In this document: piece by piece, positions 1 through 64,000 of the stretch
How the letters are laid out: every line of letters begins with the position of its first letter
Position numbering within the stretch: the first letter of the stretch is position 1
Source: Scilla litardierei
Lineage: Eukaryota; Streptophyta; Magnoliopsida; Asparagales; Asparagaceae
Length of the DNA stretch: 64,000 bases
Assembly: GCA_030789695.1 (NCBI GenBank)
Contig: CM061142.1
Span: 160,210,391-160,274,390, forward strand
Reading direction: 5' to 3'
The notes under the pieces: generated by a model
Seen by the model: the letters and a program-made list of their open reading frames with translations, nothing else
Databases searched by the model: none
What the model was told of the DNA's origin: nothing
Translations under genes and position numbers: made by a program

Positions 1-411
1 GGGCCCTATCCTAGGTTGCTATAGACCGGCAATAGCGCGAGAGCGTGAGCTTGGTTCTCTATTCAGTTACGACTAGTTCACCTCAACACAAGTCTAGTAA
101 TATTGAGATTCACTATTTACAATGATGTATGACGATCCGTGGTGGGGATTCCCTAACCCTAAACTCTTTTATTATCTTGTATTTAAATCGATACTTATCC
201 GACTTCTCTATCTCCGACACCGACATCCACCACCATTTCCATTATATCATTTCATAACCATCTCCACCAATAAAGCATTCGTAGTCGAGCCATCCTAGGA
301 TAGATTGGAACCAACACCACCTCCTCGTGTTCGATACCCGTTCGCCACTACACCGTGCGCTTGCGGTAAAACTATAGTCGTCATCCCGGGTGTATATCCG
401 GGGCGCGATCA
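1..411 (+). repeat. E1 5' LTR, 3' part only
   Basis: This matches 5832-6222 nearly base for base and ends in CGATCA just before the primer-binding site. About 1.6 kb of the LTR lies to the left of the window, judging from the 2007-bp 3' LTR. Confidence 0.85.
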
Positions 412-417
412 AGTTTT

Positions 418-435
418 TGGCGCCGTTGCCGGGGA
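418..435 (+). promoter_or_regulatory. Primer-binding site of E1, tRNA-Asp type
   Basis: TGGCGCCGTTGCCGGGGA stands 6 bases after the LTR end. It is complementary to the 3' end of plant tRNA-Asp, the primer typical of the Athila/Tat (Ogre-type) gypsy groups. This suggests that E1 uses the machinery of such an element. Confidence 0.8.
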
Positions 436-624
436 GGTGTTTCCCGTTGGGTGCCAATTTGTCACAATTAGGTTGATTAGACTACGAAAAAAAATTAATT
501 AAACTAACAAAATGAAATTTTCACCCCCCACCATTATTATCATTTATATATTCTTTTGTGCCACTGATATCTTTGTGCCACTGATATCTTTTCTCCAGGT
601 ATTTATCTTTGTTGATCAGGTGCT

Positions 625-2224
625 ATGGATTATACTATGTGGACCACAGATTTTGATCAGAGTGCTCAGATGGGAGATTACTATTTTGATCAGAGTACTC
701 AGATGGGAGAATACTATTATGATCAGAGTGCTCAGACAGGAGAATACTATTTTGATCAGAGTGCTCAGATGGGAGAATACCTTTTTAAGGAGATGCACTG
801 GCCCGAGCTTGATGAGAGACAAAGGATCGTTTTTGATGAGATGCATGCACACCAGGTTGAAATGCAAGCCGGGCTTGAAAAGAGTAACCTTCTATTGGAA
901 CGGGTGAAGAGGCAACTTGAAATGAATGCGCTCATGTTTAAGGTTGCAATGATTCCCAAAGATATCAGTTCTGTTCCTTCATCTTATGGGCAAGAAGCAT
1001 CTCCAGTCATATTACCAAAGCCAGAATGTGCCGCCGTCGATCCCACATCCTTCAATACATCTGTTGCATATGAAGAGTGGATGGACGAAGGAACAGTGGA
1101 GGAAGCAGAAATTGAGCCACCAGCGCAGCCAGAGGAGGATGGATTTCAGAGATTATTGGAGGGTCTCTTGGAGTCAGTGAGGTTCACCAGTTCAGAGAGC
1201 ATTACAGCAGGTGATGCATTTGAGCTACGATTTGCAGATTTTGTTATGAACCGTGTTTCAGCTGCAGGAACAATTGAGGAGGACATCCATGTCAGTCTTG
1301 AGGGGGGATAGACTATATTTTCGGATTGCTTGCGGGCATTCCCCTCCACATGATACATCCCCATAAGCTGACACACCTGAGCAGCCAGCATCACCATCCC
1401 AGAGAGAGCCTACATTGATAGTTGATGAGAAGGCAAAGGAGCACACTATCGAGCCAGAGCATATTGCCGAGGAGGCCTCACATACGGAGCCAGAGCATGC
1501 TTTTGAGGAGGCCTTACACACAGAGCCAGAGCTTATCACCGAGGAGGTCGTGCATCGGGACGAGGACACAGCCATTCATGAGGATCCCGAGCACTATTCT
1601 CCTCCATTAGAGCTCCCGCAGCCACCTCATCCTTCCACTGACGTCGAGGACTATCCCACAGAGCTTACTGCTCCCACTCAGGGAGATATTTTTACCCACT
1701 CCATTTCTGAATCATGCATTCCATCCGATATTTATTTTGATTCAGATATTTTTGACACGTCATACCTTTTGCAGCACACATACGATTATGGACCGGAGGT
1801 ATGCTTGGACGTGTCACAGTTTGAGGAGCCTATCGAGGAGGTTCACACCTATGATCTAGATTTACCTGAGTAGCATAGAGAAGACACCATGGAGGCAGCT
1901 ATCACGGCAAGTGAGGATATTGGATTATTTCCAGGGAAGTATCATCAACCATCATTTATTCCATATATTTTTATAGACGATCCTCTTTGGGATACTTTTA
2001 TTACGAGGGTGAATTTTTTGCAGCGAACTGATGCATCCTATTCTCTGCAGGGTACAGGTGGAGTCCTTGTGGGAATGCTGGAGGATGCATTGCTGGAGTT
2101 CGTTGGAGTCCGTAGACACACGCGTCTGGCGGAGCCACGGAAGGAGCAGTTGGAGCAGTTGCCTGCACCGACAAAGATACTGGATCCGCCTTTTGCTATA
2201 GGTGATATCAATCCAGTAGTGTAG
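625..2224 (+). pseudogene. Broken acidic ORF of E1, function unknown
   Basis: Three consecutive open stretches (625-1311, 1415-1873, 1889-2224) look like one former reading frame of about 530 codons. The first is in frame 1 and ends just after a run of six G at 1302-1307, a likely site of the frame change. The second and third share frame 2 and are separated only by a TAG at 1871-1873. The N-terminus has four copies of an 11-residue unit (FDQSAQMGEYY-like), then a charged, helix-prone part. The middle is very acidic, with loose repeats around TEPEH and EEA. The end has no motif I know. It lies where gag would lie, about 190 bp after the primer-binding site. I see no zinc knuckle and no catalytic motif. 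A Gag-like or element-specific accessory protein is possible, but I do not recognise a family. Confidence 0.5.
649..782 (+). repeat. 33-bp tandem repeat, 4 copies, in the E1 ORF
   Basis: Four in-frame units of 33 bp begin with TTTGATCAGAGTGCTCAG or close variants and encode FDQSAQMGEYY-like 11-mers. Differences are few and mostly keep the frame. Confidence 0.85.
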
Positions 2225-4194
2225 AAATTTTTATGCTTTAAATAAACACGAATCCTCTCGACAGCGAGAGGACCGTATAGATTTTCTTGAATAAATATCA
2301 CCTCATATGACGGCAACAAAAATCTTTTACACCCCAAACCCATTATATATATTAATTCCCCTCTCCATATTTTGATACGCCACATCCTTTTGCTCACCAC
2401 CATCGAGCATTTCTTTCAATTGAATACTCACTTTCTTATTCATTTGACTTGATCACGCTTTGCAAAGCCATGACATTTTTGATCGAGTCATTTGAATAGG
2501 ATTGTTTTTTATAATCTTGGGGGAAGGCGCTCTCATGCATCATTGTATGTGCATGTAGTTGCATTAGGATTTCATGTCATTCATAACATCATTTTTCATT
2601 CACCCCCTTATTACTATCGTTGTTCCTCATATTCTTTCATTATGATCACATTGAGGACAATGTGAAGTTTAAGCTTGGGGGAGTGCATTTCCATGCCATT
2701 TAGATGCATTAGTTGCATTTTTACTTTATTTTAGGATTTTTAAAATTTTTCAAAATTTTTCAAAATTTTTGCATCATCTTTTTGATTTTTCCATCTTATT
2801 TTCCTTTTATGTGTGTTCATGCATCATATTGTGTGCTTGTTTTTCTTTTCTTTCCTCTCTTTTATTTTATATCTTTATTTTCTTTTCCTCCTTCCGCTAG
2901 ATTTGTTCCTTATGATGATGTCTCTTATTGCTTTAGTAACCATCACGATGCTTATTATTCCTTGTCATGCAACTTAGAGTATTTCATAGTCCTACTATCC
3001 ATGTGCTTGCTTATATATTCTTTTGATGATTCCTCTATATGAATGCATGATATTCATTGAAACTGAATGTATGGATTAGTGTTTAGTATGCTTTTGTTGG
3101 AAATGCACCAAGATTCACGCATCATTAGTATATCTGAAGCATCAGTTTTATTGTCTTATTCACCTTCTGTTGCATGCCTCATATGGTTGTAAAATTTACT
3201 GCTTGACTTCACTATTTATTGAAATGATTGAGAATATCCATGCTTACATATGAGTTTTAGTTGAAGTATTATTTTATTGAACCGTTCGTGCACATCTTAG
3301 AGTGAACCGAGTGTTACATTATTTCTTTCTCCACATATATCTTTTTATTCTCTACATGTCACTTGAGTTCACCTCCTAAAGCTACTTATATCGCATCTAT
3401 TTCCCAAAAATCCACACAAAAGAAAAAGTTAGCTTCAAAAAAGTCCAAACATCCAAAAAGGAGCCAAAATCCAAAAATACAAATCATACAGCTCCTACAA
3501 AAATTCAAAAAGAAAAAATGAGAAGCAAAATGTTCAAAAAGAAAAAGAAAGATATTTCTCTATCTCATTATTGGAGCCACAAAATACTTGGGAAAACCAT
3601 GGCAAAAATCCCATTTTCCACTATCATATTCCTTTAGATGTGACGCCTCAAGCTAAGCTTGGGGGGGTGAATTCATTTGACCATATGAGTGAGTATGACA
3701 GTAGAGTAGAGACGTGCATGAATGGGAATATTTGATAATGCTTAGACTTTGCAAAATATATTAGATATGGAGATTTTTCATGATTTGAAATAAGTATGTG
3801 AATGCCATGACTCTTATTCTATTCTCTATTGCATGCTTGGTGTGTATCTTATATGCTTCATTTATAACTTTTGATTGAAAAGTGCATTGCCAACATTTGT
3901 ATATTAAGTTCTATGAAATGTGTGATGTGGATATGAATTGATTGTATGAATTTAGAGAGTCCCTCTTATTGCTCTTAAAAGCTTGCAAGTACCATGTCTA
4001 AGTAAGATTTGAAATCCTTATAGCATGTGATTCGTATTTTCCAAGTTATCGTGATGTGTAGCTTATGGCTTGAGATCTGAGAGAATAATCTAGCAACCAC
4101 TTCCACCTCGTGTTCTTTCTTTTTCTTTCGTTTCATTTTCTTTATTTTCATCTCCCGAGTTCATCTCTCTACTTATCTTCATCGAGGACGAGTA
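2225..4194 (+). other. Long non-coding 3' internal region of E1 with repeated polypurine boxes
   Basis: No credible gene. The box AAGCTTGGGGG occurs at 2671-2683 and 3655-3667 and again as the true polypurine tract near 4201. The phrase TTGAGGACAATGTGAAG precedes the first box. An A-rich tract lies at 3400-3560. The same landmarks, including the text after the second box, occur inverted in E2 (22758-25343), so this region is shared by two element families. Confidence 0.7.
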
Positions 4195-4213
4195 AGAGGT
4201 AAGCTTGGGGGAT
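4195..4213 (+). promoter_or_regulatory. Polypurine tract of E1
   Basis: GAGGTAAGCTTGGGGGAT lies directly before the 3' LTR start TGATCG at 4216, the expected position of the plus-strand primer. Confidence 0.75.
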
Positions 4214-4215
4214 TT

Positions 4216-6222
4216 TGATCGGTCCATATTTTACACCTTTTTCTCGCATGTTTTCACGCCATTTCGATTGCCCATATTGCGTTTTTCAAGATTATTCGAC
4301 AATATTGCGATGCTTTTCACTATTTCTTGGTTTTGTCGGATTTCAAGAAATATGGAGCGATCGGGAGGAAAAATGAGCTTAAAGGATTTGCACCCACTCC
4401 GGAGTGTCAACCATGGCCCTTTTGAGGGTTATTCTGCAATGGAAGACGAGTGGAAAAAGAAAGAACGCCGTAGGAGCGACAAGGAAGCGAAAAGATGGAG
4501 ATTGGGCATTTTCAGCATGCCACTCGGCTGAGTGAATGAGTCACTCGGCCGAGCATTGAGACCCCGCTCGGCCGGCTAGATCGGATACGCAACAGAGATG
4601 TATCAGCGTGCACTCGGCCGAGCATCGCACGCCCACTCGGCCGAGTGCGGAGACTCCGTCCGCCTGAGTGGCACCCAGACGACGGCAAGCCAAAATGTCC
4701 AACTGTCTGTAATCTGTCAGTCGACTACGAGCTCCGACTCGGCCGAGTTCCAAAAGTCCCTCGGCCAAGTTCCAAAAGTCCATCGGCCGAGTGACATTTG
4801 CCACTCGGCCGAGTGATGCCGAGGACATGCAGCGCCCAGATTTTCAGACAGCCTCCCACTCTTTTGAAATCTGCTATCATTCCAGCACGCAAAGTATTTC
4901 TCTCATATTTTTTATGGATAGTAGACTTCATGACGATTCCAATGCCGCCAAGAACGTGCAAATCGGAGGTCGGACGAAATTTGGAGAATTTCTGCAAGTT
5001 GATGCTGCAGTGCTGGAATTTCCACTCGGCCGAGTCACATTTTCCACTCGGCCGAGTCGGCGACGGGCCCAGATTTTAAGTTGCGGTTTGGGCTGTTTTT
5101 GGGCACGAATTTGAGGGGTTTTCTAGGGTTTCTTGCTAGGGTTTTGGGGGAGTATTTAAGGGTTTTGTAGCCACTATTAGAGGGGGATCCCCCATGTTTT
5201 CTTAGGTTCCCATATGTTTTCTAGGTGATTATTTTAGAGGTTAGGCCATGCCCTAGGCCCCCTCTTGGATCTAAAAGCTTGTATTTGGATTGAAGATCTT
5301 CATCAAAGCTAAGTTTTTTTATTCTTATTATTTGAATCTTTGTTTTTCTATCTTTTTTATGCAAGCAATGGTTTTTATTGATCTATATATCGTTATTGCA
5401 TGCTTGAGTAGATTTGTTGTTCTAGGGCATGGGGATGAACCCTATGGATCTAATTTCATATTTGTGATGAATGAACCTCTAAATTGCTAGGATTGCTAGG
5501 AGATTAGGTTGTGATTGATTTATTACGAATAGCTAGGGATTTCCATCGATTGGGGTTTGCAAGAGATTGGATTCTAATCGATGGGAAGGCCTAGATATTT
5601 GATTTAGATTTACAATTGGATTTCCCTAGATTTGGTTTGCAAGAGATTGGACCAAAGCTATGATTTTTAATTGTAAATCTATACACATATTCGTTTGCAA
5701 GAGATTGGACGAATACGAGCTATCACAACCTAGATCGTGACTCGAGTTTGCACGAGAGTGGGCTCGAAGAGCGATTGAACGATGATGTCGATCCTAATGC
5801 TAGTGGCTTAGGTTAGGGTTTGCAAGAGATTGGGCCCTATCCTAGGTTGCTATAGACCGGCAATAGCGCGAGAGCGTGAGCTTGGTTCTCTATTCAGTTA
5901 CGACTAGTTCACCTCAACACAAGTCTAGTAATATTGAGATTCACTATTTACAATGATGTATGACGATCCGTGGTGGGGATTCCCTAACCCTAGACTCTTT
6001 TATTATCTTGTATTTAAATCGATACTTATCCGACTTCTCTATCTCCGACACCGACATCCACCACCATTTCCATTATATCATTTCATAACCATCTCCACCA
6101 ATAAAGCATTCGTAGTCGAGCCATCCTAGGATAGATTGGAACCAACACCACCTCCTCGTGTTCGATACCCGCTCGCCACTACACCGTGCGCTTGCGGTAA
6201 AACTACAGTCGTCACGCGATCA
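4216..6222 (+). repeat. E1 3' LTR (2007 bp)
   Basis: It runs from TGATCGG after the polypurine tract to CGATCA at 6222. A TATA-like box TATTTAAG is at 5153-5160. The upstream part carries the palindrome array at 4519-5061. Bases 5700-5830 contain several copies of the phrase TTTGCAAGAGATTGG. The short open frames in it look accidental. Confidence 0.85.
4519..5061 (+). repeat. Array of CTCGGCCGAG palindromes in the E1 LTR
   Basis: About ten copies of CACTCGGCCGAGTG or close variants occur between 4519 and 5061, in clusters near 4520-4650, 4737-4815 and 5024-5061. They lie upstream of the TATA-like box, thus in the likely U3 region. Each is self-complementary. Confidence 0.85.
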
Positions 6223-7017
6223 CTGTCCCCACGAGATCTGTCCGCAGCCTTCCCGCGACGCTAGCTTGTTGTTTTGCCATTGGACTGATCATGCTCGCTG
6301 CCCACACTTCGTCCGCTGCCCGGACGTGTCTCACTACGCTACCCGTAGTCGAGACGACGTAGACACCGTGAATCACCTGCAGTTCAGACGTTACGTCCGC
6401 ACTACTCCAGACACTGGAGATGTTGGTTCCCCTATACTCGTAGAAACCCTAACTTTACGCCATCAAAACCTAACTAAAATCGGCAACTTAACATATTAAA
6501 TCTACTTTCTGCTTCCTTAAAACGATGTAGAACTGTAGATCGACTATCGGACTTTTTGACTGTCCACATAGGATAGAATCGTCGGATAGGTTGAACGGAC
6601 ACTTTGACTTGTGACTGTTAGGGTAGCCACGTCCAACCTAGAAACGAACCTAAATAGGATTTATTGAAAATCGTGACCTGACACCGTCGCCGTGACACTG
6701 TTTTAGACGGACTACCGCGGACGCGACGACTGGACGAGACGCCCCGGACGGACGACACACTCGCCACCGCAGGCAAGTGTATCCACTTGCTCTTTTGGCC
6801 GTGCTTAGGCCTTAGTTTGTTAGAACTGTTAACTGTGAACAAAGAGAACCGGACATGAAATGATAGCGTCCGGGACGTCCCTCGACGGCTCAGACTTGAC
6901 GACGAAGTCTGAGCCTAACAACAACTTTTGACATCGTAGGACTATCTTGTGTGTGCATGCGTGTGGACACCCTAGAATAACCTTTCCTGTCTTGTCACGT
7001 CCCGTCCCGTCTTGCAT

Positions 7018-7160
7018 AGCCCAGAGGGCAATAGGGCACTCTCCGAGTGATCCCTCGTCGTGATACTCAGCCCAGAGGGCAATAGGGCACTCTCCGAGTG
7101 ATCCCTTGTCGTGATACACAGCCCAGAGGGCAATAGGGCACTTGCCAAGCTAGAGCGAGT
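7018..7160 (+). repeat. Tandem repeat of about 58 bp, 2.5 copies
   Basis: Units starting AGCCCAGAGGGCAATAGGGC follow one another from about 7018, 7070 and 7120. The first two are nearly identical and the third diverges after 25 bases. Confidence 0.85.
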
Positions 7161-7543
7161 TATCCCTTGTCTTGTCTTGCCTTGTCATGTCTTGAATACT
7201 TGGGGTTGGGGTAGGGTTGAGCGTGCACACGGGAAGAGGGTCTGCTCCCCCTCAAACCATAAGGCGTGAACCCTTTCGTGTCACACTTGTCTTGTCTTGT
7301 CCCACCATGTTCCGATTTTTCTTGACACCTGTTAGGTTAGTCCTGTTGTTGGTAGCACATGCTACGATAACTACTTGTCACGTTTTACTTTCCTGCTGCA
7401 TTTACTTTCTTTTGTTCCTCTGTTATAACCTCGGCATGCTAATCAACCATTAAACCATTGTTAAATAGTCGGTACACTTGCAGTAGAGTCTGACCCCTTC
7501 GTAGACTTTACCTGACGTACAGTTCCTTTCTTTTGGGTGTTGT

Positions 7544-7639
7544 ATGTCAGGTGTGGAGCCAGAGTACGTTGAAGAGGCGGAGGACGTAGAGCCGGAGGAC
7601 GCAGACTCAGAGTACGTGCCCGAGGAGGACCAGAGCTAG
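7544..7639 (+). CDS. Acidic micro-ORF in LTR S, 31 codons
   Basis: ATG at 7544 opens 31 codons ending in TAG at 7637-7639. The peptide starts MSGVEPEYVEEAEDVEPE and ends with EYVPEEDQS. It is extremely rich in Glu and Asp, with no Lys or Arg. It ends 340 bp before the LTR end. A similar 35-codon ORF stands 343 bp before the end of the G LTR, with the same landmarks: EPEY near the start, EPE in the middle, EYV then DQS at the stop. The surrounding DNA is less alike, which suggests selection on the peptide. A pyrimidine-rich tract and an AG lie just at the start, so this could instead be an exon of a spliced transcript. Confidence 0.45.
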   Translation: MSGVEPEYVEEAEDVEPEDADSEYVPEEDQS

Positions 7640-7979
7640 AGATCTTCACGTTGCTGATTTAGAGGTTTTACTGTAGTTTAGTTGGGTGCGTAGCACCGTT
7701 TACTTTCTGCCTAGGTTGGGTTCTTGCACCATTAGTTTACTTCCAGCTATTTTAGCCGTGTTGGCTTTTGTTTAGACTCCCCGTACTTTTCTGGATAACT
7801 GTTGAAATAAATGAATGCATCTCTTTTAGTACTTTTGTTGTACCGTACTAACCTGCAGGGACCTGTTCCTTCGTCTTGGAGTACCACGCAGACACTTATT
7901 AGGTCAGAGCTTCACAGCTCCGGCCTAAGCGGGCCTTGTCACGTTTCCCTTCCGTCGTTTTGGGAAGCGGGGTGTGACA

Positions 7980-8010
7980 GTCCCTCAAAACCTAACATTG
8001 GTATCAGAGC
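7980..8010 (+). promoter_or_regulatory. End of the X 5' LTR and its tRNA-iMet primer-binding site
   Basis: TGGTATCAGAGC at 7999-8010 is the standard plant primer-binding site for initiator tRNA-Met. It follows CTCAAAACCTAACA, the copia LTR terminus, with one base between. Confidence 0.75.
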
Positions 8011-8945
8011 TTTATGTCTACTTTTGATCTAAGGACTGCAATATTTTAACTGCAAGTATGCTTTTTAAATACATATAATATATGTTTTTAACTTTATGTG
8101 ATAATTGTTAAAAATGGAACAAACAAGGTAATAGATGCTTTGAAAAATTATTTTATGTGATAAAATTCTTTTTAGTAGCATGCTAATTTTAATGAGATGA
8201 TTTTAAAAAAAATGTTCTTGAATTAAAATTATGCGATAATTTTTAACATGAAAAAATTAATTTTATTAGATAAAATTTTTATGTTTTAAAATTATGCTTT
8301 AAATTTATGTGATAAAATTTTAAAGTTGCATGTTATGTTTGTTAGAAACATAAAATAATTATGAGATAATTATTGAATATTATCGAAACTAAATTTCATG
8401 TGATATGATTAAGTTGTTAATTTTAATGGCTATGTTTATTCTTGATCCTTATTTTATGACACAAGGAAACCTTTTATGGAAACTAACTTCTCAATACATG
8501 AGATGTAGTCTAGCTTGACACAAACTGTCGTGCCATGAATACACCGAGCGCCGGTGTAAGTTAAGCTAGACACGAAAACAAGGGTCCGACTAGACTAGTC
8601 ATTGTGATTTGGATGAGCACACTCATGATCATAAGTGGCTAGGGGTAAAAACCAATAAGAGAATTATATATGATATGATTAATGAAGAGTCATCAACCAA
8701 TCGCAGAGTCAAGCAATTTATTGAGCACACTCAAGGTTGTGAGGCTCATGGTGGTTGGATCTCTTTGCCATTAATTTAATTTAATTAAATCGTTCATTAT
8801 TGTGGCATAGTTAGATAAAATCCATTCTATCTATATTTTAAATGTAACATATGCTAAACTAAGATAGTTCTATGTTTACCGATGGAATCAAAAACATAAT
8901 ATTATAAGAGAATAAGTTAACTGGTCCAAATAGTTGGTTAATGGA
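8011..8945 (+). other. Leader of copia X, non-coding
   Basis: AT-rich sequence without a credible ORF. The motif GAGCACACTCAAGGTTGTGA or variants occurs near 8614 and 8721 and again after G near 18797 and 18935, which joins the two sides of the insertion into one leader/gag region. The gag gene itself is not recognisable. Confidence 0.55.
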
Positions 8946-9220
8946 TGTAACGACTGCTTTTCATGTATCTGGATTTATTATAATATAATATATGTTTTGG
9001 TGGATTTTCTCCTCATGTGTGATTTCCGTCTCCGTAGCTTTCATTTTCGATCGTTTCGTCGTGTTTTCTCGTTTCTCCTTAGGATCGTCGATTTCGAAGT
9101 ATTTCATTCGTGACGGACTTCATAACGGTCGTATCTTACTATTAGATCAAGCCTAGGAGTCTTAGGAATCGATCCCGGGGCCCCGCGCTCCGTATCGGAA
9201 CTTTTGGTGCTTATTAGCCG

Positions 9221-9640
9221 GTGTAAGAAGGGGCACCGACCGACTAGATGACGATCCAGTCGGTCGGCAATCCTTCTTGGACCGACTAGTTGGCTTTCTA
9301 AATTATTCAGGAGTTACTGTTTATCGTTTGTCGGTCTAAGAACGTTGGTTGACCGACTAGGTTGCAAACTAGTCGGTCAGCAATGCTTCTTTAACCGACT
9401 AACTCTTCAACTAAATTTTAGTGTCTATACTATTCACTCTTAGTCGGTCTAAGAACGTTCATCGACCGACTAGATGTTAAACTAGTCGGTCAGTATTTGT
9501 TCATGGACCGACTAATTCTAAATCCTATTTTAGTTCAGAAGTTACTGTTTACACTTAGTCGGTCTGCGTTGGTCGACCGACCGACTAGTTGCCAAACTAG
9601 TCAGTCAGTGGTTGCTCTTTGACCGACTAATCTGTGTTAA
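9221..9640 (+). repeat. Array of ACCGACTAG / CTAGTCGGT inverted motifs in the G 5' LTR
   Basis: About four units of 100-115 bp follow each other, each carrying TTAGTCGGTCTAAGAACG, then GACCGACTAG, a short loop, CTAGTCGGTCAG and finally GACCGACTAA. Neighbouring motifs can pair into hairpins. The array lies just upstream of the TATA-like box. Confidence 0.85.
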
Positions 9641-10900
9641 AACCCTAATTTCTGGGCAGCCGCCAGCCCAACCTATTTAAACCCCTCCCAAACGTTTTCT
9701 TCTTCCTCCACTCGACCCAAAACCCTAGTTTCTCCCCCTTTGAGCCCCCTTCTTCCCCAAACCCTTATTCCTTCATTCCAAGCCCTAAATCCATCATCCA
9801 AACCATCCATCAACTCATTCTACCTCTCATCTTCCCCAAAATCTCATCAAATCCCCAAAATCCCCCAAAAACCCTAGTTCTCCAAACTTCTCCATTCGTT
9901 TCCAGATCTGGTCCCTAGGTTCCCCGGAGTGTTTCTTCCGCCTCCTCTCGGTAAGAAATCGATCTCTTGATGTTTTCATAACCTTTTTGTATTTTTATGA
10001 AACCCTAATGAATGAATGTTGTTTTGATGATTTTTTCCCCATAACAGCGATTTCCCCGTAGATTAGCATCCGCGAGACGAACCTTCGTGATCGTCATCCC
10101 CGGTGCTAGTCAAGTGAAACTTGCCACTTAGGGTTTAGGCCATGTTTTAGGCCATTTTGCTAGTTGTAGGCGTAAAAGAGGCTAGGCGACGAAATGATAC
10201 TCGCCTAGGCACAAATTGGGGAACTAGCTTGACAACGAAGCTAGTTCCGACTTTTAGCATGTTGCACAATTACCATGTCATGTTTACTTTCCATTAACGG
10301 TACGCAAATTAATTGTCATGTCATTGCATCCTTTAAGTATTTCCGTGAATGCGTAGCTTCGCTACAATACTTGTATTCCTGGCTCGTGACCAGAAGCGAG
10401 CATAATGAGTTGCTAACCCCAACGCTCGATATTGAATTATGAACTAAGAAACAAGCTCACGTGCGGGGCAACCCTGGCTCACTTGCTGGGCTCATGTACA
10501 GGGACCCTGGCTTGTTTACGTGTGGGATGTGGTAAGGGTTAAGCGGCCATTCAACTGGGAGTCTGCCCGATCAGCAACTGCAGTTGTAAGGCGTAAACTC
10601 TGGGGGGTAGTGTTTAGTGCCGATCGGTGTGAATGATGTACCATTCAGCTGAAGGGCGTAAACATCTACAAAACAACGTGAAATGATTGAGATTGTTAGT
10701 AGCTTGGCTACTCTAGTCTTGTCCCGATAATTGTCCCCTTGTACAAATTGTCTTGCCATGTTTTAAATTGTGCACTCATGTTATAACTGCCATGTCATGC
10801 ATACTAGAACTGCTAGGTTGCTAGTTGCCTTACTTTCAGTTTTCTTGCTCAAGTCTTTTAGACTTGCTGACATGTGCCCCTTTACTCTTTTGGGTGACAC

Positions 10901-11008
10901 ATGTTAGATCCTGAGCCTGAGTACCTTGTTGAGGACGAGGTGTTTGCTGACGCCGAGCCCGAGCTTGTGTTTGACGGGGAGTACGTGGACACTGGGGACC
11001 AGTCCTAG
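10901..11008 (+). CDS. Acidic micro-ORF in the G 5' LTR, 35 codons
   Basis: ATG at 10901 opens 35 codons to TAG at 11006-11008. The peptide begins MLDPEPEYLVEDEVF and ends with EYVDTGDQS, and it has no basic residue. The spacing to the LTR end (343 bp) and the residue pattern match the micro-ORF of S. It is preceded by a pyrimidine-rich tract and TGTTAG, so an internal exon is an alternative reading. I do not recognise the peptide. Confidence 0.45.
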   Translation: MLDPEPEYLVEDEVFADAEPELVFDGEYVDTGDQS

Positions 11009-11494
11009 TGTCTTCGTTGTGTTTTACTTTTGTTTAGACAGTTGTTTGTTATCGGTGCGTAGCACCTATACTTTGTTATGTCGTTGCTTTTGTTGGCCTT
11101 GTTCTGGGCCTTTAGACTCTTTCTTTTAGCCTGGTGGCTTTTCTGGATGTTGGACTTATTTTCATGTTGGACAATTTATGAGATGTGAGATTTGATTTCA
11201 GTCTCTCCTTGTGTTATTATTGTTGTTCCGTTGTGGTTACAGGGACCTGCTTATTTTCTATTGACGCTTATCGGGTTTGGGGCTTCACAGCTCCACTCTT
11301 GTGCGGACCTTTTCACGTCTCGCCTCCATTTTAGGGAAGCGGGTCGTGACAGGTTTTGTTGGTGGCCCATGCAGGTCCTTCTGTAACTGCGATTTTTGGA
11401 ATGACGATAATAATATTAGAATGTCCAATAAACTAAGTTCGACGTCCGAGTCATAAGCTATGAGTCTAATCTGATTCGTTCTCTGTGTCACTAG

Positions 11495-12626
11495 ATGGCA
11501 GGAAGACGATTCACCCGTGGTGGGGGTAGTGGTGCGCTCCCTCATGATGAGGAGCCTGAGCGGGAACCCACCAACGGTGAGATGATGCGGATGATGCTGC
11601 AGATGATGCAAGTGCAGCAGGGCGTGCTCCTGCAAGTCCAGAATGCTCCACTTGCTCGAGCTGCCCGGGCTCTTCCGGATGCCCCTCGCTCTGAGCCAGG
11701 AGCGAAGCAATTTCGGGAGCTGGGTCCCGCATATTTTGATGGGTCTGAGGGTCCTCTGGCTGCCGATGAGTGGATTCGGAACATCGAGGACAATCTGAAG
11801 ATGGCCAAGATCACCCCAGCTGGGTGGGTCGATTTGGCGAAGAGGCAACTCAAGGATATTGCTCGGAATTGGTGGTATGCGGAAGAGAAGATGTTGGTGG
11901 AGCCGATAGCTTGGGCTACCTTCAAGGCCAGATTTGAGGGTGAGTTCTTCCCGAAAGCTGCCAGGGAAGAGATGCTGCAGCGTTTTATCGATTTGAAGCA
12001 AGGGAGCTCGTCGGTGGACCTATATCACCAAGAGTTCATGAGGCTGAGTCGGTTCGCACCGAAGATGGTGCAGGACGCTGAGGAGAGAGCGCAGAGGTTC
12101 CTACAGGGACTTGCTTCAGAGCTCCAGAGTTTTGTGACCTCTTCTGACCGGGAGTCTTATCAGAAGGTTCTAGTAGCAGCCAAGAGGCAGGAGCTGCTCG
12201 TGAACCAGAGGAGGGGGTCTGTTGTTGGTGCTGGGAAGAGGCATGTGGAATAGGCGAGAGCTGTGGTTAGACCTGGATTCAGGCCGAACCAGCCTGCTCA
12301 GTTTAAGAGGCCAGGAGGGCCTATTCTGAAGACTTGCCATTTCTGCGGTAAGCCTGGCCACATCAAGGATCAGTGTCGGAAGTTTTTGGGCCAGTGTCTG
12401 GTTTGTGGTGATGCTTCCCATGTCGCAAAGGATTGTCGGCATGCGGGTCCGCTGCGGAGGGCACATGTTGCAGCTCAGCCGTTGCAGCAGCGAGCGTCTG
12501 TCCCTGCTGGTCGTGGAGCAGCTCTTGTTCCGCAGAGGCAGGCTTTTCAGCAGGCTGTTCCGCCGAGGAGGCAGGCTTTTCTGATGACCGCTGTGGAGAG
12601 CGAGGCTGTGGATGAGGTTATCGCAG
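11495..12626 (+). pseudogene. gag: gag of G: capsid and nucleocapsid with two zinc knuckles
   Basis: The frame opens at ATG 11495, 143 bp after the LTR. Residues about 75-240 carry the retrotransposon Gag fold signature (ADEWIRNIE, RNWWYAEE, FFPKAAREEM, LYHQEFMRLSRFAP). A TAG at 12251-12253 interrupts the frame, which then continues through two CCHC knuckles: CHFCGKPGHIKDQC (12335-12376) and CLVCGDASHVAKDC (12395-12436). The stop fits a CAG to TAG change. The knuckles bind nucleic acid and package the element RNA. The frame reaches DEVIAG at 12626, where the intron-like segment begins. Without splicing it would end at 12667. Confidence 0.9.
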
Positions 12627-12739
12627 GTAATCCTCACTCTAGCTGTCACTTTCCTAGCTGGTTTTGATTGTTAGATTATGTTGTTTGCTTGAACATGGTT
12701 GTTTGCTAGACTAGGGTTTGATTGTTAATTGCTTGTTAG
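12627..12739 (+). other. Intron-like segment 1 between gag and protease (113 bp)
   Basis: GTAATCCTC follows GCAG, and the segment ends TTGCTTGTTAG. It is T-rich and 113 bp long, so it shifts the frame. If it is removed, the codon GGT forms across the join and the reading frame passes from EVIAG into [16 protein letters not shown], which is what related gypsy polyproteins show at this point. Frame restoration together with GT-AG ends makes a true spliceosomal intron plausible. Confidence 0.6.
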
Positions 12740-15700
12740 GTGTGGTTTTGGTTTGCACATTTCCTGCACGAGTCCTCTTTGACTCTGGTGCATCGATGTG
12801 CATTATTTCTCGGAGCTTCGTGGAGAGGCATTCCTTGTCGACGTCCCCTCTTCCCAAGAGTTGGAACATCGCCACAGGGAACAGTGTCGTCTCGGTGCAT
12901 CGTGGGTGCAATTCTTGCCCGTTGGTGGTTTGTGGACGTGAGCTTTGTGCTGATTTCATTGTCCACGACATCATCAACTATGATGCAGTTCTTGGGATGG
13001 ACTGGCTTGCGAGCTTCTATGCTACGATTGACTACAGGAGGAAGAAGGTGGTGTTCGAAATTCCCGGACATCCAGTATTTGAGTTCAGTCGTGGTAGCAG
13101 TTCGCTTGGTCCTGTCAGATTTCGGGCCAGGCCGGTGGAGGTTGTGGCTATGCAGATGGAGCTGGAGTGGCCAGCTGTGGTGCGTGATTTCGGCGACGTC
13201 TTCCCCGAGGAGATGTCTGGTTTGCCACCTGATCGAGCTCTAGAATTTTCTATCGATCTTGTTCCAGGTGCGCAGCCGATTTCGAAGGCGCCGTATCGTA
13301 TGGCACCTGCAGAATTGGAAGAGTTGTGGAAGCAGCTGGATGAGCTTTTGCAGAAGGGTTATATTAATCCTAGCGTGTCTCCGTGGGGAGTACCGGTGTT
13401 GCTGGTGAAGAAGAAGGACGGTTCGCGTCGCATGTGCGTGGACTATCGGGAGTTGAATGCGGTGACCATCAAGAATAAATACCCGTTGCCTCGCATCGAT
13501 GATATTTTTGATCAGCTTGGAGGTTCGAGGGTGTTTTCTAAATTGGATTTGAGGAGTGGTTACCATCAGTTGAAGGTGAAGAAGGATGATTTTCCGAAGA
13601 CAACGTTCAGGACGAAGTATGGACACTATGAGTTTGTGGTTATGCCTTTCGACGTAACTAACGCGCCCGCAGTTTTCATGAATCTGATGAACCTGATTTT
13701 CTACGACTTTTTGGATAAGTTTGTCGTTATCTTCATTGACGACATTCTGATCTATTCGAAGTCGGAGGAAGAGCATGCCTCGCACTTAAGGACGGTGTTG
13801 GAAATTTTGAGGAAGCATCGTTTGTATGCTAAGTTTTCGAAGTGCGAGTTCTGGCTGGATAGAGTTGCTTTTCTCGGGCATGTGGTGACTGGAGATGGTA
13901 TTTCAGTTGATCCCGAGAAGATTAGGGCCATCAGAGAGTGGCATGTTCCGTCGTCTGCGTCTGAGATTCGGAGTTTTCTTGGACTTGCTGGTTATTATCG
14001 GCGATTCATTAAGGACTTTTCTCGTATTGCTGAGCCGATGACCAGGTTGACGCGGAAGGATGTTGCTTTTGTTTGGTCGGGTGATTGTGAGAGTGCTTTT
14101 GGTATTCTGAAGGAGAGGTTGACGACGGCCCCTATTCTTGTTGTGCCTGATCGCAGCGGTGGATTTGAGATCTTTTGCGATGCTTCTGGCAAGGGTCTCG
14201 GTTGTGTGTTGTATCAGCACGGGTATGTTGTGGCGTATGCGTCTCGTCAGCTTAAGGTTCATGAGAAGAAATACCCGACGCATGATTTGGAGTTGGCTGC
14301 CGTTGTGTTTGCTCTTAAGATTTGGAGGCACTTCCTGCTGAGTGAGAGGGTGAAGATTTTCACCGATCACAAAAGCTTGAAGTATATTTTCACTCAGAAG
14401 GAGCTCAACATGCGACAGCGTCGATGGTTGGAGCTTATGGCGGATTATGAGATTGATTTGCAGTTTCACCCTGGCAAGGTGAATGGGGTTCCGGATGCTT
14501 TGAGTAGGCTTCCAGTGGTGATGATTTTGACCTCACAGTGGAGATTGCAGCAGGATTTTTGCGAGTCTGGCGTGGAGATTGTTCTTCCTGGGGAGGCTTC
14601 GTCGTTGATTTACATGCAGGTACATTCGACGATCGTGGATCAGATTAAGGCTGGCCAGGCTGAGGATCCGAAGCTGGTGAAGATTCGGGAGCAGGTGGAA
14701 GCCGGTCTGCGGACTGACTTTTTGATTCATGAGGATGGCTCGCTGAGGTTTGGAGCCAGGTTGTGTGTGCCGACTGGGGATATTAGAGAGGAGTTGATGG
14801 TGGAGGCACACAGTTCGCCGTATTCTGTGCATCCTGGTGGCACCAAGATGTACCAGGATCTTCGTCTGAATTATTGGTGGCATGGTATGAAGAGGAGTGT
14901 GGCTCGGAGTGTAGCCAAGTGCTTGGTTTGCCAGCAAGTGAAGGCGGAGCATCAGCGTACGGCCGGGTTGCTACAACCGCTTCCGATTCCGGAGTGGAAG
15001 TGGCAACACATCACTATGGATTTCGTGACTGGACTACCTCGGAGTCCGAAGCAGAATGACGCGATTTGGGTGATCGTAGATCGATTGACCAAATCCGCGC
15101 ACTTTATTCCGTTCCGAGTGGGACAGTCTACTGAGGCGCTAGCAAGGAGATATATGGAGGTAAAATTCTTTTACTCTCCGTTTTTATTTCATTTTCCTAG
15201 TTTGGATGGTGATGTAACGTGAATCGTGCAGGAGGTTGTGCGACTTCATGGAGTCCCCGTGAGTATCGTGTCGGACAGAGACACGAGGTTTACATCTCAG
15301 TTCTGGCAGAGTTTGCAGAAGAGCTTGGGTACGCGTCTGAGTTTCAGCACGGCGTACCATCCGCAGACGGATGGTCAGTCCGAGAGGACGATTCAGTTTT
15401 TGGAAGAAATGCTGAGGGCGTGCATGTTGGATTTCAAGGGTTCGTGGGAGGACCATCTGCATTTGGTGGAGTTTTCCTACAACAACAGCTTCCAGGCGAG
15501 TATTGGCATGGCGCCTTTCGCCGCTCTTTATGGGAGGAAATGTCGATCGCCATTGAGTTGGGATGACGTTGGTGATCGGGAGTTGTTGGGACCTGAGATG
15601 ATCGTAGAGGCCGTGGAGATCGTCAGGAATATTCGGGAGAGGTTGAGGATTGCTCAGGACCGTTTTAAGCATTGGGCGGATGCTAAACGTCGTCCTTTGG

Positions 15701-16134
15701 AGTTTCAACCGGGCGACCATGTGTTCTTGAAGATTTCCCCGAATCGCGGTGTGATTCTTTTCGGGAAGCGAGGGAAGTTGAGCCCGTGATACATTGGACC
15801 GTTTGACATTTTGGAGAGGGTTGGCGAGGTAGCTTATCGCTTGGCCTTGCCGCCATCTTTGGAAGGAGTTCACAATGTTTTCCATGTGTCGCAGCTTCGT
15901 CGATACATTAGCGATCCATCTCATGCTGTGGATTTTTCGGAGATTACCGTTCGCCCCGATATGACGTATGACAAGCATCCAGTGCAGATTCTGGACAGGC
16001 GTCAGAAATCGCTTCGGAACAAGATTGTCAATCTTGTGAGGGTGATGTGGCGACACGGCTCACCTGGAGAGTCTACTTGGGAGAATGAGGATGAGATGCG
16101 AGAGCGTTTCCCACTTTTGTTTCCGGACACGTGA
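12740..16134 (+). pseudogene. pol: pol of G: protease, RT, RNase H, integrase, chromodomain
   Basis: One frame carries all pol domains. Aspartic protease has VLFDSGAS with catalytic Asp at 12781. Reverse transcriptase has [31 protein letters not shown] and the active site FIDD at 13732-13743. RNase H follows ([27 protein letters not shown]). Integrase shows the HHCC zinc finger (HPGGTKMY to CLVCQQVK), the first Asp in [10 protein letters not shown], the second in SDRDTRFTS and the Glu in TDGQSERT. The C-terminus (LDRRQKSLRNK to ESTWENEDEM) is a chromodomain-like module that in this family directs integration to chromatin. Breaks: a 72-bp intron-like insertion with an in-frame TGA (15160-15231) and a TGA at 15787-15789, probably from CGA. 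Otherwise it is intact. Confidence 0.92.
15160..15231 (+). other. Intron-like segment 2 in integrase (72 bp)
   Basis: GTAAAATTC follows ATGGAG and the segment ends ATCGTGCAG. It holds an in-frame TGA and encodes residues foreign to integrase ([12 protein letters not shown]). Removal joins RYME to EVVRLHGVP, matching the usual gypsy integrase text. It lies between the first and second catalytic Asp. Confidence 0.6.
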
Positions 16135-16165
16135 GTGTTTGGAAATTCCGAGGACGGAATTTTTC

Positions 16166-16180
16166 TTAAGTTGGGGAGGA
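16166..16180 (+). promoter_or_regulatory. Polypurine tract of G
   Basis: TTAAGTTGGGGAGGA directly precedes the 3' LTR start TGTAACGAC at 16181. Confidence 0.8.
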
Positions 16181-16455
16181 TGTAACGACTGCTTTTCATG
16201 TATCTGGATTTATTATAATATAATATATGTTTTGGTGGATTTTCTCCTCATGTGTAGTTTCCGTCTCCGTAGCTTTCATTTTCGATCGTTTCGTCGTGTT
16301 TTCTTGTTTCTCCTTAGGATCGTCGATTTCAAAGTATGTCATTCGTGACGGACTTCATAACGGTCGTATCTTACTATTAGATCAAGCCTAGGAGTCTTAG
16401 GAATCGATCCCGGGGCCCCGCGCTCCGTATCGGAACTTTTGGTGCTTATTAGCCG

Positions 16456-16865
16456 GTGTAAGAAGGGGCACCGACCGACTAGATGAAGATCCAGTCGGTC
16501 GGCAATCCTTCTTGGACCGACTAGTTGGCTTTCTAAATTATTCAGGAGTTACTGTTTATCGTTAGTCGGTCTAAGAACGTTGGTTGACCGACTAGGTTGC
16601 AAACTAGTCGGTCAGCATTGCTTCTTTAACCGACTAACTCTTCAACTAAATTTTAGTGTCTATACTATTCACTCTTAGTCGGTCTAAGAACGTTCATCGA
16701 CCGACTAGATGTTAAACTAGTCGGTCAGTATTTGTTCATGGACCGACTAATTCTAAATCCTATTTTCGTTCAGAAGTTACTGTTTACACTTAGTCGGTCT
16801 GCGTTGGTCGACCGACCGACTAGTTGCCAAACTAGTCGGTCAGTGGTTGCTCTTTGACCGACTAA
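16456..16865 (+). repeat. Palindrome array in the G 3' LTR
   Basis: Second copy of the ACCGACTAG / CTAGTCGGT array, with a few base differences from the 5' copy. All the main motifs are kept. Confidence 0.85.
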
Positions 16866-18138
16866 TCTGTGTTAAAACCCTAATTTCTGGGCAGCCGCCA
16901 GCCCAACCTATTTAAACCCCTCCCAAACGTTTTCTTCTTCCTCCACTCGACCCAAAACCCTAGTTTCTCCCCCTTTGAGCCCCCTTCTTCCCCAAACCCT
17001 TATTCCTTCATTCCAAGCCCTAAATCCATCATCCAAACCATCCATCAACTCATTCTACCTCTCATCTTCCCCAAAATCTCATCAAATCCCCAAAATCCCC
17101 CAAAAACCCTAGTTCTCCAAACTTCTCCATTCGTTTCCAGATCTGGTCCCTAGGTTCCCCGGAGTGTTTCTTCCGCCTCCTCTAAGTAAGAAATCGATCT
17201 CTTGATGTTTTCATAACCTATTTGTATTTTTATGAAACCCTAATGAATGAATGTTGTTTTGATGATTGTTTCCCCATAACAGCGATTTCCCCGTAGATTA
17301 GCATCCGTGAGACGAACCTTCGTGATCGTCATCCCCGGTGCTAGGCAAGTGAAACTTTCCACTTAGGGTTTAGGCCATGTTTTAGGCCATTTTGCTAGTT
17401 GTAGGCGTAAAAGAGGCTAGGCGACGAAATGATACTCGCCTAGGCGCAAATTGGGGAACTAGCTTGACAACGAAGCTAGTTCCGACTTTTAGCATGTTGC
17501 ACAATTACCATATCATGTTTACTTTCCATTAACGGTACGCAAATTAATTGTCATGTCATTGCATCCTTTAAGTGTTTCCGTGAATGGGTAGCTTCGCTAC
17601 AATACTTGTATTCCTGGCTCGTGACCAGAAGCGAGCATAATGAGTTGCTAACCCCAACGCTCGATATTGAATTGTGAACTAAGAAACAAGCTCCCGTGCG
17701 GGGCAACCTTGGCTCACTTGCTGGGCTCATGTACAGGGACCCTGGCTTGTTTACGTGTGGGATGGGGTAAGGGTTAAGCTGCCATTCAACTGGGAGTCTG
17801 CCCGATCAGCAACTGCAGTTGTAAGGCGTAAACTCTGGGGTGGGGTAGTGTTTAGTGCCGATCGGTGTGAATGATGTACCATTCAGCTGAAGGGCGTAAA
17901 CATCTACAAAACAACGTGAAATGATTGAGATTGTTAGTAGCTTGGCTACTCTAGTCTTGTCCCGATAATTGTCCCCTTGTACAAATTGTCTTGCCATGTT
18001 TTAAATTGTGCACTCATGTTATAACTGCCATGTCATGCATACTAGAACTGCTAGGTTGCTAGTTGCCTTACTTTCAGTTTCCTTGCCCAAGTCTTTTAGA
18101 CTTGCTGACATGTGCCCCTTTACTCTTTTGCGTGACAC

Positions 18139-18246
18139 ATGTTAGATCCTGAGCCTGAGTACCTTGTTGAGGACGAGGTGTTTGCTGACGCCGAGCCCGA
18201 GCTTGTGTTTGACGGGGAGTACGTGGACACTGGGGACCAGTCCTAG
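18139..18246 (+). CDS. Acidic micro-ORF in the G 3' LTR, 35 codons
   Basis: Same 35-codon frame as at 10901-11008 (MLDPEPEYLVEDEVF to DQS and TAG at 18244-18246), open and apparently unchanged. The 3' LTR position would put it downstream of pol in the genomic RNA. Confidence 0.45.
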   Translation: MLDPEPEYLVEDEVFADAEPELVFDGEYVDTGDQS

Positions 18247-18594
18247 TGTCTTCGTTGTGTTTTACTTTTGTTTAGACAGTTGTTTGTTATCGGTGCGTAG
18301 CACCTATACTTTGTTATGTCGTTGCTTTTGTTGGCCTTGTTCTGGGCCTTTAGACTCTTTCTTTTAGCCTGGTGGCTTTTCTGGATGTTGGACTTATTTT
18401 CATGTTGGACAATTTATGAGATGTGAGATTTGATTTCAGTCTCTTCTTGTGTTATTATTGTTGTTCCGTTGTGGTTACAGGGACTTGCTTATTTTCTATT
18501 GACGCTTATCGGGTTTGGGGCTTCACAGCTCCACTCTCGTGCGGACCTTTTCACGTCTCGCCTCCATTTTAGGGAAGCGGGTCGTGACAATGGA

Positions 18595-19330
18595 ATATCA
18601 ACTCAACTTCTAATTAATAGAGTAAACTATGATCTCATTCACATTAAAATGACCTTCTTAATCACAGGCTTAAGGAAAATGATTTCCTTAAGCTCTAGGT
18701 CCAATAAAATAAATGCATGCTACCTATCACTCGCCTCTATAAGGGGTAGCTTGAACATACTGATGTTCAAAGCATGTTACTCTATACGATTAGTTGAGCA
18801 CACTCAAGATTGTTTGGAAAACGGTTTCGATCCGCAAAGTTCGAAACTTCGATCAAATTGTTTGAATCGAAGATGAGTGCATGTACGGTGCAAGACTATG
18901 TATCCCAACCGGATCTTGAGATGAGCAACTTGTTGAGCACACTCAAGGTTGCAAAGCTCAAGTGTTTGGATACATGAGATGTTTGCATGGCTATTATTTT
19001 TGTTGAGACACATAATATCTAAATGAGATTTAGAAAAGGAAGAAGGCACTAAGGAAAGTCAATTAAGAAAGATAGTTTTATTTATCATTAGTAAAGACAT
19101 AAGTAGGAGGAACTGAAAATGTGACATATTTGATGTCACGGTTTCAGGATAACTGTTATACAAAAGAAATAGATTGTCTACGTGTTGGAAAAAGGAACAA
19201 TTGTGGTTTCTTGGACCATGTAGGACGTCAAACACATTTTTTTGACGCAATGTCGTCACCTTGCTTCTGAAGCAATGTTTGTATACTGATAATGTATTAA
19301 ATGTTAATACATGAATATGCAAGATAATAA
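18595..19330 (+). other. Copia X, decayed leader/gag part
   Basis: This continues X after G. Two copies of the GAGCACACTCAAG motif are present (near 18797 and 18935). No readable gag or zinc knuckle was found. The distance from the primer-binding site to integrase suggests that part of gag is lost. Confidence 0.45.
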
Positions 19331-20750
19331 CAAAACTTATATGGAAAAATAGACTAGGCCATACCAAAGAGATTAAGCTTCACAAGTCACATAAAGAGGG
19401 GTCTGACCTCTCGTATTATGAAGTTTATAGACACTTGTGAATCCTGTCTCAAAGGTTTGATGGCCGAAACTCCTTCTGTAAGACAGTGGAGAATGAGTTG
19501 TTGAACTCATAGTCTCGTACATACAGATATACCTGGACCCAAGTCTAAGTTAGCCAGGATAAGTTGTTCTTATTTTATTACGACATGTGTTCTTGCTGAA
19601 GCACAAGTATGATAAAATAGATAACACAATGACAGAAATATTTGAACTGCTTCGATCAGATCAAAGAATCGAATATTTATCTGTATAAATCTTGCTTAAA
19701 TTAAAAAAATGTGATTTTCTCACAGGTAAAGTCTCTTAACACATCGGTGTGTTAGAGAGCACGAAACACACTTTGTTAGACATGGTGTGATGCATGGCAA
19801 GTGACTCAGGGTTACAATCCTTCCTCTAAGTTAAGTCCTAGATAGTAATGCCTAGGTTATGATAAGGTTCTATGAGGACCTTAGCAATAAGATATTAATT
19901 AAATCAATCTTTAGGAAGTTAAAGGATTACTCGAGTCTCGTGAGACGAATAGTCGAGTTAGACATCATAGTCGATGATGGCCTAGACAACTTCCAAGATG
20001 CCATTCAGAGTAGTGACTCTAAGAAAGGTCTTGTTGCAATCAGAAAAGGTCCGTGCACATAAATAAAGTATGAACTTTAGTTTACATGCCCAAAGAAACT
20101 GTTTCTTATTGGTTGCAAGTAAATCTTCATGACAGAAAATTGGTGCAGAGAGAAAATAGTGAAGTACAACTTATGTTGATTGAGAATGGTTATCATCCTA
20201 ACTCCTATAAGTGTATTAAGATGAAACTGTCTCACTAGTAGATGTGTACAGATCTACTAGGACTGAACTCGATGTTAATGCTCAAGATGACAATGAAAAC
20301 TGGGGCATTCATGTATAGTTTGTTTTCTAAATATGATTTAGAAGAACGAACTTATATGAATCGGCCAGAGAGTTTTCAAAGCCAGTGGGAGCGAATAAAA
20401 GCAAGCAAGGCATCAAGGGACTGGAACATATGTTTTGACAAAGTGGTCAAAGAGTTTGACACTTTATCAAAAATGATTATGAACCGTCTAAATGACCAGT
20501 AAACCTTATTATGGATTATTCTCGTAAGGTACGACAAGCTGGATGAGATCCAGCTAAGACATAAATTATGGATTCCAAGGGACCAAGGGTGTATTTGCAT
20601 AAGATTCAAATGTGTGGTCTAAGATAAAACATAGAAACACCTTAAGTCTATACAGTAGATGTTTTAGCACATCCACTCACGAAGGCTCTACCACATGAAG
20701 TCTGGAAAAGACTTATGTGTAAATGCAGTATGCGATACCGTGATAAATAG
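19330..20750 (+). pseudogene. pol: Decayed pol of copia X (integrase, RT, RNase H traces)
   Basis: Short matches in several frames follow the copia order. WKNRLGHTKEIKL and CESCLKGLMAE near 19345-19500 are the GAG-pre-integrase zinc-binding part. VHTDIPG near 19530 is the start of the integrase core. TLLDMV near 19770 follows the catalytic Glu region. ERTYMNRPESF and ASRDWNICFDKVVKEF (20348-20460) are reverse transcriptase. VDVLAHPLTKALPHEVW (20658-20710) is the RNase H tail. Many stops and shifts interrupt it; the YVDD motif was not found. Confidence 0.65.
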
Positions 20751-20770
20751 TCTTGAGTGCAAGTGAGAGA

Positions 20771-20972
20771 TGTTGAGATATGGGTATGTCCTCGAGGCAA
20801 ATTCATCCATATGTATCTATACAGACATTTTGTTCAAAATAATAGTAAGCTGTTTGGTAAGTATTTATCTAAATTAATAGAAATAGTTATCATTAGAAAC
20901 TTAGGTAAAGTCCTGAGACTTAACACAAAATCAAACATGTATCGAGATGAGAATCTCGATCATGGAGAAGTG
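20771..20972 (+). other. Start of the X 3' untranslated region
   Basis: AGTGCAAGTGAGAGATGTTG resembles a polypurine tract plus LTR start, but a better pair lies at 30550-30565. I read this as a conserved post-pol segment that resumes at 29720 after E2. Confidence 0.45.
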
Positions 20973-20977
20973 CTTGA

Positions 20978-22754
20978 TGACGCACCCAGAACTGACACCT
21001 AAAATCCACCTGGCGGTGTCACGGTTGCCAGGCGATGTATGGTCCCTAGGTGACGATTCTGAGTTCTATCTGCAAGCGGACGGTGTCAAATTATATTATA
21101 AAAGATTATCGAATCCCGCTGGGACAGTGATAGTGTATTGAGGTCTCAGGTTATTTCTAGATCTCAGAATGAGATAGCAGTCGGTTTAGAAAGTTTGGTT
21201 ATGATGGTGTTGATTCAATATAAGAACAGACTAGTGGTTTAGGGATAACCGCAAGCACCGTTGGAAATCAAAATTAGGCTAGGGTTTTTACATTGGATTG
21301 GGTTTATGGGACTGGTCGCTCAGCTCGTACTAATCTCGAGGATTAGAGCTTCGAGGTACTTTGGTGGCTCTCATTGACGCAATGGCAGTAGCCATCAATG
21401 TAGTAATATAGTTTGACGGTAGATCCCCTCAAGGCACGAGCCGGACATGGTCACGAGCCTTGGTTGGATCGAGTAACTCCCTAATTAAATCCTAAGGATA
21501 CTCCTTAAGCTAATCAATTCCACCGACCATGGGCATGATCTCAGTACGAGATCTCCTAGGAATTTGGCTGGATCAACCAAAGTATTCCCCTTTTTATTCC
21601 CAACACAACCTAAAAATCCCATATCTGTATCTTTTTTCCTAAGATCCTAGGGCTAACCCATTAGCCCTAGATAGGATTACTCACACATGGCAAAGACAAC
21701 AAATAAAGATGCAATTTTTACTATGGAAAAGATCATAGCAATTAAAACAAGTAAAAGATGAGAATTTTACGTGCCAAAATCAAGAGAGAACAATAGCCAA
21801 TAGAATATAAGCAAGATCTAATAGATTCCAAAGCGCAAGAGACAATAAAAATCCAATCGTTAGCAATGACGGCACAATGGAAACCCTAGATCTAAAACAC
21901 TAATTAAATCATCCCTTTTAAAAAATAATTAAAAAGCTCCCTAAAACGTCAGGAAATCGTCTTAAATACATAGAGGGTGGACCCCGCAAGCAAATCTAAA
22001 AGTCTGGAAGTTTGGGGCCCACAAGTCACCGACCGAGTCGGCTACTCGGTCGAGAAGGCACCTGCTCGGTCGAGCAGGCACCTTAGTTGCTGCTTGCTTG
22101 AAAATATATCTGGGCTACTCGGTCGAGTAGCCTGCCTACTCGGTCGAGTAATCAGTAGGTCGGGACTCCTTTCTAAAATGTCGCTCTGCCTACTCGGGTC
22201 GAGTAGGCTCTGCTCGGTCGTGTCGTCAGAGGATCAAAAGTTCTTCTCCAAAACGTCACTCTGCCTACTCGGGTCGAGTAGGCCCTACTCGGTCGAGTAG
22301 GATGCTGGTGTGATGGAGCTCGAAGTTGGATCGACTCTGGCTGAGTCGTCGCTCTTCTCGATCGAGTAGAACGTGCTTGTTTTCCTGCTGGATTTGTGTG
22401 TCAGCTCGACCGAGTAGCTGGTGCTACTCGGGTCGAGTTTCCTGGGAAAACTGCATGGGTTTGGGCTTTGGCACCTTTCTCTCGCTCGCTTCTCCTCCTC
22501 TCCTCCCATATGCTTCCAAACCTCGGTAAACTCCCGTAGAGCCTTGCCAACGGCGTCACGGACGTGCTGAATGTGTCAATGTCCCAAAATGGCTCGAAAT
22601 CGCTCCAAAATCCCTGAAAATTCACAAAGCTCTATGAAACTCGAATATAGCATTAGAAGCACAGTATCGTATGAAAATGCAGGATTTGGATGTGGATATG
22701 ACATGAAATTCAATGAAATGATGCTATGAAAAGATGAAAAATATGGACACATCA
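20978..22754 (-). repeat. E2 3' LTR (1777 bp)
   Basis: On the reverse strand it starts TGATGTGTCC (plus position 22754) and ends GCGTCA (20978). The TATA-like box TATTTAAG reads on the reverse strand at 21961-21968, the same box as in E1. Confidence 0.85.
22030..22440 (-). repeat. Array of CTCGGTCGAG palindromes in the E2 3' LTR
   Basis: About a dozen copies of CTACTCGGTCGAGTAG, CTACTCGGGTCGAGTAG and shorter forms lie upstream of the TATA-like box in the element orientation. Confidence 0.85.
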
Positions 22755-22775
22755 AAATCCCCCAAGCTTACCTCT
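22755..22775 (-). promoter_or_regulatory. Polypurine tract of E2
   Basis: On the reverse strand GAGGTAAGCTTGGGGGATTT precedes the LTR start, almost identical to the tract of E1. Confidence 0.8.
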
Positions 22776-25428
22776 TACTCGTCTTCGAGGAAGACGAATA
22801 CAAGGCTCACAGTACGATAAAAAAAAGAAGAGATAGGAGATGGAGAGGGGTGCTAAAATGTTCAGTCAGATCTCAAGCCCAAGCAACATATCACAATGCT
22901 TTGAATAACGAAACACATGCTAATAGTATTTTCAAGTCTTACTAATCATATGGCTTGCATGCAATAAAGGAAAATGTAAGGATCCTCTAAAATCATGCCG
23001 TCAACTCATATCAACATCATGCAATCCATAGAGTCTAATATAAAAAGAGTTAGCAGCGCACTTTACAATCAATAGATATAAGTGATGCACAAAGAGATCA
23101 CACCAACATGCAATAGAGAATGGAAAGAGGTCATGTCATCCAAATATTCATTTCAAATCATGAAAAATCTCCGAAACTAAAATATTTCGTAAAGTTTAAG
23201 CATTATCGAATCTCTCCATTGTGCACCATCTCCACTCTAGTGTCATACTCACTCATATAATCAAATGGTTCATCCCCCCAAGCATAGCTTGAGGGGTCGC
23301 ATCTATGAATAGGATGTGGAATTTTTGTATTTTTCCAAGTATTTGTAGTAGCTTCTAATAAAGAGATAGGAAATATTTTTATTTTCTTTTTCTTTTTCTC
23401 AATTTTTTTCATTTTTTTATTTTTGATATTTTTGGGTCTTTGGAAGCTATCTTTTTCTTTTGGGATTTTTGGGAGTTAGGTGCGGTAAAAGTAGCTGTAG
23501 GGGGTGAAACCAAATGATATGTATAGAATCATAAAGATATGTTGAGAAAGAAGATAATATATCACTCGGTTCACTCATCAGATGTGCACAACGGTTCAAT
23601 TGGATAGTACTCTAACTAAACTTATAGCTAGCATGTATATTTTCATTCATCTCAACGAATAATGAAAGCCTGCGGTATAAAGCACAATAATATCAGGCAT
23701 GCAAACAGAAGTGGATAAGATAACAAACAAGTGCTCCAAATATTCTAATGATGCTTTAACCTAGGTGCATTACCTAACAAAGAACGTACTAGATACTATT
23801 TCATGCATTCAGTTTCAATTTATATCTATATTACAATTGAGGGAAGATTTTGAATTTGTCCTATGTGGTAGTGTCATGTCAAGTTTTGGGGGGAAATTTC
23901 TTGGATTGAGAAAATATGTTGGGAATACACAAAAGCATTGAAGAGAAATTTGTTGGGAGAATACAAAAGCTTTTCTTTTTTGAAATTGGTAGCATTAGCA
24001 CTTAATACCCTTCATTCAAAATGACCCAAAAAAAATGAAACCCAAAAAAAAAACCAAAAAAAAACACACACACACAAAATGAAACTCAAAAAATATGCAA
24101 CTTAAATTACAAGTATGCAAAAGAGAACTTTATTTCGACTGAGCTTATTTCGGCCGACTCAAAAAAATTGAAACCCAAAAAAACACATGGAATGTGCATT
24201 CAAAGAGGCGGGCTGAGCTTTTTGGTCGTCAAGCAGAGGTCTGACCAACCCATTCGCGTCGAAAGCGCCTGCGCCCGGAGAGGCGCCCGCGCTAATTTGT
24301 TGTTCTGCATCGAAGGCGCCCGCACCTAATTTATTGTTCCTCGTCGAAGACGGCCGTGCCTCTAAATTTTTTACGCTAATTTGTTGTTCTTTTAAATTTT
24401 GGCTGTAGAAATATTTTTTGGGGATACAGATTTTGCTTGGAAAAAATCTTAAATGCACCGTGCCCGCGGGCATGGATTATGGCTAGTCTATTATACAATT
24501 CAGGACTTTTGTCCTATGTGGCAGTTTTGTCCCACGTGGCAGTTTTGTCCCAGTCATATTTTTGGTTGCTGACTGGGCCGCCACGTAGGGGTTGGGTGGG
24601 GTTCTGGACTTGGCTTTGGGATGGGTTTTTGGTATTTTTTTACGTTTTAGTCCCTGCTTTTCCTTTTTTTTTCCCGGCCCTCCTCTTACACACACCCACG
24701 CTTTTTTCACTTTGGCAACCGCTTATCTCCGTATTTACGCCCGGGAGACGACTGCCTCCGTGCCTTTTGGGCACGGGTTATGCTTATTCAGTCATTACAT
24801 TAGAAAGATCAGCAAGAGAATATGCAAGCATATAGATAGTAAGACTGAGATTACTTTAAATAGCATGTCAACAGATATAAGCATCGTGAGTAACTATTGA
24901 GGACTATGAGAGTTATCATCATGTAGAACAATTCTAGCAAAAGGGGAAAAAGGTCAGAGAAAGTAAGAAAAATAAAATCAAGCATGCAAGCATGGCTAAA
25001 AATAGAAAACGTGATGCTGAATGAGAAAGAAAATAAAGGGGGAAAATGGGCGGAAAATGAAAATAAAGAGGTGTAAAATGAAAGAGAGTAATAAAAAAGA
25101 AGAAATAAAAAAATAAAAATAATAGCGGTGGCGCTCATCCCCCAAGCTAAACACAGCAGTGTCCTCACTATTGAGAGCACGTGGCATGCGGGAAATGAGG
25201 CTAGGGTGGGTGGGTGGGTGGATAAGGAGATAGAAAGTGAATAGAAAATAAAACAGTGTAAATGAAAGAAAAAGTGATATGATGCAAGGATAAAGTGATG
25301 ATGCAAATGCATGTAATGATGCATAGTGGGTTCTCCCCCAAGCTGTGTAAGACTAAGGCCCCGAAAAGACAGATGTGCATAAAATAGGATGAGGGAGGGA
25401 CGTGAAAAAAAGTGGTGGAGAGACAACA
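22776..25428 (-). other. Non-coding 3' internal region of E2
   Basis: Homologous in layout to E1 2225-4194. Inverted AAGCTTGGGGG-type boxes are at 23273-23283, 25138-25147 and 25334-25343, and GTGAGGACACTG precedes the 25138 box. An A/C-rich tract lies at 24020-24080 and a (GGGT)n tract at 25205-25220. No credible gene; the short ORFs are low-complexity. Confidence 0.65.
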
Positions 25429-27596
25429 TCAAGCAGGGGCACCACCCTCTGTGGGTGGTGATGGGTCCCCCTGCTGTGGGCCCGAAACTGTGGCAGTGAG
25501 CTGTGGCTCGACAAGTGTGTCGGCCGGGAGATCAGACAAAGTGGTGGCAGGCTCAGGCTCGACAACTAGGTCGGCCTATGGGTAAGCAGAAGAGGCAGCA
25601 GACTCAGCTAAAAATGAGACAATGGCAGTCTCGACTAGTGTGTAAGTGTGTGTGTCGATGACTAAAGTGCCCACTAATGTGGCTACCAACTCAGGTGCAG
25701 AAGTGGCAGGCCCTACAGAAGCCTGAGAGTGTGGGGCATTGAGTGGTGCGAGAGGCGAGACAGGGGCTGGCCTGGGTGGAGGGGCGTGGGCAAGGATCAC
25801 GGGAGGTAGGCCACGTGTCTACAGCAGGTCTATAATCGAAGTGAGGTCCACCTCGACTCTCTGCTAGTGGGCGGCGGTCGAGCGGGTGAAGTCGTCGAAA
25901 TCTTGCCTAAGGCGAGAAGTCACAGCCTCCACCGCTGTCAGGTGCGCGTCGGTGGTATGGGAGTCGAGGGGACGACGGAAGCTGTGAGACACCACTCTTG
26001 TAAAACGGCCCCGTGGAGAGGGTCCACGGTGCCTATATTGAAAAGTTGGAGAGGGTGAACTCGCAGGGATCTCGGTGGTGGTAGTGTGCAATATAGTATG
26101 GCCAAGATCCAATGAAGAGGTGGAAGCAGCAGCAGCACCGGCAACAGAAGAAGGAGCTGTCGTCGACACAGACGTGCAGACAGAAGTCGAGACGCTCTCG
26201 GTGAGGATGGTTGCTGCCGGTATGGTGGTGGTGCCAGTGACTGGTGTAGGGGACCCTAAGGAGGTAGGCAGAGAGGCTAGAAGGTCCCTAAGCGGTGGAA
26301 AGGTGCTGGCTGGGTCCTGCTCCGAAAAGCGTAGAGCAGTCAGCTTGGGAGCAGACGGGACTTTCGTGCCCTCGGGTATGGGCATGGAGGAGACAACAGC
26401 ATGGGCCTTGGGGCATATGGTGGTGACAGTCCCCGTGGTCCATGCGGTGAAGGTGGTGATGGCAACAGGGGTGGAGACGGCTGTGCCTCCTGGTGGCGGT
26501 GGGTGCACTGAATGTGCTGGCTGGGCTGCCACAATGGCGACCATGTCGGGCTCCTCATCCTCAGAAGAGCTGAGCACCCAGTCGTCGGCATCGACGTAGA
26601 CAGGTGCTCCGGGGGAGGCTGGAGGACATGGATGGCAGGAAGTGGGAAGGCCCTATTAATCATCAAGCTCTATTGGACTGGCACTATGGTGGTGAGGTGA
26701 GGGGCAGGTAGGACAAAGTGGGGTGAGTGATGGGTGCCTAAAAGATAGGCCCAGTGACGTGCCCAATATGGCTTGATGATGTGCATGTGCTCAAGCACAC
26801 CCAAAGTAAAGCGTGTGGGGCCGGGGGGTCAGTAGGCCATCAAGAAGATCCAGGCCCAACATCTGTTCGAAGATAGTGAAAAATCCACCGCAACAGATAT
26901 CGTGGCAAAGCAGGTGTGTGCGGTCTGTAGGAGGCGGTAACACAGCCAGTGGGCTACGTCGGAAAGGACGAAGGGGTGGAGGGAGCTGTCAGGGTGGTAG
27001 CGCAGCAGTCAGGTCATTTCCATAAGATGGAAAAGCTCGGGTAGGGACATGGTCCCGACTTCTGGCCGAAAGAATATGGTGGTGGCAAGGTGACACTAGG
27101 CATAGCGTAGGCAAGGGTGCACAATTCACGATGCCTTCGCCCGATTGGGGCGGTAGAGGTCTAGACCGGTAATGCGATGCCAGAATGCATTGGCATCGAA
27201 TGTGGCAAGCTTGTAGTCTGGGGAGAAGGCGGTGCAGGGGTCGGGGATGGCAGGGAAGTGGAAATGAGCACAGATCTGGGCGTACATAACCACGACATTG
27301 TGATCCAGCAGCCTGAAGCTAATTCCATCACCTGTCAGTGTGCGGGCAATGGAACTCAATGCCTCTAGAGTGAGGCGTGTGTAGGTGGGAGCGTGGAAGG
27401 CGAGGAATCGGTCGAAATCGATGGTGCGGTAAATCCAGTGGACCCCCTACAGGAGTCCTAGGCATCGGAGGGTGGGTAGGTGGTTGAATTGTGTGGGAAC
27501 GATCCTCCGCCGCGACAGCACGAAGAAACGGTCGTGGTGCACATCGTCCCAAAAGGTGATGCCTAATGTCCGCACCCGCAGTGGCAGAGCGGCATG
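25429..27596 (-). pseudogene. Gag-like ORF of E2 with a plant-transposon (Transposase_32-like) domain, broken
   Basis: A frame of about 720 codons with stops and at least one shift. The N-terminal half (about 27550-26900) reads RRIVPTQFNHLPTL, FLAFHAPTYTRLTLEAL, FWHRITGLDLYRPNRAKAS, TTIFFRPEVGTMSLPELF and LLRYHPDSSL. This resembles the Pfam family called putative plant transposon protein, known from Athila-like elements; family assignment is from memory. In-frame stops interrupt it near 27470, 27100 and 27000. The C-terminal half (26577-25864 open, then 25800-25429 after stops) is rich in Pro, Ser and Thr, starts near DDWVLSSSEDEEPD and has a short helical stretch (LTAVEAVTSRLRQDF). It probably served as a Gag-like protein. 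Confidence 0.6.
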
Positions 27597-27602
27597 AGGG
27601 GC

Positions 27603-27913
27603 GGGTGGGACTAATAAACTTGGAGTTAAAAATTCAAGTTAGTTTGCCTTAAAGAAAGGCCAAACTTCAATGAATTTTAACTCCCTTACCGTTGAACTTC
27701 GCATTTGATACAACCTATCAAATCGAAGAGCGCTGAACGGCGAACGCATAAGAAAAAACGGTGAGTCATTCAGAGTCTGTTTGACCCTTCAAACGTGTGT
27801 CCAAAGATCAGACCAAACCTGATTTTCGTTCAAAAACAAGCCGTCGGCATAGAAACCAGTTCTAGGGTTCAGAACCCAGGTCTGGGGCACACCATGTGGG
27901 CCCCATTGCTGCA
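27603..27913 (-). repeat. Fragment of a copia X-type LTR inside E2
   Basis: The reverse complement of this stretch matches 31090-31402 in the X 3' LTR, roughly 85-90% by eye, up to TTTATTAGTCCCAC, where similarity stops sharply. It sits between the E2 5' LTR and the gag-like ORF. Confidence 0.8.
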
Positions 27914-27930
27914 GCTAGGCACCAAAAACA
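27914..27930 (-). promoter_or_regulatory. Remnant of the E2 primer-binding site
   Basis: On the reverse strand the LTR end GCGTCA is followed by TGTTTTTGGTGCC. This recalls TTTTTGGCGCC of a tRNA-Asp site, but the rest of the site is replaced by the copia LTR fragment. Confidence 0.4.
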
Positions 27931-29719
27931 TGACGCGTCCAAAACTTACATCTAAAATCCACCTGACGGTGTCACGGTCGCCAGGCGCTGTATGGTCCCT
28001 AGGTGTCGATTCTGGGTTCTATCCGCAAGCGGACGATGTCAAATTATAATATAAAAGATTGTCGAATCCCACATGGACAGTGATAGTGTATTGAGGTCTC
28101 AGGTTATTTCTAGATCTCAGAAGGATATAGCAGTCGGTTTAGAAAGTTTGGTTGTGATGATGTTGATTCAATATAAGAAGAGACTATGGCTTAGGGATCA
28201 CTGCTAGGACAGTTAGAAATCGACATCAAGCTAGGGTTTTTACGTTGCATTGGGTTTATGGGATTGGTCTCTCAGCTCGTACCACTCTCATGGATTAGAG
28301 CTTCGAGGTACTTTGATGGCTCCCATTGATGCAATGGCGGTAGCTGTCAATGTAGTAATATAGTTTGTCGGTAGATCCCCTCAAGGCACGAGCTAGGCAT
28401 GGTCACGAACATTGGTTGGATCCACTAACTCCCTAATTAAATCTTAAGGATACTCCTTAAGCTAATCAATTCCACCGACCATGGGCATGATCTCAGTACG
28501 AGTTCTCATAGGAATTTGGCTGGATCAACCAAAGTACTCCTCTTTTTATTCCCAACACAACCTAAAAATCCCAGATCTACATCTTTTTTCCTAAGATCCT
28601 AGGGCTAATCCATTAGCCCTAGATAGGATTACTCACACATGGCCAATACAACAAATAAAGATGCAATTTTTACTATGGAAAAGATCATAGCAAATAAAAC
28701 AAGTAAAAGATGAGAATTTTCATACCAAAATCAACAGAGAACAATAGCCAATAGAATATAAGCAAGATCCAATAGACTCCAAAGCGCAAGTGACAATAAA
28801 AGTCCAATCTCTAGCAATGACGGCACAATGGAAACCCTAGATCTAAAAACACTAATTAAATCTCTCCCTTTTAAAAAAATAATTAAAAAGCTCCATAAAA
28901 CGTCTGGAAAATCGCCTTAAATACATAGAGGGTGGACCCCAAAAGAAAATCTAAAAGTCTGGAAGTTTGGGGCCTACATGTCACCGACCGAGTCGGCTAC
29001 TCGGTCAAGTAGGCGCCTGCTCCGTCGAGCAAGCACCTTAGCTGCTGCTTGCTTGAAAATGGATCCGAGGGCTACTCGGTCGAGTAGCCTGCCTACTCGG
29101 TCGAGCTGTCAGTAGGTCCGAACTCCTCTCTAAAATGTCGCTCTGCCTACTCGGGTCGAGTAGGCCCTGCTCGATCGTGTTGTCAGAGGATCAAATGTTC
29201 TTCTCCAAAACGTCACTCTGCCTACTCGGGTCGAGTAGGCCTTGCTCGGTCGAGTAGTATGCTGGTGGGATGGAGCTCGAAGCTGGATCGACTCGGGCCG
29301 AGTCGTCGCTCTGCTCGGTCGAGTAGAACGTGCATGTTTTCTTGTTGGATTCGCATGTCAGCTCGACTGAGTAGCTGGTGCTACTTAGGTCGAGTCGCCT
29401 AGAAAAAATTCTTAGGCTTGGGCTTTGGCTCCTTTCTCTTACTCGCTTATACTCCTCTCCTCCCCTCCTCCCATATGCTTCCAAACCTCGGCAAACTCCC
29501 GTAAAGCCTCGCCAACGGCGTCACGGACGTGCTGGATGAGTCCATATCCCAAAATGGCTCCAAATCGCTCCAAAATCCCTGAAAATCCACAAATCTCTAT
29601 GAAACTCGAATATAGCATTAGAAGCATAGTATCGTATGAAAATGCGGGATTTGGACGCGGATATGACATGGAATGCAATGAAATAATGATATGAAAAGAT
29701 GGAAAATATAGACACATCA
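27931..29719 (-). repeat. E2 5' LTR (1789 bp)
   Basis: Second copy of 20978-22754, bounded by CTTGA at 29720. The palindrome array is at 28985-29396 and the TATA-like box at 28916-28923 on the reverse strand. Confidence 0.85.
28985..29396 (-). repeat. Palindrome array in the E2 5' LTR
   Basis: Same CTCGGTCGAG family as at 22030-22440, with some units mutated (for example a CTCGGTCAAG form). Confidence 0.8.
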
Positions 29720-30564
29720 CTTGACCGTTAGTAGCATAAGTCTAAAAATTTTCGTGGTAGTAGATGTTTCAAGAAAAGGATACTTTTCTCGAAACATTGG
29801 ATAGACCATTGTGTCTTAGTCTTCACCGTATAGCGGTGACGATGATCTCATGATCATTTCACTTGGCAAAGTCGAAGATGAGACACATGTGCTCATTAGA
29901 GAATGAGTTCACTGAACGATCCAACAAGAGTTATCATATTATGATTGACCAATCTGTCAATGATAACTCTTAGTGATGATATGCAAATTGGTCTTTTGAC
30001 TAGAAGTCATTGTACGAACATGTGCATGAACGGTGTTACTTAGATCACTGATCTAGCCTCGGGTAAGCCCCATTGAAAGTTCTTTGGTTGGGTGACATTT
30101 GAAATGTGCGAGGAGAGTAATGACCGAGATAGGATTCGTCTCTCCCGGTCAATGGGAGTTAGTGTCGTAGTGTTAGTTCGATCTTTAGTGAAAACTTTGG
30201 CCAGAGTATGTTGGAAGAAGTCCAAAATTATTTGACTAAAAATTGATGGAGACTAAACGTCTTCTATCTATTGGGGTTGACAGTTTGACCGTACACTAGG
30301 CTTGAATTAAACGTCATAGTTTTGACGAAAAGACTAAAACTATGGTATTCATCATGGACACAGTCAGGGTGGTTCTGACAATACTCATGTCAATGAGTTA
30401 ACCACATAGGGTCTGGCTGTAGGGTCTCACACAGAGTACGACCTTCATCAAGTAATAGGTACAAATTAGGGAGAATATGCATTTGATGCAAAGGATAGAA
30501 TACTGCAAAGAGTTTGTGGTTATCTTCTGCATTAGGGATAAATGATTCTGAGTGCAAGTGGGGA
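29720..30564 (+). other. Copia X 3' untranslated region and polypurine tract
   Basis: This continues 20972 once the E2 TSD is accounted for. No ORF. It ends in GAGTGCAAGTGGGGA (30550-30564), the polypurine tract directly before the LTR start. Confidence 0.6.
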
Positions 30565-32038
30565 TGTATGCCCTCAGATCATTTGTATTTGATAGAAATA
30601 ATTTTATATAATTGATGTGGAAATGTTGCATTTGATGCAAAGGGAAATTTAATGCGTCGTAAATTTTGTAGGAGAGTATTTAATTAAAGAAACGCGTAGA
30701 AATGGTTATATGGATGACGGAAATGTCTCAATCTAAATCCAAGTTCGAACAACGTCAAATTCGGACTCAAATTGAGCCAAGAAACCCCAAAACAGACAAA
30801 AGGCCTTACCCATGCCCAAAACTGGGCACAGGTCATTCCAGGCTGAGCCGGGCCCAGGTGCCCAGGCCCAGGCGCTGGGCCTGGGGCGCGCAGGCCCAGG
30901 ATGGGGCACCATGGGCACCGGGCCAGGCCTTGGCGCCTGGCCCAGGCACCTGGTGGTGGGCCAGGCCCAGGCGCCTTGCCCAGGTGCCAGGTCCGGGCTT
31001 GGGTGCCCTTGGCCCCTGGGCCATGCGACTTGCCCCTTGCCAGGCCCAGGCGCCAGCGCCCTTGCTGTGTGCTAGGTGCCCAACCTGGCTGGGGCCTATC
31101 TTACAGCAGTGGAGCCCACATGGTGTGCCCCAGACATGGGTTCTAAACCCCAAAACTGTTTTTTATGCCGGCGGCTATTTTTTGAATGAAACTTAGGTTT
31201 GGACTGATCTTTGGACACACGTTTGAAGGGTCAAATGGACTCGGAATGACTCACCGTTTTTTCCTACGCGTTCACCATTCAGCGCTCTTCGATTTGATCG
31301 GTTGTATCAAATGCGAAGTTCAACGATGAGGGAGTTAAAATTTATTGAAGTTTGGCCTTTATTTAAGGCAAACTAACTTGAATTTTTTACTCTAAGTTTA
31401 TTAGTCCCACATCGGAAGTGGAGTAAAGGGGTGGGGTCAGCCGTCTATATAAATTGAGGCTTACCCTCTCCTCAAAACTCGTCCCAAGCTCTAGATCTGA
31501 GCAGCTCCCAAAAGTTTGAAGCACGCTCGGATCTAAGCTTAAAAATAAATATTTTCTTCTTCCTGTATATCTTCCTTGCTCCTGAAGGGCTCTAGCAAAG
31601 CCACGAAGGGGCTCGGATTCGATCCGGAGTCTTCACGAAGGAGCAAACTCAAGGTGAAACTTTCTTCGGCACATGGTTGGCTCAGCGACAAGGGGGTTTC
31701 TCGCCTCGGGACACGGTGCGGTTCGGGAAATGGTTCAGCACGAGATGAGGAGCGGCTCGGGACGCGATTCGGTACACTTTGCCGGTGCAAGAAAAGTTTC
31801 GGGTATGTAGTTTAATTAAGCATTTCATTTATTATATTGCAGTAGCTTAGATCTATCTTGGGGTGGTCAGACCCCCCTCAAGATAGTAGAGGTCCTGCTT
31901 ATGATCTTGAAATCCTTAGGGCTTTTCATTAAATAGTTTAACGATTTCTTTTCCACTATTCTTCTTTTTGCCTCTATCGTCAGTCCGACGTAGGACGAGC
32001 ATAGAAATGTGCCCTAATGGTCACTCAAAAACCCAACA
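30565..32038 (+). repeat. Copia X 3' LTR (about 1474 bp)
   Basis: It starts TGTATGCCCTCAG, a common copia LTR start, and ends AAACCCAACA. It includes a GC-rich array at 30837-31085, the phrase TTAGTCCCACATCGGAAG near 31400 (frequent just upstream of plant copia promoters), and a TATA box TATATAAA at 31446-31453. The open frames over the GC-rich part are composition artefacts. Confidence 0.65.
30837..31085 (+). repeat. GC-rich CCCAGGCGCC-type array in the X LTR
   Basis: About 250 bp made of variants of GGCCCAGGCGCCTGG and GGCCCAGGTGCC, largely self-complementary, lying upstream of the TATA box. Confidence 0.75.
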
Positions 32039-32043
32039 AAAAG

Positions 32044-32600
32044 TACCGGTGCACTCCGTACCAGAGCTTGGATTCGGGTAGATCTACCTAGACATGAGCA
32101 AGCCCAGATCTAAAGCCAAAGTTAATTCCATCTTTATCCATCTTTTGTCTTTGCTCCTAATCAGGTCCTAGCAAGGCTACGAAGCAGATAGGATCAGCTT
32201 CGAAATGTTGACGGAAGATCCACTTAAGGTGAAACTTTCTAAAGAACATGTTGGCTTGGCGACAATGATGTTGCTCGCCTCGGGATGCAGTCTAATCCAA
32301 AAAAGCGGTCCAGTCGCTAACGTGGGGCATTGGTATGAGGGAATATGCCCTTTGCTAACGTGCAAGGCAGAGTTTGTACTTTACTTTCATGTATTTAATT
32401 TATAATTGCAGTAGTTTTATAGATCTATCTCTAGGGATTGGTCAGACCCACCACGGGACAGAAGAGATTCTGGTTAGAGTTTTATTTCCTTAAGGCTTTC
32501 TTAAAATGGTTTTAAGATTTTTTCGTTGCGTGTTCTGTTTCCTCATCTACCCACCTAAGTCCAGACATCGATTTTGAGCCCTTAGGATCACAGAAAGCCC
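32044..32600 (+). repeat. Older diverged copia LTR remnant
   Basis: Bases 32150-32540 resemble 31570-31990 in order (TAGCAAGGCTACGAAG, AAGGTGAAACTTTCT, CTCGCCTCGGGA, TTGCAGTAG, GGTCAGACCC) at clearly lower identity. CCGTACCAGAGC near 32056 looks like a decayed initiator-Met primer site. It is probably a related LTR that was present before X inserted. Confidence 0.5.
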
Positions 32601-32878
32601 AGCGCCAGAAGCATATCTAGTGGGCCTAAGCACATTTCTTAAAGATCTCAATCCCATGTTTTGGGAGTGATTTTCATTATTATGTGTGCCATCGGTGCCA
32701 TTAGGATTTAAATTATCGACCATCTCAAAATTTCTAGGTAGTCTATGTGTTCTAGGAATCCTAAGTCACATAAACAACTTTATGCTCAAAAAGTTTTATT
32801 TTTCATTTATAGGATAAGGTTAATCTCTCTTTGAATAACAGCTTTAGTAATTATTGGGTGGTTTGAATAATAGCTTTA
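32601..32878. other. Unassigned DNA before E3
   Basis: I see no gene. A 32-bp tandem duplication (CTTTAGTAATTATTGGGTGG and flank) begins here at 32842 and is split by the E3 insertion; its second copy continues at 46630. Confidence 0.4.
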
Positions 32879-32980
32879 TGTTGTGAGCAAAGGTTGACGG
32901 CTAGGAAACCCATATCCTCATATATACAATAAACAATGTGGGTGGATACCCAATAGGCCCATTAGGCCAATCTCATAACA
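32879..32980 (-). repeat. E3 3' LTR (102 bp)
   Basis: TGTTGTGAGCAAAGG to TCTCATAACA; matches 46529-46629. Confidence 0.85.
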
Positions 32981-33056
32981 CTTCCCGTTATCCAACCATC
33001 GTTGTGTACTCGACATATGAATACTGCATGATCAATATTGCTTATGAGTATCATAA

Positions 33057-33305
33057 GGTGTGGATACTTCCAGATCCTAAGTTAGGGATAACTGCCTTGT
33101 TAAAACCTTTAGCTATGGAAAACCCAGTGGAAAAAAATCAATAGCTAAGGAAAAAGAGTACAGTTTTCCATAACTTTCCCTAATTAGTGGAAATATTTAG
33201 GGGTAGATACTTCTGGATCCAGAGTCAATGAGGTTGCCTCGTTAAAACCTTTAGCTATGGAAAACCCAGTGGGAAAAACCAATAGCCAAGGGAAAAGAGT
33301 ACAAC
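33057..33305 (-). repeat. Duplicated 3' untranslated segment of E3 with a conserved copia box
   Basis: Two units of about 140 bp each contain TTAAAACCTTTAGCTATGG followed by AAAACCCAGTGG. The same box follows pol in E5 (near 47880) and in E6a (near 55640), just after the polypurine tract in plus coordinates. Confidence 0.7.
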
Positions 33306-33339
33306 ACTAAATTTTACTCTCCCTGATCTGTACAAGCTG

Positions 33340-35222
33340 CAATCTTGCAGATCTCCTAGGCAACTATACATCAATCTCTTACAGTGTTCCGATAATAAGT
33401 ACAAAGTACAAGGCATCGCTCATCTATAGAAGACATCGCTTATCTATACAAGTATCGCTCATCTATAGAAGCTACTGAATCTGAGGGAGATCTTCTGAAG
33501 AGGAGTGGTCTACAGACTCGGTAGGTAGCACCACGTCTCTGACCCAGTCGTCACTGTGTTTGCGAGGTACTGTAGGACCTGGCTATGCGTACTTATGATT
33601 TGCTTCTTGGATTGATGAGCCTCTCGGGATGGTGGGATTGATGTTACCTTGGAAGTATGCTTTGCTGGTCTCCAGGAGTTGGTCGTTCCTTTGTTGTAGT
33701 CATCGCGATGATCTGTAACCTGTATCTGCAAATACATTTAACATGTTGGATGATCCTTGACCCTTGGAAGTAGTGCAGAAGCTACATATCTCTGGTCCAG
33801 TGGTGCGCTACAGACGCTGCACTGTATCTGGTTAAAGGGTTTACTGCTAATACTTTCTAGAGTCGCGTGAAGTTGGCCAGATAAAGGAGTGTACAAAAGA
33901 CACTTTAGTAAGGCACTTCAGGACCTAGGATATCCTTCCCCTCTTCCAGTGAACGGAAGTGGTCTTATTATGCATCCATACAACCAGTAGGTGTATTAGC
34001 GGATTGCAATCATACATGTTTCTTCATCAACTGGATGATAATTTCATCTTCTGGATGATAATTCATCTGCTGATTATTCATCTTCTGGATGATTATTCAT
34101 CTTTGGGATGATGGTTTCATCTTCGGGATGCTGGTTTCATCTTCAGGATGGTAATTAGTAAGGGTATGTTGCCACATCATCCATAACAACATAGCCTAAA
34201 ATTTTCTTTGCCAATCGCATGGTTTTCGCAACCATGACCAGGGAGCCTGATGCATCAGTTTAAATAATTTCTTTAGTGAGTTAAGCTCATCTTACATGGT
34301 TACTTCCTGGTTTCTGCGAAATAAACCTCTAAGCTATAGCGTTTTGCTTATAGCATATGATTTTATTTATTTATACAATACTCGGTAACCAACAGGTTTG
34401 ATATCTTTTGATATCAGGACTTTAGGTCCAAACACTTCACATTTCATAAGTGAGTCCAGCTCAACTTATTATTGCCTCGTTCCATATAATCTGGCCAAAT
34501 CTCTGTGTTTGCTTCAGGAAACGGAGATTGGAAACTGTATCTATGGCAAAATGAAATGTGAGTAATTGTCGACAAGTGTGTTTTATCCAAATTCCTCTCC
34601 ATGCACGTATATTATTCAATTTATTCCAATTCATCTCTTCTGGAGGTTCTGGAAAGGGAGAGGATATGGAGATGAGCTCATTTTCCTATGGTGGTATTAT
34701 TTTAGGGTCTCCATGAGTTATTTCTCGCTTTGGAGCCTCGTGGTATGTCCTCTCATCCATGGAGGATATCCACTTCTACTACTGGTGGATTGCATCTATT
34801 ATATTTGGTATGTCAATCCTAGCTGGATTTTTAGTAGCAGGGATGTGTGAATTTTACAATATTTATATTGTCAGTAACTATGTCTAATAACTGTTTAACA
34901 GTTTCATAAGTGTGTCTCTTCAGGATCTCATCACAATTCATGATAATCAGATCATAGGTATTAATGTTTTAAATGGTCAAATTGAGCTTCAGGCTCATGG
35001 ATGATTATAGTATTTTTGTTGAACCTAATGTTGGGGAATTAAAGTTATGAAGGATCTTCAGGATCTCATCAAGTCTTTAAAAGAGGGCCCATCAATGCAC
35101 GTCTTAAAAGAAGTGATTTTAAATGCTTCCCCTGTTCAGAGTGCTCAGAATCTATTTATCTAGGGTAATTACTTCCGATAAATAGTTCTACATTTTGATG
35201 GTCTATAGTGGTGATATGGGGA
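33340..35222 (-). pseudogene. pol: E3 pol remnant: RNase H, RT, linker, integrase end
   Basis: No long frame survives, but the DNA follows E5 pol in order. Bases 33775-33965 match the RT/RNase H junction of E5 at 48530-48770, 34200-34330 the RT part around YSPVMDA, 34390-34560 the start of RT, and 34840-35160 the linker and integrase C-terminus. At 34017-34156 a 19-22 bp unit (TGGATGATAATTCATCTTC) is repeated about six times within it. Confidence 0.65.
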
Positions 35223-35830
35223 TGTTGGATATGGAAGACGTTTGTACACCCTTGTGGGGGATGTACGAGGGAATACGGACCTCGAACGTCGCGCACACGA
35301 AGTCGTGTGCAAAGGGAATCTGTTCCCTTGCGGAGAGGATCTCTGTATGAGTGGGAAAGTCGCATTATATATGCATAAATGCATGCGACATATGGCTAAT
35401 AAAGGGGGAATATCTTAAGCTTATGTTGTACCATGCATATGGTACAACTTAAGCTTATAATGTGCCATGCATCATGGTACACCTTAATTAAGTTGTTCCA
35501 AAGGAACAACTTACCCTAAAATAACTACCTTGGGGGCTATAAATAAGACCCAAGGGTAGCCATTTTCCTTACACTTTTTGCATGAAATTCATGCATGCAT
35601 CTTCATCCTAGCGAAGCTCTGCAGAAATATTTCCTCTCCTTCTATCCAAGTTCTTAATCTAAAGTAGAGATTTAGATTGCAGATTTAGTAGCCTTACTCC
35701 GTTCGTGAGTAGACTCGATCCGTCGTGGCGAATCCGAAGGCGAAGTTCGTAGACTACCGTGCAGCGTACGCAAGCGTAAGTCTAAACTTCATATTATCGA
35801 TCCTAACTCTGTTTTGGGCAGGATCCTACA
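35223..35830 (+). repeat. E4 5' LTR (608 bp)
   Basis: It carries a TATA box TATAAATA at 35538-35545 and three strong hairpins upstream: AAGCTTATGTTGTACCAT pairing with its near-complement (35417-35456), a GTGCCATGCATCATGGTACAC foldback, and AAGTTGTTCC-AAA-GGAACAACTT near 35510-35532. Confidence 0.9.
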
Positions 35831-35831
35831 T

Positions 35832-35843
35832 TGGTATCAGAGC
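35832..35843 (+). promoter_or_regulatory. Primer-binding site of E4, tRNA-iMet
   Basis: TGGTATCAGAGC one base after the LTR end, the classical plant copia site. Confidence 0.9.
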
Positions 35844-35879
35844 CATATGGGTTCGCCCCGGTCAAACCACCGCCCCGTC

Positions 35880-36055
35880 GAAACTATGAACGAGTCGTTG
35901 TCTTTTTCACGAATGGGTCTCCTACTATTACGGATATAGTAGGAATGCTTCGTGACGGAGAGAACGCAGCGGTTGTTCTTTTCACGTTAGGGTCTCCTAT
36001 CATTACGGATATGGTAAGAACTCTCCGTGACGGGAAGAACCGACCGTTCACGTAG
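35880..36055 (+). repeat. Tandem duplication of about 90 bp in the E4 leader
   Basis: Two units share TTTTTCACG-like starts, GGGTCTCCTA-ATTACGGATAT and CTTCGTGACGG / CTCCGTGACGG ends. Confidence 0.75.
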
Positions 36056-36330
36056 TGTGTTATTTTTCATTTTTGGCACACGGCCATTAGGAAATAACTA
36101 ATTTCTCGACGAACGGGTGCTTCATCGACGAACGGGTGCTTCATCGAGGAAGATGATGGTAGTTACTTCCATCGGGTAAGAGGAAATTTGGTTCATGTGC
36201 ACCATGGCCAAATGGGCTATGAAGGCCATGCACCCCCTCTCCTCAAGCGGAGGGGGTTGGCTACGGCCAATAACCACCGGCGACCACCCCATCAAGGGGG
36301 AGGACTAAGTGCGGCAACCCCATTCAAAGG

Positions 36331-36862
36331 GGATGGCCGGCCATGGCCAAAAGGGCCATGGCCAAAAGGGCCATGGCCAAAAGGGCCATGGCCGGCCAAC
36401 GCCGAATGGCCTTGGCCATGACCGGCCATGGCCAAGCCATGGCCGGCCATGGCCAGGCCGGCAGTGGCCAGCCTTGGCCAAGGCCTGCCGGCCAGGCTGG
36501 CCCTGGCAGTGGACAGGGCCGGCGCCCTGGCCTCAGGCCAGGGCCTGGCCGAGGCCAGGGCAGGAGCCCTGGCCCCGGCCAGCGGCCAGGGCCTGGCCGA
36601 GGCCAGGGCAGGAGCCCTGGCCCCGGCCAGCGGCCAGGCCGCCCTGGCAGAGGCCAGGGCGGCGCCCTGGCCTCAGGCCAGGGCCTGGCCGAGGCCAGGG
36701 CAGGAGCCCTGGCCCGGCCAGTGGCCTGGCCGGCCGGCCCTGGCAGAGGCCAGGGCCTGGCCGGCCCTGGCCGGGGGGGGGCCAGGGCCCCTGGCCGGCC
36801 AGGGCAGAGGCCCTGGCCGGCCCTTGGCCAAGCACCGGCCAGGGCAGAGGCCCTGGCCGGGA
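36331..36862 (+). repeat. GGCC-rich tandem array in the E4 leader
   Basis: Three 15-bp units (ATGGCCAAAAGGGCC) lead into about 450 bp of GGCCAGGGC / GGCCTGGCC variants with a higher-order unit of roughly 55-60 bp. All frames on both strands stay open through it, so the long ORFs here are not genes. Confidence 0.9.
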
Positions 36863-36881
36863 AGAAGTTGCAGTCTGAAAA

Positions 36882-36916
36882 ATTGGTCGACCAATTTTGT
36901 GTTTTTGGTCGACCAA
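36882..36916 (+). repeat. Two TTGGTCGACCAA palindromes
   Basis: ATTGGTCGACCAAT at 36882-36895 and TTGGTCGACCAA at 36905-36916, directly after the GC-rich array. Confidence 0.85.
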
Positions 36917-36989
36917 TCTGGCAGAAGGCCTGTGTCGATTGCAAACTTGCCTACTGACCCATACGGGGTGACAAAGGGCATTGGTCAAA

Positions 36990-37325
36990 CTCGAATGTGT
37001 CGATTAGCCCATACGGGGCTAACCACAGTGCCGACTAGTTCATACGGGACTAACGTTTTAATGAAGTTTTTCATTGGGCTCTACTCCTTGAAGACTAGCC
37101 ATAGTGCTCTACTTCATGCGAGATTAGCCAAGTCATTGTGCTCTACTCTACGGAGATTAGCCAATGTACTTATGTAATTGTGCTCTACTCCTTGAAGATT
37201 AGCCGTAATGCTCTACTTCATGCGAGATTAGCCATGTCATTGTGCTCTACTCCACGGAGATTAGCCAATGAACTTATGACGTTGTGCTCTACTCTACGGA
37301 GATTAGCCAATGTATTTTAAATTCG
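36990..37325 (+). repeat. Tandem repeats around GAGATTAGCC in the E4 leader
   Basis: Seven or more units of about 32-40 bp carry GTGCTCTACT and GAGATTAGCC; they form a higher-order repeat of about 112 bp, present twice. Confidence 0.8.
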
Positions 37326-37364
37326 TTTTGAAAAATACGTTTTCAAAAACGCTTTTCCGCTGCA

Positions 37365-37660
37365 AAGTACTATAAGAGTACTAACATTTGATAAAGTGAG
37401 GGAGAAATATTGAAAGTTACTCTAGATGGTGATTGGAAACATAGTGACCTTTCCAATTCTAGAGTAACATCTTCAATATTTTTCGAAAGTAACTTATCAA
37501 ATGCTCATTTTCCGCCGCTAGTACTATAAGAGTACTATTGTTTGATAAGTGATGGGGGAATATTGAAATTTGTTCTAGATGGTGATTGGAATCGTAGAGA
37601 CCTTTTCGATTCTAGAACAACATCTTCAATATTTTTCGAAAGTAACTTATCAAATATAAT
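37365..37660 (+). repeat. Tandem duplication of about 150 bp in the E4 leader
   Basis: Two units contain ACTATAAGAGTACTA, TCTAGATGGTGATTGGAA, and the end CATCTTCAATATTTTTCG. Within each unit the TCTAGA parts are inverted, which would allow a long hairpin. Confidence 0.8.
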
Positions 37661-37812
37661 ATAATTCCAAGTGGGATTTGAATTTTTAGAACTATCCAAA
37701 TGGGATACTCTATTATCATTTCAAGTGGGAGTTATATTTTAAGAATTTTTTTTATGCAATGTTTTTGATCGAACCTTCGGTTTTGTGTCTTTTGCAGCAT
37801 TTTAAAAGTAAA

Positions 37813-38739
37813 ATGTCTTCCGCTTCAAAGAATATCGTCGCTGAGTTAAACAAAGGTGAAAAACTCAACGGCGATAATTACAAACTTTGGTCCATTAAGA
37901 TACAATACGTTTTAGAGGAGCAAGAAGTGCTCGAAACTCTAAAGAACGTAATGATTGAACCCGAGTTGGGCACTACGGCCCAACACCGAAGAGACAAGGA
38001 AGCTTTTGATGCTTGGTCTCGGAAGAATAAGATAGCACGCATTACGTTATTAAGCAGTATGGCTGATGACATAATGCGCATCTTCCGAGAACATGACCTA
38101 GCCATGGACATAGGGTCCAAGCTAGAGGAGAAGTTCGGTGGCACATCGGTGTCCAAACTTCGCGCCTTAACTATAAAGTTCGATACATATAAGAAACGTC
38201 CAGATCATTCCATGGGGAAACATCTGCGACATATGGCGAACCTTATATCAGAGTTAAAGGACGCAGGTCATGTGCTCACGGATGAGCAACAAATCCAAGC
38301 AGTCATACGTTCCCTACCAAATGGGTGGGATCAGATGAAGATGCATCTCACTCATAATGAGAGCATCAAGACCTTCAACGATGTTTCCAAGCACCTCGAA
38401 TTAGAGGAAGAGCGGCTTGCGGCTGCCAAGCCAGGTGCAGAAGTGCACATGGTTGCTAGTTCCTCACACGGGGGAAAGAAACGTAAAGATCGTTCGAAGT
38501 CTTCTAATGAACGTAATAAGCAACCTGAGTCTACCAAGGAACCCAAACATAAGGGTGGGCACAAGAAATGGCACAAGAAGAAAGACTTGAAAAGGATCAA
38601 GTGCTTCAAGTGCAACAAGCTCGGTCACTATGCTCGTTCGTGTACGAGTGGAAGTGACGAGGTAACTTGTAATACTAGTTACATATGTGTTTCTAGTCCA
38701 CTATTTCTTGTGGAATCTAATCCATTTTTGGATAATTGA
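37813..38739 (+). CDS. gag: E4 Gag polyprotein, copia type
   Basis: The likely start is ATG 37813 (MSSASKNIVAELNKGEKLNG); an upstream in-frame ATG at 37759 adds 18 residues without family features. The text LNGDNYKLWSIKIQYVLEE opens the copia Gag domain, and LTDEQQIQAVIRSLP and FNDVSKHLELEEERL are typical later parts. A basic stretch precedes one CCHC knuckle, CFKCNKLGHYARSC, near residue 270. It would form the virus-like particle and bind element RNA in the cytoplasm. At about 308 residues it is near full length. In copia, gag and pol share one frame; here the frame ends at TGA 38737-38739, overlapping the protease start by 11 bases in another frame at a run of five T. This is the only intact retroelement gene in the window. 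Confidence 0.85.
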   Translation: MSSASKNIVAELNKGEKLNGDNYKLWSIKIQYVLEEQEVLETLKNVMIEPELGTTAQHRRDKEAFDAWSRKNKIARITLLSSMADDIMRIFREHDLAMDIGSKLEEKFGGTSVSKLRALTIKFDTYKKRPDHSMGKHLRHMANLISELKDAGHVLTDEQQIQAVIRSLPNGWDQMKMHLTHNESIKTFNDVSKHLELEEERLAAAKPGAEVHMVASSSHGGKKRKDRSKSSNERNKQPESTKEPKHKGGHKKWHKKKDLKRIKCFKCNKLGHYARSCTSGSDEVTCNTSYICVSSPLFLVESNPFLDN

Positions 38740-41440
38740 TTCAGGTGCCACCGACCACATAGCAAAGGACAGACGGTCCTTCGTGGAGTATCACCGGATA
38801 CCCAAGGAATGAAGTGGATCAATGTAGGAAGCAACACACGTGTTGAAGTGAAAGGCGTTGGGACTCGCAAGCTTGTCTTGGACAATGGCCTCACTCTCCT
38901 ACTACATGATGTTCTCTTCATTCCATATATTCAAAGGAATATTAAAACTGTGGTCAATTTAATGGGTCTTTGTAATAGTTGGTTCCTTCATGATTGTAAA
39001 GTGGACCTATTTTGTAATAATTTTTTTTATTGGTTCTGGGTTATGTATTTCACAGGATTTATTGTAATAAGTACAATGAATAATTCCTCATGTAATGAAA
39101 ATTTCCTTGTGACAAATTTTTGACTAATGAGTCTAATATAATTTGTTGGCACACAAGGCTTGGTCATATTGGACCAATGCGTTTGGATAGACTTGCCAAA
39201 CGTGGCCATCTATCCAATGCTTCAAAGGTTGAAATGTCGACCTGCAAACATTGCCTTGTAAGGAAATCTTGTCGCAAGCCATTTGGAACCGGCACAAGGG
39301 CCAAGGTTCCATTACAGCTTATCCATTCGGACATATGTGGTCCGATGAATGTCAAGACAAGACGCGGGAAGTCCTATTTCATCACTTTTAATTGATGATT
39401 TCACCCGATTCGGTCATATCTATTTGATATCCCACAAAAGTGAAAGCACTAAACCTGCTTTAAAAACTATATGAGTTTAGTGGAGAATCAATTAGATCGC
39501 AAGATTAAGGTCGTGCGAACCGATAGGGGCGGTGAATATCAATCAACAAGTTTAAAGGAACTTTGTGATGAAAAAGGCATAGTACATCAGGTCACTATGC
39601 CTTATACTCCTCAACAAATTGGTGTTGCAGAAAGGAGGTATAGGACTTTAATGAAAAATGGTCCGTTCAATGATGGCGCAAGCTAACTTGCCAATCACCT
39701 TTTGGGGTGATGCATTATTGACAACCGTTTTCATTTTAAACCGCGTACCCTCGAAATCAGTTAGCTCCACTCCTTATGAGTTGTGGAACCAAAGGTCTCC
39801 TGACTTAAACATTTTACCTTGAGTTTGTGCATTCAACGCACATATTTCCTCCCATAAGTATGGCAAACTTGGGCCATGGGGAAGGAAATGTATCTTTAAA
39901 CGATACGCATTAAACTCCAAAGGTTATGTTTTTGTTAGTCAGGAAGACAATGGTGTGCTAATTGAGTTTGAGTCGAGGGATGTCACTTTCTTGGAAAACG
40001 AGTTTCCAAGACAGGGCGAGATAAGTCAGGACTTATCTCTATTTGAGATTTGTGATCAAGAAGGATTACCTCATTCGAGTGGGAGAATTCTTGGTGAAAA
40101 CGAAAATACTTTTCAACACGAAAATATTTTTCAACCTTCACCAATGGATTATACGAATGACGATTATCCTATTCCATATGGGAATAATGATCCAAGTGGG
40201 AGCAATTCTAACAACATTTCAAGTGGGAGTGATATTAGAATTGATCTAAATTCGAGTCAACAAGGACTTGAAGAATCTCAAATATGCCACATCATGCCAT
40301 GCAAAAGACAAATGGATGGAAGCGATGAAGGAGGAATTGAAATCCATGAAAGTTAACCAAGTCTGGGACTTAGTTAACTCACCCAGAGGACATAGAGCAA
40401 TTGGGAACAAATGGGTTCTCAAGATCAAGCATAAGGCTGATAGCTCTATAGATAGATATAAAGCTCGCCTTGTCGCGAAAGGTTTTACGCAACAAGAGAC
40501 CTTCTCACCTGTTGTGCGTTTTATCTCGATTCGCCTGATTCTGGCAATGGTAGCTTGCTTATACCTCGAATTACATCAGATGGATGTAAAGACTGCCTTT
40601 CTCAATGGAGAATTGGACGAGGAGATCTATATGGAACAACCAACAGGGTTTGTAAAAGAAGGAAACGAACATAAGGTTTGTAAACTTCGTAAGTCCATAC
40701 ATAGTCTTAAATAATCCTCGAGGCAATGGTATATACGATTTCAAGAAATTGTCTTATCAAATGGATTTTCCATACTTGATGAAGATAACTACATATATAT
40801 CTAGAGGATTAAAAGCAAGCATGTTATTATGTCTCTATATGTAGATGACATTTTAATAGCCAGAAATGACAAGGGCTTTGTGATGAGTATCAAGGCTTGG
40901 CTTTCATCAGTATTTGAGATGAAAGGCATAGGAAAAGCCGCATATATCCTTGGAGTTAAGATTTCAAGGAATCGTTCGAAGAAACTTCTTTCTCTTTCAC
41001 AGGAGACTTATATAAAGAAGGTTCTAGAACGATTTAATATGCAGGACTGCAAGTCCATTGATATTCATATAAGCATATGCGATAATTTATATCTGGAATC
41101 ATGTCCAAAGAACCAAAAGGAAAAGGAAATTATGGAAAAAGTTCCATATTCCAGTGCAGTTGATAGTCTTATGTACGCTATGGTATGTACGAGACCGGAC
41201 ATCTGTTTTGCCGTTGGAAATGGTAAGCTGTTACCAATCCAACCCAGGGCAAGAACACTGGAAAGCGGTTAAGAGGATAATGCAGTATCTTAAAGGAACT
41301 GCAGGTTTGCAAAAGAAACCAAGAAGGTAGACATAAGGTACATATCTACGCATGAGATGATAGAGGATCAGCTTACGAAAGCAATCCCCAGAAATGTGTT
41401 TTATAAACACTTATCATCCCAAGGATTGCGTATGAGCTGA
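38729..41440 (+). pseudogene. pol: E4 pol: protease, integrase, RT and RNase H, heavily damaged
   Basis: Protease begins WIIDSGATDHIAKDR at 38729. GAG-pre-integrase and integrase follow in 39120-39395 (WHTRLGHIG, CKHCLVRKSC, LIHSDICGP) and 39471-39686 (VVRTDRGGEY with the second Asp, then TPQQIGVAERR with the Glu). A linker is at 39955-40356. RT starts near 40268-40714 (GNKWVLKIKHKADSS, ARLVAKGFTQ, QMDVKTAFLNGE) and continues at 40829-41272 with the active site YVDD. RNase H is mostly deleted: after VKRIMQYLKGTAGLQ it jumps to its last residues near 41330-41440. At least five frame breaks are present, so the element could move only with proteins from elsewhere. Confidence 0.85.
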
Positions 41441-42489
41441 GTTGTACCAATATATATTCCCATGTCTAAGAAAGATCAAATTTAATAAAAGAATAAGTTC
41501 TTTTTCAAGCATTGCATATGAATTTCTTAAAGAAATGTTTGTGTACATTTTTTGAAATCTCAGCTGAATTGTGTGTATGTCGGACAGATAAAGGTTGGCT
41601 CTCTCACATGAGCAACCGCCTTATCTTATCAGATGGATAAGATAGAGATGAGACTAGTTTAAAGTCAAAATCATTAGACGAATGATTTAGAGTCATGACT
41701 TTAACAAGATAGTCGAATGAAAGATCTGCATCATATGGATGCTTACAAAAGATCTGAGATATATATCACAAGGATATAAAGATCTCATTGGATTTTTTAA
41801 ATCCTATCTGTCTTATGCAGGATGAGAGTCCGTGAATATTTCACGAGTAGTAAGGGGACTCAAAAAGATAGGCACTGTGGTGTCTGATCTTTTCATCCGT
41901 ACAACATCATTAAGACATACTCTCCATGGGAAAGGAGTGATGTTGTAATACGTGTTCATACCACGTATGCATTTCGACCACTGAGTTAGTAGCAATAGTG
42001 TTTGCTATTATGTGAGACTCAAAGGCCATACGGGTCTTAACTCTTACCCTCAAGGACTCCAATTGGTTCCTTTAGATTTGACGAGATGATCGCTATCTTA
42101 GCGTGTTACTAATGGGATATGGTAATTCGGCTCGGCGGGGCACGTTAGAAAAGCGAATCAAGTCAAGATCAGAAGGTTCGCAAGAAGAGGAAGATTGATT
42201 TCATATTCGCATTTGGACTTTAGTGATTCAAAGCTGGCCAGCCAATTGTAATCCAGATGGGATTCAATTGTTGAATATAAAGTACAAGAAAATGTGAAGA
42301 AATAATCTAGGGTAAAGCATGCGTTGAACTACTCAACTTTGCACCTTCGAGGTCGTTGTGTATCTCTAACAAGTGCACAACAACAGACTCTACGCGCATG
42401 ACGGTCGCACGGTCTATTTCTCGGTATGATAGATGAAAGAACTAAGGGAAAGACGTTCTCTTACAATCCCCTCAAGTGTGAGTGGGAGA
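41441..42489 (+). other. E4 3' untranslated region and polypurine tract
   Basis: No credible ORF. It ends with the tract GTGTGAGTGGGAGA (42476-42489) before the LTR. Confidence 0.7.
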
Positions 42490-43097
42490 TGTTGGATAGG
42501 GAAGACGTTTGTACACCCTTGTGGGGGATGTACGAGGGAATACGGACCTCGAACGTCGCGCACACTAAGTCATGTGCAAAGGGAATCTGTTCCCTTGCGG
42601 AGAGGATCTCTGTATGAGCGGGAAAGTCGCATTATATATGCATAAGTGCATGCGACATATGGCTAATAAAGGGGGAATATCTTAAGCTTATGTTGTACCA
42701 TGCATATGGTACAACTTAAGCTTATAATGTGCCATGCATCATGGTACACCTTAATTAAGTTGTTCCAAAGGAACAACTTACCCTAAAATAACTACCTTGG
42801 GGGCTATAAATAAGACCCAAGGGTAGCCATTTTCCTTACACTTTTTGCATGAAATTCATGCATGCATCTTCATCCTAGCGAAGCTCTGTAGAAATATTTC
42901 CTCTCCTTCTATCCAAGTTCTTAATCTAAAGTAGAGATTTAGATTGTGGATTTAGTAGCCTTACTCCGTTCGTGAGTAGACTCGATCCGTCGTGGCGAAT
43001 CCGAAGGCGAAGTTCGTAGACTACCGTGCAGCGTACGCAAGCGTAAGTCTAAACTTCATATTATCGATCCTAACTCTGTTTTGGGCAGGATCCTACA
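42490..43097 (+). repeat. E4 3' LTR (608 bp)
   Basis: Same length as the 5' copy, about 98.5% identical by eye; TATA box at 42805-42812; ends GATCCTACA at 43097. Confidence 0.9.
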
Positions 43098-44100
43098 ATA
43101 TACTCATCATGGCATAATCGATAAGATGTGCTCTAAACGCTTCCCTCGTTAGGGGTTCTCGAAAACTGTTTATATGAGGTGATCGGGCTCATATAAATAG
43201 GTTCTACGGATGCGTTGTGATGGTTTGCATTGTAATTGCATGTTCACACATGGTCATCTACAACTGGATTTTTAATGGATAAGTAATCCGTTTAAATCAT
43301 TTTAATGATTTATGTAACCCATTTTTGGATGTGAACACAAACGTCAGGGTGTTCAACATTTTTCTAGTTGCAAATATAGTTTGATTTCCCAGTGCTATTC
43401 AATGTTCCTGCCATTTAGCAATTTGTCCCATTTGCTTTGAAAAAGCTGGACTGCGGTTGGATAATAGGATTGATAATGACCATTTTTAGAGGATATATGG
43501 ATGAGTACTCTAAGGTACATCATCGGCCATATGTAGGGGGTGTGCGAGTCCACTTTTATCCCTCAAATACTCTCAAGAGGCCTAAAGGTCTCATTCTTCT
43601 AATGATGATAGTATATCATCTTAAATTCATTTGAGGAAGTGAGGAGAGTCAATGTCCACATGAATGGAGATGATCTAGTAATCATTTTTCCCTTTTGAAT
43701 GGGACAATGAAAGTTTCACCCTTTTTTTGAAGAATCTTCAGGTTCCTCTGGTTAATGATGTCTTGCATCATCAATCCAGGGTGACATCAATGCAAGGTTG
43801 GGCGATTCTGGACACTTCTGGTATTCCAAATTAATTCTTCTGTTCGAATTTATATGGAACTTTTGAAAGTCTATTAAAATAACCAAGTTAATTTTGTCCG
43901 GTAATAAGTGAACTGTGTTCAAACTGTGAAGGATTACATCTTCACATTGACTATTATATGGATCAAAGTTTGACAAAGCTTCGGGCTATATTGGTTTCTT
44001 GAGTCACTAGGGATTTCGTTTTGACGAATATCCTTTGAAACTTTATAAGTTTCAGAGAGTACATGGCATCCTTATTTTAGGAGTATTCAGGATAACAAAT
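43098..44100 (-). pseudogene. pol: E3 pol remnant: integrase and protease part
   Basis: This continues E3 on the right of E4. Bases 43640-43800 match the E5 GAG-pre-integrase/integrase junction (50860-51020), and 43990-44080 match the protease end around RNLLSFKDI (51205-51265). The first 110 bases repeat in diverged form what is also present left of E4 at 35090-35215. Confidence 0.6.
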
Positions 44101-46514
44101 CATTCACAGTAAAATAAAATACGTAAAAAGCATGAAATCAATAAGAAATATTGTGGTAATGCATTTAAACACATATATACTGCAAGAGAATACTTGATAA
44201 TTATGTTACGGTAACAAGTTTCATAGTATGATGTGTACTCTAGAAAACATACGTCCACAATTATCATTTAGACTTATGTTATGACAACAGATCAAATTTG
44301 TTTTCAAAGTTTATTTGTCCTCGGGGAGTAGCTAAATATACATAAGGTCAATTGACTTTCGTCGTTTAGACTAGATATGTATATATTTTATATGGCATAA
44401 GTTAATACCCATTCATATTGCAAAAAGCATTATGGGTCTTATCAGAACTTCTGGTCTGATATTGGGTTGTCATTGCATACTCCATGTCGAGGTATATCAT
44501 ATCTTCCCTTTCTCATTTTATTCAAGAATTCCCCTGTTTTCAGTCTTCCTTAAGGTCATTTATAAGGAAGAATGAATATTGGTCTTACGAAGTAGACATA
44601 TACAATGGAAATGAGTTAGTTTCTATATTTCCACTTTTCTAATTTATAAGAGACTTTTAAAAGTCTATTTGAATGCTTAAGTATGGTCTAATTGAGTCAT
44701 TCAAGTATTGTGTGGATATAGAATCATGCTCAAGGGAAAACAAATATGTGGCTACGAAATGTATAATTTCTCACTTATCTATTAAGACACGACTTCGGGC
44801 GTACACTTAAATTTAAGGCTAGATTAAATAATCATATCTTGTAAAGTGAGATTACTCTAAAAGAGTTTAGCGGTGTTATGACAACTGCTGGTGTCAATAT
44901 TGGTTTATATAAAGCATAAATCTGAGAGATTTATTTTACCGCAAAATGCATATCTCTAAAAGAAATCGCATAAATGGTTTTCGCATAATCCATCGTATTT
45001 GTTAATTTTTATTTTATTTGAGCAAAAGGGCGTTGACTTTTGATTTGATTTGAACTTCAGGTTAAATTTGTCAAAGTGAATACGATGTTAAACTATTTGA
45101 AATTATTGTTGGTTTGTTGTCATAAAACAATGTCATATTATGAGCATGGGTATAAGAATGGGATAAGCATATAAGTGTGCAATATGTAACATTTCATGAT
45201 TTATCATGCACATAATATAAAGCGTGTAAGGTTAAAAGGTATGCTTAATAAAATAGTTAAGAGAAACTAAATTATCCATGCAAACAATATCAACCATGTT
45301 GTATACACATGTTATTTATATGCTAAAAATGTGTGCTCAACTAACATGAATTGAGACATATATGTTGTATACACATGTTATTTATATGTTGCAGGTATAT
45401 AAATAATTTTATCTCAGACATATATTTATGCTACATGCATTAAAAATATATCATAGAGATTTTAGCATGCAAAATAAAATGTGCATCATAGAACATTAAA
45501 TATGCGGCAAGCATATAATTTTCTACATATGCATGTATTTATGCAACATGCATTTGTTTATTCATCACAAGCATTTAGTATGTGTAAAGGCAATTTCATG
45601 CTACATGGAATAAAAATATACAACATCCCACACATTTATAATGGGAAAAAATATTTTTGTTTAGTAATTAATCGGACCATGTGGAAACGTCATACCCCGT
45701 TAGCTTAGCTGACTAACGGGAGAGCGGTCTTAGGATCATCATAATTATTAAACGTAAAAATAATCAATTAATCCAAAAAATACGATTAGTGATGGTTTAC
45801 ACGTATGATGAATCAGATTTACGTGGAAAGAGAAAAAAATCGAACAGTAAATCCAATTAATTTCTAAAAACAGCCTTTAAAAACAGAAAAACCATAGTTA
45901 TGGTTTCGTTTTGACGAGGTACGCACGGGAAACGCGCATGCGCACGCGTCAGGCACGCGGCGGCGAGGTACGCACGTGCGCGGCAGGCGCGCGACGGCGG
46001 ACCGCACGTCAGGCACGGCGAACGCGCGGTGGTGGGTCGTGCCTCGCATTGCTGTGGGCCGCGCCTCGTGCGGTCGCTGGCCGCGCCTTAGGCACGGCGG
46101 CTCTTTGCGGGGCGCGCTCGCGTCGAGCGCGCGGGGGTGCCAAATCCTCCGGATTCATGGATTACGGAGGAAAAATTCAATTTTTATTGTAAAAATACAA
46201 TTTTTAATCTTCGAAACAACGTTTTTATCGTTTTTATCGCAAAAATATGATTTTTAGCGTCAAAAATGATATAGACACTCTTTTTGAAAAGAGATGTATA
46301 TATTAAAAATGTGTTTTTTCATTCAGATCTAAGCAAAAAAAAGATAGATCTAATTTAAAGTAAATCACAGATTCATTATCATGCACATGAAAAATTTAGA
46401 TCTAGAGGATAAAAGTTACCTCTAGATCCTACCCGCCAGATCTAGCGACGTTCGGTGAAGGAAGCCCTTTCGCGTCGCGATTCGTCCGTCGGCAGAGGTT
46501 CGGCTCAGCTGTGA
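44101..46514 (-). other. E3 gag position and leader, mostly unreadable
   Basis: AT-rich DNA from 44101 to about 45640 occupies the place of gag, but I find no Gag text or zinc knuckle. A 20-bp phrase (TATGTTGTATACACATGTTA) recurs near 45295 and 45360. The conserved leader box is at 45664-45750 and a CG-rich stretch with GCACG/GCGCG runs at 45910-46140, comparable in place to the GC-rich leader of E5. Confidence 0.5.
45664..45750 (-). promoter_or_regulatory. Conserved copia leader box with hairpin, E3 copy
   Basis: The sense strand is the reverse one: GACCGCTCTCCCGTTAG, a 9-base loop, CTAACGGG, then TATGACGTTTCCACATGGTCC. The stem is CCCGTTAG / CTAACGGG, 8 bp. Matching boxes are at 52970-53063 and 58422-58515. 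Confidence 0.6.
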
Positions 46515-46528
46515 GCATGCTGATAACG
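46515..46528 (-). promoter_or_regulatory. Probable primer-binding site of E3, non-standard
   Basis: On the reverse strand CGTTATCAGCATGC follows the LTR end directly. E5 has CATTATCAGCACGAGC at the same place. It is not the TGGTATCAGAGC site; the matching tRNA segment is not known to me. Confidence 0.5.
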
Positions 46529-46629
46529 TGTTGTGAGAAAAGGTTGACGGCTAGGAAACCCCTATCCTCATATATATAATAAACAATTTGGGTGGATACC
46601 CAATAGGCCCATTAACCCATCTCATAACA
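46529..46629 (-). repeat. E3 5' LTR (101 bp)
   Basis: Pairs with 32879-32980; followed by the TSD CTTTA at 46630-46634. Confidence 0.85.
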
Positions 46630-47622
46630 CTTTAGTAATTATTGGGTGGTTTTTCAACCTCACACCACATACATGCAGATGTTGGGCAGAGGTCATGATT
46701 ACTCCAAACCAAAAACCCTCATATGCTCGAAACAGCTGAGACATCAGCAATAAGCAAAAAGGTATTTACTTGCATAAATCAAAAACCATATACATGATCT
46801 TATAAACATGATGACTTATATAATCAAACCATATGGGTGTTATTGTCAATACGAGAAACCACAGAAACCTTTTTGCATTTAATTCTTCTTTTATAATTCT
46901 TGCATGTTAGTTTGCTGCATCACTGATAGGCCAAAAGACCGCTTTTGGCATACTCAGACCTGATGCTTCTTGTCATAGACCAAACCCCTTGTTTGTATCC
47001 TGCATGTGACTTCGCTTGCGTTCCAGCCTAACTTTCATGTCTTAAGCAGAATCCCATTTACGTATGACAAAGCCCCTTATACAATTCATAAGCATTCATA
47101 AGCATGTTTCCAACTTTATGGGGTTTTCCATGTATCTATATGAAATTTTCCAGTGCTGACGCATATATGTACTATTTTTATATTTTATATTTATTGTATG
47201 TGTTCTATACATCATATATGATCATCTTGCTGAAAATCAAGTGAATCCAATACTATTTGCCCTTCGAATCAATTGTTACAAATCCAACAATTCCAGAACA
47301 GTAGAACGTTTTATAATGAATGGATCGAGATCCAATCTCTCTGGTATTCACCTATATTTGGAATTTTGACATTTTAGAGTGTGTACAACAACATCAAAAT
47401 TTTCCAAAAACATAAGGAAAATAATTTTTGTGTGATGCAAACATGAAATTTCTTGCAAAGATTGAACATGAAAATGATCATATGAAAAAAAAAAATTTCC
47501 CAAGCAAATACGGGGAGAATGTATTATTTTTTGATTTGTTTACTAGGTTTAAACTGTTGGATGTTATGTACACATCCTAATACTTCAAAACAAAAATAAA
47601 AAAATCCGTAGTATTTGCCTCT
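46630..47622. other. Unassigned DNA between E3 and E5
   Basis: About 1 kb without a credible ORF, RNA gene or repeat that I recognise. It may be the original non-element DNA, or an element too old to read. Confidence 0.4.
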
Positions 47623-47768
47623 TGTTATGAATCAACTCCTTGGGGAGGAGCCCCCAACTCTGTATTTATAGGCAAAAGGTAGAATACAAAATGGGTTTAC
47701 AAAGATATGGGCCTATCTCTAGGATAGCCCAGAATCTCAACCAACCCGGTTTAAAACCGTTCACAACA
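47623..47768 (-). repeat. E5 3' LTR (146 bp)
   Basis: Pairs with 54337-54482. CTCCCCCTTATC at 47769-47780 beside it is the reverse of the polypurine tract. Confidence 0.9.
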
Positions 47769-48007
47769 CTCCCCCTTATCCATCCATAGGTGTGGACTCT
47801 GCTCGTGAATGCTTCAGGATTCTGAGCTTAGGTGAGTCTCACATGGGGTGGATACTTCAGGATCCTGAGTTGGTGAGATTTGCCTCGTTAAAACCTTTAG
47901 CTATGGAAAACCCACTGGGAAAAACCATAGTTAAGGAAAAAGAGTACAAACTCTGCCAAACTCCCCCTGATCTGTACAAGCCCTCAAGCTTGCAGATCTC
48001 TTAGGCG

Positions 48008-51000
48008 TCACATTCCAATCCTATGTACAAGTTTCCTAAAAGTGGCAGTAGGAAGGGCTTTAGTGAACAAATCTGCCAGATTGTCACATGATTGCACGTG
48101 TCTGATGTCGATCTTGCCATCTCTCTGTAGCTCGTGCGTCCAGAAGAACTTTGGTGAAATGTGCTTCGTTCTGTCACCTTTGATGAAGCCACCTCGTAAC
48201 TGAGCTATGCAAGTAGCATTGTCCTCGAACATTGTAGTAGGTTCGAGATCTCCAGTCTTCAGTCTAGTGGTAGACAAGATGTGGTGGACAACTGAGCGTA
48301 GCCAAACGCATTCTCTGCTCGCTTCATGGATGGCAATGATCTCAGAGTGATTGGATGAGGCGGCCGTCAAGGTTTGATTGATGGATCTCCAGGAAATGGC
48401 TGTCCCTCCGTAGGTAAACACGTACCCAGTCTGTGACTTTGCTTTGTGGGGATCAGACAAGTAGCCTGCATCAGCATAACCTGCAAGTATAGAGGATATT
48501 CCATTTTTGTAGAAGATTTACAAATCTGTAGACCCTTGGAGGTAGCGCAGAAGGTGCTTTACCCCGGTCCAGTGGCGCTGTGTGGGCGCTACACTGTATC
48601 TGGCTAGCAAATTTACTGCGAACGCTATGTCGGGACGCGTGCAGTTTGCCAGATATAGTAGTGATCCGATGGCACTCAGATATGGAACTTCTGGACCAAG
48701 TATATCCTCCCCCTCTTCCAGCGGCCAGAAGGGGTCTTTATGTGCATCCAGAGAGCGTACCACCATAGGTGTACTTAGTGGATGACATTAGTCCATATGG
48801 AATCTTTGCAACATTTTCTTTGTGTATGTGGTCTGATGTAGGAGGATTCCATCTTTTAGATGTTCAATCTGTAAGCCCATGCAGAATTTTGTTTTGCCTA
48901 GGTCTTTCATTTCAAATTCTTTTGTTAGGCTTATAGATACATCAGTGATCTCTTCAGGAGATCCTATGAGATTCAGATCGTCTACGTAGACAGCAATTAT
49001 TACGAATCCTTTTCCCTTTGTTCTTATGAAGATACAAGGGCAGACTTCATTGTTTGTGAATCCTTGTTGAACAAGGAACTCACTGAGTCGGTTATATCAC
49101 ATTCTTCCTGATTTTTTGAGACCATACAATGATCTTTGTAGCTTAACAGAATAGACGTCCCGAGGTCTACCTTTTAGTTTAGCAGGCATAGAAAAGCCAT
49201 CAGGAAGTTTCATGTATATCTCCTTGTCGAGATTGCCGTATAGATATGCAGTCACAACATCCATTAGCTGCATATCTAGGCCTTCCTTTGCTGTTAAGCT
49301 TATCAGGAATCTGAAAGTGATCGCATCCATGACCGGGGAGTATGTTTCGTCATAGTCTATTCCCGGTCTTTGGGAAAATCTTTGCGCTACAAGTCTAGCT
49401 TTGTAGCGTGCGATCTCATTATTTTCGTTTCTTTTTCTGACGAATACCCATTTATATCCCATAGGTTTGACACCAGTAGGTGTCTGGACTATTTGCCCAA
49501 AGACTTTTCGTTCCTGAAGCGAGTCCAGCTCGGCTTCTATTGCCTAATTCTACTTTGGCTAATCATCTCTACGTTTGCATTCAGCAACGGAGTGTGGTTC
49601 ATAATCATCATCGCTTCCGGCGATGTGAATGGCAATGTGAAACGCGAAGTCATCGTCGACGACTGTACTCTTTCTGTCCAATACCTCCCCTGTACGTATA
49701 TAATTCAATGATATTTCAGTTTCTCCCGGTAGTTCCTTTGCAGTGGATTCCGGGAGGGGAGAGGGTATGGACATGAGCTCGTTTCTCTGTGGGAGTATCG
49801 TCACAAGGTCTCCGGATATTTTTCTTTTTCTTGGATTTTTATCCTTGGCGCCTGGTGGTCTGCCTCTTTTCTGTTGAGGTGCAGCCACTTCTGCTGCTGG
49901 TGGATGCCTCCATCCTTTGGGATGTCAATCCTAGCTGGAGTATTCATAGCAAGGATGTGTGATCTGACAATCTTCTGGTTGTCAGTAAACGAATCCGGTA
50001 CTCTATGGACTGTGTCTTGGATGTGCAAGATCTTCCAGATCTCATCATCACATTGTTTTGTTACCGGATCGTAGTGGGTCAGAATTTTTGTATCCCACGT
50101 TAACATTTGCTTTGTGCTAGACTTTTCAATGTCTAGGCCCATTTTGGGGAAATACGTCTCATCAAAGTCGCAATCTTCAAGGCGTGCCTTAAAAGCGTCC
50201 CCCGTTTAGGGTTCTAGGTATCTTATAATGGAGGGCGAGTCATACCCTACGTAGATACATAGGCGACATTGAGGGCCCATCTTGGTCCTCTGGGGTGGTG
50301 CAATGGGGATATAAACTGCGCAGCCGAAGATTCTCAAGTGAGAGATGTTCGGCGGCGTTCCATATGCAAGTTGCATTGGAGATAGACTCTGACCTCTTGA
50401 GGGTCTTATTTTTATTAGTGATGTAGCATGCAAGATTGCATGTCCCCATGCATCCACTGGCAACTGGGATTTCATCAGCAATGGACGTGCGATCCATTGG
50501 AGTCTTTTAATTAGCGACTCAGCTAACCCATTCTGGGTGTGAACATGCGGCACTGGATGTTCAATTTAAATTCCCTTTGCCTGGCAATATTCTTGAAATG
50601 ACTGAGAGGTAAATTCCCCCGCATTGTCTAGACGTATTTTCTTGATTTGGTTGTCTGGAAAATGTGCCCGCAACTTTATTATTTGTGCCAATAGCTTTGG
50701 GAAAGCTAAGTTGCGGGTTGAAAGTAGACACACATACGAGTATTTCGAAGATGCATCAATCAGTACCATAAAGTACCGAAAGGGCCCACTAGGGGGGTGG
50801 ATAGGTCCACATATGTCTCTATGTAATCTTTCAAGGAAGCTAGGAGACTCGATATCCACTTTAAGTGGTGATGGCCTTGTTATTAATTTTCCCTTAAAGC
50901 AGGGTACACAAGGGAATTCTCCCTTCTAAAGAATCTTCTGGTTCTTCAGGTTATGCCCGTGGGTTTTTGATATAATGCGGTGCATCATCACAGATCTGGG

Positions 51001-51465
51001 GTGGCCAAGTCTATCGTGCCAAAGTAAGAATTTGGCCGATGTCGGGCACTTCAGGTGCTCCGTCAGGTTTGCTTCCTCTCTCTGAATATTTGTATGGTAG
51101 AGGCCTGATGAGAGGCTCTCAAAATGTTCAAGTATGGTTTTAACTCCATTTTCTTGAGACATGACATACAATAATTTATTTTCTTTTACATTTGCTGTTT
51201 CCAAGTGGAATCCGTTAAGACGGATATCTTTGAAACTTAATAAGTTTCTCTTCGAACTCGGAGAGTAAAGTGCATCTTTTATTTTTATTTCTGTTCCATT
51301 GGGGAGCAACAAGGTTGCATTCCCAGAACCTTCAATTATGTCCGATGGCCCTGAGATTGTGTTTACAGGGCTCTTATACGGAGTAATGCTATAAAAATAG
51401 CATTTGTGCTGAAGGATCGTATGTGTCGACACGCTGTCTACTAAGTAGTCATGAGAGCATCCCAT
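48008..51465 (-). pseudogene. pol: E5 pol: protease, integrase, RT, RNase H
   Basis: Protease at 51465-51240 has YLVDSVSTHTI, where the usual DSGST has lost its Gly. GAG-pre-integrase follows (FLLWHDRLGHP). Integrase core at 50859-50206 shows RDICGP, IRLDNAGEF and HTQNGLAESL, so all three acidic residues are present across two frame breaks. A linker covers 50142-49559. RT (49462-48770) has YKWVFVRKRNENNEIARYKA, DVVTAYLYGNLDKEIY and YVDD near 48985. RNase H (48766-48008) has SQTGYVF, NHSEIIAIHEAS and CDNLADLFTKALP. A TGA at 49097-49099 stops RT after SGRM; the same stop is present in E6b. Confidence 0.88.
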
Positions 51466-51591
51466 CTAAAAAGATGAGTAAACATTTGCATTTAGAAAAA
51501 CTAAATTTTATTCAACAGAATTCAAATTACATAAAAGCTCTTATAAAGTAGATTGTTCATACAATAAAATGCTAAGATAAATGAAAACAGG

Positions 51592-52527
51592 CTAATCAAG
51601 CATATCATCTGACTCGAAGTCTTTGGCTGTGAACTTGACTACATTGTTTGCAGCCACCAGGTTTGATTCAGCATTCTTTTTCTTGCACTGGGGTCCTGCA
51701 CACTCTGGACCAGTGGCCTTTCATGTCACAGCTATGGCACTGGTCTTCCCAATCCCTCTTGGGTGGGGGTGCATCATTGTTCTTATTATAATTCCTGCGC
51801 CAGGTGAACTTGCGCTTCCCTTCATTCTTTCTCTGCTGTGGTGGGCCCTTGGCTCTTTTTTGTTGTCCCCCTTTCTATGTTCTTTCATTTCTTTTATTGT
51901 CCCTCTTCCTTTTGGAGGAAGAGGCATGGTGAGCTTTTGATAGGGGGCAGTGCCGGGAGGGCGCATGTTGTGAGTGGCGAGGAGAAGCTCTCTGTTTTGC
52001 TCGGCCATGAGCAAACAGGACAGCAGATCTGAATATTTGGTGAACTTACGTTCACGGTATTGCTGTATGAGTATCGCATCCTTTTCATGGAAAGACGTAT
52101 ACGTCTTTTCCAACATGCGATCTTCTGAGACTTTTTCACCACACAACTTCAGGCGTGAGGTGATGCTAAAAAGTGCTGAGTTGTACTCAGCAATGGACTT
52201 AAAGTCCTGTAGTCTCAGGTTCTCTCACTCGTATCTCGCCATTGGGAGTATAACATCTTTCTGATGTTTAGATATATCCTCAAGGGCGGTCCATAGCTCC
52301 AGTGGATCTTCGACCGTAAGGTACTCAGCCTTTAAGGTCTTGTCCACGTGGCGGCGAATATAGATGATGGCTTGCGCCTTCTCTATATCACTAACATTTT
52401 CTTTTTTAGTCACAGCAGTGATGCGGGACTTAGCCAGCAGGTGAAACTTTACATCTAGCTGCCAGATTAGAGAGTTTCTACCTGATGCATCCAGCACTTC
52501 GAAGTCAACGCTTGTAATTTTAGCCAT
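51592..52527 (-). pseudogene. gag: E5 gag, broken
   Basis: It starts MAKITSVDFEVLDASGR at 52527 and runs open to 52225; the next stretch (52146-51721) continues with CGEKVSEDRMLEKTYTSF in another register. The zinc knuckle CHSCDMKGHWSRVC lies near 51700 in a further frame, followed by the end DMLD and TAG at 51592-51594. The order and text match the E6b gag, which helps to place the frame changes. Confidence 0.82.
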
Positions 52528-52969
52528 TTATCTAGCAGAGCACAAACATGCATGAATTAATAATTAATCAGAGAAAATTTTCATGCGGAGGCAATATTTA
52601 ACGAAAGGCTAAATGTGTGGATCGGCCAGTCCCACAAGAAAGAGTCCAAAAAGTCCACAGTCCAAATTATACAAATTTGCAGCTTTAAAATGAAAATACA
52701 ACTTTGAAAACCCCGTAGGTCCCATAAGAGATCTCGAGCTTCAAGCGTGGCCTCCGACTCCATGGAAGTTGGTCTTTTTTCTTTGACATTTACATAGGTT
52801 CCTCACTACAATTTCTCTCAAAAATAAAATAAAATTGCAGGAAATAAACTGTGGGACTAAACGGCCGATCCAAAAACCACATTTAGCAATTCATGCAGAA
52901 ATATTGTGCTCATCAACATTTTCAAACATCACAGGCAGTTATATTCACATGAGGATAAAAATATTTAAT

Positions 52970-53063
52970 CACTTAATAATTATTGGACCACTGGGCAACG
53001 TCATGCACCGTTAGGTTAGGTGACTAACGGCAGAGCGGTCGCAGGATCTTCCTAATTATTAAG
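52970..53063 (-). promoter_or_regulatory. Conserved copia leader box with hairpin, E5 copy
   Basis: Sense strand reads GACCGCTCTGCCGTTAG, loop TCACCTAAC, CTAACGG, then TGCATGACGTTGCCCAGTGG. The stem is CCGTTAG / CTAACGG. It is about 440 bp upstream of the gag start. Confidence 0.65.
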
Positions 53064-53369
53064 TTTTTAAATATGATGCACAACCACGCATATAATATCC
53101 ACATAATTTGCCAGAGATGTAAAGCATGTAAAAGAAAAATTACGATGCATGGGTTGTAAAGTAAATTGGGTTTAATCAATCAAATTGATTAAGAGCCCAA
53201 AAGAAACATTTTCGTTGAAGAAGGAAAAAGGTTTTTCCTTTTGAATCATCCCAAAAATCCCCCAAAAATCCCCAAAAATCCATAATTTGCCAGGTAATCG
53301 CCCTATAATTTACCGTGATTTTTCACGAATTTAGTTGCCCTTGGATGCCCCCCCTCCTTTTTTTTGAAT

Positions 53370-53560
53370 AGAGAAGTTGGCCTACGGGCTTCGGGCCGCA
53401 GGCCAAAAACTTTTTTTTATTAGCGAAATCGTCCTACGGGCCGATGCCCGCAGCCCGAAAATCTTTTTTTTCTTTTAATAATGAAATCGGCCTGCGGGCC
53501 GAAGCCCGCAGGCCGGCCTGCGGGCTTTGGGCCGCAGTCCGAAAAAATCCTTTTTTTTAT
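53370..53560 (-). repeat. GGCCTGCGGGC repeats in the E5 leader
   Basis: Four to five units of about 60 bp pair CTACGGGC or CTGCGGGC with GGGCCGCAGGCC, spaced by T-rich runs. Related text is at 57990-58060 in E6b. Confidence 0.7.
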
Positions 53561-53639
53561 TAGGAGTAGAAAAGCCCAATTTGGGCTTGGGGGGCGGCGA
53601 CGGCTAGGGTTTTCGCCGCCTCCTCCTCCTCATTCGTGA

Positions 53640-53990
53640 TTGCCGACGGCGGGCCCCCGATGGGGGGGCGAAGGGGCGGCCCCCCGCTGTGGACGGGGGG
53701 AACACCGGCGGCCCCCCGTTGCGGGCGGGGGGGGCGTCGGTGCGAGGGTGGCCCCCCGCTGCGGGCGGGGGGGACACCGGCGGCCCCCCGCTGCGGGCGG
53801 GGGGCATCGGGGCGAGGGCGGCCCCCCGCTTCGGGCGGGGGGGGGGGACACCGACGGCCCCGCCCCCGCTGCGGGCGGGGAGGGGGCGCGGGTCGTGGTT
53901 GGCGGCGGCGGCCGCCCTTTCGGGCGGTGCGGCGGCCACTCCCTCTGCTACGGGTAGGGGAGGCGAGGGGGTAGGAGCCGGCGACTAGCT
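53640..53990 (-). repeat. G-run tandem array in the E5 leader
   Basis: Units of about 40-45 bp contain GCGGGCGGGGGG and GGCGGCCCCCCGCTGC in plus orientation, at least six times. Runs of four or more G are spaced closely enough for quadruplexes on the plus strand, thus C-rich in the element RNA. Confidence 0.8.
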
Positions 53991-54320
53991 GCCAGCGGGC
54001 TAAAAGTTAGGGTTTAACCCCTAAAATTTGTATTTTTGGGATGAACGATCCGTCGTTTTCAAGGCGACAAATAATCCTCATATTGATCTTGTGAGATCAA
54101 GGGGAGGGGCAATCATACGTATGATTAAAAAACATTGTTTTTCTTGTGTTTACATCTATATCCTTCCTCCGGATATAGCGACGGTTGCGCGAAGCCCTTA
54201 CGCGGATGAAGACGCTCGTTTGAAGAAGCCTTGCACCGTGCTCGTGGATCTCCCGTCTCCTCTCGCCTTCGCCTTCGCAACGATCGGAAAAAAATTTTGA
54301 GGAAAGAAAAATTTTTAGAG

Positions 54321-54336
54321 GCTCGTGCTGATAATG
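54321..54336 (-). promoter_or_regulatory. Probable primer-binding site of E5, non-standard
   Basis: Reverse strand CATTATCAGCACGAGC directly after the LTR. I remember this text after LTRs of similar plant copia elements, but I cannot name the tRNA segment. Confidence 0.55.
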
Positions 54337-54482
54337 TGTTATGAATCAACTCCTTGGGGAGGAGCCCCCAACTCTGTATTTATAGGCAAAAGGGAGAATA
54401 CAAAATGGGTTTACAAAGATATGTGTCTATATCTAGGATAGCCCAGAATCTCAACCAACCCGGTTTAAAACCGTTCACAACA
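54337..54482 (-). repeat. E5 5' LTR (146 bp)
   Basis: Pairs with 47623-47768 and is followed by the TSD CCTCT. TGTATTTATAGGC inside recalls a TATA-like box but in plus orientation. Confidence 0.9.
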
Positions 54483-55387
54483 CCTCTTGATTAGATCGGT
54501 AAAGGATGTTATAATGTTCTAAAACTGTTAAATTCGTAATGGCTTCGTCGCTGATCAAATCATCCTAAATTTTAGCCACTATTTTTAATTGGGATATATG
54601 TACACATGCACACACACAAACGTGTGTGTGTATAGATTAAACATTGAATTATTTTCGAGAAAAGTAAATATTTTTCGCATCATCATCATCATATTTTAAG
54701 CTTGAGATAAATGGGTATCAAGTGGTTAAGGATGAGATTGCCTTCTTGGCCACCATCTAGGTCGTCCATACCTAATGTGGGCGTATGGGCCACACACCCA
54801 TGATGAATGATGAGCGGCTTAGATGGTGTCCAAGGTGGAAATCCTCTCCTTGGCCTGATACTCATTTATCTATTGATGCATGTTTGAAATTTGCAAAATA
54901 AAAGTAATATATTACATTTCTACATTTTATATATTTCATTTTCTAAGTTATAAAAGCCTATTTTGATGTACCAACCATTTATTGCACCGACAGGACAAAT
55001 AAATAAGATCGTCCAATGATGCAAAGAGCATTGAATGATGACCTTAAAAAACAAACCAATATAGCATAAACATGGCCCGATCGGCCTACTCAATGATTCA
55101 CACGGTTAAAATGTGAAGAGATGATAAGAACAAATGCCTTGTTGATGAGGGATGGCCCTCCGCAATAAATCCGAGGTCATTACGCGCAAGACTGTTCTCT
55201 AACTCGCTGTTTGGATTGGATATTTCATTTGTTTTCTTCAATTTGGCAATGAATTATTCAGCTCTGTTGATCTCTTGCTCTTTATCACACGTCTTATAAT
55301 TTTATTTCATTTAATTTTTTATAATTACTCTACTAAAGCTTGAATAATGCATTTTCAAATGCATTCATTATCTTTTGTATTGAGATT
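54483..55387. other. Unassigned DNA right of E5
   Basis: No gene seen. It contains an (AC)n/(GT)n palindromic microsatellite at 54604-54635, a (CAT)n run at 54679-54692 and the foldback at 54706-54870. Confidence 0.45.
54706..54870. mobile_element. MITE-like foldback, 165 bp
   Basis: The left arm GATAAATGGGTATCA and the right arm TGATACTCATTTATC are inverted copies, and the pairing continues inward with interruptions (CTTGGCCACCATC against GATGGTGTCCAAG). A clear TSD is not seen. It has no coding capacity. It is most likely a miniature inverted-repeat DNA transposon of undetermined superfamily. Confidence 0.6.
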
Positions 55388-57597
55388 GTATGAAGGAAGC
55401 AAGCATATGGTATTCACCATAACTATATTTATATTATAACATGAGAGTTACAAGTCCCTTGGAACCCAAGGGACACCCACTAAGAGTAGGTTTAATGGTA
55501 AATGATAGTTGGTGGAGACCAAAGGTCTCCCCCATTCATAATACTCACCCTTATCTATCCATTCTTAGCAAATGAATTCTTTAGGATCCAATACGCTAGT
55601 GTGGGGTAGATACTGCTGGATTCAGAGTTACCGTGTTTGCCTCGTTAAAACCTTAGCTGTGGAAAACTCAGTGGAAAACCAGCAGCTTAAGGAAAAAGAG
55701 TATAATACACAAGTGACACCCCCTGATCCATACAAGCTTCAGGCTTGTAGGTCTTTCAGCTGTCGCATCCCTATACAAGCTTTCTAAAAGTACATCTAGG
55801 GAATGCCTTAGTAAACAAATCAGCTAAATTATTACAAGACTGACTCTGCCGTACTTCAATCTGCTTCTGCTCCTGTAACTCGTGCGTCCAGAAGAACTTG
55901 GGAGAGATGTGTTTCGTCATGTCGCCTTTGATGTAACCAGCTTGTAGTTAAGCTATACAAGATGTATTATCTTCCAATAATATGGTTTGCTCAAGGTCGT
56001 CCATCTTCAGGCCGGTCATCACTAGAATGTGATGAATGCTGAACGAAGACAGATACATTCTCTGATAGCTTCATGGATCGCCAGGAGCTCTGAGTGTTTG
56101 GATGACACTGCTGTGGTGGTCTACTTCACAGATTTCCAGGAGATGGTCGTACCACCGAAGGTAAACATAAAACCAGTCTATGATTTCTCGGTGTTTGTTT
56201 CATACCTGTAACCTGCATCTACATAACCAATCAACGTGGAACATCCACCTTTTGGGATGTATAATCCCAGGTCAACTGACCCGTGGAAGTAGCGCAGAAT
56301 CTGCTTTACTCCGTTTCAGTGGCGCTATGTGCACTGAACTGTATCTGGCTAGTAGGAAGATAGCGAACGCTATGTCGGGACGCGTGCAGTTTGCCAGATA
56401 TAGTAGTGCTCCAATGGCACTAAGGTAAGGTACTTCAGGACCTAATGTTTCCTTCCACTCTTCCAGCGGTCGGACGGGGTCTTTATGTACATCCAAAGAT
56501 CTAACGACCATTGGTGTACTTAGAGGATGGTACTGATCCATATGGAAATTTTTAAGTAATTTCCTTGTGTATGTGGTTTGGTGTCACAGGATTCCTCCGC
56601 TGAGGTTTTCTATCTATAAGCCAAGACTATATTTAGTCTTGCCTATGTCTTTCATTTCAAACGTTAGTTTAAGGCTTGAATATATATCATCAATCTTTGC
56701 AGGAGATCAGATGAGTCTTAAGTCGTCTACTTAGATGGATATTATTACGAATCCTGTTCCCGTGGTTAAAAATACATGTGTAGACTTCATTATTGGTGAA
56801 ACCTTGTTGAACAAGAAATTCACTCAGTCTGTTATACCACTTTTTTACAGCTTTTTAAAGATCATATAATGATCTTAGAAGCTTAACAGAATAGACGTCC
56901 TGATGTCTATCTTTTATTTCTGTCGGTATTTTGAAACCATCTAGAAGTTTCTTATAGATATATTTATCTATATTGCCATATAGATATGCGGTCACAAAAT
57001 TCTAGGCCTTCCATTGATTAAGCTTATTTATCACTCGGAATGTGATCGTATCCATAACCGACGAATATGTATCATCATAATCTATCCCCGGTAGTCAGGA
57101 AAATCCCTTAGCTACAAGCCGTGCTTTGTAGCGTACGATCTGATTATTCTCATTTATTTTCCTTATGAATACCCACTTGTATCCCACAGGTTCTACACCA
57201 CTTGGTATCTGGTCCAAAGACTTTGCGTTTCAAGAGTGAGTCCAGCTCTACTCCATTGCTTCGCTCCACTTTGGCCAATCATCTCTGCTTTTGTATTCAG
57301 CTAGAGATGGTGGATTGATATCATCGTCGCAATGAGCGACGTGAAAAGCAATATCGAACACGAAGTCATCGTCGACGACCGTGCTTTTTCTGTCCAGTAC
57401 CTCCCCAGTACTTACGAATTTTAATTATATTTATCATGTGTTGTCCTCTTCAGGGGACTGAAGGAGTGGAGAGGTTACTGGTCTAAGCTCAGCATCTTGT
57501 GGCGGGATATTCTTTATTTCTCCATGTATTTTCTCCTTGCGAGGGAATTAATCCTTGGAGCAAGGCGGTCGTCCTCTTTTTATTTGAGGTACAGCCG
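55388..57597 (-). mobile_element. E6a: 3' half of an E5-family copia, reverse strand
   Basis: The probable 3' LTR is 55388-55546 (starts TGTATGAAGG, ends TTCATAATA; no second copy to prove it). CTCACCCTTATC beside it is the polypurine remnant. RNase H, RT and part of the linker follow on the reverse strand. At 57597 the text breaks inside the linker and GC-rich leader DNA of E6b begins in the opposite orientation. Confidence 0.65.
55750..57430 (-). pseudogene. pol: E6a pol remnant: RNase H and RT
   Basis: Reverse-strand text includes KGDMTKHISPKFFWTHELQ (near 55930-55875), [16 protein letters not shown] (near 56430-56380) and the RT region to 57250. The active site reads stop-VDD near 56730, so Tyr is lost. 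The Trp codon after the region equivalent to SGRM is intact (TGG, plus 56837-56839), unlike E5 and E6b. Confidence 0.7.
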
Positions 57598-58980
57598 ATC
57601 GCCGCCATCGCCTCTCGACATCGCCGACCGCCGCCATTTTTCGCCGCCCCGTAGGCGCCGGATCCCCTCCTCATGCTCGAAACGAAAGCAGGGGAGCCGC
57701 CGCTGTCCGCGCCCCCTGCCTGAAGCGGGTGGTTGTCGCTGTCCTCTGCCCCCCAATAGGGGGGCCATCGTCGTCCCTGCCCCCCCACCTCACAGTGAGG
57801 GGGTCACCTCCCCGTCGACCCCCCACCCCGCACGGTAGCGGAGGGGGGGACCGCCGCTTTCCCCTCCGCCTCCCAGCAGCGGGGGCCAGACCCTTTTTTA
57901 TGGCACTGAAGGGGGGCGGCGACGGTAACCCTAGCCGCTCACCCGCCCCCCACCCCCCTCATTCACCCTGGGCCTAAGGCCAATGGGCACACAAAAAAGA
58001 GGCGGTTCGGGCCTGAAGCCCACAGCCAAGCTGCGAGCTTCAGGCCCGCAGGCCAATTCCTGAATAAAAATGAAACAGATAATATTTAAAAGGGGATGTG
58101 CTAAAAATAAGCTTTAAAAGGCTTTTGGGGGCTAAAATAAGTTTTAAAAGGGTTCAGGGGGCCTAAAAATTCAAGAAAAACATGATAAAATATGAGACAT
58201 TAAGTGGACATTTGGGGATAAATTGGGATAATTTAAAAGGAAAACTTCTTCCGTTTTCATGAAGAACATGTCAATTTTGGGCTCTTTTCAGACCTTTTTG
58301 AATAATCCCAACTAACAAAACTTTTGCATTATATGATCCCTTTTGGATCATAATTATATGCTATACATCATTTTAAATGGCTTATTATGTGGATAAACTG
58401 ATATTTGGTTGTGCAATATTAAACTTAATAATTAGGAAGATCCTGATACCGCTTTGCAGTTAGTCACCTAACCTAACGGTGTATGACGTTGCCCAGTGGT
58501 CCAATAATTATTAAGTAATTGAATTGTTTATCCCTCTGTGATTTAAATGCATGTGATTCCTGTGATGAAAATGTTTGCTGAAAATATTTGATGAGCACAA
58601 ATTTTTGCATGGATGGCTAATTGCGGTTTTGGATCGACTGTTTAAGTCCCAAATTTTATTTCCTGCATTTTTCTTTTACTTTTTGAGAGAAATTGTAGTG
58701 AGGAAATTATGTAATGCCCAAGACTGACGAATACTTTCCATGGAGATGGAGGCCACACTTGAAGCTGAGATTTTAAATGGGACCCACGGGGTTTCCAAAG
58801 TTGTAATTTACTTTTAAGCTTTCATTTGTGTAATATGGACTGTAATGGGACTTTGGACGTTTTATTTACGTGGGACTGGCCGATCCACGCAATTAGCTCT
58901 TCATATAAAAATTGCCTCCGCATGAAAATGTTTATTGTTTAAATTATTATTTCATGCAAATTTGTGCTCTGCTAGATAAA
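57598..58980 (+). other. E6b leader region
   Basis: GC-rich DNA (57598-57990) with repeated GCCGCC and GGGGGG runs matches in style the inverted E5 leader. It is followed by GGCCCGCAGGCC text, AT-rich DNA and the conserved hairpin box. The ORFs here overlap in several frames and are not credible. Confidence 0.6.
58422..58515 (+). promoter_or_regulatory. Conserved copia leader box with hairpin, E6b copy
   Basis: GATACCGCTTTGCAGTTAG, loop TCACCTAAC, CTAACGG, then TGTATGACGTTGCCCAGTGG. One stem pair is lost compared with E5. The distance to the gag start is about 470 bp. Confidence 0.65.
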
Positions 58981-59942
58981 ATGGCTAAAATCGCAAGTGT
59001 CGATTTCGAAGTACTAGCTGCATCAGGAAGAAACTATCTGAGCTGGCAGCTCGATGTGAAGTTCCATCTGCGGGCTAAGTCCATCATTTCTGATGTGACT
59101 AAGAATGAAAATGTAAGCGATATAGAAAAGACGCAAGCCATTATCTATATTCACCGCCATGTGGACAAGACCCTAAAGACTGAATACCTTACGGTCGAAG
59201 ATCCATTTGAGCTGTGGAATACCCTTGAAGATAGGTATAAACATCAGAAAGATGTTATACTACCAATGGCACGATATGAGTGGGAGAACATGAGACTGCA
59301 GGACTTTAAGTCTATAGCTGAGTACAACTCAGCTTTTTTTAGCATCACCTCACGACTGAAGTTGTGTGGTGAAAAAGTCTCAGAAGATTGCATGCTGGAA
59401 AAGACGTACATGTCTTTCCATGAGAAAGATGCGATACTAATGCAGCAATACCGTGAACAAAAGTGCACCAAGTATTCTGAGCTGTTGTTATGCTTACTAA
59501 TGGCTGAACAAAACAAAGAGCTTCTTCTAACCACTCACAACATGCGCCCCCTGGCACTGCCCCCCTCCCAGAAGCTCACAATGCATCTTCTTCTAGAAAG
59601 AATAGAGACAACAAAAGAAAATAAAGACCATAGAAGGGGAGTCAGAACAAAAGGGCTAGGGGCAAAGTCCAGCAGCAAAGAAATGAAGGGAAGCACAAGT
59701 TCACCTGGCGCAGAAATGACAACAAGAAGAATGATGCACCCCCACTCAAGAGGGATTGGGAAGACCAGTGCCATAGCTGTGGCATGAAAGGTCACTGGTC
59801 TAGAGTGTGCTGAACTCCACAGTATCTCCAGGAGCTGTATAAAGAAAAAAAGAAAAAGAAAGCTGAAACAAACCTGGTGACATCTGATGCTCCAGTCAAG
59901 TTTACAGCTGACGACTTCGAAACTGATGACCTGCTGGATTAG
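58981..59942 (+). pseudogene. gag: E6b gag, broken
   Basis: The family start is ATG 58981 (MAKIASVDFEVLAASGR); an in-frame ATG at 58912 lies upstream but outside the family text. The frame is open to about 59550 with WQLDVKFHLRAKS, RHVDKTLKTEYLTVEDPFELW and YNSAFFSITSRLKLCGEKVS. Near 59555, in a C-run, the frame shifts; the nucleocapsid part continues in the next frame with CHSCGMKGHWSRVC (59768-59809) and then a TGA, probably from CGA. The end DDLLD and TAG is at 59940-59942. It corresponds to the E5 gag. Confidence 0.85.
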
Positions 59943-60072
59943 CCTTCTATTTTTATTTTAGCAAATTATTTAAGAACATTTCATGTTATGAGAGCTTTTG
60001 AACTATGTAATTTGGATTTGACTGAAAAAAGTTTATGTTCCTGAAATGCAAATGTTTTATTCATCTTTATAG

Positions 60073-62947
60073 ATGGATCGCTCTCATGACTACTTGGTAG
60101 ACAGTTCTTTAACAGATACGATCCTTCAGTATAAGTGCTATTTTCAAAGCATTATACCATACAAAAGCCCTGTAAATACAATTTCAGGGCCATCGAATAT
60201 AATTGAAGGTTATGGTAATGCAACCTTGTTGCTCCCTAATGGAACAGAAATTAAAATAAAAGATGCATTATTTTCTCCGAACTCCAACCGAAACTTACTA
60301 AGTTTCAAGGATATCCGTTTTAACGGAATCCATTTGGAAACATCAAATGTAAATGAAAAGAATTACTGTATGTAACGTCTCAAGAAAAGGAGTAAATCCA
60401 CACTTGAACGTTTTGAGAGCCTTTCATCAGGTCTCTATCATACAAAGATTCGGATAGAGGAAGCTAACTTGACGGAGCACCTGAAGTGCCCGACATCAGC
60501 CAAGTTTTTACTTTGGTATGATAGACTTGGCCACCCTGGCTCTATGACGATGCACTGCTTTTTATTTCAATCCCATGGGCACAACCTGAAGAACCAGCAA
60601 ATTCTTCAGAAGGGAGAATTTCCTTGCATCCCCTGGTTCAAGGGGAAATTAATAACAAGGCCATCACAACTAAAAGTGGATATCGAGTCTCCAAGCTTCC
60701 TCGAAAGAATACATGGAGACATATGTGGACCTATTCACCACTCTAGTGGGACATTTCGGTACTTTATGGTACTGATTGATGCACCTTCAAAATATTCGTA
60801 TGTGTGTCTACTATCAACCTGCAACTTAGCTTTTCCAAAGCTACTGGCATAAATTATAAAGTTGCAGGCATGTTTTCCAGACAACCATATAAAGAAAATA
60901 CGTCTGGATAATGCTGGGGAATTTACCTCCTGGTGATTTTAAAAGTACTGCGATGCAAGTGGAATAGAAATTCAACATCCAGTGCCGCATGTTCATACCC
61001 AGAATGGGTTGGCAGAGTCATTGATAAAAAGACTCCAATGGATTGCACGTCCATTGTTAATGAAATCTCAGTTGCCGGTGGATGCATGGGGACATGCAAT
61101 TCTACAAGCTGCCTCGTTAATAAAAATAAGAACCTCTAGAGGTCAGAGTCTCTCTCCAATACAACTCGCATATGTAGGGCCACCGAACATTTCTCATTAG
61201 AGAATCTTCAGTTGCACAGTTTACATCCCCATTGCACCACCACAAAGGACAAAAATGGGTCCTCAACATCGCCTAGGTATCTATGTAGGGTTTGACTCAC
61301 CCTCAATTATACGATACCTAGAACTCCAAACGGGGGACACATTTAAGGCACATCTTGAAGACTATGAATTTGATTATACAATTTTCCCCAAAATGGTCCC
61401 AGACACAGAGAAATCTGGTGCGAAGCACATCATAACGTGGGATACAAAAAGTTTGACCCATTATGATCCGGTAACAAAACAATGTGAAGAAGAGATCCTG
61501 AAGATCATCCACATTCAGGACACTATCCACCGATTACCGGACTCATTTACTGACAACCAGAAGATTGGCAAATCACACATCCCTGCTGCAAATACTCTAG
61601 CTAGGATTGACATCCCCGAGAATCATCAATAGCAGAAGTGGCTGCACCTCAACAAATAAGAGGTAGACCACCAGGCTCCAACGATAAAAATCTAAAAAAA
61701 GAAAAATATCTGGAGAACTTGGGACGATACCCCACAGAGAAATGAGCTCATGTTCATACCCTCACCCCTCCCGGAATCAACTACAGAGGAACTGCCGGGA
61801 GAAACTGAAATATCATTAAATTATGTACGTATAGGGGAGGTGTTGGACATGAAGAGTATAGTCGCCACGATGATTTTGCTTTTCATATTGCTTTTCAAGT
61901 CGCTGGAAGCGACGATGATCATGATCCACATTCCGTTGCTAAATGCAAACGTAGAAATGATTGGCCAAAGTGGAATCGGGCAATAGAAGCTGAGCTGGAC
62001 TCGCATAAGAAATGCAAAGTCTTTGGGCAAATAGTCCAGACATCTACTGGTGTCAAACATGTGGGATACAAATGGGTATTCGTGAGAAAAAGAAATGAAA
62101 ATAATGAGATCGCACGCTACAAAGCACGGCTTATAGCGCAAGGATTTTCCCAAAGACTGGGTATTGATTATGAGGAAACATACTCCCTGGTCATGGATGC
62201 GATCACTTTTTGATTCCTGATAAGCTTAACAGCAAAGGAAGGTTTAGATATGCAGCTAATGGATGTTGTGACTGCATATCTATACGGTAATCTCGACAAG
62301 GAGATATACATGAAACTTTCTGATGGCTTTTCAATGCCTACTGAATTAAAAGATAGACCTTGAGACGTCTACTCTGTTAAGCTTCAAAGATAATTGTATG
62401 GTCTTAAACAATCGGGACGAATGTGATATAATACACTAAGTGAATTCCTTGTACAACAAGGATTCAACAATAATGAAGTTTGCCATTGCATCTTTATAAG
62501 AGCAAAGGGAAAACGATTCGTCATAATAACAGTCTACGTAGACGATTTGAATCTCATTGGATCTCCTGAAGAGATCGCTGAGATATCTGTAAGCTTGACA
62601 AAAGAATTCGAAATGAATGACCTAGGCAAAACGAAATTCTGCATTGGCTTACAGATTGAACATTTAAAAGACGGAATCCTATTACACCAAACCACATATA
62701 CGAAGAAAATGTTGTAAAGATTTCATATGGACCAATGTCATCCACTTAGTACACCTATGGTGGTACGATCTCTAGATGCACATAAAGACCCCTTCCGGCC
62801 GCTGGTAGAGGGGGAGGATATACTTAGTCCGGAAGTCCCGTATCTGAGTGCTATTGGAGCACTTCTATATCTGGCCAACTGCACACGTCCCGATATAGCG
62901 TTTGCAATAAATTTACCAGACAGATACAGTGCAGCGCCTACGCAGCG
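60073..62947 (+). pseudogene. pol: E6b pol: protease, integrase, RT, start of RNase H
   Basis: Protease reads YLVDSSLTDTI, with the catalytic Asp but not the usual DSG. GAG-pre-integrase FLLWYDRLGHPG follows at 60469 on. Integrase has GDICGP (near 60716), IRLDNAGEF (near 60900) and HTQNGLAESL (60991 on), with breaks between. The linker is 61255-61980. RT (about 61983-62720) keeps YKWVFVRKRNENNEIARY, DVVTAYLYGNLDKEIY and YVDD near 62540, but has at least five stops, one of them the TGA at 62424-62426 shared with E5. RNase H begins at 62727 and is cut at 62947. Confidence 0.85.
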
Positions 62948-64000
62948 TGATCGCTCCGGGACGTACACCCAAAGAACGGTTGTAGTTTTACCGCAAGCGC
63001 ACGGTATAGCGGCGAGCGGGTATCGAACACGACGAGGTGGTGTTGGCTCCAATCTATCCTAGGTTGGTTTGACTACGAATGTTTTATTGGTGGAGATGGC
63101 GATGGTGTGATATAATGGAAATGGTGGTGGATGTCGGTGTCGGAGATAAAGAAGAGGGATAAAATATCGATTCAGATACAATATAATAAAAGAGGGAATT
63201 TGCCTTGCGGCGATCCTGTCACAATCGTTGGGCAAAGTATGGGGATATAAAATCAAATAAAGACGTCTAGGGCTAGGGAATTCCCACTACGGATCGTCAT
63301 ACATCATCGTAAATAGTGAATCTCAATATTACTAGACTTGTGTTGAGGTGAACTAGTCGTAACCGAATAGAGAACCAAGCTCACGCTCTCGCGCTATTGC
63401 CGGTCTATAGCAATCCTAGGTTCGGGTCCAATCTCTTGCAAACCCTAACCTAAGCCACTAGCATGAAGATCGACGTCATCGTTCAATCGCTCCTCGAGCC
63501 CACTCTCGTGCAAACCCGAGTTACGATCTAGGTTGTGATAGTTCGTATTCGTCCAATCTCTTGCAAACGAATATGGGTATAGATTTACAATTAAAAATCC
63601 TAGCTTTGGTCCAATCTCTTGCAAACCAAGTCTAGAGAAATCCAATTGTAAATCTAAATCGAATATCTAGGCCTTCCCATCGATTAGAATCCAATCTCTT
63701 GCAAATCCCAAATCGATGGAAATCCCTAGCTATCCGTAGTAAATCAATCACAACCTAACCTCCTAGCAATTCTAGCAATTTAGAATTCATTCTTCACAAA
63801 TATGAAATTAGATCCATAGGGTTCATCCCCAACCCCTAGAACAACAAATCTACTCAAGCATAGCAATAAGGATATAAGAATCAATAAAAACCATTGCTTG
63901 CATATAAAAAGATAGAAAATCAAAGATTCAAATAATAAGAATAGAAATACTTAGCTTAGATGAAGAATTCCAATCCAAATACAAGCTTTTTGATCCAAGA
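62948..64000 (-). mobile_element. E7: LTR of an E1-family element, continuing outside the window
   Basis: The reverse complement matches the E1 LTR from its end (CGATCA at 62948) inward for all 1053 visible bases, at roughly 90% identity by eye. The outer LTR edge touches E6b directly, so this is a 3' LTR on the reverse strand, or a solo LTR. The internal region, if any, lies to the right of the window. Confidence 0.8.

Follow-up and report, generated by a model that had tools for sequence, protein, structure and literature searches.

An acidic reading frame in the LTRs of a Ty3 element of Scilla litardierei, a possible alternative terminal exon for Gag

Introduction

The arrangement proposed here is most closely related to the spliced RNAs of copia, BARE1 and EVD that encode Gag alone. 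In Drosophila copia, as cited in one passage of the BARE paper, splicing removes 2.9 kb of pol, and this loss of Pol gives a Gag RNA (PMC3735527) much as in our proposal, although copia is an insect element of the Ty1/copia superfamily, unlike element G described below. For BARE1 in barley and EVD (Ty1-copia shGAG) in Arabidopsis, the relevant sections of three papers describe alternative splicing from a donor located at the gag end or close to it, with a Gag-only product (PMC3735527, PMC8892269, PMC12786077). According to these sections, the Gag RNAs of BARE1 and EVADE end soon after the junction by a frameshift and that of EVD undergoes premature cleavage and polyadenylation; for none of these do the sections mention an LTR-borne tail exon. 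Ogre, CRR and Bagy2 are, like G, plant Ty3 elements with spliced transcripts; the Ogre intron lies elsewhere, the splicing of Bagy2 yields an env RNA, and the extracts that deal with these three elements mention no LTR tail exon.

Protein-coding sequence inside an LTR that is reached by splicing occurs in MMTV (sag) and in foamy viruses (bet), where the coding part lies in U3, whereas the acidic exon considered here would lie in R. Searches of open-licence PMC texts listed no paper that we recognised as describing a plant LTR with a coding exon, and how more Gag than Pol is produced from one transcript in plant Ty3 elements seems, to our knowledge, largely unsettled.

Results

The window analysed is a stretch of 64,000 nucleotides of S. 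litardierei DNA, whose coordinates are used throughout (features on the + strand). Element G is flanked by a direct repeat, ATGGA, at 8941-8945 and 18590-18594 (5-bp target duplication), and has its 5' LTR (TGTAACGAC...GTCGTGACA) at 8946..11351 and its 3' LTR at 16181..18589. Its gag exon (11495..12626), with the ATG right after a 3' splice-site-like ...TCACTAG, is interrupted in the window copy by an in-frame TAG at 12251-12253 and is followed by the gag-pro intron (GTAATC...TTGTTAG, 12627..12739) and by protease, RT, RNase H and the start of integrase (12740..15159). A putative second pol intron of phase 0 (15160..15231), suggested by the reading frame, precedes the remainder of integrase with a chromodomain-like end (15232..16134; one internal stop in the window copy), and the pol stop TGA (16132-16134) lies 46 bp before the 3' LTR. 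The Pfam domains come in Ty3 order (gag, protease, RT, RNase H, integrase), with a Chromo match at the integrase end that scores 24.0 bits, just below the Pfam cut-off of 25.1. We take G to be a probable chromodomain-bearing Ty3 element, a chromovirus, named Tekay-like from general resemblance; a search for its pol in viral contigs gave no match. Within the 5' LTR, a TATA-like TATTTAA (9674..9680) is followed by ATG-free sequence up to 9970, presumably a 5' UTR exon with a putative start site, and a candidate leader 5' splice site, CTCTCG/GTAAG, probably in use, lies at 9951..9955.

Two LTR families of the window carry an acidic frame. That of the S LTR (7544-7639) translates to MSGVEPEYVEEAEDVEPEDADSEYVPEEDQS and a stop, and that of G, in both its LTRs (10901-11008 and 18139-18246), to MLDPEPEYLVEDEVFADAEPELVFDGEYVDTGDQS and a stop. 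As the original prediction had it, these frames stand at matching places, with stops 340 bp before the end of the S LTR (7979) and 343 bp before that of the G 5' LTR (11351), and neither peptide has a basic residue, both K and R being absent. L069, which represents a third LTR type, shares the acidic frame (27 aa, 24 nt shorter than in G), and the start and stop ends of the frame are preserved at 21,060 places in the genome. An open frame alone is unremarkable, since dinucleotide shuffles remain open in 728/3000 cases for S and 359/3000 for G; none of these shuffles (3000 each) was open with at least 12 D/E and without K/R. The likeness of the peptides goes beyond composition between G and S and between G and L069 (0/5000 shuffles reach the score in either comparison) and is weaker between S and L069 (71/5000). 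The C-terminal D-Q-S and stop are kept despite different serine codons, AGC in S and TCC in G and L069.

The acidic frame opens at a hairpin that resembles a 3' splice site, and the ATG is not its defining start. In hairpin 0 of G (10867..10907) the 5' arm contains a branch-point-like CTGAC, the loop a pyrimidine tract and the 3' arm ATGTTAG, with the AG at 10906-10907; that of S (7510..7552, AG at 7549-7550) is laid out in the same way, and its loop-side stem, though different, still pairs. The exons opened by these AGs would run from 10908 to 11008 in the G 5' LTR and from 7551 to 7639 in S, each ending at a TAG, and, placed by register, from 18146 to 18246 in the G 3' LTR. Conservation was assessed over 28 or 29 G copies, according to the comparison, and 29 S copies besides that of the window. 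CTGAC is preserved in 27/28 G and 28/29 S copies, the acceptor AG in 28/28 and 25/29, and hairpin 0 pairs in 288/290 G cells and 349/359 S cells. Hairpin 1, with an 11-bp stem and loop GACAACG in G (10220..10248) and a covarying stem and loop GACGACG in S (6887-6915), pairs in 319/319 and 296/330 cells, respectively. The folding of a small hairpin 2 (GGTGCGTAGCACC) 3' of the stop (11054..11066 in G, 7685-7697 in S) is not clearly beyond that of shuffles (z -0.9 in G, -1.9 in S), and the five weak Rfam matches all fell well short of the gathering score.

The claim that both frames start with ATG held for the window copies and for G (28/28 copies), whereas hardly any S copy besides that of the window has it. 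The 29 other S copies have ACG (23), ACA (2), AAG (2) or ATG (2) at this position, and the frame is nevertheless intact in 27 of the 29. Among 14,533 anchored places in the genome, 14,254 have TYAG and 13,687 (94%) ATGTY; TYAG is kept with the ATG gone at 704, many of which may come from the single lineage S, and ATGTY is kept with the AG gone at 137. The 94% retention of the ATG is not required by a splice acceptor alone, though the hairpin stem would require it.

A free micropeptide or upstream ORF, translated from the ATG (ACG in S) of an LTR transcript or of the 5' leader and working either as a peptide or by restraining gag translation, would fit this retention. It would also fit a TGA two codons upstream of the frame in 27/28 G copies, by which the frame is unreadable from upstream without splicing. 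On the other hand, most of the 27 S copies that lack the ATG still keep the frame, the ATG sits in a hairpin stem that could itself explain its conservation, and in unspliced RNA the ORF is preceded by 25 ATGs after the presumed first exon. A search for homologues of the acidic tail in a protein database, of low sensitivity for so short a query, gave no candidate sharing three words. We consider a free micropeptide unlikely. Splicing into the frame fits better, because S loses the ATG and keeps the frame, TYAG is retained more often than the ATG, CTGAC and a pyrimidine tract are present, and the phase of the gag donor (below) agrees; on this reading the LTR acceptor would be used.

The pattern of change inside the frame points to translation. 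In G, the ORF shows 0.99% substitutions per site, compared with 3.3% and 6.5% in two upstream blocks of 100 bp and 1.4-3.0% downstream, and it has no indels in the 29 copies compared, from which the reference copy was excluded. Differences at the three codon positions number 7/7/17 in G and 60/55/92 in S, third-position changes thus exceeding those at first and second positions in both. Length changes in S are limited to one 1-nt deletion and to +9 nt in two copies, and among S changes shared by at least two copies 16/36 are synonymous in this frame versus 7/34 and 8/34 in the others (L055 excluded). The exon-end pattern was also matched by 44 of 60 anchored LTRs from the beginning of C1 (first 17 Mb), the exon pattern being 117 long in 41 of them, 93 in two and 116 in one; the post-stop spacer of the same 44 has five lengths. 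Because the frame is kept in three LTR types, length changes are nearly always in threes and third positions change in excess, these comparisons support a translated stretch.

Other features would suit a structured RNA with a purine-rich splicing enhancer, serving leader splicing or packaging, of which the frame would be a by-product. A GA-rich sequence would encode E and D in any case, the stems of the well-conserved hairpins 0 and 1 differ between families yet pair, and the low divergence of G continues beyond the stop. The S ORF is no less variable than its flanks (7.4% versus 6.9-14.2% upstream and 4.2-8.0% downstream; 0.632 variants per site versus 0.517), and a codon test against the mutation spectrum of the flanks gave p = 0.02 for G and p = 0.13 for S, with one in-frame stop seen in G (0.9 expected) and one in S (3.6 expected). 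The synonymous excess on which the original prediction depended is present, but codon selection within families is weak, and the lack of lower variability inside the ORF, which would speak against selection on a peptide, concerns S and not G. We nevertheless regard a purely non-coding role as improbable, given that the third-position excess occurs in both families and the synonymous excess in this frame only, that length changes come nearly always in threes, that D-Q-S and the stop outlast a change of serine codon, and that the peptide of G resembles those of S and L069 beyond composition. The earlier suggestion of a selected peptide or a spliced exon is partly supported: translation is favoured despite a weak codon test, and splicing, at an acceptor whose use is proposed, fits better than a free peptide.

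Gag is the candidate upstream partner. Its donor lies at the same codon of a conserved D-x-V-[IV]-[AT]-G end in 7/7 elements and, with the ATG taken as start (an internal Met in L061), one base into the codon in 5/7; L065 and L068 have shifted gag frames, with the donor at the same place in phase 0, so that splicing in these two would miss the acidic frame. Both the protease acceptor and the LTR acceptor require phase 1, and from a phase-1 opening the tail would have 25 codons in L069, 29 in S and 33 in G, ending in DQS or near it before the stop. Splicing of the gag donor to protease is strongly indicated by 34 genomic places that carry the gag/pro junction without the intron (control 0), a genomic trace and not RNA. 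Neither the gag/acidic junction (up to 2 mismatches) nor that of the first exon with the acidic frame (G-type pattern, up to 3 mismatches) was found in the genome, which is weak counter-evidence because RNAs of this kind would be missing sequences that transposition requires, less clearly so for the latter. As the presumed first exon is free of ATG, 25 ATGs intervene before the acidic ORF and the gag ATG stands right behind a 3' splice-site-like stretch in 6/6 elements examined, gag is the only fitting upstream coding exon found.

Other partners were considered. The pol stop of G overlaps a GTGAGT, but its phase does not lead into the acidic frame, and the S-type elements L063 and L065 lack the site; the donor of the second pol intron, in phase 0, also gives the wrong frame. 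For a coding exon elsewhere in the LTR, tblastx between the G LTR and the 5' LTR part of L063 (E 1e-6) gave no match, in a test that is blunt because it also missed the acidic exon itself. This absence of a shared coding stretch also bears on the idea that the frame is the tail of some other protein, reached through an unrecognised exon such as that of a nearby host gene or an unannotated LTR exon. Many upstream donors might reach the acceptor-like site present in both LTRs, but selection across families needs a partner carried by the element, and only gag was found with a phase-1 donor; we hold such a tail to be very improbable.

A homologue search with Gag gave four matches. One of them, P0003 (435 aa, 50% identity), ends in VITGITRPSLYFR and apparently continues beyond the point where the conserved donor would lie, and another, P0004, corresponds to the N-terminal part.

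Discussion

Starting from the observed frame with its conservation across families, its hairpin, and the gag donor with its position and phase, we infer use of the LTR acceptor, a tailed Gag protein and a role for it. We propose, with a probability of about one half, that the acidic stretch is an alternative terminal exon in the LTR that gives Gag an acidic tail. The exon would lie in the R region, as judged from the likely transcription start and poly(A) sites, behind a structured 3' splice site with CTGAC in the 5' arm, the pyrimidine tract in the loop and YAG in the 3' arm. In a full transcript, the copy in the 3' LTR (18146..18246 in G) would take the gag donor that otherwise joins protease; the resulting mRNA would drop pol, encode Gag with an acidic C-terminal tail of 25-33 residues, and continue into a 3' UTR and poly(A) inside the LTR. 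Since each end of the element has an LTR, the exon would be present twice, without coding function in the 5' leader and translated from the 3' LTR.

Such a Gag-only mRNA could provide the excess of Gag over Pol, and the tail may distinguish this Gag from the Gag-Pol form or act in RNA export or packaging. For the latter role there is a possible analogy with the animal element Cer1 of C. elegans, for which part of one paper describes a spliced mRNA encoding an extra nuclear protein needed for export of the unspliced RNA (PMC12786077). More tentatively, a dominant plant Ty3 lineage may carry a coding last exon in its LTR, with the hairpin serving as a regulated 3' splice site that switches each transcript between Gag-Pol, genomic RNA and a tailed Gag for assembly, export or escape from packaging.

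The lineage, with more than 14,000 anchored LTR places, combines an evidently spliced gag-pro intron with a further proposed exon, carried by the LTR and opening in the matching phase, and the gag/LTR-exon junction offers a concrete target for any long-read plant transcriptome. Annotators should bear in mind that an LTR may contain splice sites and coding exons that neighbouring genes could adopt. One element, L064, has GG instead of AG in both its LTRs, so that its acceptor was probably lost before it inserted.

The acidic frame in the window and across the genome

Direct reading of the sequence placed the short acidic frames of the two gypsy LTR types where the original prediction had located them, at 7544-7639 in type S, whose LTR ends at 7979, and at 10901-11008 and 18139-18246 in type G. 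Element G has LTRs at 8946-11351 and 16181-18589 with a 5-bp duplication (ATGGA), and its coding order is gag-protease-RT-RNase H-integrase, as in Ty3; in the window copy, gag contains a single stop and so does the region near the integrase end. Upstream of a TATA-like box, the G LTRs have GACCGACTAG motifs in tandem repeats of about 113 bp (9214-9630 and 16449-16865), and the S LTR has three occurrences of AGCCCAGAGGGCAATAGGGCACT spaced 51 bp apart (7018, 7069 and 7120). Within another nested element, an open frame (625-1311) has a repeated YYFDQSAQMGE-like unit.

Three patterns, each without a match in its control, were searched across the genome: three LTR blocks that follow the ORF (966 places), anchors immediately before and after the ORF (14,533 places), and the start and stop ends of the ORF with a free gap of 62-92 (21,060 places). 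Several LTR types were present among the matches listed for the three-block pattern, and a locus fetched from them, L069, represents a third LTR type with the same acidic frame (MLDCEPELVVEDEQVAGVEFEDIGDQS followed by a stop), 24 nt shorter than in G. Of 60 anchored places within the initial 17 Mb of C1, the start and stop-end pattern is matched by 44 and not by the other 16; its length is 117 in 41 of the 44, 93 in two and 116 in one, lengths that are non-independent, most of these LTRs being close kin, and the spacer to the next LTR block has five lengths among the same places.

Variation of the frame within the G and S families

Related LTR ends were taken from the 3.68 Gb genome (best 40 of 2,194 candidates scored for G and best 40 of 7,520 for S), and 30 loci were fetched per family, one of each 30 being the window's own copy. 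In the other 29 G copies, compared to the reference copy, the ORF showed 0.99% substitutions per site, versus 3.3% and 6.5% in two 100-bp blocks upstream and 1.4-3.0% downstream, with no gaps, 7, 7 and 17 differences at the three codon positions, and a stop in one copy. In the 29 S copies the ORF showed 7.4% substitutions versus 6.9-14.2% upstream and 4.2-8.0% downstream, with 60, 55 and 92 differences per codon position, one stop, one frameshift and 9 additional nt in two copies. The S ORF was thus no less variable than its flanks.

When the expected synonymous share was derived from the mutation spectrum of the flanks (28 copies of each family, the frameshifted S copy being dropped), a synonymous excess was confined to frame 0 in both. 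The synonymous share was 11/24 changes in G (25% expected; p = 0.02) and 19/55 in S (27% expected; p = 0.13), with counts that treat copies as independent and ignore shared ancestry. S changes common to at least two copies were synonymous in 16/36 cases in frame 0, and in 7/34 and 8/34 in the other frames. Coding constraint on the acidic frame is thus supported within both families, though not strongly, and the changes within them are probably mostly post-insertion decay.

The frame opening as a putative splice acceptor

The claim that both frames open with ATG held for the window copies but not for the S relatives, in which the first codon is ATG in only 2/29 and ACG in 23/29. In G, a TGA stands two codons upstream of the frame in 27/28 copies. 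Among the 14,533 anchored places, TYAG is kept in 14,254, ATGTY in 13,687 and both in 13,550; 704 places (pooled over lineages, S included) have TYAG without ATG and 137 the reverse, where a ratio of about 3 to 2 is expected from the number of positions alone.

The frame-opening AG closes a hairpin (hairpin 0) with CTGAC in its 5' arm and a pyrimidine tract in its loop, the A of CTGAC lying 37 nt upstream of the AG in G and 35 nt in S. CTGAC is conserved in 27/28 G and 28/29 S copies, and pairing in 288/290 G and 349/359 S cells; CTGAC and its partner GTYAG are common to both types, and the loop-side stem differs with pairing preserved. A spliced leader is suggested, at the sequence level, by the lack of ATG in the stretch that follows the TATA-like box, by a candidate GTAAG donor in G at 9951 and by a 3' splice-site-like sequence directly before the gag ATG in all six elements examined. 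A further hairpin (10220-10248 and 6887-6915), whose GACRACG loop is near-constant and whose stem shows covariation both among S copies and between the two types, is a candidate packaging or dimerisation signal.

Use of the gag donor and the proposed model

In the seven elements read (the G window copy, L061, L062, L063, L064, L065 and L068) the gag donor lies at the same place, one base past D-x-V-[IV]-[AT]. When the frame is followed from the gag ATG, or in L061 from an internal Met, the donor cuts a codon after its first base in five elements; L065 and L068 have an upstream shift of the gag frame and arrive at the donor in phase 0. The G protease exon starts in phase 1, as does the LTR exon. 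The intron-less G-type gag|pro junction was found at 34 genomic places (7 exact, 14 with one mismatch and 13 with two; control, 0), so RNA that is copied back evidently undergoes splicing at the gag donor. Neither the gag|LTR-exon nor the first exon|LTR-exon junction was found in the genome (controls, 0). RNA joining gag to the LTR exon should not transpose, because it would be devoid of the polypurine tract and U3; DNA copies of spliced BARE1 RNA in barley were likewise not amplifiable from genomic DNA (PMC3735527).

Under the proposed model, the full transcript would be the genomic RNA, joining of gag to protease by splicing would produce Gag-Pol, and a transcript with gag spliced instead to the exon in the 3' LTR would encode Gag with an acidic tail and drop pol. 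Direct support exists for the gag-to-protease step only. Retention of the gag donor in L064 and L068, both without pol, fits the model; replacement of AG by GG in both LTRs of L064 does not, and the absence of the gag|LTR-exon junction, the weakness of the codon test and the retention of ATG in 94% of anchored places also argue against it.

Spliced Gag-only RNAs have precedents in copia, BARE1 and EVD (PMC3735527, PMC8892269, PMC12786077), short GAG isoforms are made by splicing in sunflower elements, and Ogre, CRR and Bagy2 are plant Ty3 elements whose transcripts are named as spliced (PMC3735527). The available excerpts of these sources describe for none of them an LTR exon as proposed here, which, given RNA evidence, would be a candidate novelty on the known theme of spliced Gag RNAs.

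Interiors of S-type elements

Four S-type loci, L063, L064, L065 and L068, have the LTR type, primer-binding region, gag ends and acidic exon in common. L063 and L065 possess pol and a gag that lacks the capsid part, with identical deletion boundaries; in L064 and L068, pol is absent and the gag region is of full length, interrupted by stops in these two copies. These complementary kinds look like a two-component partnership. In the sequence behind the window S LTR (window 7980-8010) and behind the LTR of L067 (L067 4016-4094), TGGTATCAGAGC starts 20 and 68 bases past the LTR end, respectively, and because it differs from the TTTTAGTGGTGGCCC stretch carried by the four loci, a single LTR type may flank three or more kinds of interior. 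Immediately after the gag donor, the non-coding segment at about 3843-4442 of L064 differs from that of L068 by 0-4% per 100 bp, compared to 3-21% in gag itself.
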